Source: a virus. From it: a DNA stretch of 41,408 nt. Where the stretch lies: the IMG/VR virus record IMGVR_UViG_3300027725_000002, positions 1 through 41,408 of that record. The stretch is one strand, 5' to 3'. The stretch's first letter is position 1, and every line of letters begins with the position of its first letter. Below, in pieces: positions 1 to 41,408 of this stretch. The position numbers were made by a program, and so were the translations under genes. The notes beneath the pieces were generated by a model. It was not told the DNA's origin, did not search any database, and was given only the letters and a program-made list of their open reading frames with translations.

Positions 1-23
1 CGGAAACGGGCGCCGCTGAAGAG

Positions 24-578
24 TTAAACGCCCGCGGCCTTCTGCTCTGCAGCGATCTCGGCGAGCCGCGCTGTTAGTGCGCCTCCGGTTAGCAGAATGT
101 TTGCCTCTTCTACTTTTCCGGCGAAGAACGCCGCTGTTAAAGGTCCGCCCGGCGTCGGCGCCGGCATATCTCCCAAGCCGACCGTCTGGCCCATATCGTT
201 ATGCCAATACGCACTGAGGGCAGGCGACGGCTCAGGAAAAGCGGGAGGCGGCAGATGCAAACCGGCGCGATTATCGGCGTTCGCCGTCCAGTCAGAGACC
301 CGGTGAGCATAGTTGGGTACGCCTTCCATCGGATCGTTCTGGATGCCTTCTAAATGAACGATTTCACCGTTGAGCCGATCAATCAGATCCATCGCGGCCT
401 GCTGCTGCGGCTGAACGATGCCGAGGTCAGAAATGCGCTGGCGCCGGCTGGCGATGGCTTGCCCAAGAAATACCCTTATCTGTGCGATCTGGACGAGCGT
501 AAAATCGGCGCGTGGTTGGTTCGGCGAAGGGTAACCGCCTGCAATTGCGGGCGCACTGGTGGCCCAAAATGTTCCCAT
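24..578 (-). CDS. Hypothetical protein, 184 aa
   Basis: Last gene of the leftward arm. I do not recognise the family. The protein has no signal peptide or membrane segment. The first 35 residues are rich in Pro, Ala and Gly; residues about 38-80 look helical (IASRRQRISDLG, QQQAAMDLIDRLN); a Pro-rich stretch follows near residues 108-118. The ATG at 578 is well supported by AAAGGAG nine bases upstream. Its place after the lysis genes gives no clear job; a minor virion or accessory protein is possible. Confidence 0.7.
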   Translation of the reverse strand: MGTFWATSAPAIAGGYPSPNQPRADFTLVQIAQIRVFLGQAIASRRQRISDLGIVQPQQQAAMDLIDRLNGEIVHLEGIQNDPMEGVPNYAHRVSDWTANADNRAGLHLPPPAFPEPSPALSAYWHNDMGQTVGLGDMPAPTPGGPLTAAFFAGKVEEANILLTGGALTARLAEIAAEQKAAGV

Positions 579-610
579 ACTGTTGTTCTCCTTTTGTTTG
601 AATGCGATGT

Positions 611-871
611 CTACGTTTGATTCCGTGCTTCCAGAAGTCCTGCTGAAAGCAGACCCAACTTGCGGAGGTGATACGTCAGGTCCGTGAGGATATCGGCCTC
701 ACCATCTTTGTCCCAAAAGCTACGGTTGAGAAGATCGACCACCCGCATACGTTCGCCTTCCCAGCGTTCGCGTGTAGCGCGTGGCTCTGGTTTCTCTGGT
801 TCAGCATCCAAGATTCTGCGAAGTTCATCACGTTCTTTCTGACATTGCTGAGAGAAGCTGAAGGCGATCAT
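611..871 (-). CDS. Hypothetical protein, 86 aa
   Basis: Small charged protein of unknown function. Residues 8-45 are rich in Glu and Arg and probably form a helix (QKERDELRRILDAE). A GGGGTGG stretch lies before the ATG. It follows the holin-like gene with a 24-nt gap in the same leftward unit. A spanin or other lysis accessory role was considered, but there is no signal peptide or membrane segment, so no function is assigned. Confidence 0.6.
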   Translation of the reverse strand: MIAFSFSQQCQKERDELRRILDAEPEKPEPRATRERWEGERMRVVDLLNRSFWDKDGEADILTDLTYHLRKLGLLSAGLLEARNQT

Positions 872-895
872 AAACGACCACCCCGAGAGACGGAC

Positions 896-1162
896 CTATT
901 GTTTCCCGATATCCTGAGCCTTAGGCGCGCTATCCAAAGCCTTCTTGATCGTGTCCTTGAATACGGCTGAGAGCATCATCTTCTCAACGACACCCGAGAT
1001 CCCATGACGCAGACTCATGCCTCCGAGCGCCGCCAGGATCGTGTCGGTGGCGTCCTTGCTGCTCAGGTGCCCGGTCCACCATCCGCTGAGTGCGTAGAGA
1101 ATAGTAACCAAGCCAACGATGTAAGTCTTCCTGCCTTTTAGGAAGTTCCAGAATGCGATCAT
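896..1162 (-). CDS. Holin-like small membrane protein, 88 aa
   Basis: The N-terminus carries a short basic stretch (FLKGRKTY) followed by one hydrophobic segment at about residues 13-29 (IVGLVTILYALSGWW). A second weakly hydrophobic, Gly-rich stretch follows near residues 40-60, and the tail is basic. This layout is common in small phage membrane proteins next to endolysins. Its ATG overlaps the TGA of the GH73 endolysin (ATGA at 1162-1159), so the two are translationally coupled. A role in membrane permeabilisation is inferred from size, membrane segment and neighbour; no holin family signature is unambiguous. Confidence 0.6.
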   Translation of the reverse strand: MIAFWNFLKGRKTYIVGLVTILYALSGWWTGHLSSKDATDTILAALGGMSLRHGISGVVEKMMLSAVFKDTIKKALDSAPKAQDIGKQ

Positions 1163-1665
1163 GTGTTCGATTCTCCTGCTTGCGAATTGATATTCCCCCT
1201 CGCAGATTGGATCGCTGCCGTTACGTGCGGACCGCGAGACAACGTCAATATCTTGTCGGCGTAATCTGGGTCTGTAGCATAGTGAGCCGATAGCGCCCGA
1301 ACGTAAGCCGGGAAGTCCCGGTCCTGCTGATATTGTTCGAACGACGATCGGAAGAACGTCCCGGTCGTTATGAGATTTGCATGACGAGTGAAAGCATCGG
1401 CCAGTGTGGGGAAAGCCTCAAAGTTCTGGTCGATTATCTCTTGGGCCCCTGCCACCACTTCTGTGGTCGCGCAACGTGTGTACGCTTCGTCTCCGACTGC
1501 TTTTATGCCGAAGGGGTTATTCCCTGGCTGATGTCTCCCCCATCCCGATTCGTCTATCCATTGCGGGACAGTCAGTTCGGCCGGGACGCCGGTAGCAGCC
1601 TCGGACTGCACTGCCGCTTGTGCGGCTGCTGAGAGGTTATCGAGTTGTTCCTGAGTCAGCGACAT
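1159..1665 (-). CDS. Endolysin, GH73 glucosaminidase (FlgJ-type), 168 aa
   Basis: Predicted peptidoglycan hydrolase that cleaves glycan strands for host lysis. The sequence shows the GH73 pattern: a helix (AAAQAAVQSEAATGVPAEL), then WIDESGWG with the likely catalytic Glu at about residue 39, then NNPFGIKA and a helix with a FPTLADAF motif, as in FlgJ C-terminal and autolysin domains. The length fits a single catalytic domain without a cell-wall-binding module. There is no signal peptide, so a holin partner is expected; the membrane protein starting at 1162 overlaps it. I chose the ATG at 1665 because it forms TAATG with the upstream stop, a junction used elsewhere here; an in-frame ATG at 1686 would add seven residues. 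Confidence 0.85.
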   Translation of the reverse strand: MSLTQEQLDNLSAAAQAAVQSEAATGVPAELTVPQWIDESGWGRHQPGNNPFGIKAVGDEAYTRCATTEVVAGAQEIIDQNFEAFPTLADAFTRHANLITTGTFFRSSFEQYQQDRDFPAYVRALSAHYATDPDYADKILTLSRGPHVTAAIQSARGNINSQAGESNT

Positions 1666-1946
1666 TAGGCTATCCGCTCCGCGCATACTCTGGCCCCGGT
1701 GATCTTGCCCTCTTCGGAAATTTCGATCTCGATGTCGAATCCGTCACGATGGATCTCAAGCTGAAGGCCGCCGTCGGAACATGGGACTACAGAGGTCTCA
1801 TCCACAGCCGCTATGGCCTTCGCGCTTATTCGTTTGGCATTCACCAAGTCCCAGCCTTCCTGGAGTTCCAGCAGAGTACGCTTCCAGTTACTGCCGATGA
1901 TCGGGGCTGCCATGTCTTCAGGAACTCCGCCGGATTCCCATCTCAC
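1665..1946 (-). CDS. Small protein of the GWD / DGGLQLE type, 93 aa, unknown function
   Basis: The protein has an N-terminal ELQEGWD motif (about residues 27-33), a middle helix, and a C-terminal CSDGGLQLEIHRDGFDIEIE stretch that predicts paired beta strands. I recall this arrangement from uncharacterised small bacterial chromosomal proteins rather than from virion proteins. It starts with GTG at 1946 and ends in TAATG with the endolysin start. Its location in the lysis region is unexpected; it may be a passenger gene. Confidence 0.6.
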   Translation of the reverse strand: MRWESGGVPEDMAAPIIGSNWKRTLLELQEGWDLVNAKRISAKAIAAVDETSVVPCSDGGLQLEIHRDGFDIEIEISEEGKITGARVCAERIA

Positions 1947-2109
1947 GATGTCGCGTGGCTTTCTCTATCCCGCCTGCCTTACCACGCCGGGGCGCGGGCG
2001 GATCTGAGCACGGCTTAAGCTCTGCCCCAACAATGCACATATCGTGATCGTGATTATTAAGGCCGGGGAGAACTGTAGTCGTACCCTGTTTCCAAATGTC
2101 AATTTGCAT
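1918..2109 (-). CDS. Hypothetical protein, 63 aa
   Basis: Short ORF of unknown function containing HDHD and a basic Pro-rich middle (PPAPRRGKAGG). The ATG at 2109 has AAAGG six bases upstream. A GTG directly before it (2112) is an alternative start. Its 3' end overlaps the next leftward gene by 29 nt. The composition is unremarkable and I cannot exclude a chance ORF, but the ribosome site and the position filling a gap support it. Confidence 0.4.
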   Translation of the reverse strand: MQIDIWKQGTTTVLPGLNNHDHDMCIVGAELKPCSDPPAPRRGKAGGIEKATRHREMGIRRSS

Positions 2110-2198
2110 CACCTGCCTTTATGCCGTAAAATGACTTTGGCTCACTTGGCACGTAATGGTGCACCCGGCATACCCACGGGATAGTTATAAGTGGGCCA

Positions 2199-2861
2199 CT
2201 AAAAACTTCTCCCTATCCCAGCTTCATATATCGTCTGCGTCGAGCTGATGGCGGTCTTCAGCACCCGCGCCCCCAGCACAACGCACCAGGCGCTCTTGCC
2301 GATCTTGATGACTCCAACGCCGCCGCCGGAGAATGCCCCGCCCAGGTTTGTCCCGCTTAGAGCCACGCCCGCGTCTCCGAGGCCGAAGATGCTCACTGGC
2401 CCGTATCTCCGAACCAACGTGGCGAAGCCGGTTCGTGTACTTGTCTGGATTGTGAACGGTCTCGCCGTCCGCGAGGTCACGTCGTAGGTCGAGTACGAAT
2501 AGATGCCCACGCCCGGCGTCGAGATCAGATGCGCCATCGAAGCCCAGCCGTTGATCTGCGGGTGAGCATATTGGTTCCAGCCAGCGCCCGCGGCGTAGAA
2601 GTTCGGCGGCAATTCAGTGGTTGTCGGAGTCGATACGGGAACAGGGACGGTAATCACCGGAATCGGCTCGGCAGTGGGCGCCGGAGCAGGAGGCACAACG
2701 GCAGGCGCGGGCTTTGGGATCGGGCAGGTGTAGGACGCTCCGTCAGGGTTTACCTTACAGCCGGGAGGAATCGTCTGGCAGTGCGCCGTCGCCGCGAATA
2801 TGAGGATCATCAGTACGAGTGCGAGTCCAGCCAGTGTCAATTTGAAAGTCTGTCCATTCAT
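2199..2861 (-). CDS. Exported Pro-rich protein with glycine-rich beta C-terminus, 220 aa
   Basis: It begins with a clear Sec signal peptide: a short polar start, hydrophobic residues 8-25 (LTLAGLALVLMILIFAAT) and a probable cut after AHC/Q. A Pro/Val/Ala linker covers about residues 48-85 (repeated PAPA, PVPV). The rest alternates beta-like and Gly-rich segments (GVGIYSYSTYD, GGAFSGGGVGVIKIG), recalling a small outer-membrane or surface beta fold. The ATG overlaps the stop of the upstream membrane gene (ATGA). A phage gene product aimed at the host envelope is unusual; lysis (outer-membrane disruption) or surface exclusion are both possible inferences. Confidence 0.7.
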   Translation of the reverse strand: MNGQTFKLTLAGLALVLMILIFAATAHCQTIPPGCKVNPDGASYTCPIPKPAPAVVPPAPAPTAEPIPVITVPVPVSTPTTTELPPNFYAAGAGWNQYAHPQINGWASMAHLISTPGVGIYSYSTYDVTSRTARPFTIQTSTRTGFATLVRRYGPVSIFGLGDAGVALSGTNLGGAFSGGGVGVIKIGKSAWCVVLGARVLKTAISSTQTIYEAGIGRSF

Positions 2862-3184
2862 TTGGTTATCTTCGTTTCCTCTACCGTCGTTACGATCACC
2901 GCTGGCGGGTCCTTGCGCTTCTCCGTAGTTTCTACGGTGGTCACGGTCTTCACGGCTGGCAGCGGTTTCTGGTGCAGATACGCAAAGAACGGCGGCAGGC
3001 CGGAAAATATGAAGGTCCAGAACATGACTTTCAACAGCAGGGCCGGATGCTGGATGTTAAAATCGTTCGGGTCAACGACTATCGTCCCCAAGCCGCCCGA
3101 CAGAGCCCCAGAGCCGCCTCCGATGAAGGCCGCGAACAAGCCGTACACCCACTGATCCCAGTCGAGGTTTAAGAGTCTACCCAT
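2858..3184 (-). CDS. Small membrane protein, 108 aa, possible holin
   Basis: Two hydrophobic stretches are visible, residues about 13-36 (VYGLFAAFIGGGSGALSGGLG) and 48-68 (ALLLKVMFWTFIFSGLPPFFA), followed by a charged Thr/Val/Glu/Lys-rich tail. The start, the Gly-rich first membrane segment and the proximity to a lysis gene set resemble phage holins, although 88 aa at 896-1162 is a second candidate. It is the first gene leftward of a divergent 32-nt gap shared with the rightward gene at 3217. Confidence 0.6.
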   Translation of the reverse strand: MGRLLNLDWDQWVYGLFAAFIGGGSGALSGGLGTIVVDPNDFNIQHPALLLKVMFWTFIFSGLPPFFAYLHQKPLPAVKTVTTVETTEKRKDPPAVIVTTVEETKITK

Positions 3185-3216
3185 GTATCACCGTCCGCGT
3201 ATAGAATAGAGCCAAC

Positions 3217-3921
3217 GTGCCGCTGGCCCATGACGTTCTCCGCTTCGTGCTGATAATCGTCATGGCCATTTACCTCTGGTATTTCTGGAAGACCTCGCGG
3301 GGCCACTTTGCGTTTGCTACCTACGTCCTACTGCTGATCTGGCAGGCCGTCTGGATGCACGCTCCGGGCGATATGGCTTGGTGGGCGTCTCGCTGGTTGC
3401 TCCTCGAGTCTGCTGTCATGGCAATGATGGTCTGCGCGGTGTACGAGGCGTTTTATTGGTCTACCGAATGGCTTCCGGCCCGCGAACGGCAACTGCTGTT
3501 TTCCTGTCTGATCGGACTGGGGGTCTGGTTCGCATCCCTGGTTTTTCATCCGCCATCTCCTACTCTCTTTGCCGTTTTCCTGTTGATCCGGGATTTGCTC
3601 TACGCCGCGGCCTTTGGATTTCTGCTAGGTTGGCTGATGTACCTGGTCATAAAACCGTTTTCTTGTGAACGCTATCCTGTGGTTCACACGATCCTGCTGA
3701 TGCTACTAGTTGCCGACCATACGCTCTCGCGCCCGATCGGTCATTACCTGTTCACCCAGACCAACGCAATCTTCGCTCCGGTGGCGATAGTGTTGTTCGC
3801 TATATGGGTCGCGGCCGTCAAATCTCTGCCTCCGCGAGTCGGCGCCCCAGGCGTCGTATCTCCTGCAAGTTCACCTGCTCGGCAGAACGCAAAATGGTCA
3901 CGTCGTCCTCAAGATGATTGA
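3217..3921 (+). CDS. Polytopic membrane protein, about seven TM segments, 234 aa
   Basis: This gene runs against the surrounding leftward genes. Hydrophobic segments lie at about residues 7-24, 31-48, 57-79, 91-108, 114-144 and 155-172, with another at 183-204, and a basic Pro-rich tail follows. No enzymatic motif is visible. It starts with GTG at 3217; a TAGAAT box at 3202-3207 lies only nine bases upstream, so its message may have almost no leader. Its 3' end overlaps the opposing gene 3818-4279 by 104 nt. A separately expressed membrane gene in a late region is typical of moron genes such as superinfection exclusion factors, but that is inference. Confidence 0.65.
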   Translation: MPLAHDVLRFVLIIVMAIYLWYFWKTSRGHFAFATYVLLLIWQAVWMHAPGDMAWWASRWLLLESAVMAMMVCAVYEAFYWSTEWLPARERQLLFSCLIGLGVWFASLVFHPPSPTLFAVFLLIRDLLYAAAFGFLLGWLMYLVIKPFSCERYPVVHTILLMLLVADHTLSRPIGHYLFTQTNAIFAPVAIVLFAIWVAAVKSLPPRVGAPGVVSPASSPARQNAKWSRRPQDD

Positions 3922-4279
3922 CCCTTTCCGAAACAGATTGAATCCTCGATAGCCCCATCTCGGCCGCCGATTCAATTCTAGTGGCCACGGATTCAATCCT
4001 ACCTACCATACCGTCCACCCGAGCAGCTATGGTGTCCGACGATCCTTCTGCCCTATCTAATTGGGCGTTGAGTTCATCAATGCGGGCGGTCTCGTCGGCG
4101 ATGCGACGAGTAAGAGTGCCTAGCGTTGAGTTGACAGTCTCTTTCCAGCGGACCAGGTCCAGCGCATCGCCGTTTTTTATAGCAATTGCGCGGCGCGTGC
4201 GGATGGCTCTGAAAAATTGCGCGGCCGCCCAGACGAAGGCACTCATACCGCCGCTGCCGACAACGGTTTGGTAGTCCAT
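3818..4279 (-). CDS. Membrane-anchored coiled-coil protein, 153 aa
   Basis: A weakly hydrophobic N-terminus (MDYQTVVGSGGMSAFVWAAA) and a basic patch (RAIRTRRAIAIKNG) are followed by a long heptad-rich region from about residue 50 to the end (TLTRRIADETARIDELNAQL, then repeated I-x-S-V/A-x-x-R-I motifs). It resembles small phage proteins with an N-terminal anchor and a coiled coil. It may be a spanin-like or virion stalk protein; nothing decides between these. It overlaps the rightward membrane gene tail to tail. Confidence 0.65.
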   Translation of the reverse strand: MDYQTVVGSGGMSAFVWAAAQFFRAIRTRRAIAIKNGDALDLVRWKETVNSTLGTLTRRIADETARIDELNAQLDRAEGSSDTIAARVDGMVGRIESVATRIESAAEMGLSRIQSVSERVNHLEDDVTILRSAEQVNLQEIRRLGRRLAEAEI

Positions 4280-4294
4280 TATGGTCTCCCTGGG

Positions 4295-4477
4295 CTATGG
4301 GACATCTCCGGGAGGTTCTTCGCTCTGATCCGATTTGTCCTCGGCATCGTCCAACGCCTTCTCAAGTGCTGTCAGCCCTGCCGTCACATTCGGATCGGTC
4401 GAGGTCCGGCAGATAGTGAAGAATGCGTTGTAGGCATCCACCTGCGCCTGATTGAGTTTCACGAATTTGTGAGCCAT
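4295..4477 (-). CDS. Hypothetical small acidic protein, 60 aa
   Basis: Short acidic protein with a helical first half (LNQAQVDAYNAFFTIC) and a Glu/Asp-rich end (DDAEDKSDQSEEPPGD). The ATG at 4477 has AAGGACAAAAC upstream. It sits between two coiled-coil genes in the same direction with short gaps. Function unknown. Confidence 0.6.
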   Translation of the reverse strand: MAHKFVKLNQAQVDAYNAFFTICRTSTDPNVTAGLTALEKALDDAEDKSDQSEEPPGDVP

Positions 4478-4498
4478 TGTTTTGTCCTTTCCCTACTT

Positions 4499-5194
4499 CT
4501 AGTGCGGCAATCCAAAACGGCTGATAACGGCTACTATGACGCTTACCAAAATCGCCACAGCCGCGAGCGATATCGTTAGGAACAATCCCCCGGTGCTCGA
4601 CACGCCTTCGCTTTTCCCTTTTTGCTGAGCGGCGAGTCCTTCTGCAATCGCAATTCTCGCCGACAACGCCTTGACTTCAATTTCAACTTCGCTCCTCCTG
4701 GCAAAAGTATTCTGCTGATCTGACAATTGGTTGCGGAATTCATTTACCGCGTCGAAGCGTTTCTCCGTCGCCATGTCTGCCTTGACCACGGCTTTCTCCA
4801 TCGACTGCAACATCTGCTCTATTTCTGATTTTCTGGCGAAGTCGCTCAACTGGCTGGCTATCTGGGAACGTGCCAGGGATTCCGCTTCGAATCTCTTGTC
4901 GAGCGCTCCAAGCGCTTGTCTGATGTTGTCATTCGCGGTCGTGAGTGCCTGATTGGTGTTGACGGTTGCCTTTTCTAAAGCGTCCTTTGTGCTCAACAGA
5001 GCCGTATTCAATGCTTCCTTGATCGACTGGCCAAGGTCGCTGATTACTTTATCGGTCGAAGAAAAACGTTGCTCGTATTTGCGATCCCGCTCATTGATGG
5101 TGTCCATCAAATACTCTTTGAGCGTGACCTCGCCTGTTAACCGAATCGGGTCAACATTCTTGCCGTTCATGTCCGAGGAAGTTCCCAGAGGCAT
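4499..5194 (-). CDS. Coiled-coil protein with C-terminal membrane anchor, 231 aa
   Basis: Residues about 24-48 carry LKEYLMDTINERDRKYEQRF, a motif I know from many uncharacterised phage proteins. A long heptad region follows (about 50-190), and a C-terminal hydrophobic segment near residues 205-226 (LFLTISLAAVAILVSVIVAVI) ends with a short polar tail. The topology is therefore tail-anchored. Start choice is uncertain: the ATG at 5194 lacks a clear ribosome site and a second ATG lies eight codons later. Candidate roles are lysis timing, envelope attachment or injection; none is proven. Confidence 0.65.
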   Translation of the reverse strand: MPLGTSSDMNGKNVDPIRLTGEVTLKEYLMDTINERDRKYEQRFSSTDKVISDLGQSIKEALNTALLSTKDALEKATVNTNQALTTANDNIRQALGALDKRFEAESLARSQIASQLSDFARKSEIEQMLQSMEKAVVKADMATEKRFDAVNEFRNQLSDQQNTFARRSEVEIEVKALSARIAIAEGLAAQQKGKSEGVSSTGGLFLTISLAAVAILVSVIVAVISRFGLPH

Positions 5195-5270
5195 AGCAGT
5201 CAGTTTGTACGATACGCCTCACACAGCTAAAGACTGTTCCGACTTCGCTCTGCAATCTCCCTATTTATTA

Positions 5271-5942
5271 CTACGGATGCAATGGTTCCCGCTTCGATGT
5301 CGGCGGCGCTGGCTGGTTGAGCCGCGCGAGCTCTTGCGGGAACTCCGCAATCTGCGTCTGGCAACGTGGGCAGACCACTGCCGCGGCCGGGATGTAGGAC
5401 TGGCAGGCCGGGCAGGCCTTCCGTTCACCGTGCGCTTCGGGCAGCCACGGCTTGTCCGAGATTTTCAGCCACTGCGCCATGATGCGGTGAATCGGCTGGA
5501 TGTACTTGGCCTTATTGTCCCGGTGCCAGGCATCGGCCTCTTCGACCATCTTCATGCCCCAGTTCCACTGGCGTTTGTAGGCGGTGCTGAGTTCCAGCTT
5601 GCTGGGCTTTGACTCTTCGCATACGAAGACCCCTGGACAAGCATCAGGAGTAGCCAGTGGCACGCGATCGCACCAGCATTCCTTCAGATCATTCGCAATC
5701 ACGATCGGATAGATCGGATGCGGATAGACACCTACATTCTCCCCGCCGTAGGTTGACTGGGAGCAATGCGGGATCACGATGAACTTGTACTCCCCTTCGA
5801 CGTATGGGATCGCCGCGGGAGCCAGCGTGAACAGCCCCACCGGGGTGAAGGGCCGGCGCTCCTGCAGCGGCAGTGGATAAATTGACGCTACCGTTACCGA
5901 TGGGCGCCTGAGGTCGTCTTTTGAAAACTTGGATACATCCAT
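5271..5942 (-). CDS. Hypothetical phage protein with C-terminal zinc ribbon, 223 aa
   Basis: The first 150 residues form an unknown domain with beta character (TVASIYPLPL, EGEYKFIVIPHC) and a conserved-looking Trp/Tyr helix (YKRQWNWGMKMVEEADAWH). The C-terminus holds a zinc ribbon CPAC-x11-CPRC at about residues 181-199, followed by a Pro-rich tail. GGAG nine bases before the ATG supports the start. It lies downstream of the fibre genes, so it may be a structural or assembly factor. The gene starts 45 nt from the divergent rightward gene at 5988. Confidence 0.65.
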   Translation of the reverse strand: MDVSKFSKDDLRRPSVTVASIYPLPLQERRPFTPVGLFTLAPAAIPYVEGEYKFIVIPHCSQSTYGGENVGVYPHPIYPIVIANDLKECWCDRVPLATPDACPGVFVCEESKPSKLELSTAYKRQWNWGMKMVEEADAWHRDNKAKYIQPIHRIMAQWLKISDKPWLPEAHGERKACPACQSYIPAAAVVCPRCQTQIAEFPQELARLNQPAPPTSKREPLHP

Positions 5943-5987
5943 TGTTGTGTTCTCCTATTCAGGATTGAATTGCGTTAGAATGTGTGT

Positions 5988-6257
5988 ATGAAATTGTCAA
6001 GGCGCGGCCTGTTCCGGATGCTGTTTTCACTACCGCTTGTTAAAGTGTTCCGTCAGCATCCACCAACACTCGGAGGCGTGCGCTTTATGCTCAACAGAAA
6101 TCAACCAAAAGAGCGGATCGATTTCATTACTCCGAATGACTGGGGCCATGCGCTTGGTTTGGATATTTCGTCCAATCAAGAAAAGCTCCGATATTTCTTC
6201 GTCACAAAGAGTGGGGATCTCATCCAACCGAGCCCTAATCCCCGCCAAGTGCGATAG
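5988..6257 (+). CDS. Small protein with twin-arginine-like N-terminus, 89 aa
   Basis: Rightward gene inside the leftward arm. The N-terminus reads MKLSRRGLFRMLFSLPLVKV: an SRRGLF motif followed by a short hydrophobic stretch, which resembles a Tat signal, although the hydrophobic part is short. The rest is polar with no family I recognise. A TAGAAT box at 5976-5981 is six bases before the ATG, so the message could be leaderless; no Shine-Dalgarno sequence is visible. A GTG two codons upstream (5982) is an alternative start. Confidence 0.5.
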   Translation: MKLSRRGLFRMLFSLPLVKVFRQHPPTLGGVRFMLNRNQPKERIDFITPNDWGHALGLDISSNQEKLRYFFVTKSGDLIQPSPNPRQVR

Positions 6258-6267
6258 GATTGTGAAC

Positions 6268-6492
6268 ATGGCAGCCTCAGAAAGAATCCTGGAACTTCAG
6301 CGAGACATCGTCGATGAACTAGTGCGTAAATCGAAAGAGGCAGAGACGCCAAGCGACCGCGCTATGCTCCGCTTTTTGGGAACGATCACCAAAATTGACT
6401 ACAGCGATGTTGGCCATGCTGAATACCTGCTGAAAGATCCCCATACGCTGATCGCGGCTATCATTGCTTACCTAGAGGAACGGGACGGCTAG
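6268..6492 (+). CDS. Hypothetical small helical protein, 74 aa
   Basis: Second gene of a two-gene rightward unit, ten bases after the previous stop. AGGAT seven bases upstream of the ATG at 6268 sets the start. The product is mostly helical and charged (SERILELQRDIVDELVRKSK) and ends with AAIIAYLEERDG. It overlaps the opposing gene by four bases tail to tail. Function unknown. Confidence 0.55.
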   Translation: MAASERILELQRDIVDELVRKSKEAETPSDRAMLRFLGTITKIDYSDVGHAEYLLKDPHTLIAAIIAYLEERDG

Positions 6493-7088
6493 ATTCCGCC
6501 GAAGCTGACTGAACCCTTCCCCACTCGCAGCGTCGGGGCATCCAGCATGTCGTCCATTTCTTCGCCGATGCGGTTGGTCTTCTCTTCCAGCACCTGCTGA
6601 TTGATTGCCTCGCCCTCGCGTTTGTGGTCCTCGAACGTCATTCCCAGATTGGTTTTGAGGACGTGGATCAGGACGTAATTGGCATCCTCGGACGGAACCT
6701 TGCCGCGTTTGATTCGCATGTTCTCCAGGGGTTGCCAGTCTCCGTATGGTGCCCAAGGGACTCCCCCGCCGTATAGGTTAAAGTGCGACCGCTCGGATAT
6801 CGGGGGTTTCCAGATTGCCGCGATCCAGCATGGACCGTACATCCTCGCCCATGATTCCCTCTTGTAGATCGGCACCGTAGCGAGAATGTTCCCCACCGCA
6901 ACAATGTCCCGCTTTGGCGTGAAGACACCCATCTCGTTGATCTGGCCGTCCCGCACCCAATATTCCATCTCCGTGCTGTAGACCCATTTGCATTTTGGCT
7001 GCTCGCCCTGGTTGCCGAACGAGACAAAGCCAAAAGTTTCACCGAGGCGTTGATTCAATTTGTTGATGTGGCGCTGTGTGTCGGTCAT
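6489..7088 (-). CDS. Hypothetical phage protein, 199 aa
   Basis: Unknown protein just downstream of the three exported fibre genes. The central part is rich in Trp, Tyr and Pro (WARMYGPCWIAAIWKPP, YGGGVPWAPYGDWQP), typical of a folded beta domain. The C-terminal third is helical and charged, ending in KGSVSFGGI. AAAGG upstream of the ATG at 7088 supports the start. A minor virion protein is a guess from position. Confidence 0.65.
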   Translation of the reverse strand: MTDTQRHINKLNQRLGETFGFVSFGNQGEQPKCKWVYSTEMEYWVRDGQINEMGVFTPKRDIVAVGNILATVPIYKRESWARMYGPCWIAAIWKPPISERSHFNLYGGGVPWAPYGDWQPLENMRIKRGKVPSEDANYVLIHVLKTNLGMTFEDHKREGEAINQQVLEEKTNRIGEEMDDMLDAPTLRVGKGSVSFGGI

Positions 7089-7094
7089 ACTGAT

Positions 7095-8870
7095 CTACCT
7101 TTTGCTGTTCCCGCCCATCACGGCCGTGCCGCCGAGGACGGAGGACGCACCAGCCGCAATGCCGGTACTAAACTCAAACGCCCCACGCTCCCAAGTACCG
7201 TCAAACGTCCGGCTGACTCCGGCTAAATCCACGTTGTACGGTGCCGACAATGTAATGCCGTCGTTCAAGTGGGCGTCCACCGTTTCACTGGTCAGGTGAA
7301 AGTCAGTAGCGGATACGAATGGATTAACCCCAACTCCTCCAGGAGCGGTGCCGACCTGAAATTCATGCGCGGCAACCGTTGTCGGCCCTTCCCCGGTATT
7401 AAGCCACGTGTTGTAATCATGCGAGATATCGGCGTTGCTAAATATGTCCCCGGCTGTACAATTCCACCAGAGATTATTTTGAACTGTGTTTCCCGTAGAA
7501 GCAGCCAAGGTGATTCTGACACCGGCAACATCCGCTCCGGGGTGCCCAGGAGCTAAATGGATTCCAGAAAAAGTGTTCCCATAGAATACCGAATTCGTCA
7601 AGACACCTGTAGGTCCGTTATCACCGATGCCTTTTGATACCCCACAAGTAGACGACGTGTCACCTAAATGTGTACAAACAGAATCCCAGTCGCTCGTATA
7701 GTAAAAGATATTGTTATATACCAGCCAACTGTCACACAGCCCGTTCAAACACGTGATAAAGCCGGTACCCTGGATATTTTTGAACGTGGAAGAAACAACC
7801 GTCAAATTACTCAGGCCCGTTTTTGTTGAATCGTTTGCCGGTGCCTGCGTCTGAATGGCGTTAGAGTGCTGAGCCGCATCGCTAAAATTATTTTCTATCC
7901 AATCATTTGACACGGTGAACCCGGTGACATTGCCGGCAGATTGCACCAAAACCTGGATGTCATGAACAAAAGAATGTTTAAGACTGATGGTCGTAACTGT
8001 TGGTGTGGTCGTCGACGGACTTCCAAAATAAAACGCAGTAGAGCCTGACTGGCTGGCGGCATACGCCAAACCGGAGGCCGTGGTGGGGGATGAAGTAAGA
8101 ATTAAGTGCGTGGCATCCGTGACTGAGGAAATGGTGCGGACCACAGCGTTAATCGTTATTTGCTTTCCACTCCAAAAACCGGATGTATCGAACTGGCTAC
8201 GTGGGCTACCGGAAGCGTCTGTCGCCCAAGTGACTGTAGTAGTTCCATCTGTATTGAGAGTGCCTGTGCCGAGCACCGCTGAACCAGCCGCCTCTACACC
8301 ATCCAGTTCTATATGCGCGAGAGTGATATGAGATAGCGACGCTTCGCTGCACGCATGGCTGTCAATGCGAATGAACCCAAACATTCGTCCGCTGCTGACG
8401 AAATGGAACCCGTAGGTCCCCGTTGTATCGGAAGTCCCAACTTGTCCGTCCACGTCGTAGTAGTTGCCGCACATATCCCAAAAGGGATTCTTGAGTCCGT
8501 CTGTTGCAACAAAAGAATTGGACCACAAGATGTTAGGCGTCACGTCCACGCCAAAACTGGCATTCCATCCGGTTGCCGTTCCGTGATCCGCCCCAGTCGC
8601 CGCCTTGATCGTGATGTGACTCCCGGCTGTCCCGCTGGTGCTGAAGGTGTGAGTAAGTTCCCCGGCACACGGCGTGGTCGTGTCCGCAAGGTTGCCGCCG
8701 GAGTTCCCGATGTAGACTACATCTCCTGCCGCGAGCGGTGGGATTTTACAGTTGGCGTTTGACCAATCTGTCCCAGCGTGTGTCCCCGCGCCACCGGCGA
8801 GAACAAAGAACGTCGATGCAGAGCAATCCGACACCAGCAGAAACACGTAGATGGGGAATCGCAGTATCAT
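7095..8870 (-). CDS. Exported right-handed beta-helix protein, probable tail spike, 591 aa
   Basis: A Sec-type signal peptide covers residues 1-19 (hydrophobic FPIYVFLLVSDCSAS). The body is Gly/Thr/Asn-rich with many short turns and repeated strand patterns (DISHDYNTW, NSVFYGNTFSGIHL, TVQNNLWWN), as in pectate-lyase-like parallel beta helices; the N-terminal part (GGAGTHAGTDWSNAN) matches the usual entry of such folds. In a phage this fold usually forms receptor-binding or polysaccharide-degrading spikes. The start overlaps the previous stop (ATGA). A signal peptide on a virion spike is not expected, so it may instead act in the host envelope. Confidence 0.75.
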   Translation of the reverse strand: MILRFPIYVFLLVSDCSASTFFVLAGGAGTHAGTDWSNANCKIPPLAAGDVVYIGNSGGNLADTTTPCAGELTHTFSTSGTAGSHITIKAATGADHGTATGWNASFGVDVTPNILWSNSFVATDGLKNPFWDMCGNYYDVDGQVGTSDTTGTYGFHFVSSGRMFGFIRIDSHACSEASLSHITLAHIELDGVEAAGSAVLGTGTLNTDGTTTVTWATDASGSPRSQFDTSGFWSGKQITINAVVRTISSVTDATHLILTSSPTTASGLAYAASQSGSTAFYFGSPSTTTPTVTTISLKHSFVHDIQVLVQSAGNVTGFTVSNDWIENNFSDAAQHSNAIQTQAPANDSTKTGLSNLTVVSSTFKNIQGTGFITCLNGLCDSWLVYNNIFYYTSDWDSVCTHLGDTSSTCGVSKGIGDNGPTGVLTNSVFYGNTFSGIHLAPGHPGADVAGVRITLAASTGNTVQNNLWWNCTAGDIFSNADISHDYNTWLNTGEGPTTVAAHEFQVGTAPGGVGVNPFVSATDFHLTSETVDAHLNDGITLSAPYNVDLAGVSRTFDGTWERGAFEFSTGIAAGASSVLGGTAVMGGNSKR

Positions 8871-10276
8871 TGCACGAACGCTGTCTGTCCGCCGACACTA
8901 GCCTGATGCTGTGCGGCCCCGACATCACGAAAATTGGTTGTCAATCCCGCAGGGAAAGTCAAAGGGTCTCCGACCGATTGAAGAAGCGCTCCGGCTCCGA
9001 CCGTGTTGTTGAGAAGAAAGTTGGACGCTGCTGCGTTGACGAACACCGATCCGGCAGTGACTGGAATAGCTCCGACATTGGCCATTGGGTTGGCGTTGGT
9101 GGCGACCCCAACGGAATTATTGTTGAAGTAGGAAACATTTCTAAGGTTTTTCCCTTGACCAGTAAAATTGAATCCGGCAGAAGCAACGCTGACGCCGTTG
9201 TTTTCTGCATGAGAGTCAACGACTAGCCCTGGCGCGTTGGTGGTACTGGCAGCAAATCCATGCTGGCCGTTGGACACAGCAACGCAGTGGTAACAGACTT
9301 GATTTGAATAACCGATAGTGGTTGCGCCTGTGTTCCCGTAGGATAAACAATCGACACAATACAGAGTCGTTATCGGGGTCGCTGTATTTGCCCATGCTTC
9401 ACAGGCAATGCAGATGGCAGTTCCTCCGAAGACCGCGGCAGAATTAGTCGTCGCGCCGCACTTGTAGAAGATCGGGGTACCGCTGGTAGCGGTATTGAAG
9501 TTTTTGAATAGGCAGTTGGTAAAAATGTTGGCCCCCGATGTCAACTTAGCCGCGGTCTGTGTATTTCCGTCGAAGATGATGTTCTTATATATAGTCGCGC
9601 TGGTCGTAGCGATTGTTACGGTGGTCGTGTTGATTTGGATCGTCGGTCTGTTGTCCGAGTTCCCCAGTGTGCGGCTGGAAGTATACCCTTGCATAAATAC
9701 CACGGTCGCCCCGGAGAACGTGCCGCCCGCCACATTGCCTGTCGCCGAAGTGATCGAGTAGACGGATGCCCCGTCAGCACCAACATTCAAAAGAAAGATC
9801 ACGTTTCCGGAAATTGCCAATGAGTTCGCCTGACCGGGGCTTAGAAGTGCCCCACCGATGTTCATGGTCGCTCCGGTCCCAGTAGTCAAGCCGGTTGACC
9901 GATCCACCACAATCGTGGTCGAGTTGGTGAAAGTAATAACTTGATACCAAGCTGAGGCTATTGATCCTGTACCGCCAGACACGTTGATGATGTTGCCGAC
10001 GATGGCAGCGCTGAAATTAGCCGTTGCCGAGGTGATGGTGGTCGTTCCATTTGTGACCGCATCTGTGGTGGAGATGTTGATCGTCGCGCTCTGACAGGAC
10101 GTGCAAGCCACGGCATTCTTATTGGCGAACAGGGACATATCCGTGCCCGATGCGCCGGTGACGAATCCGCCGCCATTGGTGTCGCTGCCGGTGAGCCTGA
10201 CTTCAAAAACCGATTGCGCTGATATGGCGGAAAACGCCCGAGATGCAAAGAGTAAAACGACGAGTAGCTTTTTCAT
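8867..10276 (-). CDS. Exported beta-helix / fibre-like protein, 469 aa
   Basis: The start at 10276 is the ATG of MKKLLVVLLFASRAFSAIS, a textbook signal peptide, joined as TAATG to the previous stop; a longer reading frame exists upstream but overlaps the neighbour. After the signal, the protein carries FEVRLTGSDTNGGGFV and long Thr/Ser/Asn-rich repeats with Cys pairs (CTSC, CIAC, CVDC, CYHC), suggesting a parallel beta helix with stacked disulphides or metal sites. It lies between two other exported fibre-like genes and is probably part of the same surface structure. Confidence 0.72.
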   Translation of the reverse strand: MKKLLVVLLFASRAFSAISAQSVFEVRLTGSDTNGGGFVTGASGTDMSLFANKNAVACTSCQSATINISTTDAVTNGTTTITSATANFSAAIVGNIINVSGGTGSIASAWYQVITFTNSTTIVVDRSTGLTTGTGATMNIGGALLSPGQANSLAISGNVIFLLNVGADGASVYSITSATGNVAGGTFSGATVVFMQGYTSSRTLGNSDNRPTIQINTTTVTIATTSATIYKNIIFDGNTQTAAKLTSGANIFTNCLFKNFNTATSGTPIFYKCGATTNSAAVFGGTAICIACEAWANTATPITTLYCVDCLSYGNTGATTIGYSNQVCYHCVAVSNGQHGFAASTTNAPGLVVDSHAENNGVSVASAGFNFTGQGKNLRNVSYFNNNSVGVATNANPMANVGAIPVTAGSVFVNAAASNFLLNNTVGAGALLQSVGDPLTFPAGLTTNFRDVGAAQHQASVGGQTAFVQ

Positions 10277-11310
10277 TATTGTGTCCCCGAAAGCGTGACC
10301 TTCCCAGACAGTGTGTGGATGTTTGTAGGGGAAGTAAGCACTATGCAAACCACTATTGGCGCGGCTGCCGTGCCTGAGATTGTTTTCGACCACCCGGTTA
10401 GAGTTGTGTCTTTGAATCCGAGAACCGCCGAGAAGGTTGGTGTATCCGAGGCTGTGATTGATGTGGCACCGCCAGGGCCGGATGTCAGATAGTTGGCAAA
10501 GGTCTCGGTCTGAAGATCCAGCGTAGCGCCGCCCGAAACATCCCCGAGTAGGCTAATGCCCGTGATGGTCGCGGTGTAGGTTATGGTATTGCAGGCTGTC
10601 TGTCCTGTGAGGACGGCTGTGCTGGAGAATCCTATCGCAATTTCATGTGTGACCGCCGTCACACCGGAGCCGCTGCATCCGCTTGTCGTCGCTCCGCCGT
10701 TTGCGTCGGTACAGAGAGACGCGCCAGTTCCCGAGACCGTGCCGGAACTCAGGAGCTTCGTGTCGGTGCCTTGGATGGCCTTGATGGAGAGCGTGCCCGG
10801 TGTACCAGCGCCGTCGCTCACAATTGCGCCTGCTGCGTCGGCGGCGGGGACTTTCCACTGGTAGGCGGTAGGAATCGACGTTGGGGCAAAGATTGTTAGG
10901 CCGTTGGCACCAAAGATAGGTAGCGTGCCCTGCCCAAAGAAGGAAGTACCGGCGATACCAGATCCTACTTGGGTGCTCAACGTGCCAGTGAGCGATAAGT
11001 TGCCGTTGGAATCAAGCAGGCACAAAGGGCATATCGTCTGGATCGCGGTCCCGCCCGCGCTGGTCACGATGGCCCCGTTGGTCATGGTGCCGGTGGTGGT
11101 GACGGAGCCGTTCCCAGATCCCATATCTGCCCAGGTGTCCGTCGCGGTGCAAAGTCGTTCCTTCGCTGTTGAGGTGTCGAAATATTTTTCACCGGCCGCG
11201 CAATGCGTTGGAGCCGTGGCGAGTTCGGGCCACGGGGGATTAGGTCCAACTATGACCTGAGCGAACATCGCAGGACAAACCAGGGAAAAAAGTAGCGCCT
11301 GGTATCTCAT
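10276..11310 (-). CDS. Exported tail-fibre-like protein, 344 aa
   Basis: It has a signal peptide (MRYQALLFSLVCPAMFAQ) and then a short domain with the KYFDTSTAKERLCTATDTWADMG pattern that occurs at the start of many environmental phage fibres. A Gly/Thr-rich repetitive shaft follows (SLTGTLSTQVG, GTPGTLSIKAIQG), and the C-terminal third is beta-rich. GGGGAG six bases before the ATG supports the start. Probable role: adsorption fibre or its base. The signal peptide is odd for a particle assembled in the cytoplasm. Confidence 0.72.
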   Translation of the reverse strand: MRYQALLFSLVCPAMFAQVIVGPNPPWPELATAPTHCAAGEKYFDTSTAKERLCTATDTWADMGSGNGSVTTTGTMTNGAIVTSAGGTAIQTICPLCLLDSNGNLSLTGTLSTQVGSGIAGTSFFGQGTLPIFGANGLTIFAPTSIPTAYQWKVPAADAAGAIVSDGAGTPGTLSIKAIQGTDTKLLSSGTVSGTGASLCTDANGGATTSGCSGSGVTAVTHEIAIGFSSTAVLTGQTACNTITYTATITGISLLGDVSGGATLDLQTETFANYLTSGPGGATSITASDTPTFSAVLGFKDTTLTGWSKTISGTAAAPIVVCIVLTSPTNIHTLSGKVTLSGTQ

Positions 11311-11313
11311 TGT

Positions 11314-11667
11314 CTACTCCCCTCTTTCTACGAGAACCCAAACCGAATACGCACCCGTCCCCGCATAGGTACTAGAAATGGTAATGGTGCTGATTGATCG
11401 GATCAGGGCAGCGCTCGTGGCGGCATTATTAGAGGTCAGATTGAATCCCGCAGGGATCGTAAGACTTTTAGCCCCGCTATCTGTTGTGAACCCCACTGAA
11501 AATGAGACAGACCCAGATCCAGCGGTAGAAGTTTCTGCATACACGCTTACTCTGTAGAGTCCACTGGGAAGTGAGGAGCCGACTATCGCTCCAGAAAGAC
11601 TGGCGGACTGGGAAAGAAACGAAGTCACTTTCCCGCCGTTTTTTAGGCGCCCCTGGTAGTTGAGCAT
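11314..11667 (-). CDS. Hypothetical beta-rich structural protein, 117 aa
   Basis: Ser/Thr/Gly-rich protein with alternating hydrophobic residues (GLYRVSVYAETSTAG, STITISSTYAGTGAYSVWVL), predicting a small beta sandwich of the kind found in virion decoration or fibre-tip domains. GGAG six bases upstream of the ATG at 11667 supports the start. It lies three bases from the fibre gene at 11310, within the virion block. The 85-nt gap upstream holds a short GCCGG/CCGGC hairpin and no gene. Confidence 0.65.
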   Translation of the reverse strand: MLNYQGRLKNGGKVTSFLSQSASLSGAIVGSSLPSGLYRVSVYAETSTAGSGSVSFSVGFTTDSGAKSLTIPAGFNLTSNNAATSAALIRSISTITISSTYAGTGAYSVWVLVERGE

Positions 11668-11752
11668 AGCGGCTCCATTCTGATTTGAAGCCGGTCTCTT
11701 CCGGCCGTCACGCCGCGCAAGCGTCTGGGGGCGTTCACAGAATTGCTAGGTT

Positions 11753-12169
11753 CTAGCTGACCAGCAGGAAGATTTTCATGGTCCCGGTTTCGGCACCATC
11801 GGCTACTTCCGTGTTGGTCAGGTTCGAGTAGAGCCGACACGTGAAGACGTAGGCTGTACTCGTCCTCGTCCAGACATTTGGCTGGCCGATCTTGATGTTG
11901 GTCCCGGCTGCCGTGACGACAGCGAATAGGACATCGACAGCTCGGATAGATGCGATGCCTTTCTGGAAAGTCCCTCCCTGCTGGCCTGAAGGCATGTCAG
12001 GGAAATCGCCATGTTCGAGCGATTGCAACGGAGCGGTGAAATCGAATGTGATACCGCCAGTTGCGGTAGCGTAAGTGAATCCGATCGTCGCCGTCAGCGA
12101 AACGATACGCGGATTGGTCAGGTGCGACAGACCAATTGGTGTGGGGTTAACTACAAAGCTGTTTGCCAT
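11753..12169 (-). CDS. Probable minor virion protein downstream of capsid, 138 aa
   Basis: Beta-rich protein with few charges (VSLTATIGFTYATATGGITF, IGQPNVWTRTSTAYVFTC). It is the first gene after the major capsid protein, a position often taken by decoration or head-completion proteins. I do not recognise the family. The ATG at 12169 follows an AAGGACAAACGAC ribosome site. Assignment as virion protein is from location and composition only. Confidence 0.6.
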   Translation of the reverse strand: MANSFVVNPTPIGLSHLTNPRIVSLTATIGFTYATATGGITFDFTAPLQSLEHGDFPDMPSGQQGGTFQKGIASIRAVDVLFAVVTAAGTNIKIGQPNVWTRTSTAYVFTCRLYSNLTNTEVADGAETGTMKIFLLVS

Positions 12170-12196
12170 GTCGTTTGTCCTTTTTCTTTCTAAGCC

Positions 12197-13492
12197 CTAG
12201 TAACCAGAGGGCAAACTGCATCCATAGATCGTCCCTTGGCTGCCTGGGTCAAAGGACACAAAGTTCTCGTCCTGCGTGAGAGAAAACCAGAGTCCCGCCT
12301 GCGGTGCTCCGCTCGGACCAGGGATGAAGAAGAAGCGCTGGCCACCGATCTCGAAATAGCCGAGTTGGTTCAGCCGCGCCTTGCCCCAGAGAGAAGGAAC
12401 GATCCAATCGAGGCGCGAACGATCCTGCCGGTAATCCAGCAGGTGATCGATGCCGGCGAATGGGAACGAGGACTTCGAAGCGTCCTTGGTGGCATTGGGC
12501 AGGAAATCGCGTGCCTCCATGTCCTTCGAGTTCTGGAGGTTGACGGTTAAGGCGACCTGCTCGGAGAAAATCTGCGCGCGCTGCGAGATATTGGCGAGGC
12601 CCTTCAGCCCAGTCGGTTCCTGGCCGCGCCGTTGGCCGATTGCATCGAGTAGCAGCAGGCCGTGGTTCCAGGTCAAGGCTCCATTGGCGTTGATCGAGTT
12701 GACGGCCAATTCCGGCTCGACTGCTCGATCCAGGCCCTGATAGGTGCCCGAGGAGGCGTAAGAGTTGTGGTAGTACAGTCCCTGTTTCCAGGTTGGTGCG
12801 GCGCCGGTGGTATTGACACCATCGAAGCAGATCACATCTGTTGCTCCGGCCGAAGCGACCAGGCCACTCAAAGTGATCTTTTTGTTGGAGTAGTCGATTT
12901 TGGTCACGAACATTCCCGAGGCGCGCAGTGTGTTGAAGTCGCTCGAATACACGACGACATACATGCCGCGCCGCATACGCTGAATGCCAAAATTTGCATC
13001 GAGCGTATAAGTGGTAGCGCCCGAAACGGTAGCGGTGGCCGTCGCAGTTCCTGCTACTGCCGTGCCATCTGTGTGGAAGCTGAAATCGTTGTAGACGGCG
13101 AATTCCCTCATCGCCCTCTTCATCGTTTCCTTGAAAACCGATCCGGCCGGTGAGACTTTGGCATCGGCCGTTGCATCCATCTTGAGCTTCGACAACTCAA
13201 AGTTGAGGCGCAGGGGGAAGAACGTCGAGATGAGCCGATCCCCAGTCATTGAGGAGCCGCGGCCCATGTCGCCGAAGTTGTTGTCGTAAGTTCCGAACCG
13301 ACCGCCGGCCGATAGCCAAATGGGAGCCCGGAAATCGCGCTCACCTACTCGCGTTACTTCCGTCTTCTCGATTAGGTTCGACGCGACGACAAATGATTCC
13401 TGCCATTCTTGCAGCTTTGGCCGGATGACCTCCGACTGCATCCAAAGTGAGTTTGTGTTGGTATAACCGTGAGTGGTACTGGCGTCTGCCAT
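12197..13492 (-). CDS. Major capsid protein, 431 aa
   Basis: Assigned as the main shell protein from order (terminase, portal, scaffold, this gene), length and composition. The N-terminal 110 residues are helical and charged (EVIRPKLQEWQESFVVASNL, MDATADAKVSPAGSVFKETM), the middle has a beta insert (TYTLDANFGIQRMRRGMYVV) and the C-terminus is beta-rich with Phe/Gly (FEIGGQRFFFIPGPSG). These features suit an HK97-fold coat protein. AAGGAATTCCT before the ATG is a strong ribosome site. No direct sequence signature was available, so identity rests on context. Confidence 0.78.
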   Translation of the reverse strand: MADASTTHGYTNTNSLWMQSEVIRPKLQEWQESFVVASNLIEKTEVTRVGERDFRAPIWLSAGGRFGTYDNNFGDMGRGSSMTGDRLISTFFPLRLNFELSKLKMDATADAKVSPAGSVFKETMKRAMREFAVYNDFSFHTDGTAVAGTATATATVSGATTYTLDANFGIQRMRRGMYVVVYSSDFNTLRASGMFVTKIDYSNKKITLSGLVASAGATDVICFDGVNTTGAAPTWKQGLYYHNSYASSGTYQGLDRAVEPELAVNSINANGALTWNHGLLLLDAIGQRRGQEPTGLKGLANISQRAQIFSEQVALTVNLQNSKDMEARDFLPNATKDASKSSFPFAGIDHLLDYRQDRSRLDWIVPSLWGKARLNQLGYFEIGGQRFFFIPGPSGAPQAGLWFSLTQDENFVSFDPGSQGTIYGCSLPSGY

Positions 13493-13587
13493 AGGAATTC
13501 CTTTTGATCGTCAGGTACACTTGTCCTGAGCGAATCGAATGAATTTGGTACTGCGGCGGGAGTTAGTAGGCCGCCGTGCGGATTCCG

Positions 13588-14997
13588 CTAGATACCGAAG
13601 TTCTGCCGGAAAATCTCATCAATCTCTGCGCTCGGGTCTCGCCCTTTGACTGCCGTTCCCACCTTCGTGAGATCGGGGGCAATCGAGCGCCTGACTGGAG
13701 ATCCTCCGGCCAGGTTCTTCTGGCTGGCGGAATTCGCTAACTGCTGATGCCGTTGTCTGTTTTGCTCGACAACGGTATTGGTGGCCTGTGGCAGCAGACG
13801 CTTCACTTCAGAAGTGATGATGCTTTTGGCCCTTGCTGCATACCGCTTCACGGCTTTATCCAGGTCCCTTTCGGACCCGGATCGCCGGGCGGATTCCATA
13901 TCGAGATCGTAGAGCGATTTCCACTCTGCGTTCTCGGAAACTTTCTTTTCAACCCCGCTGAGTACTCCGGTGCGGATCATCTCGAGCAGGGCCGGTCGAT
14001 CTTTGAATCCTTCCTTGACCTTGGAGAGCAATTCGTCGGCAATTTCCATGACCGCCGACTCGCGCTTGGCGTTGGCGTTGGCTTCCCACTGTTTGGACTG
14101 CTCCTGGAAGTGCTGATGCCGAATCGCGTTGATGCGGCGCTCTTCCTGCTGCAGTTCGGCACGTTGCTGGGCGTATGGGTCCACGCTTCGCGCGTCATCG
14201 ATCTGCTTATATCTCCCGGTAAGTTCCCAATTCGTCCTTTGGATGCGGAATATCTCTGCCTGGGCGGCCGAGATGCGTTTGGGGTCTCGGGATGCCTCTG
14301 CCTGGCGCAGTGCGTCAAACGCAGCCGGATAAAGCGCATCGAAGCTGGTCGTGATGATCGGTTCGGCTATGGTGCTGTTGAAAACCTGCGGAGCCGATCC
14401 AGCCAGAACACGTGTTCCATGCGCCACCATCTGCCCGAAGGCCTGCGGGTTGCCGGAATCGACCGCGACATTGACCAGATGCTGGACGAACGTCCCAATT
14501 CGGTTCGGGTCACCCGAAATCAGGTCGGCATTCATCCGGCGTAGGTCCGTGAAGCCCTGATAATGCTCGACGGCGGCCTCGGGTGTGAATTCTGGGATCT
14601 GTTCACGGATTTGCCGGAGCTCTTGATGCTCGGAAACGAGAAGCTTTCCTTTGGTCTCTGAAAAATGCCACTTTTTAGCACCATCACGCGAGGTCGTAAT
14701 TTCTGGTTCGCCTATTTCATCGTCTGCCGGCTCCGCTGGAGCCTGTTCAGTGGCTTCTGCGCCCTCTTTTTCAGGCGCCGCGGCTTCCTGGCCGGGTTCC
14801 GGCGCTAATTCTTCGGGCGGCCGTCCATCGGGAGGCCCGATGGACTCCTCAGGATTGGAGAATTCAGGTGCTGTGAAGCCTGGGCCGGCTCCTGTGGTGG
14901 CGCTGGTCGTCCCAGTCTCAAAAGCGGCGTCAATTTGGGAGTCTACGAAGCCAGAAGATGGCAGTGTGCCGGCATCGGGCGCTAACGTTTCAGGCAT
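13588..14997 (-). CDS. Putative scaffolding protein, 469 aa
   Basis: The first 110 residues are disordered and rich in Pro, Glu, Ala and Gly. The rest is long charged helix (AQQRAELQQEERRINAIRHQ, ELLSKVKEGFKDRPALLEM) with a basic stretch near the C-terminus (SPVRRSIAPDLTKVG). A Pro/Glu-rich then helical protein directly before the capsid gene is the usual profile of scaffolds. No protease domain is evident. TAGGAGATCC before the ATG sets the start. It is the first gene after the hairpin at 15032-15110, so it opens the capsid sub-operon. Confidence 0.7.
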   Translation of the reverse strand: MPETLAPDAGTLPSSGFVDSQIDAAFETGTTSATTGAGPGFTAPEFSNPEESIGPPDGRPPEELAPEPGQEAAAPEKEGAEATEQAPAEPADDEIGEPEITTSRDGAKKWHFSETKGKLLVSEHQELRQIREQIPEFTPEAAVEHYQGFTDLRRMNADLISGDPNRIGTFVQHLVNVAVDSGNPQAFGQMVAHGTRVLAGSAPQVFNSTIAEPIITTSFDALYPAAFDALRQAEASRDPKRISAAQAEIFRIQRTNWELTGRYKQIDDARSVDPYAQQRAELQQEERRINAIRHQHFQEQSKQWEANANAKRESAVMEIADELLSKVKEGFKDRPALLEMIRTGVLSGVEKKVSENAEWKSLYDLDMESARRSGSERDLDKAVKRYAARAKSIITSEVKRLLPQATNTVVEQNRQRHQQLANSASQKNLAGGSPVRRSIAPDLTKVGTAVKGRDPSAEIDEIFRQNFGI

Positions 14998-15031
14998 TGG
15001 ATCTCCTATTCAGGAAAATCTTGAAAATTTG

Positions 15032-15110
15032 GTCCCGGAAAACGAAAAAGGGGCCACCGATGACGTGTTAGGTCATCAGCGACCCCCTTCGAAGGTTCGC
15101 TTTCCGGGAT
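15032..15110 (-). terminator. Long two-part hairpin with U-tract (intrinsic terminator or attenuator)
   Basis: On the minus strand the inner stem pairs GGGGTCGCTGATGAC (15086-15072) with GTCATCGGTGGCCCC (15064-15050) around a seven-base loop and is followed by TTTTT (15049-15045). An outer stem pairs 15110-15096 with 15046-15032. The mismatches in the DNA palindrome all become G-U pairs only in minus-strand RNA, which points to leftward RNA function. It separates the portal-side genes from scaffold and capsid. Confidence 0.75.
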
Positions 15111-15167
15111 TTACAGCATCGCCGCGGTCATGAGGCGCGACGAAACGGTTAGAAAATGGCGGTTACA

Positions 15168-15491
15168 TTATCGTTTTCTCAGATCGTGCTGTCGGACCGC
15201 CGTCTCAAACATCCGGCGCCGCTGGTCATGTATCGATGCGCGAATGCGGTGGTCAGGGTCTGGGGATTCAGTTCCGCAGAGGATACGTGCCTGTTGCTGA
15301 GCTTGTGCCAATTGGGCGCGCTCCTGCTCAAAATACATTTGCGTCTCTTGTATCCCAGCCCTTATACGTCCCTCGATGAACTGTACGACTTCATTAGATG
15401 GGCACCAGACTGCGTGTTCTGCCCGGCCGAACACGCATCCCTCGCAGCATTGGCTGGGGCGATACGGGCGCGAGTAGAGAGGTTCGCTCAT
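15168..15491 (-). CDS. Small Cys-containing helical protein, 107 aa
   Basis: The N-terminus carries a Cys cluster (CCEGCVFGRAEHAVWC, about residues 15-30) that could bind zinc. The rest is a long charged helix rich in Gln, Arg and Glu (YFEQERAQLAQAQQQ). The start overlaps the previous stop (ATGA at 15491-15488). Such small Cys proteins occur in several places in this genome; function unknown. Confidence 0.6.
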   Translation of the reverse strand: MSEPLYSRPYRPSQCCEGCVFGRAEHAVWCPSNEVVQFIEGRIRAGIQETQMYFEQERAQLAQAQQQARILCGTESPDPDHRIRASIHDQRRRMFETAVRQHDLRKR

Positions 15492-15721
15492 TGCTCAGTA
15501 TGATCCGGCCCTCTATGGAATCCAGTTGGTCCCCGATCCGTGGACTTATAGTCCGCTGGCATTGAAGCAAACGCCCCACCGGGTTGCATTTTCTGCGGCA
15601 TTTTGCTGTACAACGCCCCACAAATGGAGCAACATTCATGGGCTCCCGCTGGTTTGGATTTCAACCGCTCCAGCGCCTCGTGGCAATCGCATTCTTGGTT
15701 GGAGTAGACTGATTCACTCAT
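15488..15721 (-). CDS. Small Cys-rich protein, 77 aa
   Basis: It carries CDCHEAL and CCSICGAL clusters about 18 residues apart, suggesting a zinc site. I chose the ATG at 15721, which overlaps the upstream stop by eight bases; a TTG upstream would add five residues. It is coupled at both ends to neighbours. Function unknown, possibly a small regulator. Confidence 0.55.
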   Translation of the reverse strand: MSESVYSNQECDCHEALERLKSKPAGAHECCSICGALYSKMPQKMQPGGAFASMPADYKSTDRGPTGFHRGPDHTEQ

Positions 15722-15935
15722 TGGGTACCCGTTCAAGACTGTAGAATACCCCCTCGTATGTGGCTTGTGCTGGAAGAGCCTTCCGCATCGCCTGTCTCAT
15801 CTTCATCGCTCGTTCGTGTCGTGAGTGGAACCAGACAACCGACCCATCACGTAGCTGAAGCGCACAGGCCGGATAACGATGGGAAATCTCAGTGCGTCGA
15901 ACTGGCGGAAGATCTTTGTTTAGATATCCGAACAT
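15714..15935 (-). CDS. Hypothetical basic protein, 73 aa
   Basis: Compact basic protein with a beta-like centre (PACALQLRDGSVVWFHS) and a basic helix (HERAMKMRQAMRKAL). It starts nine bases after the portal stop. No family is recognised. Confidence 0.55.
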   Translation of the reverse strand: MFGYLNKDLPPVRRTEISHRYPACALQLRDGSVVWFHSRHERAMKMRQAMRKALPAQATYEGVFYSLERVPNE

Positions 15936-15944
15936 CTCAACATT

Positions 15945-18290
15945 CTACTGTATCGGTAAATTGGCCGGTGGTGCGCTGATCGGCCCTGGTTCATTCGTTC
16001 CTGGAGGTGCTGCTATGTTCGTGCTGGCCGCCGCCGCCGAACCATTAGGCTTCGCGTGGAGCGGTTTGCCGATGGGTTTTTGAGGAACTCCGGGAGGAGG
16101 TACTGGACTCGTTCCCGGAGGTGGTGCTGGCGGAGAGAGCGCCAACTTATGCTGTTGCCAGAAGTTTACCACGTTCTGAAAGTTCGGGTTCTCGTCCTGC
16201 GCCTGCTGCCCCTCATCGGAGATCATCCATGCCCGCAGGAGGTCCGAGACAATGGCATGGTCATCGAATGCATCCACCTGCACGATCTGGCCGGCCAGGA
16301 GCTTCTTGACCGCGCGCCGTACTTTCTCTCTCGCAGCTTCAACTGGCGCCCACATGCCTGGCACGCCAAGGTAGCGCTGTAACTTGCCAGCATTGAATGG
16401 CGAATCGAAACCTACCGCAGTAGAGATCGGCGGAGCGTTGAGCATGATATCCTTGATCCCATCTCTACGCTCTGCGAAAGTATCCGGCATCCCCGGATCA
16501 GCCTCGAAGTGATAGCCTTCGTCGGCCAGTTCCGCAATATCGGCCGTCCTGGAATAGGTCCCAAGAAACCCTTCATCCGATGCCACGCGAATCTGCCCTG
16601 TTCCGTATCGCGCCATCTGCTTAACTGCATTGAGGGTCAACCCGCAGTTGAACGCCCGGATATTGTCATAGGTGATCGACATCTGCATCAGGGCCATCTG
16701 CTTCTCAATCAGAGCCTGCTTTGCCGTCTTCTCAGTGGGGTCGTATCCTCCATAGATCGAGCGATTGACGCCCACGAGTTCGCGGCCCATTTCACGCTGC
16801 GAGTTCTGTAGATTAGTTACGTCAGGGGAAATTGTGGCAACCGGGAAAGGGTAAACCTGGTCCTGAAGGCGCACGCCGCCGCCGGGTTTCGTCCAGATGA
16901 AGTCTGCCGCATTCGGAGGGCGGTTCTCGAGCGATTCCCGATCCATAATTTCGTTCGACACCAGAAGCGCCGGTAACTGCTTCATCACCGCCTCTTCCTG
17001 CATGTTGACGGTGTTGTTCGTAATGTCCTGGGCCGGAATCTCATCGGTGCAGAGCGCATCAGACATGAGTTTGCTCGATACCGTTGGCTTGCAAATCTCC
17101 CAACAGTCGAACAAGTCTTCATCTTTGATGTCCACCAGATCGCCGTTAACGAAGTCCAGCCGACAGCCCTTGGGATAGATGTCCTTCATCAGATCGCACA
17201 GCTTCTGCTTGCCCTGGACGGCGAATTGCGCCGGTACGTCGCCTTTGATGAGTTCGTAGATCGAAGGTTTCAGCCAGTTGAGCTCGGAGCGCCAGAGATT
17301 AGGATGTGGAAAGCGAACTCCGGTCGGTGACGATAGCGACCCGCGCACCTCGACCCCAGATTGCTTCGATGAAGTCGTTCCCCCTTCTGATGCTGACTCC
17401 AACTTGTCCCTGAGTTGAGGGTACATCGTCACCAGCTTTCCCTTTGGCATGTCGCGTTCGAGCTTCAGGTATTCCAACTCCAGTTTGGCTGCGGCATAGA
17501 ACGAGATCGAGACCTCAAGTGCGGAGTAGATATCAAGCTCGACGCTACCGTTTTCGTATTTGTTGATCTTGCCCGTATCGTGCGGGATCGGTACCGTATC
17601 AGGCTTGATGAAATTCTCATCACCTAACGGTCCCCCGCAGGTAGGGCAGGACGCAACGGAACCCTGCTCGCCTTCGGTAGCCTCATGGCAGGTCGGACAT
17701 GCGTAACGCCCAGGTGTCAGCGGGACATCCTGCGTCTCGATGACTGGCTCCTCGGTATAACCGTACTTTGCTCCGTCGGCGCTGTAGTAGGTCCACCCGA
17801 ATGCCGGGCCGAGAATCCACAGAATGAACGCCGTCTGCCGCGTCTTCTCATCCATGTTCCATTTGTCGTGCAAATCCTGCGCCACCACATCGGCCAGAAT
17901 CGCTTGGCGCTCGCCATCGTCTGACTCGGGGTCGTCGGCCACCGCTCGCACAGTTGGCGCCTTGCCCATCACCGCGACGGCCTTCAGGCAATCGCCGCGG
18001 ATGATGTTGAAGACGTAATCGAACTGACCGACCTGGGCATCCGGGCTGAAGTTGTTCGCCAGCGGAGCGCCAGAGGACCCGAAGTCCGCAAAGTTCGTGC
18101 CAATCCACTGCGGGACGATGTTCTGCTTCCCCTCGAAGTAGAGGTGGTTCCTCCGCATCGTGCGGTAGGTGACGATCTTCTCCTGCTCGCAGTCCGGGTC
18201 AACCTCATCGTCGATCAGCTTCTTCAGCGGCGTTTTGAGGAGGATGAGGAGCGTCTTCTTATCGAGTTGTGGGAGGCCTGGGGCCATCAT
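15945..18290 (-). CDS. Portal protein with embedded zinc ribbon, 781 aa
   Basis: Large portal through which DNA enters the capsid. Assignment rests on position right after the terminase cluster, length, and the portal-like content: an N-terminal helical part, a stretch VGQFDYVFNIIRGDCLKAVA (about residues 87-106), and a long C-terminal helical part with EAAREKVRRAVKKLLAG. A zinc ribbon CPTC-x13-CPTC sits at about residues 198-218, inside the N-terminal half, and is unusual for portals. The C-terminus is a Pro-rich tail. I use the ATG at 18290 because it overlaps the upstream TGA and has GGAG upstream; a longer GTG start at 18317 exists. Confidence 0.78.
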   Translation of the reverse strand: MMAPGLPQLDKKTLLILLKTPLKKLIDDEVDPDCEQEKIVTYRTMRRNHLYFEGKQNIVPQWIGTNFADFGSSGAPLANNFSPDAQVGQFDYVFNIIRGDCLKAVAVMGKAPTVRAVADDPESDDGERQAILADVVAQDLHDKWNMDEKTRQTAFILWILGPAFGWTYYSADGAKYGYTEEPVIETQDVPLTPGRYACPTCHEATEGEQGSVASCPTCGGPLGDENFIKPDTVPIPHDTGKINKYENGSVELDIYSALEVSISFYAAAKLELEYLKLERDMPKGKLVTMYPQLRDKLESASEGGTTSSKQSGVEVRGSLSSPTGVRFPHPNLWRSELNWLKPSIYELIKGDVPAQFAVQGKQKLCDLMKDIYPKGCRLDFVNGDLVDIKDEDLFDCWEICKPTVSSKLMSDALCTDEIPAQDITNNTVNMQEEAVMKQLPALLVSNEIMDRESLENRPPNAADFIWTKPGGGVRLQDQVYPFPVATISPDVTNLQNSQREMGRELVGVNRSIYGGYDPTEKTAKQALIEKQMALMQMSITYDNIRAFNCGLTLNAVKQMARYGTGQIRVASDEGFLGTYSRTADIAELADEGYHFEADPGMPDTFAERRDGIKDIMLNAPPISTAVGFDSPFNAGKLQRYLGVPGMWAPVEAAREKVRRAVKKLLAGQIVQVDAFDDHAIVSDLLRAWMISDEGQQAQDENPNFQNVVNFWQQHKLALSPPAPPPGTSPVPPPGVPQKPIGKPLHAKPNGSAAAASTNIAAPPGTNEPGPISAPPANLPIQ

Positions 18291-18661
18291 CCGGCTTCTC
18301 CGTGTACTGTCTTCCACTGATCCTTAGCCTGCGAGATGAAGTTGAGGGTTTCCTTCTTGCGGATCATCGCCGTCTGGCTCATCGGTCGTTCAATCGGTCC
18401 CGGCTTCTGCTCAACCGACCGCCCCTCGGGAATGCCCGGCGCCTCAGGATATAGCTTTATGCCGTACTGCCGCTGCCATTCCACGTTAGCGATCGTCTTC
18501 AGCGCGTCCGACAGTTCCTTGTCCTTGCGAGTGAACTGCTCATACCAGCGGTCGCGCTCGTTCTGAACCGCGATGAGCCGGTCCTCGGCCAGCACGCGGG
18601 CGTCGTTGGCAGCATCGAGCAGGCGCTTAAGGGCGATGGGGTTTAGATTGATCGGGAGCAT
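18287..18661 (-). CDS. Coiled-coil protein upstream of portal, 124 aa
   Basis: Helical protein with a heptad-rich centre (RLIAVQNERDRWYEQFTRKD) and a Pro-rich, basic second half. It starts at ATG 18661 joined as TGATG to the previous gene, with GTG at 18664 as alternative, and its stop overlaps the portal start. Tight coupling on both sides suggests a head-assembly helper, but no family is recognised. Confidence 0.6.
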   Translation of the reverse strand: MLPINLNPIALKRLLDAANDARVLAEDRLIAVQNERDRWYEQFTRKDKELSDALKTIANVEWQRQYGIKLYPEAPGIPEGRSVEQKPGPIERPMSQTAMIRKKETLNFISQAKDQWKTVHGEAG

Positions 18662-18915
18662 CACTTTGTCATCCGCTCCAGTTCCTGCAGCTCCAGGTCT
18701 GTCGCCATACCGCGATGGTCACCCATGAGCCGTAGCTGTTTACGCTTGCCACATTCACACGAAAGTACAACCAGTGTGTATCCCCACAGGCACCGCAAAC
18801 TATCGACCGTGTAACAACCCCAGACCGCAGCGGATGGGTTGGCATCGTTGAAAACACACGACAGCATCCTGAACCTGTGCCCGACGATCAGCGCGTGGTA
18901 GAGACGCTTGAGCAT
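18661..18915 (-). CDS. Small protein with CxCG motif, 84 aa
   Basis: Starts at ATG 18915 as part of a TAATG junction. The N-terminus is basic (MLKRLYHALIVGHRF), the centre is beta-like with scattered Cys (CVFNDANPSAAVWGC, CLWGYTLVVLSCECGKRK), which could coordinate zinc. The end is helical (LELQELERMTK). Function unknown. Confidence 0.55.
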   Translation of the reverse strand: MLKRLYHALIVGHRFRMLSCVFNDANPSAAVWGCYTVDSLRCLWGYTLVVLSCECGKRKQLRLMGDHRGMATDLELQELERMTK

Positions 18916-19184
18916 TACAGGCCTCCGACGAATCGCATCTGCCAGACCTTGTAGTGGCGGTACCCGCCGCACTCCCACTCGCGGGCTTTGAGCACATTCC
19001 AGTATGAGGGCAACCAAAATAACGCTATACCGTAGAATCTGCCATACCTAGGGACGCCAGTGGTCCCCCAATCCGGTGCGCCATCCGAAATAAGTAGAGA
19101 GAACAGCGGTGTGCTACAAATCAGGTAATCCGCATCGAACTGGAAGCGCCAATACTGCCTCCAGAGCCAGAGAAGCCGTCTCAC
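18915..19184 (-). CDS. Small aromatic-rich protein, 89 aa
   Basis: Starts with GTG at 19184, overlapping the TAG of the upstream gene by one base. The product is rich in Trp, Tyr and Arg (LLWLWRQYWRFQFDADYLIC, ALFWLPSYWNVLK) and may associate with membranes weakly. It ends in a TAATG junction with the next gene, which supports translation. No family recognised. Confidence 0.5.
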   Translation of the reverse strand: MRRLLWLWRQYWRFQFDADYLICSTPLFSLLISDGAPDWGTTGVPRYGRFYGIALFWLPSYWNVLKAREWECGGYRHYKVWQMRFVGGL

Positions 19185-19450
19185 TAGCTTCCGTAGCCTC
19201 CGCCAGCGCCCCCACCGCCCGCTTCCTGCCCTTCGCCCTCGCCGGCCTCTTCGGTCTGCACCGCGGCCTCGATCTGGTCGCACAGGTCGCGCATCTGCGA
19301 GACAAGCCCCATCACCGCATCAGGACCTTTGCCTCCGCCGTCTGCCGCGCCATCGTCCAGACCGGCGCCCGCTCCGTTCGCTTTTGGTCTCGCCTCAATC
19401 GCTACCGACATCATCGGTCGCGGTGGCGGCATTCGTCTGCTTGGTGACAT
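19184..19450 (-). CDS. Gly/Ala-rich small protein, 88 aa
   Basis: The ATG at 19450 has AAGGAAAGAAG upstream and is preferred over an earlier ATG. The sequence is low-complexity: a basic Met/Pro-rich start, a Gly/Ala/Asp middle, one amphipathic helix (VMGLVSQMRDLCDQIEAAV) and a Gly/Glu-rich tail. It may be a disordered head-assembly or tether protein. Confidence 0.55.
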   Translation of the reverse strand: MSPSRRMPPPRPMMSVAIEARPKANGAGAGLDDGAADGGGKGPDAVMGLVSQMRDLCDQIEAAVQTEEAGEGEGQEAGGGGAGGGYGS

Positions 19451-19497
19451 GGTTTTCTTCTTTCCTTGGTGCTGGCATAGATGGCCAGCGATCTTCC

Positions 19498-19857
19498 CTA
19501 GCCTCTCGGAACATCTGCAGCCCCTGTCCTGTAGGCAATACCGAATTTGGCGGCACCCCAAAGCAACATATCTTCAATTACCTGCTTGGAATCATCTGTG
19601 TTTGATCTCGTCTCAACAACTAGAAGCGTGGTGAAGATCGTAAACTTCTGAATCACCTTATTCCCGGCCTTGCCGTCTTCAAATACAACGCCGTTCGATT
19701 CATCAAACTCCTCTGGCTTGGTAGGGAATTTTCTAAACCTGTATCGCTCCACCATCGCCTTAACCACGTCAGGGAGAAACACATTTCCTCTCGGGCTGAG
19801 ATCAAACGTTTCGATATAGGCAAGGGTTCTAGCGAGGACAACTGCGGCGAGTTGCAC
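19498..19857 (-). CDS. Conserved-looking phage protein, 119 aa
   Basis: Starts with GTG at 19857 (AAGGG upstream). The pattern LARTLAYIETFDLSPRG, then FPTKPEEFDE, then VETRSNTDDSKQVIEDML resembles a recurrent uncharacterised protein of phage packaging regions as I remember it. It is a mixed alpha/beta protein without membrane segments. Its location between terminase and portal suggests a structural or head-completion role. Confidence 0.65.
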   Translation of the reverse strand: MQLAAVVLARTLAYIETFDLSPRGNVFLPDVVKAMVERYRFRKFPTKPEEFDESNGVVFEDGKAGNKVIQKFTIFTTLLVVETRSNTDDSKQVIEDMLLWGAAKFGIAYRTGAADVPRG

Positions 19858-19861
19858 TAGC

Positions 19862-20125
19862 TTATTTTCCCTTGAGTGCTGCTTCCTCTGCTGGTGTCGA
19901 CTTTACATCCACCGGCAGAATACCGATAGATGCCTGTAGTGTGGCGGCGGCCCGTGTAGCGGGTGTCGATAACAAATCGTTTACGTTAGAACTCGTGCCA
20001 CGTGACCCTACAGCCACATCGAAATTATCACGAGACCGGGAACGTTTCTTGGGAGGTCCGGAAAAGACTCCCACGGCAAAAACAAAAGCCAATATAATAA
20101 AAAGACCCACCGATGCTTGCAGCAT
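19862..20125 (-). CDS. Small membrane protein, 87 aa
   Basis: One hydrophobic segment at residues 3-22 (QASVGLFIILAFVFAVGVFS) is followed by a very basic patch (PPKKRSRSRD) and a polar, Ala-rich remainder. The topology would leave the C-terminus in the cytoplasm. GGAGG upstream supports translation. Function unknown. Confidence 0.6.
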   Translation of the reverse strand: MLQASVGLFIILAFVFAVGVFSGPPKKRSRSRDNFDVAVGSRGTSSNVNDLLSTPATRAAATLQASIGILPVDVKSTPAEEAALKGK

Positions 20126-20131
20126 GATGCT

Positions 20132-20287
20132 TTAGTCCTCCCTTTCCGTAGCCGCCAGCACAAATGCCGCGAGAAGAAATACTCCGACCAAGAGGAGGCT
20201 GGTGTGCCAAAGGGCGTCGGCTGTGGGCATCAATCTCCTCAATATCCTCCCCGCCCTCCACTCGAACATCATATCCGGTGGGAACAT
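20132..20287 (-). CDS. Small membrane protein, 51 aa
   Basis: The ATG at 20287 forms TAATG with the terminase stop; an ATG at 20305 would add six residues. The C-terminal half is one membrane segment (LWHTSLLLVGVFLLAAFVLA) ending in TERED. It forms a pair with the next small membrane gene, six bases downstream. Function unknown. Confidence 0.55.
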   Translation of the reverse strand: MFPPDMMFEWRAGRILRRLMPTADALWHTSLLLVGVFLLAAFVLAATERED

Positions 20288-22149
20288 TAGGCTGGGTGAT
20301 CCCATCTGCGCCGGTTCCTCATCGAACCTCGCGCGAATCTTCCCCACGGTAGCGGCCGGTTCTTCTCCTGATCCAGCAGCGTCTTCTGAACCACCTGGTG
20401 CCGTACCATTGGATCGCTCAACACCTCGGCATTGACCACGCCGGCGGCCGCGATGCGCTCCGCGATCTGGATATCCAGCGGCTTCTGATTCTCGCGGGAC
20501 CGGTCACCCATTACGAGATAGCGGGCGCTCTGCAAAGGGTCGTCACCAACGAACTTTCTTATGTCATGTTTGCCATCGTCATCATGAGTCGCAATTGCCA
20601 GAAGCTCTTTCAGCTTTTGGCAGCAATCCCATATCTGGATCTTTGGCAGGACTTCCCGCGGTTTCTTGTGACGAGCCAAGTATTGCTGGTAAGCGTCCCG
20701 GCCTTCACTGAGAAACAGTTCGCGGGCGAAGTCCATGTCTGGCTGCACCTCCGGCTCGATCGGTGTGAAGCGCATCAACCCATGAAGATACTGCCAGCCG
20801 TCCGCGCGCCGGTTATTGGCGCGATAGATGATGATCCGCATGCGGCCATCGAGCGCGTTGTACCGCTGCTCCATTGACTGCCAGGCCTTTTCCGGTGAAC
20901 CAAGACGTTGCTCATCGTCCGTCAGATCTACCAGGAACGCGGAGCCAGCTCCCAGCACAATCTCGATACCGCGGCGAATCTGCTCGGCAAAAGTATACTT
21001 CGCGTCAGTTTTAGAGAAACACGACGGGTCGAGATGCAGCGGTATCGTGTGATCCGGCAGCCCTTCCAGGTCGCTCATGGACATCTTGGCGATCTCAGAC
21101 CCCAAGACCTCCGAACCCATGCCCTTGATGACAAACTCCCGGTAGATGTGCAGCCTTCCATCGGCCTTGTTCTGGCAACCCCAATGCACCGACGAGAAGT
21201 GATCGTATCCCCAGTCGACACCCATCGTCCGCGGCCACCAGGGAAGCAGATCGGCGCCAAGAATGACGTGCCGCGCCTCGGGTGGTTCGCCCGCGAGCGG
21301 GCCGTGCGGTCGATACCACTTGAAGTACGGACCCAGCATCGAGTCCCAGTCACCCTCAAGCCAAGCCCTTCGCGTCGCTTCCGGCTGATCCTTCAGCTGA
21401 TTGAGATAGTCCTCATTGTGCATCAGATAAGGATTGTCTTTTAGAAACGCCGGGATAAATATTCTGGTGCGCTTCGTCGCTGCGTCCAGCATCGTTGTCA
21501 TCGACGGAATCAGGTTCCCGTCCTTGTCCAATACTTTGACGTAGCGTGCGTTAACCCAGGCCGACCCCGGACCGTCAGGATTAGTCGTGGCGAAGAATTG
21601 GGCCTTAATCTCTGGCATCGTGGAGCGGCAGCATCCGAGAAGTCTCTTGAACAGGTCGAGGTCTGGAACCTGCGTCAATTCTTCTACCAGAACCTGTTGA
21701 TATTGTTGCGACTTGTACAACTCGTAGGACTTTGAATCCTTGAGGTGCCCGCCGCGGATGATATGGCCGTCCGGCCAGCGGATCTGAAGCGGACGTTCGG
21801 CAAACTTGGCGCCAGTCGGCTCGTAGAGCACTCGAGCGCGCGAGATCCACTCGGCCAGATCCTTTTCATTAGCCCGGATCACTAGACCGCGTAGGTCACG
21901 CAGGATACGCGGTTCCTGCGGTTCGATCTCGATCATCCCTGTTTCGGGATTGAATCGTTGAATCGTCCGATGTTTTACCAGCCAGGCGATGCCGCAGTCT
22001 GACTTCGCCCCACCGCGAGCACCACCGTAAAGAACCTCATTCTCCGTGCGTGCCAGAGCTATCGCCTGCTTCGGCAGAGGTTTCCAGATAATGTTAGGTT
22101 GGATTTGGATGCGCCCCGTATCGCAGCCCTTTGCCCTTGGGCGCCTCAC
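20287..22149 (-). CDS. terL: Terminase large subunit, 620 aa
   Basis: ATPase-nuclease that drives DNA into the capsid through the portal. Visible motifs are a Walker A-like GGARGGAKSD (about residues 42-51), a Walker B QVLVEE (152-157), the coupling motif ATTNPDG (187-193) and the RNase-H-fold nuclease start MGVDWGYDHFSS (309-320) with its first Asp. A DDDGKHD stretch near residue 545 may supply further acidic residues. The GTG at 22149 has AGGAG five bases upstream and overlaps the previous gene by 56 nt. Length is normal for the family. Confidence 0.92.
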   Translation of the reverse strand: MRRPRAKGCDTGRIQIQPNIIWKPLPKQAIALARTENEVLYGGARGGAKSDCGIAWLVKHRTIQRFNPETGMIEIEPQEPRILRDLRGLVIRANEKDLAEWISRARVLYEPTGAKFAERPLQIRWPDGHIIRGGHLKDSKSYELYKSQQYQQVLVEELTQVPDLDLFKRLLGCCRSTMPEIKAQFFATTNPDGPGSAWVNARYVKVLDKDGNLIPSMTTMLDAATKRTRIFIPAFLKDNPYLMHNEDYLNQLKDQPEATRRAWLEGDWDSMLGPYFKWYRPHGPLAGEPPEARHVILGADLLPWWPRTMGVDWGYDHFSSVHWGCQNKADGRLHIYREFVIKGMGSEVLGSEIAKMSMSDLEGLPDHTIPLHLDPSCFSKTDAKYTFAEQIRRGIEIVLGAGSAFLVDLTDDEQRLGSPEKAWQSMEQRYNALDGRMRIIIYRANNRRADGWQYLHGLMRFTPIEPEVQPDMDFARELFLSEGRDAYQQYLARHKKPREVLPKIQIWDCCQKLKELLAIATHDDDGKHDIRKFVGDDPLQSARYLVMGDRSRENQKPLDIQIAERIAAAGVVNAEVLSDPMVRHQVVQKTLLDQEKNRPLPWGRFARGSMRNRRRWDHPA

Positions 22150-22378
22150 CCTTCTCCTCAGGCGTCAGCTCGATCTCTTTGCCGCAGTGCGGGCAACTCA
22201 CGACACCGCCATGCTCCAGGTGCTTCAGTGTGATCGCCAGGCGAGCTCTCTGGCCGGCCTTCCCGCTGTCGTGCTTGTGCTCCTGTTCGTAAGCGGAGTT
22301 CGAGACGCCTTCGCGCTTGGCGGCCGCGGTCATGGCGCCTGGATGCTTTATTGCGCCTTGGATAAAGTGTTCAGCCAT
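22094..22378 (-). CDS. Small phage protein of packaging region, CPHCG motif, 94 aa
   Basis: The N-terminal half (FIQGAIKHPGAMTAAAKREG, then ARLAITLKHL) is a recurrent pattern in small phage proteins near terminases. The C-terminal half has CPHCGKEI, half of a zinc site. GAGG nine bases before the ATG supports the start. Its 3' end lies inside the terL start. Probably a DNA- or virion-associated helper; exact role unknown. Confidence 0.65.
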   Translation of the reverse strand: MAEHFIQGAIKHPGAMTAAAKREGVSNSAYEQEHKHDSGKAGQRARLAITLKHLEHGGVVSCPHCGKEIELTPEEKGEAPKGKGLRYGAHPNPT

Positions 22379-22694
22379 GGTCGTTTACCTCACTCAATAA
22401 AACTGCGGGTGCGGTTGTGTCGCCCCAGTATCCGATCGGGGTATCTTCGTCGGTGGGCCCAACTACCTCAATCCTAAGATCACGCGGGTTCTTGCATCGC
22501 CGCTCGACTGCTCTCTTACTGTCGGCCGCTTCGTGATCGACCTCTAAAGTCTGTAGAAGACTGATACCGTAAAGACCGCAGGTACAGGACCACCGCGCGG
22601 CGAGCTTGGGCCTTTCGCTGTATGGCAATGGGCGCGGGGCGTTTTCGAGTTGTCTGAACAGCATGTCGGTAACCGTTGGCTGCCGTTTGCTCAT
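22371..22694 (-). CDS. Hypothetical protein, 107 aa
   Basis: Unknown protein with a helical N-terminus (VTDMLFRQLENAPRPLPYSE), a CTCGLYG motif, and an acidic Thr/Pro-rich second half. It overlaps the next gene by eight bases. No membrane segment or signal peptide. Confidence 0.55.
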   Translation of the reverse strand: MSKRQPTVTDMLFRQLENAPRPLPYSERPKLAARWSCTCGLYGISLLQTLEVDHEAADSKRAVERRCKNPRDLRIEVVGPTDEDTPIGYWGDTTAPAVLLSEVNDHG

Positions 22695-22701
22695 GCCGAC
22701 A

Positions 22702-22854
22702 TCATGCCGATTTCAGCCCGAGAAACAAAAGGAGCCGTTCAAACCACGTGACCCGTCTGCACTCACTTGACGACAACTCTCCGCAGCGCCACCGCCAGTA
22801 ACTATGGTAGCCATGCAGTGGATGGTACATCAGGATGGCTTTCTCGCGTTTCAT
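22702..22854 (-). CDS. Small ORF after terminase small subunit, 50 aa
   Basis: The ATG at 22854 overlaps the TGA of the terminase small subunit (ATGA), and the frame fills an otherwise empty 156-nt gap. The product is rich in Trp, Tyr, Arg and His (YHSYWRWRCGEL) with a hydrophobic end (FERLLLFLGLKSA). Coupling and gap filling are the evidence; function unknown. Confidence 0.5.
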   Translation of the reverse strand: MKREKAILMYHPLHGYHSYWRWRCGELSSSECRRVTWFERLLLFLGLKSA

Positions 22855-23522
22855 GCCGACTTAGGGTCAATCACCCGCACCGCGTTCTCGATAGTCAACG
22901 GCGCGTGACCGTTAACCTGGTCCGCCGCGTGCCCGTTCGCCTGGCTGACCTGCGGAGCGATCAGCACCAGCACTTGCGCCGCGGTCGGCCCGTCGCCTTC
23001 ATCGTCTTTCTTGACCGTCAACGCCCCAACCGCGCCGGCGATCTCCATTGCCATTTTAGCTGACCTGGTCGCCGACTCGAGCGCCTGCCAACTCACCGGC
23101 TTGATGATCGTGATCCGCGTTTTGCCGTCTTCGTCTTCCTTGACCTCCTGCTGAGTCAACGGCCACTTGGCCAGCGTCATCCATTTTTGCAGGATCAGGC
23201 CAGCACCGAGCGCGGAATTTTCCCGGTTCTCGATCAGGCGAAGCGCCCAAACATCACCGGCTTGCTCTACTCGGGCAAGCTGCTTGCCGAGGCTTGCCGC
23301 TTGAAGCCTTTCGTCAAAAGCCTTTGCTCGCTCGATCCACTGGAAGTCCTTTACCCACTTAGAGAATTTGCCAGAGCATTGGCTTGCCCGCGGCTTGCCA
23401 GACCACTTGCGGTAGGCCTCACGAAAGGTACGATTCTGCATTTCGCGGTAAAGCACAAAAGCTCGCCACGCTGGCTCATTCTCATCGGGCAGACGATCCC
23501 AGGCATGCTTCTCAGAGGTCAC
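22851..23522 (-). CDS. terS: Terminase small subunit, 223 aa
   Basis: Assigned from position two genes before the large subunit and from a helix-turn-helix-like N-terminal half with Trp-rich spacing (YRKWSGKPRASQCSGKFSKW, then DFQWIERAKAFDERLQ), the usual form of small terminases that recognise packaging-site DNA. The middle is helical (oligomerisation), the end is Ala/Asn-rich. Starts with GTG at 23522, overlapping the ParB-like stop as GTGA. Confidence is moderate because small subunits diverge strongly. Confidence 0.75.
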   Translation of the reverse strand: MTSEKHAWDRLPDENEPAWRAFVLYREMQNRTFREAYRKWSGKPRASQCSGKFSKWVKDFQWIERAKAFDERLQAASLGKQLARVEQAGDVWALRLIENRENSALGAGLILQKWMTLAKWPLTQQEVKEDEDGKTRITIIKPVSWQALESATRSAKMAMEIAGAVGALTVKKDDEGDGPTAAQVLVLIAPQVSQANGHAADQVNGHAPLTIENAVRVIDPKSA

Positions 23523-24040
23523 GGCTTGAACCTATGCCCGCAACTGGGGCACTTCACGCTCTTGTCTTTTCCCGCTGCCTCTGGCTGCTCGTCAACCAGT
23601 TTGCGCCCCATGTCGTCCATGATCTCCTGCAGCGCCTCTTCGTCAAACCCTGTTCCTTTCAGGTCACCTTGATCTGATCTAATGGATTCAAGCAGTTCCG
23701 CAAGTTCCTGCGGGTTGTCGACGCCGAGCCGCGCCGTCCGGTTGTCTGCCAGCATGAAACACAGGGCGGTAGCATCATCCAAGTCGGCCCAGATCACCGG
23801 GAATTGAATCAACCCCCGTTCCTTGGCCGCCAGCCAGCGATGCTTGCCAGCCACAATGTAGCCGGTCGAGCGCTGCACCACCGCGGCCCCGATGAATCCG
23901 TTAACCTCAATGCTTTCAATGATACAACCGACATCGCCTTCATTCGTATTTTTGGGATGCGGCTGCACTGAGTCAATATCGACCAACTCGTAGGTCTGTT
24001 CCGCCACAGTTACCGTTGCGGTTTCTCTTTTTCTCCCCAT
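23519..24040 (-). CDS. ParB-like N-terminal domain protein with zinc-binding tail, 173 aa
   Basis: Residues about 18-105 form a ParB/Srx-type domain: YELVDIDSVQPHPKN, then SIEVNGF, then the motif GYIVAGKHRWLAAKERG and a LADNRTA motif. Members bind DNA or CTP or act as nucleases and are common beside phage terminases and modification genes. The last 12 residues contain CPSCGHRFK. No partition partner (ParA) is visible, so a packaging or DNA-processing role is more likely. No Shine-Dalgarno is seen before the ATG; a TATACT box lies 20 bases upstream in a symmetric divergent promoter region. Confidence 0.82.
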   Translation of the reverse strand: MGRKRETATVTVAEQTYELVDIDSVQPHPKNTNEGDVGCIIESIEVNGFIGAAVVQRSTGYIVAGKHRWLAAKERGLIQFPVIWADLDDATALCFMLADNRTARLGVDNPQELAELLESIRSDQGDLKGTGFDEEALQEIMDDMGRKLVDEQPEAAGKDKSVKCPSCGHRFKP

Positions 24041-24050
24041 CGAAGTGGTG

Positions 24051-24066
24051 TATAGTGCTCAGTATA
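24051..24066. promoter_or_regulatory. Symmetric divergent -10 boxes between ParB-like gene and rightward ORF
   Basis: TATAGT (24051-24056, rightward) and TATACT (24066-24061, leftward) face each other around GCTC. Each box lies 20 bases from the start codon it would serve (24077 rightward, 24040 leftward). No good -35 hexamers are visible, so this is a weak or activator-dependent candidate. Confidence 0.35.
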
Positions 24067-24076
24067 AGGCTTGCTT

Positions 24077-24289
24077 ATGTTCTACCGCGTCCATTGCGTC
24101 AAGACGGGCCAGCGGTTCGGGTTCTTCTCGAGGGAGTTGCTTGAGCCTGGTCAGCGCGTTGCTTTCGTTGCTGATGACGGCGGGAACTTCGTTATCGAGG
24201 TAGAGCAAGCTTCTGAAGCTTCTCACGCGAACACCAGCGGCAGCCTGGCCGGAACCGCCGACGTTGGAACGTCAGCAAACGTCGGGTGA
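24077..24289 (+). CDS. Possible rightward small protein, 70 aa
   Basis: The first 40 residues look like a real small beta domain (YRVHCVKTGQRFGFFSREL, GQRVAFVADDGGNFVIEVE); the tail is low-complexity Ala/Thr/Ser. AAGG lies seven bases before the ATG. The 3' end overlaps the opposing gene by 67 nt. It would be an isolated rightward gene in the packaging arm, so I keep moderate doubt. Confidence 0.45.
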   Translation: MFYRVHCVKTGQRFGFFSRELLEPGQRVAFVADDGGNFVIEVEQASEASHANTSGSLAGTADVGTSANVG

Positions 24290-24453
24290 CTGAACGAGAG
24301 CACCACTGAGCCGGTGCTGTGCTCAGCGAAGAAACCACGATAGACCGCATCTGACGGTAAATCAGGGCATTGCAGGCGTACTTTGTCGCTGGCAGCCAAC
24401 AACTCAGCGAAGGCGTGCACGTCCATTGCGTAGTGGCGGAGACGGCGGTTCAT
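24223..24453 (-). CDS. Hypothetical protein, 76 aa
   Basis: ATG at 24453 just after the stop of the preceding small gene. The pattern YAMDVHAFAELLAASDKVRL, then VVLSFSHPTFADVP resembles small uncharacterised phage proteins ending in a HPxF-x-VP motif. It overlaps the opposing ORF tail to tail. Function unknown. Confidence 0.5.
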   Translation of the reverse strand: MNRRLRHYAMDVHAFAELLAASDKVRLQCPDLPSDAVYRGFFAEHSTGSVVLSFSHPTFADVPTSAVPARLPLVFA

Positions 24454-24458
24454 GCGTG

Positions 24459-24620
24459 TTACCGTTCCTCCCTCGCGTGCCCGCCGCATCTCGGCCCGAA
24501 GAACTGCCACGGATCGAACGGAATGGTTAGAGCACGGCCTGGTGGACAGAACTGGACGTGAAGTTTACCGTGGAACACTTTTGCGGGCTGCTTGCGGGCT
24601 GGCTGCTTCGGCGGCTTCAT
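24459..24620 (-). CDS. Small basic protein, 53 aa
   Basis: Short ORF in the leftward series: a basic Pro/Lys-rich start (MKPPKQPARKQPAKVFHG) and a Cys-containing second half (FCPPGRALTIPFDPWQFFG). It ends six bases before the next start. The ribosome site is weak, but codon use and gap filling favour it. Confidence 0.45.
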   Translation of the reverse strand: MKPPKQPARKQPAKVFHGKLHVQFCPPGRALTIPFDPWQFFGPRCGGHAREER

Positions 24621-24720
24621 GGTGCTCGGGAAAAGCATGACTTGGGGTTGCCCGTATCGCGTCGAAGCAATTGAGCAACCCCCGGACCGGCAAGCTCTGC
24701 CGAGAGCTATCCTGTGCCAC
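24565..24720 (-). CDS. Possible small ORF, 51 aa
   Basis: GTG at 24720 overlaps the stop of the preceding gene by 14 bases, which is the only support. The product (VAQDSSRQSLPVRG, then an Ala/His/Glu-rich end) shows no family features and overlaps the next ORF by 56 nt. It may be a chance frame. Confidence 0.22.
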   Translation of the reverse strand: MAQDSSRQSLPVRGLLNCFDAIRATPSHAFPEHHEAAEAASPQAARKSVPR

Positions 24721-24937
24721 TTGATTGTATATGCCGATCACACACCGAAGCAATAGGCGGCTGGGATACCAGCCGGATGGCGTCCACTTCTTCCGGTGGG
24801 TTGAACTGGTATCTACTCCACATAAGCGGCGCAATCTGCGCAACCGCTTGCGCCACAGCCACAAGCCGACTTGCCGGAATCTGATTCTGCATGAATTCGG
24901 CGACTGCTTTCACGTCTTCATCGAGCACACAATCCAT
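24707..24937 (-). CDS. Hypothetical small protein, 76 aa
   Basis: GGGAG seven bases upstream favours the ATG at 24937 over an earlier in-frame ATG. The first half is helical and acidic (CVLDEDVKAVAEFMQNQI, AVAQAVAQIAPLMW); the second half is polar. No family recognised. Confidence 0.5.
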   Translation of the reverse strand: MDCVLDEDVKAVAEFMQNQIPASRLVAVAQAVAQIAPLMWSRYQFNPPEEVDAIRLVSQPPIASVCDRHIQSSGTG

Positions 24938-24984
24938 TTTACACTCCCGTTGGGAAACCGGCGCCAAGTGGGGCAGAGAACTGG

Positions 24985-25335
24985 CTAATCGTAATCAATG
25001 TGAAACCGCCTCCAAGGAGGGTAGTAATAATCCCCCGTTACGGCGCGGGGCTGAAGAACGGCACGGCCATCGCGGTGTGGCGCGAACCGCCAGTTCCACT
25101 TCGGCGACCGCCTCTCAGGTTGAGGAGGGGCCTCGTAGAACTTGACCTTTGTGAGCCGTCCTGTCCTCGGGTTAGTGCTGCCTACATAATCTCCAAACGC
25201 AACGATTAACGCTACTTGCGCGCCTGGCAGGATACATTCTGTTCGTGAACCGTCGAGCCGGATCGAGACGACGCGGATTGTCTCGATTTTGGAGGCTAAC
25301 TCGGCTAGAACTGTGGGGGATTTGATTAGCGGCAA
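24985..25335 (-). CDS. Hypothetical protein, paralogue of next gene, 116 aa
   Basis: Starts with TTG at 25335 (AAGGG nine bases upstream). Residues 5-70 align with the gene at 25326-25607 through a shared pattern: SP-x-VLA-x-LA, then DG-x-R, then G-x-QVA-x-IV, then GRL-x-x-VK and EA. The fold should be a small beta-rich domain. The C-terminal 45 residues are unique, with a Trp/Pro/Arg-rich stretch and a YYYPPWRRF end. Function unknown. Confidence 0.6.
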   Translation of the reverse strand: MPLIKSPTVLAELASKIETIRVVSIRLDGSRTECILPGAQVALIVAFGDYVGSTNPRTGRLTKVKFYEAPPQPERRSPKWNWRFAPHRDGRAVLQPRAVTGDYYYPPWRRFHIDYD

Positions 25336-25607
25336 GCCCGAATACCCTTAGACTTTACCAAGTCCCGGAACCATTTGGGTTGATTAGTCATTGCAGATTC
25401 AGAGAAATTGGCCTCCTTAACGTAGACTAACCGACCAGACTGGCCAGTCTTCCCGTAGTATCCTCCAAGGGAAACTATCGCAGCAACTTGCGGTCCAGTA
25501 AGCCGGCCTTCGCGCTGACGCCCATCTGGTAAAAAAGAGATTAGCCGAAGGCTCTGAATGGGAGTCGCTAGTTTCGCCAAAACTTCTGGGGAGTCAATAA
25601 ATGACAC
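25326..25607 (-). CDS. Hypothetical protein, paralogue of previous gene, 93 aa
   Basis: I chose the GTG at 25607 because its start (SFIDSPEVLAKLA) then lines up with the TTG start of the neighbour (PLIKSPTVLAELA) and GAG lies six bases upstream; a TTG eleven codons earlier is possible. The shared core is followed by a different C-terminus (QPKWFRDLVKSKGIRACR). It is the first gene after the strong leftward promoter at 25686-25714. The stop overlaps the paralogue start by ten bases. Confidence 0.6.
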   Translation of the reverse strand: MSFIDSPEVLAKLATPIQSLRLISFLPDGRQREGRLTGPQVAAIVSLGGYYGKTGQSGRLVYVKEANFSESAMTNQPKWFRDLVKSKGIRACR

Positions 25608-25685
25608 TTGTAGCTCATCTCGGGTCTTTGGAGCCCGCAATCAAAAAATCCGCGGCGGCCACACCGAGCATGTACGTCGTGAAAC

Positions 25686-25714
25686 ATTCTGAGCCAAATT
25701 ATTTTAGATGTCAA
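25686..25714 (-). promoter_or_regulatory. Sigma70-type promoter for leftward transcription
   Basis: Minus strand TTGACA (25714-25709), spacer of exactly 17, then CAGAAT (25691-25686). The -35 is a perfect consensus and the region between is AT-rich in a GC-rich genome. It lies in the gap between 25607 and 25725 and would drive the paralogue pair and genes towards the terminase. Confidence 0.65.
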
Positions 25715-25724
25715 GTTTCTGTAA

Positions 25725-25982
25725 TCACCCGGCCTTGCTAATCCCCGCCCGCAGTATCCGCCGGCGCCGGATCTCGTCCCAGATCGGCCCTGGTTCAACC
25801 GGCAGACCCAGTTTTAGAGCCGCCTCTACGTCGGCGTGGAAGTCCTCGTAGGTCTGGGTCATCTTTTCCAACGTCTCTGCCAACGCCAGCAGGGCGTCGT
25901 GCGTGTGCAACAGCCTTCTTAACCGTGCTTGAGAGATGAACCTTGTCGGGTGCATCGTGAGCACCTTGGGTTTCTTCATCGT
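25725..25982 (-). CDS. Helical protein overlapping the RHH gene, 85 aa
   Basis: ATG at 25982 with AGAGG eight bases upstream. The product is helical (SQARLRRLLHTHDALLALAE, DFHADVEAALKLGLPVEPGP) and ends basic (RRRRILRAGISKAG). It shares 188 nt with the ribbon-helix-helix gene in another frame. Either two overlapping genes exist or one gene has been split by a frameshift; this frame looks the more natural one in the shared part. Confidence 0.55.
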   Translation of the reverse strand, partial: TMKKPKVLTMHPTRFISQARLRRLLHTHDALLALAETLEKMTQTYEDFHADVEAALKLGLPVEPGPIWDEIRRRRILRAGISKAG

Positions 25983-26259
25983 GGCGAGCCTCTGTTTGGA
26001 GCTGCCCAACCGATGCCCTGATCTCATCGATTGAGCGTGTTGCAAGTTTAATCCATTCTTCGATTTTGACAAGCAGCAAGTTCTGGGGAGTCGAGACCCC
26101 CTGATTTGGGGTGGCGGGGGATTCCACAGCAAGGTAGTTCTCCAGCGCCTCCTGCGTCAGTTGCCACATCGGCCGTCCCGCATCCACCGCCCTGGCCTTG
26201 AGCGCCTTCTTGAGGCTGGGCAGCATCGCGATCCCGAACTTTATTCGCTTTTCTTCCAT
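25795..26259 (-). CDS. Ribbon-helix-helix (Arc/CopG-type) regulator, up to 154 aa
   Basis: Residues 4-44 fit the RHH fold: a beta strand (KRIKFGIAML) and two helices (PSLKKALKARAVDAG, MWQLTQEALENYLA). Such dimers bind short repeated DNA half-sites. The gene starts 8 nt from the GTGCAC repeats at 26268-26310, so autoregulation is likely. After about residue 90 the sequence becomes Arg/Gly-rich (GRDVGKDDPDLRGLPRRRRGG) and reads like an out-of-frame translation of the overlapping gene, which hints at a frameshift near 25980. It is the only recognisable transcription factor in the window. Confidence 0.7.
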   Translation of the reverse strand: MEEKRIKFGIAMLPSLKKALKARAVDAGRPMWQLTQEALENYLAVESPATPNQGVSTPQNLLLVKIEEWIKLATRSIDEIRASVGQLQTEARHDEETQGAHDAPDKVHLSSTVKKAVAHARRPAGVGRDVGKDDPDLRGLPRRRRGGSKTGSAG

Positions 26260-26267
26260 TGGGTTAG

Positions 26268-26310
26268 GTGCACTGGTGCACTTTTCTCTTGCACAAAGTT
26301 CACTTGTGCA
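26268..26310. promoter_or_regulatory. Operator region with four GTGCA half-sites
   Basis: GTGCAC-TG-GTGCAC occupies 26268-26281 and TGCACAA-AGTTCAC-TTGTGCA, a perfect 7-bp inverted repeat, occupies 26290-26310. The second repeat covers the -35 and most of the spacer of the rightward promoter, so a bound protein would block it. The adjacent RHH gene is the natural candidate repressor. Confidence 0.65.
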
Positions 26311-26317
26311 TTAGTAT
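26289..26317 (+). promoter_or_regulatory. Promoter for the rightward early arm
   Basis: TTGCAC (26289-26294), spacer 17, TAGTAT (26312-26317). The ATG of the first rightward gene is only ten bases beyond the -10 box, so the transcript would have a leader of a few bases at most. Confidence 0.5.
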
Positions 26318-26327
26318 TATCAGCGAC

Positions 26328-26486
26328 ATGACAACCACCAAGCCGATAACTATAACCCAAGTGAAGTGCAAACGGTGCGGCCATGCCTGGCTACCACGGT
26401 CAACCGAAGTTCCTGCGCAATGCCCTAATTGCGGCTCTGCTCGATGGAACCGTGAGAAGCCAGCTAAAAATACCAGCGCCGCCTAA
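26328..26486 (+). CDS. Zinc-ribbon protein, first gene of rightward arm, 52 aa
   Basis: Short protein with a two-CxxC zinc ribbon: CKRCGHAWLPRS, then CPNCGSARW (Cys about residues 14, 17, 32 and 35). It is expressed from the promoter overlapping the RHH operator and probably lacks a Shine-Dalgarno sequence. An early regulator or host-interaction protein is plausible; such ribbons also bind nucleic acid. Confidence 0.65.
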   Translation: MTTTKPITITQVKCKRCGHAWLPRSTEVPAQCPNCGSARWNREKPAKNTSAA

Positions 26487-26495
26487 GCGCCATCC

Positions 26496-26885
26496 ATGCC
26501 TTCCGCCCTCCAATCCGGTGTCGCGCGCGCCGCACGCCCGGCAGCCCCGGTTTCCCCCGATGGCGTACCCCGAAGGCCACCAGCGCGTGCGACACAGGCT
26601 GATGGTAACGGAGGCGTCTTTTTCAGCAAGCATCCGACACGGCGAAGAATGGGCAAACCGACTGAAAACAGGAAACATAGGATCGGCATTAGGGTCCAGG
26701 AACAAGACCGCGAGCGCATCCTTCAGCTGAACATCTGCCAGGACACCAAATGGTCTGGCAGGTATCAGCCCCTGACGGTCGAAACGCGCGCCCTGGTCAT
26801 GGCAGATCGCATCGAGCACCACGCCACGGCTGCCCGCTGGTCCGGTAGTGCAGGGATACAGAAAAACCTGGAACTGGTTGGGTAA
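26496..26885 (+). CDS. Chimeric ORF carrying repeat copy 1, 129 aa
   Basis: The central part of this frame (26577-26727) is identical at DNA level to 28494-28644 and read in the same frame. Upstream residues are Ala/Pro/Arg-rich and the downstream part (WSGRYQPLTVETRALVMADR) differs from copy 2. An internal ATG at 26649 could start a 78-residue version ([17 protein letters not shown]). No ribosome site precedes 26496. It looks like a gene rearranged by the duplication. Confidence 0.4.
   Translation: MPSALQSGVARAARPAAPVSPDGVPRRPPARATQADGNGGVFFSKHPTRRRMGKPTENRKHRIGIRVQEQDRERILQLNICQDTKWSGRYQPLTVETRALVMADRIEHHATAARWSGSAGIQKNLELVG
26577..26727 (+). repeat. 151-bp perfect direct repeat, copy 1
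   Basis: Identical base for base to 28494-28644 (offset 1917). It lies inside the chimeric ORF. With copy 2 it brackets the cassette that encodes the Mom-like and ASCH proteins. Confidence 0.95.
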
Positions 26886-26895
26886 AGGAGGACTT

Positions 26896-27090
26896 ATGGC
26901 TGAAACGATCAACTACGCTGCAGAGTGCTACAGGTTATCCGGTGCCGATCCTGACGGCAATGAAGACTGGCGCTTGGCACCGCTAGCAGTTGAGGAAGTA
27001 CGGAGACTACGCCAAGATTCAGATAAGTCTGCCGCTGAAGTTTTAAGACTCGAAGCCCAACTCGCCGAGCGAACGGCTAACCCCAAATGA
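26896..27090 (+). CDS. Hypothetical small protein, 64 aa
   Basis: AAAGGAGG four bases before the ATG is one of the best ribosome sites in the window and fixes the start. The product is helical and charged (EEVRRLRQDSDKSAAEVLRL). Its TGA overlaps the next ATG (ATGA). First gene of the repeat-flanked cassette. Confidence 0.65.
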   Translation: MAETINYAAECYRLSGADPDGNEDWRLAPLAVEEVRRLRQDSDKSAAEVLRLEAQLAERTANPK

Positions 27091-27326
27091 GCCAGCAATT
27101 GCGGTACTTTTGCGGAGAAAACGACCCTAAGTCCAACCTTGTCATAGGGGGTAATCTAGACAAAGGTTACACTCCTGTCTATCACTTACCGACACTTTCA
27201 CCAGAAACAAACCACTTAGCCTCGCCAAGTTTGCGGGCGAATGCGGTAAAAAACAGGATTTTGCGTGCTAGTTGCGGGAGCGGGAGTGTGCTTCTCGGCA
27301 AACACACGAGGAAGGCCAGCGAATGA
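27087..27326 (+). CDS. Small protein upstream of mom, 79 aa
   Basis: Coupled at both ends: its start overlaps the previous stop and its stop overlaps the mom start (ATGA both times). The sequence (FCGENDPKSNLVIGGNLDKG) has no recognised family. Phage Mu has the translational regulator Com in this place, but this protein lacks the Com zinc-finger cysteines, so homology is not claimed. Confidence 0.5.
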   Translation: MSQQLRYFCGENDPKSNLVIGGNLDKGYTPVYHLPTLSPETNHLASPSLRANAVKNRILRASCGSGSVLLGKHTRKASE

Positions 27327-27943
27327 TTCCCTACACGGTTATGGAGGTAGGGAGGTCGGCCGTTGACCATTTGATTAAAGCTCACTACTTGCACCGATGG
27401 CCGGGGGTTGTTACTGCGGTCTTGGCACTCATGGATAGGTCCATGCCGATCGGTGCAATTGTTTTTGCGCTGCCGCCCCGCGAGACGATGAAGCGCTACG
27501 GTGTGAGTCTGGCTTGGGAATTGGCCCGCCTGTTTATCCAGGACGGGACTCCCAAAAACACCGAATCCTGGTTTGTAGCCCGCGCGATTGAATGGGTCAG
27601 AAAGAATCGTCCCAATGTGGACCTGCTCGTTTCGTATGCAGACCCGGCCGCTGGCCATCGTGGCGTCATATACCGCGCAGGAAATTGGCTTCAGGACGGT
27701 CGCACCGATCAAGAGCGCAAAACGCCACGATTCGACTATCTCACCGAGGGCTCTGGCGAACACCTATTCGGAGTGGCGGACCCGATCAAGTATGGACGAA
27801 AGGCCCATGTCCCGGCTGGTGCAGCGGTAGAGAGAATCGCCCGCGTATCTAAATGGCGGTTCGTATATTGGCTCGACGGAAAACATGAGATGCGGCGTAA
27901 AGGCGCACGCCTAAAATCGCACAGAGCCGCGGAGGCCCAATGA
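27323..27943 (+). CDS. mom: Mom-like DNA adenine modification protein, 206 aa
   Basis: Resembles phage Mu Mom, a GNAT-fold protein that converts adenine in phage DNA to a carbamoylmethyl form and so blocks host restriction. Visible family features are AHYLHRWPG (about residues 20-28), ELARLFIQDGTPKNTESWFVA (66-86) and VSYADPAAGHRGVIYRAGNW (103-122), the last being the most typical. Length is close to Mom. The start is fixed by ATGA overlap. It lies in a cassette between 151-bp perfect repeats, beside an ASCH protein. The identity is by pattern recall and needs a profile search. Confidence 0.8.
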   Translation: MIPYTVMEVGRSAVDHLIKAHYLHRWPGVVTAVLALMDRSMPIGAIVFALPPRETMKRYGVSLAWELARLFIQDGTPKNTESWFVARAIEWVRKNRPNVDLLVSYADPAAGHRGVIYRAGNWLQDGRTDQERKTPRFDYLTEGSGEHLFGVADPIKYGRKAHVPAGAAVERIARVSKWRFVYWLDGKHEMRRKGARLKSHRAAEAQ

Positions 27944-27984
27944 CCCGCCCTTCCATCGAGTACCTGAAGCCGGAGAAAGCATGA
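27940..27984 (+). CDS. Bridging mini-ORF, 14 codons
   Basis: Its ATG overlaps the mom stop and its TGA overlaps the ASCH start, both as ATGA. It contains the ASCH ribosome site (GGAG). It probably acts as a reinitiation stepping stone; the peptide itself may have no function. Confidence 0.35.
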   Translation: MTRPSIEYLKPEKA

Positions 27985-28847
27985 AAGCGCTGACACTAAC
28001 GCAGCCTTGGGCGTCTCTCGTCGCGATTGGTGCAAAACGCATTGAGACGCGCTCGTGGTCCACGTCCTATCGCGGACCGCTGGCAATTCATGCGGCGAAG
28101 GGATTCCCGAAATCGGCGCAGGAGTTCACGCAGGTTCCGCCTGTTAGCGTACTTTTTGGCAGGCACTATGAGTATCCGCGCGGCGTAGTCCTGGCCACGT
28201 GTCGGCTTGTTAATTGTGTCCCGACCCAAACCCTGCTGCGCGAGGCTGCGTGCGAGCGCTGCGATGGCAAAGGCACCGTGGATAGTTGGCAGGATGGGAT
28301 GCCAGGACAAGAATACTGCCCAACGTGCGACGGAAACCGCGTCGTATTTGTGCCTGGTGGAAAACTATCGACCCAAGAACAGCAGTTTGGTGATTACGGG
28401 GAAGGCCGCTACGCCTGGATGCTTGACGACATTCAGCCAGTGCCATTTATCCCGGCAAAAGGCGCGCTCGGATTGTGGGAATGGACACAAGACCCACCAG
28501 CGCGTGCGACACAGGCTGATGGTAACGGAGGCGTCTTTTTCAGCAAGCATCCGACACGGCGAAGAATGGGCAAACCGACTGAAAACAGGAAACATAGGAT
28601 CGGCATTAGGGTCCAGGAACAAGACCGCGAGCGCATCCTTCAGCAGCTATTCCGCTGCCTCGGGAAATATGACCCTCGGGCCATCCCAAGGATCATCTCG
28701 AAGCGCACCGGGATCACTGAGCAGGCCGTTGATTACGTGTTCCAGCAGACCTGCCAGGAATTCAGAGAGTGGTCGCGTGAGATCCGACTTGGCCTAGCTA
28801 GAGCTGACGAAGCCGGATCGGCTGTGTGGGGAAGGAGAAGCGCATGA
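27981..28847 (+). CDS. ASCH-domain protein fused to helix-turn-helix-like C-terminus, 288 aa
   Basis: Residues 1-170 are an ASCH domain (start [20 protein letters not shown], then ETRSW[12 protein letters not shown] and ALGLWEW), an RNA/nucleotide-binding fold found near modification genes. A zinc module CERCDGKG-x14-CPTCDG is inserted at about 91-118. Residues 172-222 come from the 151-bp repeat, and the remaining 66 residues look helix-turn-helix ([20 protein letters not shown]). Stand-alone ASCH proteins usually end near the LWEW motif, so the fusion probably arose by the repeat. GGAG seven bases upstream sets the start. Confidence 0.75.
28494..28644 (+). repeat. 151-bp perfect direct repeat, copy 2
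   Basis: Right-hand copy, inside the ASCH gene from codon 172 to 222. Sequence matches copy 1 without a difference and breaks off sharply on both sides. Confidence 0.95.
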
Positions 28848-29422
28848 TCGAAATCCTAGACCGATTCACGCGCGCGGTTCTGTACTCAAGCGCAACCGCG
28901 AACGATATTGCCACAGCGGTGGCGGAAGCAGTTAAAAGCCGCGCGTACCTCAGCGGCGCGTACCTCAGCGGCGCGAACCTCAGCCGCGCGGACCTCAGCG
29001 GCGCGTACCTCAGCCGCGCGTACCTCAGCGGCGCGTACCTCAGCGGCGCGTACCTCAGCCGCGCGGACCTCAGCGGCGCGTACCTCAGCGGCGCGGACCT
29101 CAGCGGCGCGTACCTCAGCGGCGCGTACCTCAGCCGCGCGGACCTCAGCGGCGCGTACCTCAGCGGCGCGGACCTCAGCGGCGCACAACACGTCTTGCGG
29201 ATCTCTGGCGGTCGGCACGACATCGTTGTTTCAGACACCGGCATGGTCTCAATCGGTTGCCATGATTATCCAATCGAGCGATGGCTGGCATCGTATAAGG
29301 TCATCGGCCAAGCAGAGAACTACGGGCCAGAAGAGATCGAGGATTACGCGGATCGCCTGAAACTGGTCGCAAATTGGATTAGCCGCCAGAAGGCTCACAC
29401 AGATCAGGAGAAGACGGCATGA
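28844..29422 (+). CDS. Pentapeptide-repeat protein, 192 aa
   Basis: Residues 33-112 are 16 consecutive pentapeptides of the form (G/R)A(Y/D/N)LS, which fold as a right-handed quadrilateral beta helix. Proteins of this class can mimic DNA and bind gyrase, but most phage members are uncharacterised. The C-terminal domain ([36 protein letters not shown]) recurs after pentapeptide repeats in other proteins as I recall. ATG overlaps the ASCH stop and has GGAG seven bases upstream. Confidence 0.85.
28940..29179 (+). repeat. 15-bp tandem repeat array, 16 units
   Basis: Unit (C/G)GC-GCG-(T/G/A)AC-CTC-AGC. Leu, Ser and Ala always use the same codon; only the first base of two codons varies. Units 7-11 and 12-16 follow the same order, so a 75-bp block was duplicated. 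Confidence 0.95.
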
Positions 29423-29532
29423 AAGACTCTCCGGTTGATATCGCCTCTCTCCACAAATTCTTGCGCCGCTACGCAGGGCCTTTTGGCGCTGGCGTTCATG
29501 GCGTTCGTGGCGGCGGTGATGCTGGCGGTTAA
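29419..29532 (+). CDS. Small ORF, possible frameshifted membrane peptide, 37 aa
   Basis: The ATG overlaps the previous stop. The first 20 codons look natural ([18 protein letters not shown]); afterwards the annotated frame turns Gly-rich. Skipping one base after TTTT (29481-29484) would give [17 protein letters not shown] with a stop at 29539, a plausible membrane segment. So either a one-base error or programmed shift exists here. Confidence 0.4.
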
Positions 29533-29540
29533 GGAGTGAG

Positions 29541-29735
29541 ATGGCGATGAAGAGCTATGCCCAATCGACGGTATTACACGCCCAGAAAAGGGTACTGCGG
29601 ATGGTCTTCGGGTATTTGTCAAAACTGAGGCCAAAAGACCTGGAGACGCTCTACACAGATGGCAAGGGACTGATGACGTTAGGCGAGGTGCTGAAGCACG
29701 TAGAAGCGGCCATGAACTTGAGGGTGAAAAGGTAA
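29541..29735 (+). CDS. Hypothetical basic protein, 64 aa
   Basis: AAGGAG four bases before the ATG at 29541; an ATG two codons later has better spacing. Helical and basic (HAQKRVLRMVFGYLSKLRPK), possibly nucleic-acid binding. Function unknown. Confidence 0.6.
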   Translation: MAMKSYAQSTVLHAQKRVLRMVFGYLSKLRPKDLETLYTDGKGLMTLGEVLKHVEAAMNLRVKR

Positions 29736-29739
29736 AGCG

Positions 29740-29955
29740 ATGTTCGCACGATTTTTCGATCCAAGCGCGATGCGCGACGACGACCTCGACCGCGAGATGG
29801 AACGGGTTGAGCGCCGGGACATGGAATGGTTACCAGATAAAACTTACGGGGGCCGAGACACGGCGGAGTCCTCTCTAAACGAGGTGGACCCCAATCTCTG
29901 CACGGTCGACGAAAGCCCCCACCCGAATGAAGCGAAAATCTGGCGGGACTCATGA
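29740..29955 (+). CDS. Hypothetical acidic protein, 71 aa
   Basis: Starts four bases after the previous stop. First half has a charged helix (DDDLDREMERVERRDMEWLP), second half is polar. Its stop overlaps the next start (ATGA). Function unknown. Confidence 0.55.
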   Translation: MFARFFDPSAMRDDDLDREMERVERRDMEWLPDKTYGGRDTAESSLNEVDPNLCTVDESPHPNEAKIWRDS

Positions 29956-30206
29956 TGGCTAACGGCATGTATCGGACTGCTGCCGGGAGCACAGTAGAAA
30001 TCTCCGGCGAGCACGGCGGCATTGCGACGGTCGACTTCGACTGGTTCGAGGAGCCGGAGGCTTGTTACGACTGCGTCGTGGAAGCCTATCCACAGGAGTG
30101 GGGCGGCGAAGAGTGGCGCTTGGTTTGGCATTGCGAAAACGAATGCTGCGGCGGCGGATCGGCGGCGCTCTTTCCGGTGACAGCCAAAGAAATGATCCTC
30201 CCATGA
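29952..30206 (+). CDS. Hypothetical acidic Cys-containing protein, 84 aa
   Basis: Starts as ATGATG overlapping the previous stop. Acidic, with Trp and Cys pairs (CYDCVVEAYPQEW, HCENECCGGG). It could bind a metal. Its stop overlaps the next start. Function unknown. Confidence 0.55.
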   Translation: MMANGMYRTAAGSTVEISGEHGGIATVDFDWFEEPEACYDCVVEAYPQEWGGEEWRLVWHCENECCGGGSAALFPVTAKEMILP

Positions 30207-30559
30207 AACCCGCCCGCTTCCGATCCCGCATTCGCCAGCGTTCCAAGCCACGTCGGGGTCGCATCGTGGACAAAATTTATCTAGCTTGGGTCCACACTCA
30301 GCCATCGATTGTGCGGACGCATGACCCCAAGTGCCTGGGATGCCGGATAACAGCGCACCACGTAAAAGAGACGCCTGGGGCACCGAAGAATGATCGCAGA
30401 GCCGTACCGCTTCGGGCCTGCCGCCACATGCTTGGGTTCGGCGACTTAACAGTGGAGCACTCGAAGAAACGATTCGAGTTGCACTTTGGAATTGATCTGG
30501 AGCAAGAGATCAGACGTTTGAACGAGAAGTATCAAAGGGAAGGGCAATGGGATACATGA
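30203..30559 (+). CDS. HNH-like nuclease (YbcO / DUF968 type), 118 aa
   Basis: The pattern YLAWVHTQPS, then CLGCRITAHHVKETP, then RAVPLRACRHMLG and FELHFGIDLEQEIRRLNEKY matches small phage recombination nucleases of the YbcO/DUF968 group, including the central HH and the closing FGIDLE helix. These act on recombination intermediates. The N-terminus is strongly basic. Starts by ATGA overlap at 30203. RusA is encoded 4 kb downstream. Confidence 0.7.
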   Translation: MKPARFRSRIRQRSKPRRGRIVDKIYLAWVHTQPSIVRTHDPKCLGCRITAHHVKETPGAPKNDRRAVPLRACRHMLGFGDLTVEHSKKRFELHFGIDLEQEIRRLNEKYQREGQWDT

Positions 30560-30930
30560 GGCACCACGCGATCTTAGTCAGTACTTACCTACGCGGAAAT
30601 TTACGCCGAGCGCGGGCTGAGGCAAAATCTTTAGGACTAAGATATACCGACATCGTCGAATCACGTCTAAACAACGTAGTAACCTTTGCCGTCGTGCCAG
30701 ACGGATCCAAGGAAGGATGGCCCGATTCCGATGCCGGTGATACCGCCCGCGATAAGTTCATAGCTTGGCTGGACCAGCAAAGGTATGAAGACGGATCAAG
30801 TTGGTTTGAGTGGGCCGAGGTCCAGTATGGCGATGAAAATGATGACAACAAAATGACCCGATCCGAGGCGAACCACCGTCAAAGGCTTATTCAATCGATA
30901 ACTGAGAAGTACGAGAGGGAGGAAACGTAA
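30547..30930 (+). CDS. Conserved-looking phage protein, 127 aa
   Basis: Begins MGYMRHHAILVSTY, a start I recall from several uncharacterised phage proteins. Alpha/beta mix with FAVVPDGSKEGWPDSDAGD and an acidic centre; helical end (QRLIQSITEKYERE). Overlaps the nuclease gene by 13 bases and the next by one (TAATG). Function unknown. Confidence 0.6.
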   Translation: MGYMRHHAILVSTYLRGNLRRARAEAKSLGLRYTDIVESRLNNVVTFAVVPDGSKEGWPDSDAGDTARDKFIAWLDQQRYEDGSSWFEWAEVQYGDENDDNKMTRSEANHRQRLIQSITEKYEREET

Positions 30931-31184
30931 TGGGACACGTTAAAGTCGGCCACGCAGATTTTGAGCCTGGCGCTCGTTGCGAGATAGTCCGTTCATTCAC
31001 CTACAAACTGAATGTCGGGGACTATGAAAGCCGAGATTTTTTCTGTTCTCAAAAGTCAGAATGCCGAATCGAGGACGCAGAGGACATCAGTCTGCGCCTA
31101 TATCGCTTCTGCAAAGAACAGGTAATGCGATCCGTCATGGAATACAAACGCGAAGAACCTGTGTGCGTCAGAAAGGCTGGATAA
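30930..31184 (+). CDS. Hypothetical protein, 84 aa
   Basis: Starts within a TAATG junction. Contains CEIVRSFTYKLNVGDYESRD and three further Cys; predicted alpha/beta. No family recognised. Lies just before the recombination-replication genes. Confidence 0.55.
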   Translation: MGHVKVGHADFEPGARCEIVRSFTYKLNVGDYESRDFFCSQKSECRIEDAEDISLRLYRFCKEQVMRSVMEYKREEPVCVRKAG

Positions 31185-31186
31185 GA

Positions 31187-31720
31187 GTGTCAATCATAGC
31201 GTCAGCGAAAAGTGGGAAAGAGTTTCAACCAGCCCCGGCTGGAACCCACGCCGCGGTGTGCTGCGACATTGTCGATCTCGGTACTCTGGAAGTCACGTTC
31301 GGAGGAAAGACCAAATCACAGCACAAAATCAGGGTGGTCTGGCAGATAGACGAGGAACGCGACGATGGCAAGCCATTTACTGTAGGAAAGCGTTACACAT
31401 TGTCACTCCATGAAAAATCAAATCTGCGCAAAGATCTCGAATCATGGAGAGGAAAATCATTTACCCCAGAGGAGCTCGACGGTTTCGACCTCGAAGTACT
31501 GATCGGCATTGGCTGCATGGTGAATATCATTCACCAGCCGAAACAGGACGGCGGCCAGCCGTGGGCCAACGTGGCAGCCGTAATGAAACTCCTAAAAGGC
31601 ATGAGCGCACCCATCATTCGAGAGTACGTGCGCGTTTGTGACCGTAAAGATGAGGACAACAATCAATCCATCTCTGAGAGCCGAGAATATGCAATCACCG
31701 ACGACGATGTCCCATTTTAA
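31187..31720 (+). CDS. Phage replication protein of NGO0469 family, 177 aa
   Basis: The sequence order fits the NGO0469-type family: SIIASAKSGKEFQPAPAGTH, then DLGTLEV-x-x-GGKTKSQHKI, then KRYTLSLHEKSNLRKDLESW, then RGKSFTPEEL and NVAAVMKL. Members are annotated as phage replication-initiation or single-strand-binding-like proteins; biochemical proof is scarce. Start is GTG at 31187. It precedes Gp157, a usual pair in such phages. Confidence 0.72.
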   Translation: MSIIASAKSGKEFQPAPAGTHAAVCCDIVDLGTLEVTFGGKTKSQHKIRVVWQIDEERDDGKPFTVGKRYTLSLHEKSNLRKDLESWRGKSFTPEELDGFDLEVLIGIGCMVNIIHQPKQDGGQPWANVAAVMKLLKGMSAPIIREYVRVCDRKDEDNNQSISESREYAITDDDVPF

Positions 31721-31730
31721 GGAGGAACCA

Positions 31731-32489
31731 ATGACTGCTACTACTCCACTAGCCCTCGCTAGAACTCACTCGCTCTGGAAACTCGATGCTGAGCTTCAGG
31801 ATCTCACCGAGCGCGCCCAGGAAGAAGAAGCGGGGCCGTGCCCAGGATGTGACGGTAAGCAGTTGATCCCTACACCTACCGGTCCAGTAACCTGTCCTGA
31901 ATGCGCCGGTAAGGGCACCGGCGTGATCTCAGCCGCAACGCAGGAAGCGCTGACCGCTTACTTCGAGGCCACCGTGCAGAAGGTGGACCGGGTTGCGGAG
32001 TTCCTGAAGTTCCTGAAGGCGCTCGAAGAAACCTGTAAGGCTGAAGCGGCGCGAATCTCCGAGCGGCGGCATGTGGCCGAGAATACGGCCGAGCGCATAA
32101 AGAACATGCTTAAAGAATTTATGGCCAAGCGCGGAGATACCCAGATCAAGAGCAAACTCAACACGATCAGCTTGTGCCGGAACAGCCAACCGTCCCTGGA
32201 GATTCAGGACGCGACGGTGATTTACGGCAAGGAGAGAATCGCATCGGCAAAGGTACCAGCTAAATTCCAACGCATCCAAATCACGGTAACGCGGGAGTGG
32301 TGGGACCAATTCGTAGAGTCCTGCAAGTTCGACGGTGCCTTGCTGATCCCACCGGCAGAGTTGGCCCGTAAATTCATGAATATATCGGCTCCGTTCATCG
32401 ACGAATCCGCGCTCCGTGATCATCTGGCGGCCGGAGAAACCATTGAAGGGGCCACGCTAGAAACCGGCCGACATATACGGGTGCGCTGA
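31731..32489 (+). CDS. Siphovirus Gp157-like protein with zinc insert, 252 aa
   Basis: Gp157-type helical protein: SLWKLDAELQDLTERAQEE, then a helix KVDRVAEFLKFLKALEETCK, ARISERRHVAENTAERIKNM and a KSKLNTISLCRN strand. Members are found in recombination/replication regions. A DnaJ-like zinc module (CPGCDGKQ, CPECAGKG) is inserted near residues 37-60, which is not typical. AAGGAGG five bases before the ATG fixes the start. Confidence 0.75.
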   Translation: MTATTPLALARTHSLWKLDAELQDLTERAQEEEAGPCPGCDGKQLIPTPTGPVTCPECAGKGTGVISAATQEALTAYFEATVQKVDRVAEFLKFLKALEETCKAEAARISERRHVAENTAERIKNMLKEFMAKRGDTQIKSKLNTISLCRNSQPSLEIQDATVIYGKERIASAKVPAKFQRIQITVTREWWDQFVESCKFDGALLIPPAELARKFMNISAPFIDESALRDHLAAGETIEGATLETGRHIRVR

Positions 32490-32698
32490 TGTCACGAACA
32501 CGCAGAACAACACGCGTAGCCATAGAGGATATGTTTGCCACGCTACCACCGAGCCAGCGCGAATCCGTACTGGAATTCCTGCAGAGCTGGCACCGGCTGA
32601 AGACAAAAGAGGAGGCCCGGAACGGTAAGCCGAGCGACGATAGGCCACCGATCCAGACCTGCACAATTCCCGACACAGAGAGGAGGGCGATGGATTAA
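32489..32698 (+). CDS. Hypothetical small protein, 69 aa
   Basis: Starts by TGATG overlap. Basic N-terminus (SRTRRTTRVAIEDMFATLPP) and helix ESVLEFLQSWHRLKTKEEA, polar end. Function unknown; possibly DNA binding. Confidence 0.6.
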   Translation: MSRTRRTTRVAIEDMFATLPPSQRESVLEFLQSWHRLKTKEEARNGKPSDDRPPIQTCTIPDTERRAMD

Positions 32699-32817
32699 AT
32701 CACTTTGGGAGTGCGTTCCGTGAAAAAGCAACCTGTGCAGGGGCCGTCAAGGACGTGAGGCGGCCCTCTCGAACCGGGTGCTCCGGTAGCCAAAGGTTCT
32801 GAAACCTGGGGAGGTGA
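32699..32817 (+). other. Non-coding gap with three small hairpins
   Basis: No convincing gene. Possible stems are GGGCCG/CGGCCC (near 32743-32767), ACCGG/CCGGT (near 32773-32787) and AGGTT/AACCT (near 32794-32807). There is no U-tract, so these are not simple terminators. The first good ribosome site afterwards (GGGAGG) serves 32818. Confidence 0.45.
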
Positions 32818-32952
32818 ATGAAATTGGAACATCGGAGCATCCAGTTGGAGCGTTTAGCGCGTGGCTTTTACTATCTCGGATACCGCAGCACTCGCTTGCC
32901 ATACCCTCCTTGGCTGCGCGGGATGGGGCGCTCCAGCCCTGAGAACGCATGA
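32818..32952 (+). CDS. Small basic protein, 44 aa
   Basis: GGGAGG four bases before the ATG and an ATGA overlap with the next gene support this short ORF. The product is Arg/Tyr-rich (LERLARGFYYLGYRSTRLPY). Function unknown. Confidence 0.55.
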   Translation: MKLEHRSIQLERLARGFYYLGYRSTRLPYPPWLRGMGRSSPENA

Positions 32953-33143
32953 AACCTAAACGTAGCACAAAAACTCGGCCGACCACCTGGGAACCTGCCT
33001 ACGGTGAATACCACTCTGAATCCTGGCGCAAGCAATGGTGCAAGGATATGGGGCACCCCCTAGTGCTGCTCAATCCATCCAAATCGCGCAGGTATGGGAG
33101 AGAAATAAAACGCTGCGTATGCGGAGAAAAAGAAACTGCATGA
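32949..33143 (+). CDS. Hypothetical basic protein, 64 aa
   Basis: Basic protein with Trp/Tyr spacing (TTWEPAYGEYHSESWRKQW) and a CVCG motif near the end. Starts by ATGA overlap and ends in another. Function unknown. Confidence 0.55.
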   Translation: MKPKRSTKTRPTTWEPAYGEYHSESWRKQWCKDMGHPLVLLNPSKSRRYGREIKRCVCGEKETA

Positions 33144-33190
33144 ATCGTTCACCTGAATTTCTGGCGAGACGTGTGGGCCATGAAGTATGA
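33140..33190 (+). CDS. Bridging mini-ORF, 16 codons
   Basis: Its ATG overlaps the previous stop and its TGA overlaps the next ATG, both as ATGA. It links two genes in one reading chain. Peptide function is doubtful. Confidence 0.3.
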   Translation: MNRSPEFLARRVGHEV

Positions 33191-33357
33191 GACCGCCACG
33201 CCATACCGACAACAACCACTCTCGCCCACCCGTTCGCTGGGAGAGCCTGGCACGGCTGAATGAGTCGATACGGAAGCTGCGAGAGGCTGAGGCGGCGTGG
33301 CGAGCGGATCGAGCGGTACGGCGAGCGCTGGAAGACGTGAGGAACATGCGGTCATGA
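33187..33357 (+). CDS. Small basic helical protein, 56 aa
   Basis: Starts at ATG 33187 (ATGA). Polar start (PPRHTDNNHSRPPVRW), then a continuous Arg/Glu/Ala-rich helix (LNESIRKLREAEAAWRADRA). Stop overlaps the next ATG. Function unknown. Confidence 0.5.
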   Translation: MRPPRHTDNNHSRPPVRWESLARLNESIRKLREAEAAWRADRAVRRALEDVRNMRS

Positions 33358-33587
33358 CCGCCCTGGAATATATCCGCATTCTATTCTACGACTGCGGCTT
33401 CGATACCGTGAAGCAGCGTGAGGCATTTATAAACCGAGAGTTCGGTGCAAAGTATGAAGGCCCAATTCACTACGCCGATGAACTTAACTCGCAGGACCGC
33501 TTGCGGCTGATCGAGATCCTGAAGGACATCAAAGCCGGGCAGCAAGAGCGGTCGCGGGCCGATTCGCGGGAGGACACCGATGCCTGA
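33354..33587 (+). CDS. Hypothetical acidic protein, 77 aa
   Basis: Starts by ATGA overlap. Contains LEYIRILFYDCGFDTVKQRE, a globular helix pair and an Arg/Asp-rich end. Function unknown. Confidence 0.55.
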   Translation: MTALEYIRILFYDCGFDTVKQREAFINREFGAKYEGPIHYADELNSQDRLRLIEILKDIKAGQQERSRADSREDTDA

Positions 33588-33798
33588 CCTTATTCCGGGA
33601 TCGATCCAATGTAGCCGCTGTGGCGCGACGAAGCGCGAGACAAACAAGTGGTGGTGCGGGTGGGTTTGTCTCGATGATCCGCATATCGTTCTCGCGCCCT
33701 ATGCCGTCCAGTGGCATCCCGACGCAGTTCTCTGCGGTGAGTCTTGCGTCCTCAAGTGGATGAGTGAAGAGATGCCAAAGCTACAGAAGGATAGATAA
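33580..33798 (+). CDS. Zinc-binding small protein, 72 aa
   Basis: Four or more cysteines in two pairs (CSRCGATKRE, then CGWVCLDDP and CGESC) suggest a treble-clef or ribbon zinc site. Starts by an eight-base overlap. Followed directly by the next gene. Function unknown. Confidence 0.6.
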   Translation: MPDLIPGSIQCSRCGATKRETNKWWCGWVCLDDPHIVLAPYAVQWHPDAVLCGESCVLKWMSEEMPKLQKDR

Positions 33799-34107
33799 AT
33801 GCCCGTCTTTAAAATCCGCGACAATGACCGGAAACTCCACGAAATAACTGGCAGCGTCTCCGGCCTATTCGGAATTCATCATAACGGTTTTTCTACCTAT
33901 CCATGGACCGTTTGGCATATCCCATCCGGTTACGCCGTGGTGAGAAACATCAACACTGTCAGCACCGCGTACGCAATAATCCGCGAACTGAAGAAAGCAC
34001 CATTTTCATGGAAGTCGCGGCGGTACACCGATTACAGCCGCAGCAAATCACGTCTCAAATGGTGGCGTGCAAATAGGGAACGCCTTGAACAATTGGCGAA
34101 AGGATGA
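33799..34107 (+). CDS. Hypothetical basic protein, 102 aa
   Basis: Alpha/beta start (MPVFKIRDNDRKLHEITGSV), an aromatic middle (FSTYPWTVWHIPSGYAVV) and a very basic C-terminal helix (SRSKSRLKWWRANRERLEQL). It starts the base after the previous stop; the stop overlaps the next ATG. Function unknown. Confidence 0.55.
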   Translation: MPVFKIRDNDRKLHEITGSVSGLFGIHHNGFSTYPWTVWHIPSGYAVVRNINTVSTAYAIIRELKKAPFSWKSRRYTDYSRSKSRLKWWRANRERLEQLAKG

Positions 34108-34328
34108 ACATGCCCGTAACCGAGATACGCCCGCGACTCATGACCTCCGATGAAGTGGCGGAGTTGCGGCTGCGTATTGGCCGAATGTTGGCGATGGTAG
34201 AAACCGGCATGGTCGAGGCCCAGGAAGTGTTTCTGCCGTACTGGGAGCAAGGCGGCAAGACGCTTTACCAGCATCTGCAGGAAAACAGATTCAAGGCACT
34301 CCCAGCACCATCTGGTGAAACCCAATGA
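34104..34328 (+). CDS. Hypothetical protein, 74 aa
   Basis: Starts by ATGA overlap. Helical (SDEVAELRLRIGRMLAMVE) and polar. Stop overlaps the RusA start. Function unknown. Confidence 0.55.
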   Translation: MNMPVTEIRPRLMTSDEVAELRLRIGRMLAMVETGMVEAQEVFLPYWEQGGKTLYQHLQENRFKALPAPSGETQ

Positions 34329-34783
34329 CTACCGTCTTCCCAACCTCGGTTCCGGCAACCTCAGCCTTTGTGTGCCCGACGTTCACACTCAACGGCCCGC
34401 CACGGACAAAAAAGAATCACGGCGTCACGAAAATTCTGCCTTCTCTTCCGTACCTGGAGTGGTACAAGCTGGCCATGCAGCAGGTGCCGATCATTCGGAC
34501 GATATTCAGGATGGCGAATATCCGGCTCCCGATCAGCGGCCCAGTGGCAGTTAAGGCGTTGTTCTACCGCGAGGCTCGCGTAGGTGATCTGAACGGTTAT
34601 ATGCAGGCCCTGGGGGACTTCCTGCAGGAGTCGCGCATGTTTGGTAACAAGCAACGCACGGGCGCCGGAATCATCAAGGAGGATAGTCAAATATGTTCCT
34701 GGGATGGCTCCCGAAGACTGCATGACAAGAACTTTCCGCGGATTGAGGTCACGATCTCGATACTGCCGGAGGGAATGGAATAA
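34325..34783 (+). CDS. rusA: RusA-like Holliday junction resolvase, 152 aa
   Basis: Fits the RusA family: N-terminal FTLNGPPRTKKNH, central GDLNGYMQALGDFLQ and KEDSQICSWDGSR, then RIEVTI. RusA dimers cut four-way DNA junctions at recombination or packaging. The usual D-x-D-N-x-x-K order is altered to GDLN-G-Y-M here, so activity should not be assumed. Starts by ATGA overlap; length matches the family. Confidence 0.8.
   Translation: MTTVFPTSVPATSAFVCPTFTLNGPPRTKKNHGVTKILPSLPYLEWYKLAMQQVPIIRTIFRMANIRLPISGPVAVKALFYREARVGDLNGYMQALGDFLQESRMFGNKQRTGAGIIKEDSQICSWDGSRRLHDKNFPRIEVTISILPEGME
34763..34783 (+). repeat. 21-bp gene-end/ribosome-site repeat, copy 1
   Basis: CTGCCGGAGGGAATGGAATAA, encoding the LPEGME end of RusA plus the stop and carrying GGAGGG for the next gene (start 34789). 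Copy 2 is at 35196-35216 with three base differences. Confidence 0.7.
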
Positions 34784-34788
34784 ATAAG

Positions 34789-35190
34789 ATGGCTCTGCTG
34801 ATTGAAATCTGCTGTAACGACCCGAGCGATGGCCAGTTCCAAGGATCGGCTGACTTTATCGCAATCGAGGATGTGCGCATGCAGGGCGGGCGCGTCACGA
34901 TCAATTACAGCGATGAGCAGGTCAGGAGTGCCGATCCACTGATCGACGGCCATTATACCCTCCGAGTCGGGCGCATTCTGGTCCCACACTGGCATCACCA
35001 TTCCTGGTACGGCAATTGGTGCTGGGAGGCGTTCAGTGTTACCTGGCCGCATGCGTTGAAGGTTCTCAACTATCTTGCTAAGCAGCGAGATTGGCACTGC
35101 GAAGCGCCACACGATATTTTCCAAGCGATCAAATTACACAAACATGTGACGCCGCAACAGTGGAAGGAACGATTGGAGTTGAAGGTATGA
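34789..35190 (+). CDS. Hypothetical protein, 133 aa
   Basis: Unknown globular protein rich in His and Trp (ILVPHWHHHSWYGNWCWEAF), which may bind metal. The GGAGGG in the RusA tail serves as ribosome site. Its stop overlaps a mini-ORF. Position among recombination genes gives no clear function. Confidence 0.6.
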   Translation: MALLIEICCNDPSDGQFQGSADFIAIEDVRMQGGRVTINYSDEQVRSADPLIDGHYTLRVGRILVPHWHHHSWYGNWCWEAFSVTWPHALKVLNYLAKQRDWHCEAPHDIFQAIKLHKHVTPQQWKERLELKV

Positions 35191-35216
35191 CCGCACTGCC
35201 GGAGGGGATGGAGTAG
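35187..35216 (+). CDS. Bridging mini-ORF, 9 codons (MTALPEGME)
   Basis: ATG overlaps the previous stop. The coding part ends exactly like RusA (LPEGME), as it contains copy 2 of the 21-bp repeat. It probably delivers ribosomes to the start at 35219. Confidence 0.35.
   Translation: MTALPEGME
35196..35216 (+). repeat. 21-bp gene-end/ribosome-site repeat, copy 2
   Basis: CTGCCGGAGGGGATGGAGTAG, three differences from 34763-34783, again ending in a stop and lying just before a start (35219). Confidence 0.7.
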
Positions 35217-35218
35217 CG

Positions 35219-35617
35219 ATGCTGAGTTCCATACGTCAGTTTGATCTTCCCGACCCGTACTTCCTGCTCCGTGATCCGCTCAGTCAAAGTCCGTTTTTTC
35301 CGCTGTACGGAGCATACGGAGGTATCACAACGACCACCATGATGATCGTGATGGACCGTAGTTGTATGCCGATCGTTATAGGTGGAGAGGAATTAGGCAG
35401 AGAGAGACACTGGAGTCCATTCGTGGCCAGTGACTTTTCGAATCGCCATCAATGCATCGAGTTACCCCGAGGCTTACACGACGAATTCGGTGGCCACTGG
35501 TACGTCATCGAACTCTGCATCATAAACGACACCGAGGAGACCGTGCTGAGGAGATTAAATGACGCAATGGACGCTCTGGCGGCTGACTCCAAAGCGCGAG
35601 AGGCGGTGAAGGCATGA
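35219..35617 (+). CDS. Hypothetical protein, 132 aa
   Basis: Unknown protein with a Phe/Pro/Leu-rich N-terminus (DLPDPYFLLRDPLSQSPFFP), a Met-rich strand (TTTTMMIVMDRSCMPIVI) and a helical end. GGAG precedes the ATG. Stop overlaps the next ATG. Function unknown. Confidence 0.6.
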   Translation: MLSSIRQFDLPDPYFLLRDPLSQSPFFPLYGAYGGITTTTMMIVMDRSCMPIVIGGEELGRERHWSPFVASDFSNRHQCIELPRGLHDEFGGHWYVIELCIINDTEETVLRRLNDAMDALAADSKAREAVKA

Positions 35618-35994
35618 CCGCACAGCCCTGGATCGCGCGCCGCGAGGAGTATCTCAAGAAGAAGGGCGTGGAGCCGCCGTCCTATGCATTGGCCGTAGCG
35701 AAAGAGCAGATCCGCCAGCACGTTGAACGTAAACCAGCTAGGTCGGAGTCGCAACGCGCCGCGGTATCGCGCACCATGAAGAGCTACCACGCGACGACCG
35801 AGAAGCGCCTGCACCACGAGGCTCTGTACGGGCGCCGGAAGCAGCCTGACCTTGAATTGGAGCTCAGATCAAGAATGGAGTCCGATATCGCGGCACTTCA
35901 GGGTCAGATGCGTGCTGCGCTCGGGATACTGGCGGAGCGCCGGCGGGAACTGGATCAGTTATGGGATCTGGTCGAGTGGATAATGAACCGATGA
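35614..35994 (+). CDS. Coiled-coil protein, 126 aa
   Basis: Starts by ATGA overlap. Basic start, heptad-rich second half (LRSRMESDIAALQGQMRAAL, then ERRRELDQLWDLVEW). Stop overlaps the Dam-type gene start. Function unknown. Confidence 0.6.
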   Translation: MTAQPWIARREEYLKKKGVEPPSYALAVAKEQIRQHVERKPARSESQRAAVSRTMKSYHATTEKRLHHEALYGRRKQPDLELELRSRMESDIAALQGQMRAALGILAERRRELDQLWDLVEWIMNR

Positions 35995-36449
35995 ATTCTG
36001 TGCTCTTCAGTTCGGCTACGGATCGCTGGGCGACACCGCGCGATGTCTACGATGCGCTTGACGCTGAGTTCTGTTTTGACTTCGATCCCTGCCCGATTGA
36101 CGGCACAGAAGATGGCCTTGCAACGCTCTATACGCAATGGATGGGACGCCGGATATTCTGCAACCCTCCATATGGCCCGGGGCTGGCTAAGTGGCTAGAA
36201 CGCGGGCTGGAAGCGAACCTGGCGGTATTCCTGATTCCCGCCCGGACAGACACGCGCTGGTTTCATGACATCGTGTTGCCGAATGCAAAAGAGATCCGGT
36301 TTATAAGGGGACGGTTGAAATTCGGCAATGCCGTGAATGGCGCGCCGTTTCCGAGCATGATCGTGGTGTTCAAGCGCTTGGGCAGTGAAGAGAAGAAGCC
36401 CAGAAATGCCAGGGAACATGTGTGTGGCTCAAACTGTTTGGATTGGTAA
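35991..36449 (+). CDS. Phage DNA N-6-adenine methyltransferase (Dam type), 152 aa
   Basis: Predicted methylase of adenine in phage DNA. Family features: SSATDRWATPRDVYDALDAE at the start, FDFDPCP (about 29-35), the catalytic CNPPYGPGL (57-65) and ARTDTRWFHD. Length is typical of the small phage Dam-like group. The start is set by ATGA overlap. Together with the Mom-like protein it gives this phage two adenine-directed modification genes. Confidence 0.85.
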   Translation: MNSVLFSSATDRWATPRDVYDALDAEFCFDFDPCPIDGTEDGLATLYTQWMGRRIFCNPPYGPGLAKWLERGLEANLAVFLIPARTDTRWFHDIVLPNAKEIRFIRGRLKFGNAVNGAPFPSMIVVFKRLGSEEKKPRNAREHVCGSNCLDW

Positions 36450-36451
36450 CG

Positions 36452-36607
36452 ATGACTACTGTACTCAAGTATAGGTCCGTTCTACAGCCGAAGCCGGAAT
36501 TTGGCAAGCGCCTCTCGCCGCGGATTTGGGCGCTCTGGGATGAAGGGGAAGGCGCTGTCCTACCAGAGTTCAGCGGCTTTGTACCAGGAGTCGGAACATC
36601 AATATGA
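36452..36607 (+). CDS. Hypothetical small protein, 51 aa
   Basis: ATG at 36452 with GGATTGG upstream. Compact protein (LQPKPEFGKRLSPRIWALWD, then Gly/Pro-rich end). Stop overlaps a mini-ORF (ATGA). Function unknown. Confidence 0.5.
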   Translation: MTTVLKYRSVLQPKPEFGKRLSPRIWALWDEGEGAVLPEFSGFVPGVGTSI

Positions 36608-36669
36608 GTACAAAATTCCGGGATGGCGAAAGAAAGGTGAAGTTGCCCCTTGAACAGAAAACGGTGTAG
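36604..36669 (+). CDS. Bridging mini-ORF, 21 codons
   Basis: Starts by ATGA overlap at 36604 and ends four bases before the next ATG. Basic, Lys-rich peptide (MSTKFRDGERKVKLPLEQ). Significance unclear. Confidence 0.3.
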   Translation: MSTKFRDGERKVKLPLEQKTV

Positions 36670-36673
36670 ATAT

Positions 36674-36790
36674 ATGATGTCTGAAGCGCATGTTGTCGGC
36701 CTGATCCGCCGTTGCGCGGAAGATTGGGCAGTTCCACGGGGCGGCGCTCCTGTCGCCGCTCCAGCCCAAATCCCCACAGGAGGGGGATAA
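36674..36790 (+). CDS. Small ORF before the replication initiator, 38 aa
   Basis: ATGATG start, natural-looking product (SEAHVVGLIRRCAEDWAVPR) and a Pro/Ala/Gly tail; ends two bases before the initiator start and supplies its ribosome site (GGAGG). A longer reading frame here belongs to the initiator frame upstream and is not used. Confidence 0.45.
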   Translation: MMSEAHVVGLIRRCAEDWAVPRGGAPVAAPAQIPTGGG

Positions 36791-36792
36791 AA

Positions 36793-37788
36793 GTGGCGCG
36801 CACGCGCAATCTAAAACCTGGATTCTTCAAAAACAACAAACTGGCCAAATTAGGCCCCCTATCGCAACTTATTTTCGCTGGCCTGTGGACCATAGCTGAC
36901 CGAGAGGGGCGCCTGGAGGACGAGCCTGAACGTATAAAGGTCGAGGTTTTGCCTTATGACACAGGAAAGGTAAGCAGCATAGATGTCTGCCTGTCGAAAC
37001 TGCATGAGTCCGGATTCATTCTAAGGTACGAGGTTGATGGTAACAAATACATTTCAATTCCGAAATGGCATGAGCACCAAAAGCCTCACTACATGGAGCC
37101 ACCTTCAGAAATTCCTCCGCCGCCGGGCACCGAAAACAGATACAACTGTGAACCCATCAGGAAAGAACAGCGCCAACGGATATTTTCCAAAGATAACTTT
37201 CGATGTGTGCTCTGTGGGTCAGAAGATCGACTTACTATCGATCACGTAATCCCGATCACCAAAGGTGGATCTAGCCTTGATTCAAACCTTAGAACTCTAT
37301 GCCATCAATGCAACATGATGAAGGGATCAAGGATTGATGATGGCACGATCAAGCAGCTATCATCAAACTATGATGATGGCGTTCACGTTCCCCAAAGGGA
37401 CGATCCCCTTAACCCTTCAAGCCTTAACCCTTCAAGCCTTAACCCTTCTCCTAACCTCTCACCACATGCCAAGTCCGAAATGAACGGCTACGACCCGATG
37501 CCTGGATGGAACTGGTTCAGCAAAGAATATCCGGGGCACAGGCTGAACCCCAAAATGGACTCTCAACTATGGCTCTCAGTAGTAACCCCAGAGATTGAGG
37601 CTATTATCCGCGAGAAGCTACCGCACTTCAAGGCATCAGCAGAGTGGACGGAACGCAGCGGGCAGATGGTCCCATCAGCCAGCCGATTCTTGAGCGAGGG
37701 GCGCTACACGATGGAGCCAGGGGCGCCGCCGACTAGGGAGAAAAGTCAACGTCAGCAGTTAATCGAATCCGATACGGAGAACCTATGA
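36793..37788 (+). CDS. Replication initiator with winged-helix N-terminus and internal HNH domain, 331 aa
   Basis: Residues 1-100 match the N-terminal winged-helix part of phage replisome organisers (NLKPGFFKNNKLAKLGPLSQ, then ADREGRLEDEPERIKVEVLP, KYISIPKWHEHQKPH). Residues about 122-183 form a complete HNH domain: CVLCG (138-142), DHVIPITKGG (150-159), NLRTLCHQCN and the closing MKGSR. A low-complexity LNPSS repeat (206-219) and a C-terminal domain with WLSVVTPEIEAII follow. The HNH is read in frame, so this is a multi-domain protein and not an intron. GTG start at 36793 with GGAGG upstream. Confidence 0.75.
   Translation: MARTRNLKPGFFKNNKLAKLGPLSQLIFAGLWTIADREGRLEDEPERIKVEVLPYDTGKVSSIDVCLSKLHESGFILRYEVDGNKYISIPKWHEHQKPHYMEPPSEIPPPPGTENRYNCEPIRKEQRQRIFSKDNFRCVLCGSEDRLTIDHVIPITKGGSSLDSNLRTLCHQCNMMKGSRIDDGTIKQLSSNYDDGVHVPQRDDPLNPSSLNPSSLNPSPNLSPHAKSEMNGYDPMPGWNWFSKEYPGHRLNPKMDSQLWLSVVTPEIEAIIREKLPHFKASAEWTERSGQMVPSASRFLSEGRYTMEPGAPPTREKSQRQQLIESDTENL
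37408..37448 (+). repeat. 15-bp iteron-like repeat inside the initiator gene
   Basis: CTTAACCCTTCAAGC at 37408-37422 and 37423-37437, then CTTAACCCTTC at 37438-37448. It encodes LNPSS repeats and lies where lambdoid phages keep origin iterons (within the initiator gene). Origin function is inferred. Confidence 0.65.
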
Positions 37789-38294
37789 GCCTTGAACGTA
37801 AAACCGTGAAAGCCCAGGTCAGCCGCATGGAGAGCCTAGATTTCTTCCCGCAATTACCGGCGGGCCTGAAGGAGGTCGAGAACGCGCTGATGGAGTTCCC
37901 AACCGCGGCAATGTGCGAAAGTTGGGTCACCGACTGGCTACAGGGGCATGAGGATTTCCCGAAGCCGGCCGCAATCTACGCTTCGCTGCGAACCGTCAAG
38001 AACCTTCAGACGGAGACACAAGAGGCATGGAAGAACCCGCCGGCTGAAAAATACGACTGCCCGCACGGATGCAAGGGGTGGGGTACAATTCGCAACGAAG
38101 CCGGCGCCCACCAGTTCTGCCTGTGCAGCGCAGGCCAGGCGCTACGTGAAGCGAGCCCTGGTTGGCTGGAGCTCCTGGGTAGGTTGGACGCCAGAGCGCG
38201 TAAAACGCCCCGTAGCGCGAAAGGCGGCCTATCGACGAAGTTGGAAGGACTGGAGGGAAGGTATTACGAGGCGAAGAAGGGGGCCGATGGCTGA
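37785..38294 (+). CDS. Possible replication accessory protein with Cys motifs, 169 aa
   Basis: Overlaps the initiator stop (ATGA), a place where helicase loaders or partner proteins often lie. The N-terminal 90 residues are helical (VENALMEFPTAAMCESWVTD); a zinc-like CPHGCKGWG and FCLC pair follows. No P-loop is visible, so it is not a DnaC-type ATPase. Confidence 0.6.
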   Translation: MSLERKTVKAQVSRMESLDFFPQLPAGLKEVENALMEFPTAAMCESWVTDWLQGHEDFPKPAAIYASLRTVKNLQTETQEAWKNPPAEKYDCPHGCKGWGTIRNEAGAHQFCLCSAGQALREASPGWLELLGRLDARARKTPRSAKGGLSTKLEGLEGRYYEAKKGADG

Positions 38295-38505
38295 CCAACC
38301 ACCGCCGATCCCGAATAATGGCCGCCCGGCGATCTGGGATTTGGTGATTGCCGACATGAAGGCGCGCGACCAAGTTGGGCGAGAGCGGTATGGAACGCCG
38401 CTGCAAGCGTTCAACGGAAAGGATGCGCTGCTAGAGGCTTACCAGGAAGCACTGGACCTTGCGGTTTATCTGAGGCAGGCGATCGAGGAGCGAGAGAATG
38501 GCTGA
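38287..38505 (+). CDS. Small helical protein, possible MazG-like fragment, 72 aa
   Basis: The order WDLVIADMKARDQVGRERYG, TPLQAFNGKDALLEAYQEAL and DLAVYLRQAIEERE recalls small all-alpha NTP-pyrophosphatase-like phage proteins. Only the second acidic motif (EAYQEALD) is visible, so catalysis is doubtful. Overlaps the previous gene by eight bases. Confidence 0.6.
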   Translation: MADQPPPIPNNGRPAIWDLVIADMKARDQVGRERYGTPLQAFNGKDALLEAYQEALDLAVYLRQAIEERENG

Positions 38506-38737
38506 CCAACAGACCAAACCGGCAACGCTGCCGAGTGATGAGGAGTTGCGCTGCTTCGCGGTAGATCGTTGCGAATATTCTCCAGCGTACACTTTTGAGA
38601 AATTGTGTGAGATCCGCGCCCGGACGCTGCGATGGGCGGCGATGCGCGTTAAACAGGGAGGCGGCGCAAATAGCTGGGCGATATCGGAAGAGCTGCGTCA
38701 AGCCGCAGGGGAGGCCGCTGATGCCCGACCGAGATGA
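38498..38737 (+). CDS. Hypothetical protein, 79 aa
   Basis: Overlaps the previous stop by eight bases and starts with the same MADQ as the preceding gene. Helical and polar (YTFEKLCEIRARTLRWAAMR). Function unknown. Confidence 0.55.
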   Translation: MADQQTKPATLPSDEELRCFAVDRCEYSPAYTFEKLCEIRARTLRWAAMRVKQGGGANSWAISEELRQAAGEAADARPR

Positions 38738-39110
38738 GATCGTTGAGAAGGCGCGGAGGTTGTTAGATGTCCAACACTTCTGCGCGGGCTGCGGTCATCC
38801 TGTTGTTGCCGACCATGATCCTTCGATGCGTGCGTGTCTGTACGGTTCTCACGGAGACTTTCCATGCAATTGTGATAGCCCAAGCCATGATGGGCCGGAA
38901 CTCGCCCGTACAGTGATTGAGATGGCCGAGGAGCGGAAGGAATTGCTTAGGCTGTCGCCGTCCGGTGGTCTAGCGGAGCGCGTCCAGCAACTAAAAGCGC
39001 AACTCACCGAGGCGCGGAGGCTAATCGTACACACGAAGAAAGCTGACGTGCGGACGCCGCAGTGGTATGACGATGCTGACCTCTTCCTGAAGGAGACCGA
39101 ACGTGGCTGA
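38721..39110 (+). CDS. Cys-rich zinc-binding protein, 129 aa
   Basis: ATG at 38721 with GGGGAGG upstream. N-terminal Cys/His cluster (CAGCGHPVVADHDPS, then CLYGSHGDFPCNCDS) is probably a two-zinc module; the second half is a long charged helix (LAERVQQLKAQLTEARRLIV). Function unknown. Confidence 0.6.
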   Translation: MPDRDEIVEKARRLLDVQHFCAGCGHPVVADHDPSMRACLYGSHGDFPCNCDSPSHDGPELARTVIEMAEERKELLRLSPSGGLAERVQQLKAQLTEARRLIVHTKKADVRTPQWYDDADLFLKETERG

Positions 39111-39357
39111 CAACCAAAAGCTGGCGGAAGAAACTTTCCTGAGTACGCTGCATTCATCGAAACGCGCGGAGAAGATCGCTGCGATTGCCCGCGCCTTCGA
39201 ACAGGTGGCGCTGGATGGCAAGATCGAAGCGTATAAACACTTACTGCCAAATATCGGAGGCCTGCAGGGGGCAATGCACTATCGGCAGCACAGCGAAGAG
39301 TTGGCAGAGTTGTGCACTAGCCTCGCGCAACTGAAAGGAGGGAAGGATGCTAAGTAA
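39103..39357 (+). CDS. Hypothetical helical protein, 84 aa
   Basis: GTG start at 39103. Helical (SSKRAEKIAAIARAFEQVAL, then HSEELAELCTSLAQLKGGKD). Its end overlaps the next start by 11 bases. Function unknown. Confidence 0.55.
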   Translation: MADNQKLAEETFLSTLHSSKRAEKIAAIARAFEQVALDGKIEAYKHLLPNIGGLQGAMHYRQHSEELAELCTSLAQLKGGKDAK

Positions 39358-39520
39358 CGAATGTCCGATCTGCCACCGCTATTTTCCTGTCGGTTTATAT
39401 GACCACATTGAAGAATGCTCCCGGCGCGAGCGTGCAAAAGCTCCACATGGATACGAATCATTTGAGGACTATATGAACGACAAGGCCGCACCACCGCTGG
39501 AGGAGTCCCGCAATGGCTGA
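39347..39520 (+). CDS. C2HC zinc-finger protein, 57 aa
   Basis: AAAGGAGG before the ATG at 39347 is excellent. The first half is a zinc finger C-x2-C-x12-H-x4-C (CPICHRYFPVGLYDHIEEC), the layout of UBZ/Rad18-like fingers; the rest is an acidic tail. Overlaps both neighbours. Probably nucleic-acid or protein binding. Confidence 0.65.
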   Translation: MLSNECPICHRYFPVGLYDHIEECSRRERAKAPHGYESFEDYMNDKAAPPLEESRNG

Positions 39521-39845
39521 CGATTACCGCGCGCTGGCGGCGGACGTACTAAAGGGCTGCGGCGTACATCCGCTTGGTCTGATTGGTGCTATTGATGCGG
39601 TGGCTCAGTTCGCTAAGGAACGGGTGATTGAGGAACTAGAGCGGTTGGCGAAGGTGCGGTGCGAATGGTGCGAGGATAGTCCGGCAGTTCTTGGGAAGAC
39701 AAATTATATCCACCATCTGCCAAAAGGAAGCTCTGATTTTGATACGGAGATGTGCCACGCCCAACCCGAGCAGCGCCGCATAGCCGAACTCAAAGCCGAA
39801 CTGGAGAAATCACAATGCCCGTCACTGATCCCGTCGAAGCCCTGA
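39513..39845 (+). CDS. Hypothetical Cys-containing protein, 110 aa
   Basis: Helical N-terminus (LIGAIDAVAQFAKERVIEEL), CEWCEDSP motif and a polar tail. Its start overlaps the zinc-finger gene by eight bases; its end overlaps the methyltransferase by 31. Function unknown. Confidence 0.55.
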   Translation: MADDYRALAADVLKGCGVHPLGLIGAIDAVAQFAKERVIEELERLAKVRCEWCEDSPAVLGKTNYIHHLPKGSSDFDTEMCHAQPEQRRIAELKAELEKSQCPSLIPSKP

Positions 39846-40510
39846 TGCGGGAACTGAAACCTGAGCGCTTCCTACACCAATCGCGCGAAGCAATAGAGCG
39901 CGATCATCTGCACATTGTGGAGCACCACCAAAAGTACCTGATACCGCACTTGCGCCGCTATATCACGCCGGACGTGCAGACGGTGCTGGATTTTGGCTGC
40001 GGTTCCGGCGGATCAACAATTGCGCTTGCTCTGGAATTCCCTGGGTTGGAGATTATCGGGACCGACGTGGACAATCGGGAAATTGAGATTGCGCGTTGTC
40101 GAAGGAGATGCTACGGCATAGATGCGAAGCGTTGCAGTTTTCTCTTTGAACTTGCGAATAAGCGCCTGGCATTCTGGGGAAACGATTTTGACCTCTGCAT
40201 CTGCTCATCGGTCCTCGAATACGTGACTGACCCGGCGGCCCGGCGCTTCTGCGTTCAGGAGATGGTGCGGCTGGTAAAACCTGGTGGTCTGCTATTCTTT
40301 TCGATGCCGAATCGCCTGTACCCGTTCGAGATTCACACGCGCAAATGGGGGTGGAACTGGTTCCCGAGGCTGATGAATGCGCGGACGCTTGATTGTACCT
40401 GGATGGAGGTAGAATGGCTGGCGCGGCCGGCGAAGCTCAGTCTCTACTGGACGCCGGTCATGCAATTACTGAGGCACTGGTCGAACTTTTGCTTGAAGAA
40501 GATGGAGTGA
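39815..40510 (+). CDS. Class I SAM-dependent methyltransferase, 231 aa
   Basis: Rossmann-type methyltransferase: motif I VLDFGCGSGG (about 57-66), acidic loop IGTDVDN (81-87), CICSSVLEYVTDP and LVKPGGLLFFSMPNR. This fits the type-11 small-molecule/glycan group rather than DNA methylases, since no catalytic NPPY is present. In a phage it could modify a host surface polysaccharide, a nucleotide or a virion protein. ATG at 39815; a GGAG lies about ten bases upstream. Confidence 0.8.
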   Translation: MPVTDPVEALMRELKPERFLHQSREAIERDHLHIVEHHQKYLIPHLRRYITPDVQTVLDFGCGSGGSTIALALEFPGLEIIGTDVDNREIEIARCRRRCYGIDAKRCSFLFELANKRLAFWGNDFDLCICSSVLEYVTDPAARRFCVQEMVRLVKPGGLLFFSMPNRLYPFEIHTRKWGWNWFPRLMNARTLDCTWMEVEWLARPAKLSLYWTPVMQLLRHWSNFCLKKME

Positions 40511-40516
40511 CCAACA

Positions 40517-40756
40517 ATGAAGACTCTCGCGCTTTACCTCGCATCAGTGATCTGCTGCGCCGCCGACATCCTGCCGCTCGCCGCCGAGTACCACGCGACA
40601 CCATGCGGCGATCTAGCCGGGGGCAACGACCCTATCTGTGGCAGCGACGTGTTCGGGCCGAGCCTCGTCATCGTGTCGCCCTTGCGGTTTGATCCCGATC
40701 CGAAGGTGCAGCAGGACATCAACCTGCAATATACGGTTCCACTCGCCCAGAGGTAG
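40517..40756 (+). CDS. Exported small protein, 79 aa
   Basis: Signal peptide-like N-terminus (MKTLALYLASVICCAADILP), then CGDLAGGNDPICGS, a likely disulphide pair, and a beta-like end. Exported to the periplasm by inference. It is separated from the methyltransferase by six bases. Role unknown. Confidence 0.6.
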   Translation: MKTLALYLASVICCAADILPLAAEYHATPCGDLAGGNDPICGSDVFGPSLVIVSPLRFDPDPKVQQDINLQYTVPLAQR

Positions 40757-40773
40757 TGTCTAAAATGTGCGTT

Positions 40774-40809
40774 GATCGGAAAAACTGAGCGGTTGCTTTC
40801 CGTCCGATC
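40774..40809. promoter_or_regulatory. GATCGGA/TCCGATC inverted repeat
   Basis: Perfect 7-bp inverted repeat with a 22-base spacer just upstream of the last rightward gene. It could be an operator or a hairpin; no promoter hexamers were clear. Confidence 0.35.
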
Positions 40810-40827
40810 CCGCCGCACCATGAAAGC

Positions 40828-41136
40828 ATGCCATCTGACCGCAGTTCATTGCTGGCCCTTCGAGACCTGATCGCCGATACAGACCTTACTCTCGAAACCA
40901 TTCCTGATCTTCCCCAGAACCGCACGGCCCATTGTCGCGAAAATCTCCGTGCGGCGCTGGCGCTCGCCGATGATCTCATCAAGCAGGCCAAGATGACACC
41001 GGCAGCGGCTATGGGGCATAAAGGCGGCGGGGCCACAGCGCGCAAGTACGGCAGCGAACATTTCCGTCAACTTGCGGCACAGCGCAAAACACGGGCTGGC
41101 GGAAGGCCACGAAAGCAGTCTCCTGACAAGAAGTAA
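40828..41136 (+). CDS. KGG-type basic protein, 102 aa
   Basis: The C-terminal half (GHKGGGATARKYGSEHFRQL, then GGRPRK) resembles the KGG motif of stress-induced and DNA-associated small proteins, with a Gly-Arg-Pro-Arg DNA-groove motif. The N-terminal half is helical (NLRAALALADDLIKQAKMTP). Last gene of the rightward arm. Confidence 0.65.
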   Translation: MPSDRSSLLALRDLIADTDLTLETIPDLPQNRTAHCRENLRAALALADDLIKQAKMTPAAAMGHKGGGATARKYGSEHFRQLAAQRKTRAGGRPRKQSPDKK

Positions 41137-41332
41137 GGTAGTGTCCACCGATGCGTTGGTTAAATATTCATCGGCTTTGCGACCCCAACAGATTGTGGTA
41201 GCGCGTGCCATCACCGATATGTCGCCGTACTGTTCCTCGGTGATAAAATATACCCTATACACAAAGGCCCGACTCTGCGACACCGGTGGGAACGGTCCTC
41301 ACGGATCTGGCTCACCCGCAGTCCAGTAAGCC
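41137..41332. other. Non-coding right-end region
   Basis: No gene is supported. It starts with GGTAGTGTC, repeated from 40752-40760. ATCACCGA (41210-41217) and TCGGTGAT (41237-41244) form a perfect 8-bp inverted repeat followed by AT-rich AAAATATACCC, possibly an operator and promoter. No leftward ORF here is convincing. Confidence 0.5.
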
Positions 41333-41376
41333 GTAAATTCGCAGTAGAAAATCTGCGATTTACTTTTCCTTGTTTT
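41333..41376 (+). terminator. Intrinsic terminator of the rightward arm
   Basis: GTAAATTCGCAG (41333-41344) pairs with CTGCGATTTAC (41353-41363) with one bulged T, followed by TTTTCCTTGTTTT. It lies 196 nt after the last rightward gene. Confidence 0.65.
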
Positions 41377-41377
41377 C

Positions 41378-41407
41378 GGACCGCAGCTCCGCCATAAGCT
41401 GCGGTCC
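41378..41407. terminator. Perfect GC-rich hairpin at window end
   Basis: GGACCGCAGCT (41378-41388) and AGCTGCGGTCC (41397-41407), 11 bp without mismatch, loop of eight. No U-tract is visible in either direction before the window ends. It may be a terminator, origin or packaging-related structure. Confidence 0.5.
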
Positions 41408-41408
41408 T

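What the first reader, a model, noticed from the sequence alone, without database searches (positions are those of the whole stretch)
26577..28644. Mom-ASCH cassette between perfect 151-bp direct repeats
26577-26727 and 28494-28644 are identical, read in the same frame, and bracket small genes, a Mom-like DNA modifier and an ASCH protein. Recombination between copies would delete the 1.9-kb cassette and join both outer ORFs into one. No transposase or integrase is present, so this looks like a recently gained or excisable antirestriction module. An assembly artefact is the main alternative.
Basis: partly seen in the sequence, partly recalled or inferred. Interest (0 to 1): 0.8.

Follow-up and report, generated by a model that had tools for sequence, protein, structure and literature searches.

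The report
Scavenged phage gene fragment between repeats
An environmental phage seems to have picked up a 1.8-kb piece of another genome carrying a DNA-disguise gene (Mom), which landed in a small gene and left a 151-base duplicate on either side; it looks like a real, fairly ordinary scar of gene theft rather than a purpose-built mobile module.

Summary
In detail: 26577-26727 and 28494-28644 are identical (151/151), in the same frame, and flank a genuine Mom and an ASCH gene. An assembly artefact is now less likely. A second IMG/VR contig of the same phage (3 differences in 26,699 bp) ends exactly 123 bp inside the repeat. A contig-graph simulation at k=123 predicts that end only if a second sequence also enters the repeat at its first base. 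k=123 is the top value in published JGI MEGAHIT settings; the setting for this dataset is not documented here.

The segment is not a tidy cassette. Its left end is the last ~50 codons of a ~250-residue phage gene, cut within three codons of the repeat; its right end is an ASCH gene whose stop is gone at the other border. The outer borders look undisturbed, on weaker evidence. Best reading: a foreign fragment entered gene X through two non-homologous junctions overlapping by 151 bp, leaving one intact X. No tyrosine or serine recombinase was found. Deletion between the copies is plausible, but no cassette-free allele was seen, and only one other contig reaches the site. A known kind of event; modest interest.

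The parts
26518..26595 (+). 13-pair inverted repeat (26518-26530 with 26583-26595, one G-U pair) across the L|R1 border; its right arm lies in R, its left arm is absent at R2
   Evidence: 4 of 500 first-order Markov sequences of the local 300 bp hold a stem this long; 8 such stems in the whole window
26577..26727 (+). repeat copy R1: sequence before X plus the first 26 codons of X, broken off by the insertion
26727..26885 (+). 3' remnant of a phrog_887-like gene (annotated 'queuine tRNA-ribosyltransferase' in phages); first ~196 of ~251 codons missing
   Evidence: custom HMM E=7.7e-8; the Pfam and PHROG libraries themselves gave no match to the 52-aa tail
26896..27090 (+). small ORF 1, start preceded by AGGAGG
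   Evidence: sequence; no Pfam match above its cut-off and no PHROG match (scanned from 26848)
27087..27326 (+). small ORF 2, ATGA overlaps with the genes before and after it
   Evidence: sequence; no family match
27323..27943 (+). mom: Mom-family DNA adenine modification enzyme, 206 aa
   Evidence: PF25680 4.8e-28, phrog_1384 3.5e-32, PDB 8bv8 1.3e-6
27981..28493 (+). ASCH-domain gene, stop codon lost; frame runs on into R2
   Evidence: PF04266 3.9e-7; relatives
28494..28644 (+). repeat copy R2
28566..28847 (+). gene X, 93 aa, orphan, predicted three-helix HTH-like protein; complete, starts inside R2
   Evidence: no relative, and only G001's partial copy

Best explanation
A 1,766-bp fragment of foreign, probably phage, DNA (tail of a phrog_887-like gene, two small ORFs, mom, an ASCH gene lacking its stop) was inserted into the 5' part of the small gene X of this phage. 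The two junctions are non-homologous, and in the recipient the second lies 151 bp upstream of the first, so those 151 bp (sequence before X plus its first 26 codons) are now present twice. Shown: repeat identity, broken genes at both inner borders. Supported: undisturbed outer borders, and a second upstream context of R in another assembly. Inferred: a one-step exchange between phage genomes or a replication template switch; that X stays intact downstream so the insertion is tolerated; that mom, with its own translation signals inside the fragment, is expressed, modifies adenines and shields phage DNA from restriction. The repeats would allow homologous loss or amplification of the segment; this is possible, not shown.
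For: R identical 151/151. Left inner border: phrog_887-like homology starts at ORF residue 79 (tblastn) or 81 (HMM), R ends with the first base of codon 78; profile 197-233 of 251, E=7.7e-8 against 1788 six-frame ORFs; 79 of the 80 fetched relatives are 249-254 aa. Right inner border: R2 begins at codon 172; homology of 25 ASCH relatives ends at residue 154-177 in 23, and the two that go on (L014, L019) run through stop codons. Outer borders: hairpin across L|R1; predicted helix 18-31 of X crosses R2|Right at residue 26/27. Reality: contig IMGVR_UViG_3300006804_000031 has 3 differences in 26,699 bp and ends 123 bp into R. Simulated ends at k=123: 26699 for L-R-cas-R-Right, no break for single-copy L-R-Right, 26727 for a branch only after R. 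Repeat-broken MEGAHIT/metaSPAdes contigs end with maxK bases (passages of PMC10914622); JGI MEGAHIT k-list tops at 123 (passages). No Tyr/Ser recombinase in window or G001.
Against: No donor with this gene order: no co-occurrence of Mom, ASCH and phrog_887 in 25 ASCH loci and 23 Mom loci; 1 ASCH neighbour and no Mom in 80 phrog_887 loci. Composition of the fragment is ordinary for this phage, so it does not show foreign origin. No cassette-free allele seen. In two of the three JGI papers the k-list belongs to metatranscriptome assemblies and in one of them metagenomes were assembled with SPAdes; the setting of 3300006804 is undocumented here. R is 151 bp, the length of JGI reads in PMC8125072. 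Pfam and PHROG libraries did not recognise the 52-aa phrog_887-like tail. Coding scores are weak: 26496-26648 lies between coding and non-coding values, and within R from the ATG a reverse frame scores higher than X (0.22 against 0.09). The hairpin is modest evidence. In-frame joins at both inner borders might hint at selected fusions.
Confidence: 0.63

Rival explanations
1. The segment is native and R1 is the derived part: an ancestral operon L - phrog_887 gene - small ORFs - mom - ASCH-X (a true fusion) lost most of the phrog_887 gene, and the gap was filled by a copy of 151 bp taken from the ASCH-X gene 1.9 kb downstream.
For: ASCH is in frame with X; composition of the segment is ordinary for the phage; phrog_887, ASCH and Mom are all phage-type genes.
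Against: None of the 24 ASCH relatives whose ORF was read has an R-like tail; homology ends at the R2 border in 23 of 25 and is spurious beyond it in the other two; the hairpin needs L next to R1.
Confidence: 0.13
2. Homologous integration of a circle (Campbell type), or a recurrent excise/reintegrate cycle: a circular molecule carrying R plus the segment recombined with the single R of the phage, and can leave again by the same route.
For: A single crossover at 151-bp homology leaves exactly this arrangement; the second contig's end is equally compatible with a separate R-segment circle (model E).
Against: The segment ends are broken genes; no replication gene or recombinase recognised in it; the exact-pattern scan of viral contigs gave one record, G001, though a 1.9-kb circle would hardly be held there.
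Confidence: 0.1
3. Assembly artefact: R exists once, and the segment of another phage was joined to both sides of it in error.
For: The window is a metagenome-type virus record; both inner joins are odd; R is 151 bp, a common JGI read length.
Against: Non-homologous joins need reads that contain them; another assembly of a slightly different consensus (3 differences) ends exactly 123 bp into R, which a single-copy R does not predict in simulation.
Confidence: 0.09
4. An evolved excisable antirestriction cassette that uses R as a recombination site.
For: Perfect repeats; mom with its own translation signals; in-frame joins.
Against: Broken genes at both ends; no PF00589 or PF00239 in window or G001; Mom and ASCH not found together in relatives.
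Confidence: 0.05

Closest known systems
Mom of phage Mu (PF25680; PDB 8bv8, 'Methylcarbamoylase mom')
   Same: The window protein matches the Pfam family over residues 28-208 of the longest ORF (E=4.8e-28) and the solved Mu protein (E=1.3e-6).
   Different: Mu mom overlaps com near the right end of its genome; here no com-like gene was recognised among the segment's ORFs and mom lies in a fragment between 151-bp repeats. Activity untested.
Morons / novel joints from illegitimate recombination between phages (recalled concept)
   Same: Extra genes inserted among phage genes through non-homologous junctions, recipient gene kept.
   Different: Here the insert carries broken genes at both ends and a perfect 151-bp flanking duplication; no promoter or terminator of its own was demonstrated.
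Campbell-type single-crossover integration (recalled concept)
   Same: Leaves direct repeats of the homologous stretch around the inserted DNA.
   Different: Would need a small circle carrying exactly R plus the fragment; none was seen.
phrog_887 phage proteins annotated 'queuine tRNA-ribosyltransferase'
   Same: About 50 C-terminal residues survive at the segment's left end.
   Different: The other four fifths are absent, so it is a remnant.

Membership tests
Mom family (PF25680) | profile match above the curated cut-off over most of the domain | tested here: met
   98.6 bits against 27.1, profile 10-192 of 202
Mom family (PF25680) | DNA adenine modification activity | not testable with these tools
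   needs expression and mass spectrometry of DNA
ASCH domain (PF04266) | profile match above the curated cut-off | tested here: met
   31.2 bits against 21.2; 25 relatives at 35-52% identity, several of them near-identical to each other
phrog_887 protein | full-length ~250-aa protein | tested here: not met
   only profile positions 197-233 of 251 present; no other match in window or G001
Site-specific or transposable mobile element | recombinase or transposase inside or near | tested here: not met
   no PF00589 or PF00239 in window or G001; no transposase match for the five ORFs scanned inside or across the segment; IS families not searched one by one
Site-specific or transposable mobile element | terminal inverted repeats at the segment ends | tested here: inconclusive
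   no inverted repeat of 20 nt or more at the borders; shorter ones were not looked for
Excisable cassette | occurrence of the empty (one-R) allele | tested here: inconclusive
Moron (extra phage gene of foreign origin) | present in one phage, absent at the same locus in a relative | tested here: inconclusive
   no relative phage with the locus was found

The most novel reading that the evidence does not exclude
The two perfect repeats make the Mom segment a reversible 'accordion': by homologous recombination during phage replication the population constantly loses and re-amplifies the DNA-modification genes, with the regulator-like protein X placed either alone behind L or joined in frame behind ASCH (ASCH-X), so that modification and its control switch together.
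Probability: 0.1. Interest if true: 0.6.

Novelty: new member of a known kind. Interest (0 to 1): 0.3.

Why it matters
It is an unusually clear scar of how phages pick up DNA-modification genes: both joints can be placed almost to the base, both cut through genes, and the recipient gene appears to have been saved by the duplication. It suggests that such genes can arrive as random fragments rather than in ready-made modules. It also shows how the end of another contig (here exactly 123 bases inside a repeat) can help tell a real repeat from an assembly error without reads.

Tried and rejected
Led nowhere: DNA searches of the phage and plasmid collections for the locus (no match); X protein in phages, viral contigs and bacterial genomes (nothing but G001's partial copy); terminase scans (three contigs of the same phage plus one distant 25% match; none); Gp157-like scan (none confirmed); Rep scan (two distant partial matches); an unidentified 508-aa protein of the structural side in phages (no match). 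A faint X match in L007 (E=0.004, 0.012) lies in a long ORF that I judged spurious; this judgement was not tested. The Mom-family search in 25 ASCH-locus records plus G001 is uninformative because its control rang in none of 14 genomes; the tblastn check was used instead. Three literature searches for phage insertions with flanking repeats or duplication gave listings only, none about this locus by title or the start of the abstract.

Considered and rejected or ranked low: transposon (no enzyme found, 151 bp far longer than usual target duplications, recalled); terminal repeats of a phage genome (would imply a 1.9-kb genome); ASCH-X as an ancestral fusion (apparent extensions in L014 and L019 run through stops); foreign origin from composition (ordinary).

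Corrections and selections: the score of small ORF 1 started one base late (26897 instead of 26896) and is not used. Of 25 ASCH relatives the ORF of L025 was not read; that of L030 is cut by the contig end; L022 does not begin with a start codon; L010, L012, L013 and L015 are the same protein and L008 and L011 nearly so. The 80 loci and many Mom/ASCH loci are short, so absent neighbours may lie outside.

Full report
WHAT WAS CLAIMED. A Mom-ASCH cassette bounded by two perfect 151-bp direct repeats, possibly excisable, possibly an assembly artefact.

The repeat R lies at 26577-26727 and 28494-28644, 151 of 151 identical, 1917 bp start to start, 1766 bp between. Besides a 15-nt pentapeptide array it is the only direct-repeat family of 30 bp or more reported in the window. 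Both copies start at a codon boundary of their ORFs. The window is a virus record of 41,408 bp, with packaging and lysis genes on the minus strand to the left (terminase large subunit 20287-22149, endolysin 1159-1686) and replication or recombination genes on the plus strand to the right (Gam-like/Gp157 31638-32489, RusA-like 34325-34783, Rep-HNH 36712-37788).

WHAT LIES BETWEEN THE REPEATS. (a) 26727-26885: about the last 50 residues of a family of ~250-aa phage proteins, phrog_887, annotated 'queuine tRNA-ribosyltransferase'. The lead was a tblastn search with 49 matching phage records at E<=1, of which three loci were read. An HMM built from 83 proteins (80 fetched loci plus those three) matched this ORF alone among 1788 six-frame ORFs, E=7.7e-8, profile positions 197-233 of 251, beginning at ORF residue 81; tblastn matches begin at residue 79; R ends with the first base of codon 78. 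Of the 80 fetched relatives 79 are 249-254 aa and one 169 aa (the 80 are the best of 589). The Pfam and PHROG libraries themselves gave no match to the 52-aa tail. The missing front is not elsewhere in the window or in G001. (b) Two small ORFs without a family match above cut-off; the second has ATGA overlaps with its neighbours. (c) mom at 27323-27943: PF25680 E=4.8e-28, Mu enzyme 8bv8 E=1.3e-6. (d) An ASCH gene from 27981. One search gave 26 loci; one is the same phage (L029), leaving 25 relatives. Their homology ends at query residue 154-177 in 23 of 25; R2 begins at residue 172. In the other two (L014, L019) the alignment reaches 218 and 222 only by running through stop codons. ORF lengths read for 24 of the 25 are 133-230 aa; L018 and L021 have longer tails without likeness to R. 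In the window the ASCH frame has no stop and runs into R2.

So both inner borders cut through genes: one has lost its front, the other its stop. That is how a random fragment looks, not an evolved cassette.

THE OUTER BORDERS. A 13-pair stem (26518-26530 with 26583-26595, one G-U) crosses L|R1. It occurs in 4 of 500 first-order Markov sequences of the local 300 bp; the whole window has 8 stems of that size; 7 of 200 shuffles of 26500-26610 fold as well. This is support, not proof. The ATG of X lies inside R (26649/28566), so X (28566-28847, 93 aa) is complete downstream. Coding scores favour X over its other frames over its full length (0.06 against -0.04 or less), but are weak: 26496-26648 scores -0.06, between true frames (0.10 +/- 0.09) and off frames (-0.33 +/- 0.27), and in the 26 codons inside R a reverse frame scores higher (0.22) than X (0.09). 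A single-sequence AlphaFold2 model of X (mean pLDDT 79; five models 54-79; residues 1-11 below 50) has three helices, one of which (18-31) spans the R2|Right border at residue 26/27. PDB matches are mostly homeodomains, none with E<=0.001. X has no relatives in the collections searched.

IS IT AN ARTEFACT? A second IMG/VR record, IMGVR_UViG_3300006804_000031 (G001, 47,544 bp), overlaps the window over 26,699 bp with 3 differences, extends 20,845 bp further left, and ends 123 bp inside R. [quoted passage not shown] A JGI-style MEGAHIT k-list topping at 123 appears in three papers (PMC8125072, PMC6243002, PMC6646334; passages); in the first two it served metatranscriptomes, and the first used SPAdes for metagenomes. 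That older JGI metagenomes were also built this way is recalled, not checked. I simulated contig ends for five arrangements at five k values. At k=123 the left contig ends at 26699 when a second sequence enters R at its first base (double copy; double copy plus deletion allele; single copy plus separate R-segment circle), does not end there for a single copy, and ends at 26727 for a branch only after R. The observed end is 26699. This does not separate the double copy from a circle; the window contig itself is the evidence for the order. Two more contigs of the same phage stop before R: 3300006806_000036 at 26520, inside the hairpin's left arm, and 3300006954_000025 at 24658. R is 151 bp, equal to the JGI read length given in PMC8125072, which keeps some doubt alive.

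MECHANISM. The most economical history is L-R-Right with X intact, plus a donor fragment joined at the end of R on one side and at the start of R on the other, so that R is present twice. Two illegitimate exchanges between co-infecting phage genomes, or a fork that switches template and returns upstream, would leave this. One intact X survives. Mom has its translation signals inside the fragment and could act at once; the Mom family is described as transferring an acyl group to N6 of adenine (PMC7824862, passages). The ASCH protein belongs to the PUA superfamily, some branches of which read modified bases (PMC7897488, passages); a similar role here is inference. The phage also has a Dam-type methyltransferase (PF05869, 35961-36449).

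EXCISION. 151 bp of identity would allow homologous deletion or amplification; the joint reads as an open frame. No empty allele was seen, but G001 alone of the other contigs reaches R. No tyrosine or serine recombinase was found in window or G001.

CO-OCCURRENCE. In 25 ASCH loci no Mom or phrog_887, in 23 Mom loci no ASCH or phrog_887 (tblastn E<=0.01; many loci are short). In 80 phrog_887 loci one ASCH neighbour (L077) and no Mom (E<=0.001). The grouping is not a recurrent module in these sets. The fragment's trinucleotide composition is ordinary (110 of 199 overlapping windows deviate as much or more).

LITERATURE. Searches (listings only; titles and starts of abstracts) showed no paper about this locus or this arrangement; most subscription papers are not held.

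VERDICT. A real feature, correctly located, best explained as a recent and probably accidental gain of a Mom-bearing fragment with a 151-bp flanking duplication. A known kind of event, a clear example, modest interest.

Noticed in passing
28826-29422: ORF directly after X with an array of near-identical 15-nt units (about 28937-29185) encoding pentapeptide repeats (PF00805 E=1.5e-36); very uniform, perhaps recently expanded.
   Followed up: no
35961-36449: Dam-type N6-adenine methyltransferase (PF05869, E=1.2e-16) in the same phage as Mom; Mu mom is Dam-controlled (recalled), so a link is worth testing.
   Followed up: no
36712-37788: ORF with a replication-initiation-like N-terminal part and an HNH endonuclease domain in one frame.
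   Followed up: no
23519-24040: ParB_N-like protein (PF02195, E=2.2e-8) on the minus strand next to the terminase genes.
   Followed up: no
26520: A sister contig (3300006806_000036) ends in the left arm of the GC-rich hairpin, 57 bp short of R; perhaps a coverage gap, cause not shown.
   Followed up: partly
L077 4570-4968: ASCH-like stretch directly upstream of a phrog_887 gene (from 5001) in another phage contig, the only such neighbour among 80 loci.
   Followed up: no
L032 1-20000 (G001, left of the window): The overlapping contig adds 20.8 kb with very long minus-strand ORFs (1178, 1120 and 808 aa), so the window is only part of a phage genome of at least about 62 kb.
   Followed up: partly

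Follow-up and report, generated by a model that had tools for sequence, protein, structure and literature searches.

A predicted phage replication initiator with an in-frame HNH nuclease domain and a very likely origin of replication inside its gene

The stretch of DNA analysed here, called the window below, is the whole of the 41,408-bp IMG/VR virus record IMGVR_UViG_3300027725_000002 (positions 1 to 41,408). Its early genes lie on the plus strand and its late genes (endolysin, terminase) on the minus strand. The plus strand carries a replication initiator gene whose parts and immediate flanks are as follows:

36778..36786, plus strand: Shine-Dalgarno-like sequence AGGAGGGGG, 6 bases 5' of the GTG, found by sequence inspection
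36793..37788, plus strand: replication initiator gene, GTG start, frame open throughout, 331 aa, assigned by phage family matches
36793..37122, plus strand: winged-helix DNA-binding domain, aa 1-110 (phrog_16167, AlphaFold2, Foldseek)
37156..37341, plus strand: HNH nuclease domain, aa ~122-183 (Pfam, alignment of fused HNHs, AlphaFold2)
37334..37344, plus strand: candidate 11-bp iteron TTGATGATGGC, one of three copies within 47 bp
37345..37488, plus strand: disordered linker, aa 185-232, whose coding DNA is the candidate origin (AlphaFold2 pLDDT)
37356..37366, minus strand: candidate 11-bp iteron of the same three-copy set, inverted, TTGATGATAGC
37370..37380, plus strand: candidate 11-bp iteron of the same set, ATGATGATGGC
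37407..37451, plus strand: 7+8-bp heptamer array (15-bp repeat), CCTTAAC.CCTTCAAG.CCTTAAC.CCTTCAAG.CCTTAAC.CCTTCTCC (repeat search, shuffles)
37489..37785, plus strand: helical C-terminal domain (AlphaFold2)
37785..38294, plus strand: 169-aa gene overlapping the initiator stop

In relatives, the gene next to the initiator encodes either a helicase loader (P-like or DnaC-like) or the helicase itself (DnaB); the 169-aa neighbour in the window has no family match, and its position makes it a candidate helicase-loader gene. Several other plus-strand genes were noted. A phage Dam-type adenine methyltransferase gene (PF05869, 1.2e-16) lies 5' of the initiator at 35961-36449, and a methyltransferase-like gene at 39752-40510 matches PADLOC mads_2 (9e-14) solely across the methyltransferase region, its product being probably a generic methyltransferase. 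At 28826-29422 lies the gene for a 198-aa pentapeptide-repeat protein (Pfam, 1.5e-36), which contains 16.5 copies of a 15-bp unit at 28937-29184; proteins of the pentapeptide-repeat fold include DNA mimics that act on gyrase.

Residues 1-113 of the initiator match phage replication-initiation families (phrog_16167, E 2e-38), and the gene has the N-terminal winged helix that defines this initiator family (phrog_16167 / 12556 / 17247); the winged helix alone is matched by 333 of 50,697 phage records. AlphaFold2 modelled the whole protein with a mean pLDDT of 81 and a pTM of 0.54, as two confident domains, a disordered linker (pLDDT <50 at aa 185-203 and 210-232) and a helical C-terminus. The first domain is a helix-turn-helix with a two-stranded wing, at a pLDDT of at least 90 across most of aa 11-110. 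By fold it groups in Foldseek with BlaI/MecI/ArsR/Fur-type structures and with the solved initiator N-terminal domains 4pql and 4pt7, none of the PDB matches to the winged helix reaching E <= 0.001. The C-terminal domain resembles the C-terminus of an HNH-less relative (L173, E 9e-6), and C-terminal halves are exchangeable between members of the family.

The second domain is matched by Pfam HNH_5 (1.6e-12) and HNH (1.6e-11), and the profiles phrog_5718 and phrog_12556 also match, each of them spanning winged helix and HNH together. Its motif is complete (C138xxC141 / D150-H151 / N165 / C170xxC173N174 / K177), thus comprising the Cys pairs, catalytic His, Asn and metal ligands by which the HNH nuclease superfamily is recognised. 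All motif residues are kept across 14 aligned fused relatives, and the catalytic positions are invariant among fused HNHs that share about 40% identity. For these domains dN/dS is about 0.05-0.28, with dS near saturation, and the HNH looks both catalytically intact and under purifying selection. Its best sequence match, also among the top fold matches, is 4h9d, a solved HNH nicking endonuclease, and within the family it clusters with the HNH of a relative from an actinobacterial assembly (L165). Signs of an intein or intron around the nuclease were looked for: the Pfam matches include no intein family, Rfam gives no hit, and the frame is open throughout.

Downstream of the HNH, the 15-bp repeat CCTTAACCCTTCAAG runs for 2.8 tandem copies at 37407-37448, a period of 7 being detected as well. 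Its tandem score is 27, against a maximum of 23 over 1000 protein-preserving synonymous shuffles, and because all 1000 are exceeded, neither chance nor codon preference accounts for the repeat. The array lies at a position homologous to that of the CTGATTC arrays of relatives, several of which also use CCTTAAC as array unit. Read against these relatives, the 15-bp repeat belongs to the same type of heptamer array, in a 7+8 version, and is probably the unwinding or assembly element of a putative in-gene origin. Between the HNH and this array sit the three TTGATGATRGC 11-mers; as many copies were reached in 3 of 500 synonymous shuffles (p about 0.006, for a best-motif search in one gene). These 11-mers differ from the CAACGTT type discussed below, and their support as iterons is modest. 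The preliminary description, made from the letters of the window, had proposed a winged-helix initiator with a complete in-frame HNH and a 15-bp repeat, and this is confirmed by phrog_16167, Pfam, the conserved motif and the repeat score; structure prediction, suggested there as a check, returned the confident winged helix reported above. As a further check it had proposed GC skew near 37.4 kb, where no signal is present: skew tracks gene and transcription direction, its cumulative minimum lying near 26-27 kb, and it was rejected as an origin marker.

The case for an origin inside the gene comes mainly from the family. A direct scan of viral contigs with the window protein gave no match, and relatives were drawn by pattern scans from viral contigs, genomes and phage records, 184 dereplicated genes entering the repeat tests. 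In these genes, the DNA just past the winged helix, or past the HNH where there is one, has an 11-bp period, with a periodicity of 0.406 versus 0.329 in synonymous shuffles that preserve protein and codon usage (z ~23); the signal is also seen at 22 and 33 bp. The next region shows periodicity above shuffles at 7, 8, 14, 15 and 21 bp (z 16-26). Its commonest heptamer is CTGATTC, present in at least 3 copies in 111 of the 184 genes, and the TGATTC core occurs 2.86 times per gene versus 0.56 in shuffles. A+T is modestly above the gene average in the repeat region, by about 9% at the heptamers.

Repeats of this kind could simply reflect a low-complexity protein linker, with the origin lying elsewhere, and the disorder that AlphaFold2 gives the linker and the silence of GC skew at 37.4 kb would fit such an account. 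However, the repeats do not survive synonymous shuffling; the CTGATTC-type heptamer is found again in phages and prophages whose hosts span many bacterial phyla; and TGATTC is read in more than one reading frame within the gene in 122 of 134 genes, so that an explanation at the protein level fails. For the family, this alternative is already disfavoured, and it appears very improbable. As judged from these comparisons, the family repeats are DNA elements rather than protein repeats, and the synonymous-shuffle tests reveal the feature that marks a lambda-O-type initiator, namely in-gene repeats selected as DNA. The origin is therefore very likely to lie inside the initiator gene, as far as sequence can tell, and the idea of origin iterons within this gene, put forward in the preliminary description, gains strong support from the wider family. 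That description had held that its view would be refuted by homologues without the HNH, together with no binding to the repeat and an origin elsewhere. Of these points the first applies: homologues without the HNH do exist. Most of them retain iterons, so that origin function does not depend on the nuclease.

Fused nucleases are distributed patchily. An HNH is fused in 19 of 214 dereplicated initiators, its start always falling at aa 116-132, and about 90% of relatives have none; the genomes sampled also show the fusion to be rare (1/399 and 0/395), the single case among the 399 having already been in the sample. The Streptomyces phage Austintatious and contig ct4oC223, taken up as extra fusions from hit coverage, were rejected, their sequences being without an HNH. 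The winged-helix tree implies about 10 changes in HNH presence, and the HNH tree places the fused domains in several separate lineages with 9 changes, these trees being built on ~108 aa and 63 aa, respectively, with several weak nodes. On these trees the domain was acquired about ten times, each time at the same joint.

Nor is HNH the only nuclease found there. The p19 protein of phage Mx8 (L321:1971-3152) has the same winged helix with a MUG113/T5orf172 insert (MUG113 3.8e-13) at the HNH joint, a domain that we take to belong to the GIY-YIG superfamily. Free-standing HNH genes, which often overlap the initiator start or nearly so, immediately precede 26 of the 214 initiators (for instance L002, L003, L106, L190 and L224), and Pseudomonas phage P27 has both a free and a fused HNH. 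The Mx8 insert, too, has a free-standing relative, at L371:2139-2520, directly upstream of an HNH-less initiator, in parallel with the free HNH genes. In L080 there is a second family member, a 183-aa protein that joins the initiator winged helix to another C-terminal segment, HNH-like in sequence (HHVDHIVPLAG...NLQVIPAAGNLKKSN), and is possibly a separate kind of fusion.

Patchy distribution and repeated gain at one site are the marks of a homing endonuclease, and both are seen here. The domesticated homing nuclease, offered in the preliminary description as the alternative to a self-cutting initiator, fits the rarity of the fusion, its repeated gain at one joint, the 26 upstream free HNHs and the exchange between two phages described below. 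A homing endonuclease might instead persist as a dispensable remnant, tolerated in a flexible linker while the iteron change hitch-hikes; the domain is indeed rare and patchy, and one tolerant joint hosts both HNH and GIY-YIG domains. With the catalytic residues intact and dN/dS far under 1, such a passenger is nevertheless highly improbable.

Presence of the fused HNH goes together with a different iteron. HNH-less genes mostly have AGCACC-like iterons, AGCAC being found in 108 of 166 of them versus 1 of 18 HNH-bearing genes, and AACGT in 3 of 166 versus 11 of 18. Many HNH-bearing genes have CAACGTT-like repeats instead, a motif that was spotted by eye and then came top in a test of all 5-mers. 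With HNH-bearing clades as units, 9 of 10 depart in one common direction from their sister groups (p 0.011). Similarity of the winged helix predicts the iterons in HNH-less genes (rho 0.56), but not in HNH-bearing ones (p 4e-8). That any neighbouring HNH would force the change was rejected, no iteron change being associated with free upstream HNH genes, and this also speaks against the iterons as a general cut site.

These data bear on a reading in which the HNH is mainly an extra DNA-binding domain that confers a new iteron, cutting being unimportant. That iterons change with fused and not with free HNHs points this way, as does the CAACGTT iteron common to fused HNHs on differing winged-helix lineages. 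The conservation of catalytic residues at ~40% identity, however, exceeds what a binding-only role needs, and the winged helix, which predicts the iterons of HNH-less genes, probably binds there itself. Partial correlation failed to single out either domain as the iteron reader: among HNH-bearing genes the iterons track the HNH (partial r 0.36) and the winged helix (0.44) about equally, and both contribute. We regard the binding-only role as rather unlikely.

A second reading, put forward in the preliminary description, is that the HNH nicks the initiator's own in-gene origin. The nick would relieve supercoiling or supply a 3' end for rolling-circle-type replication. The intact and conserved motif, the closeness to the nicking endonuclease 4h9d in sequence and fold, and the variation of iterons with HNH presence are all in keeping with it, and recurrent gain of a nuclease at one joint could mean a benefit to the initiator. 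Against it, the neighbouring genes are loader and helicase genes of the theta type, no conserved nick site was apparent, and the fusion is rare in genomes. Moreover, the family does not generally require a nick, since the roughly nine-tenths of relatives that lack the HNH mostly keep the in-gene origin. Self-nicking is, on balance, unlikely.

The phages P27 and JBD44 offer a closer view of how the segment moves. They are identical upstream and through codon 7 of the initiator, and near-identical from the heptamer array on, with the same heptamers in both; the whole winged-helix/HNH/iteron segment in between is replaced. In this pair the iterons have therefore followed the N-terminal part of the gene rather than its C-terminal part; since winged helix and HNH moved jointly, the pair does not distinguish which of them reads the iterons. 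Homing nucleases produce local co-conversion of this sort (PMC2988022), and the block exchange may be a sign of homing copy-in, which it can do no more than suggest.

The reading that we prefer, at a probability of about one in two, is that the HNH is an active homing-type nuclease within the origin-specificity cassette of a lambda-O-type initiator with an in-gene origin. It is favoured because of the patchiness, the multiple nuclease families and the block exchange; the confinement of the iteron switch to fused HNHs leaves room for the self-nicking and binding-only readings. From the comparison of relatives, the winged-helix end would bind the iterons, which are phased at 11 bp in the DNA that encodes the linker; the array of ~7-bp heptamers beside them would open or organise the strands, and the C-terminal half would recruit the helicase or its loader. 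In a mixed infection, the HNH would cut or nick initiator/origin alleles without an HNH, and repair of the cut allele by recombination would copy the cassette in (gene conversion), while its own allele would be protected, its target split by the insert and its iterons altered. A broader proposal, that unrelated nuclease superfamilies are repeatedly recruited at one joint with the iterons co-changing, so that an initiator both defines its origin and cuts its own or rival origins, is offered only tentatively.

Origins inside initiator genes are already known. The lambda origin lies in the O gene, which thus holds its own initiator-binding repeats followed by an opening region (PMC5043065), and the likeness extends to HK639, where a gene of the present family occupies the lambda-O operon position with a P-like loader next to it. 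The lambda origin differs in having four 19-bp inverted repeats and 40 bp of A+T instead of 11-bp phased repeats and 7-bp heptamers, and O is without a nuclease domain. Similarly, SPP1 oriL lies in gene 38, with direct repeats and an unwinding element in the initiator gene and a helicase loader gene next (PMC6316719); no nuclease domain is described for gp38, and the likeness rests on layout, repeat sequences aside. We found no description in the open-access literature of a nuclease fused into a phage initiator with a coupled iteron change, which is apparently the undescribed part. The HNH homing endonucleases MobA and MobE of phage T4 are free-standing (PMC2988022), whereas here the nuclease is fused in frame, without intron or intein, inside an essential-type protein. 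Mx8 p19 shares the winged helix and has a nuclease-superfamily domain at the same joint, but of the GIY-YIG superfamily instead of HNH. The P27 initiator (XAQ58212.1) shows the same order of winged helix, HNH, iterons and heptamers as the window, from which it differs by CAACGTT iterons, CTGATTC heptamers and another C-terminal half; it is annotated merely as 'replication initiation protein', and such fusions sit unremarked in databases. From the comparison an anonymous phage gene family gains a predicted origin, in which the linker DNA has 11-bp iterons followed by heptamers of the CTGATTC type. P27 and JBD44, which share the host PA14, form a natural swap pair in which initiator specificity, nuclease and iterons have changed as a block. 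Should the nuclease act on origins, the replication modules of different phages would have here a way of competing with one another.
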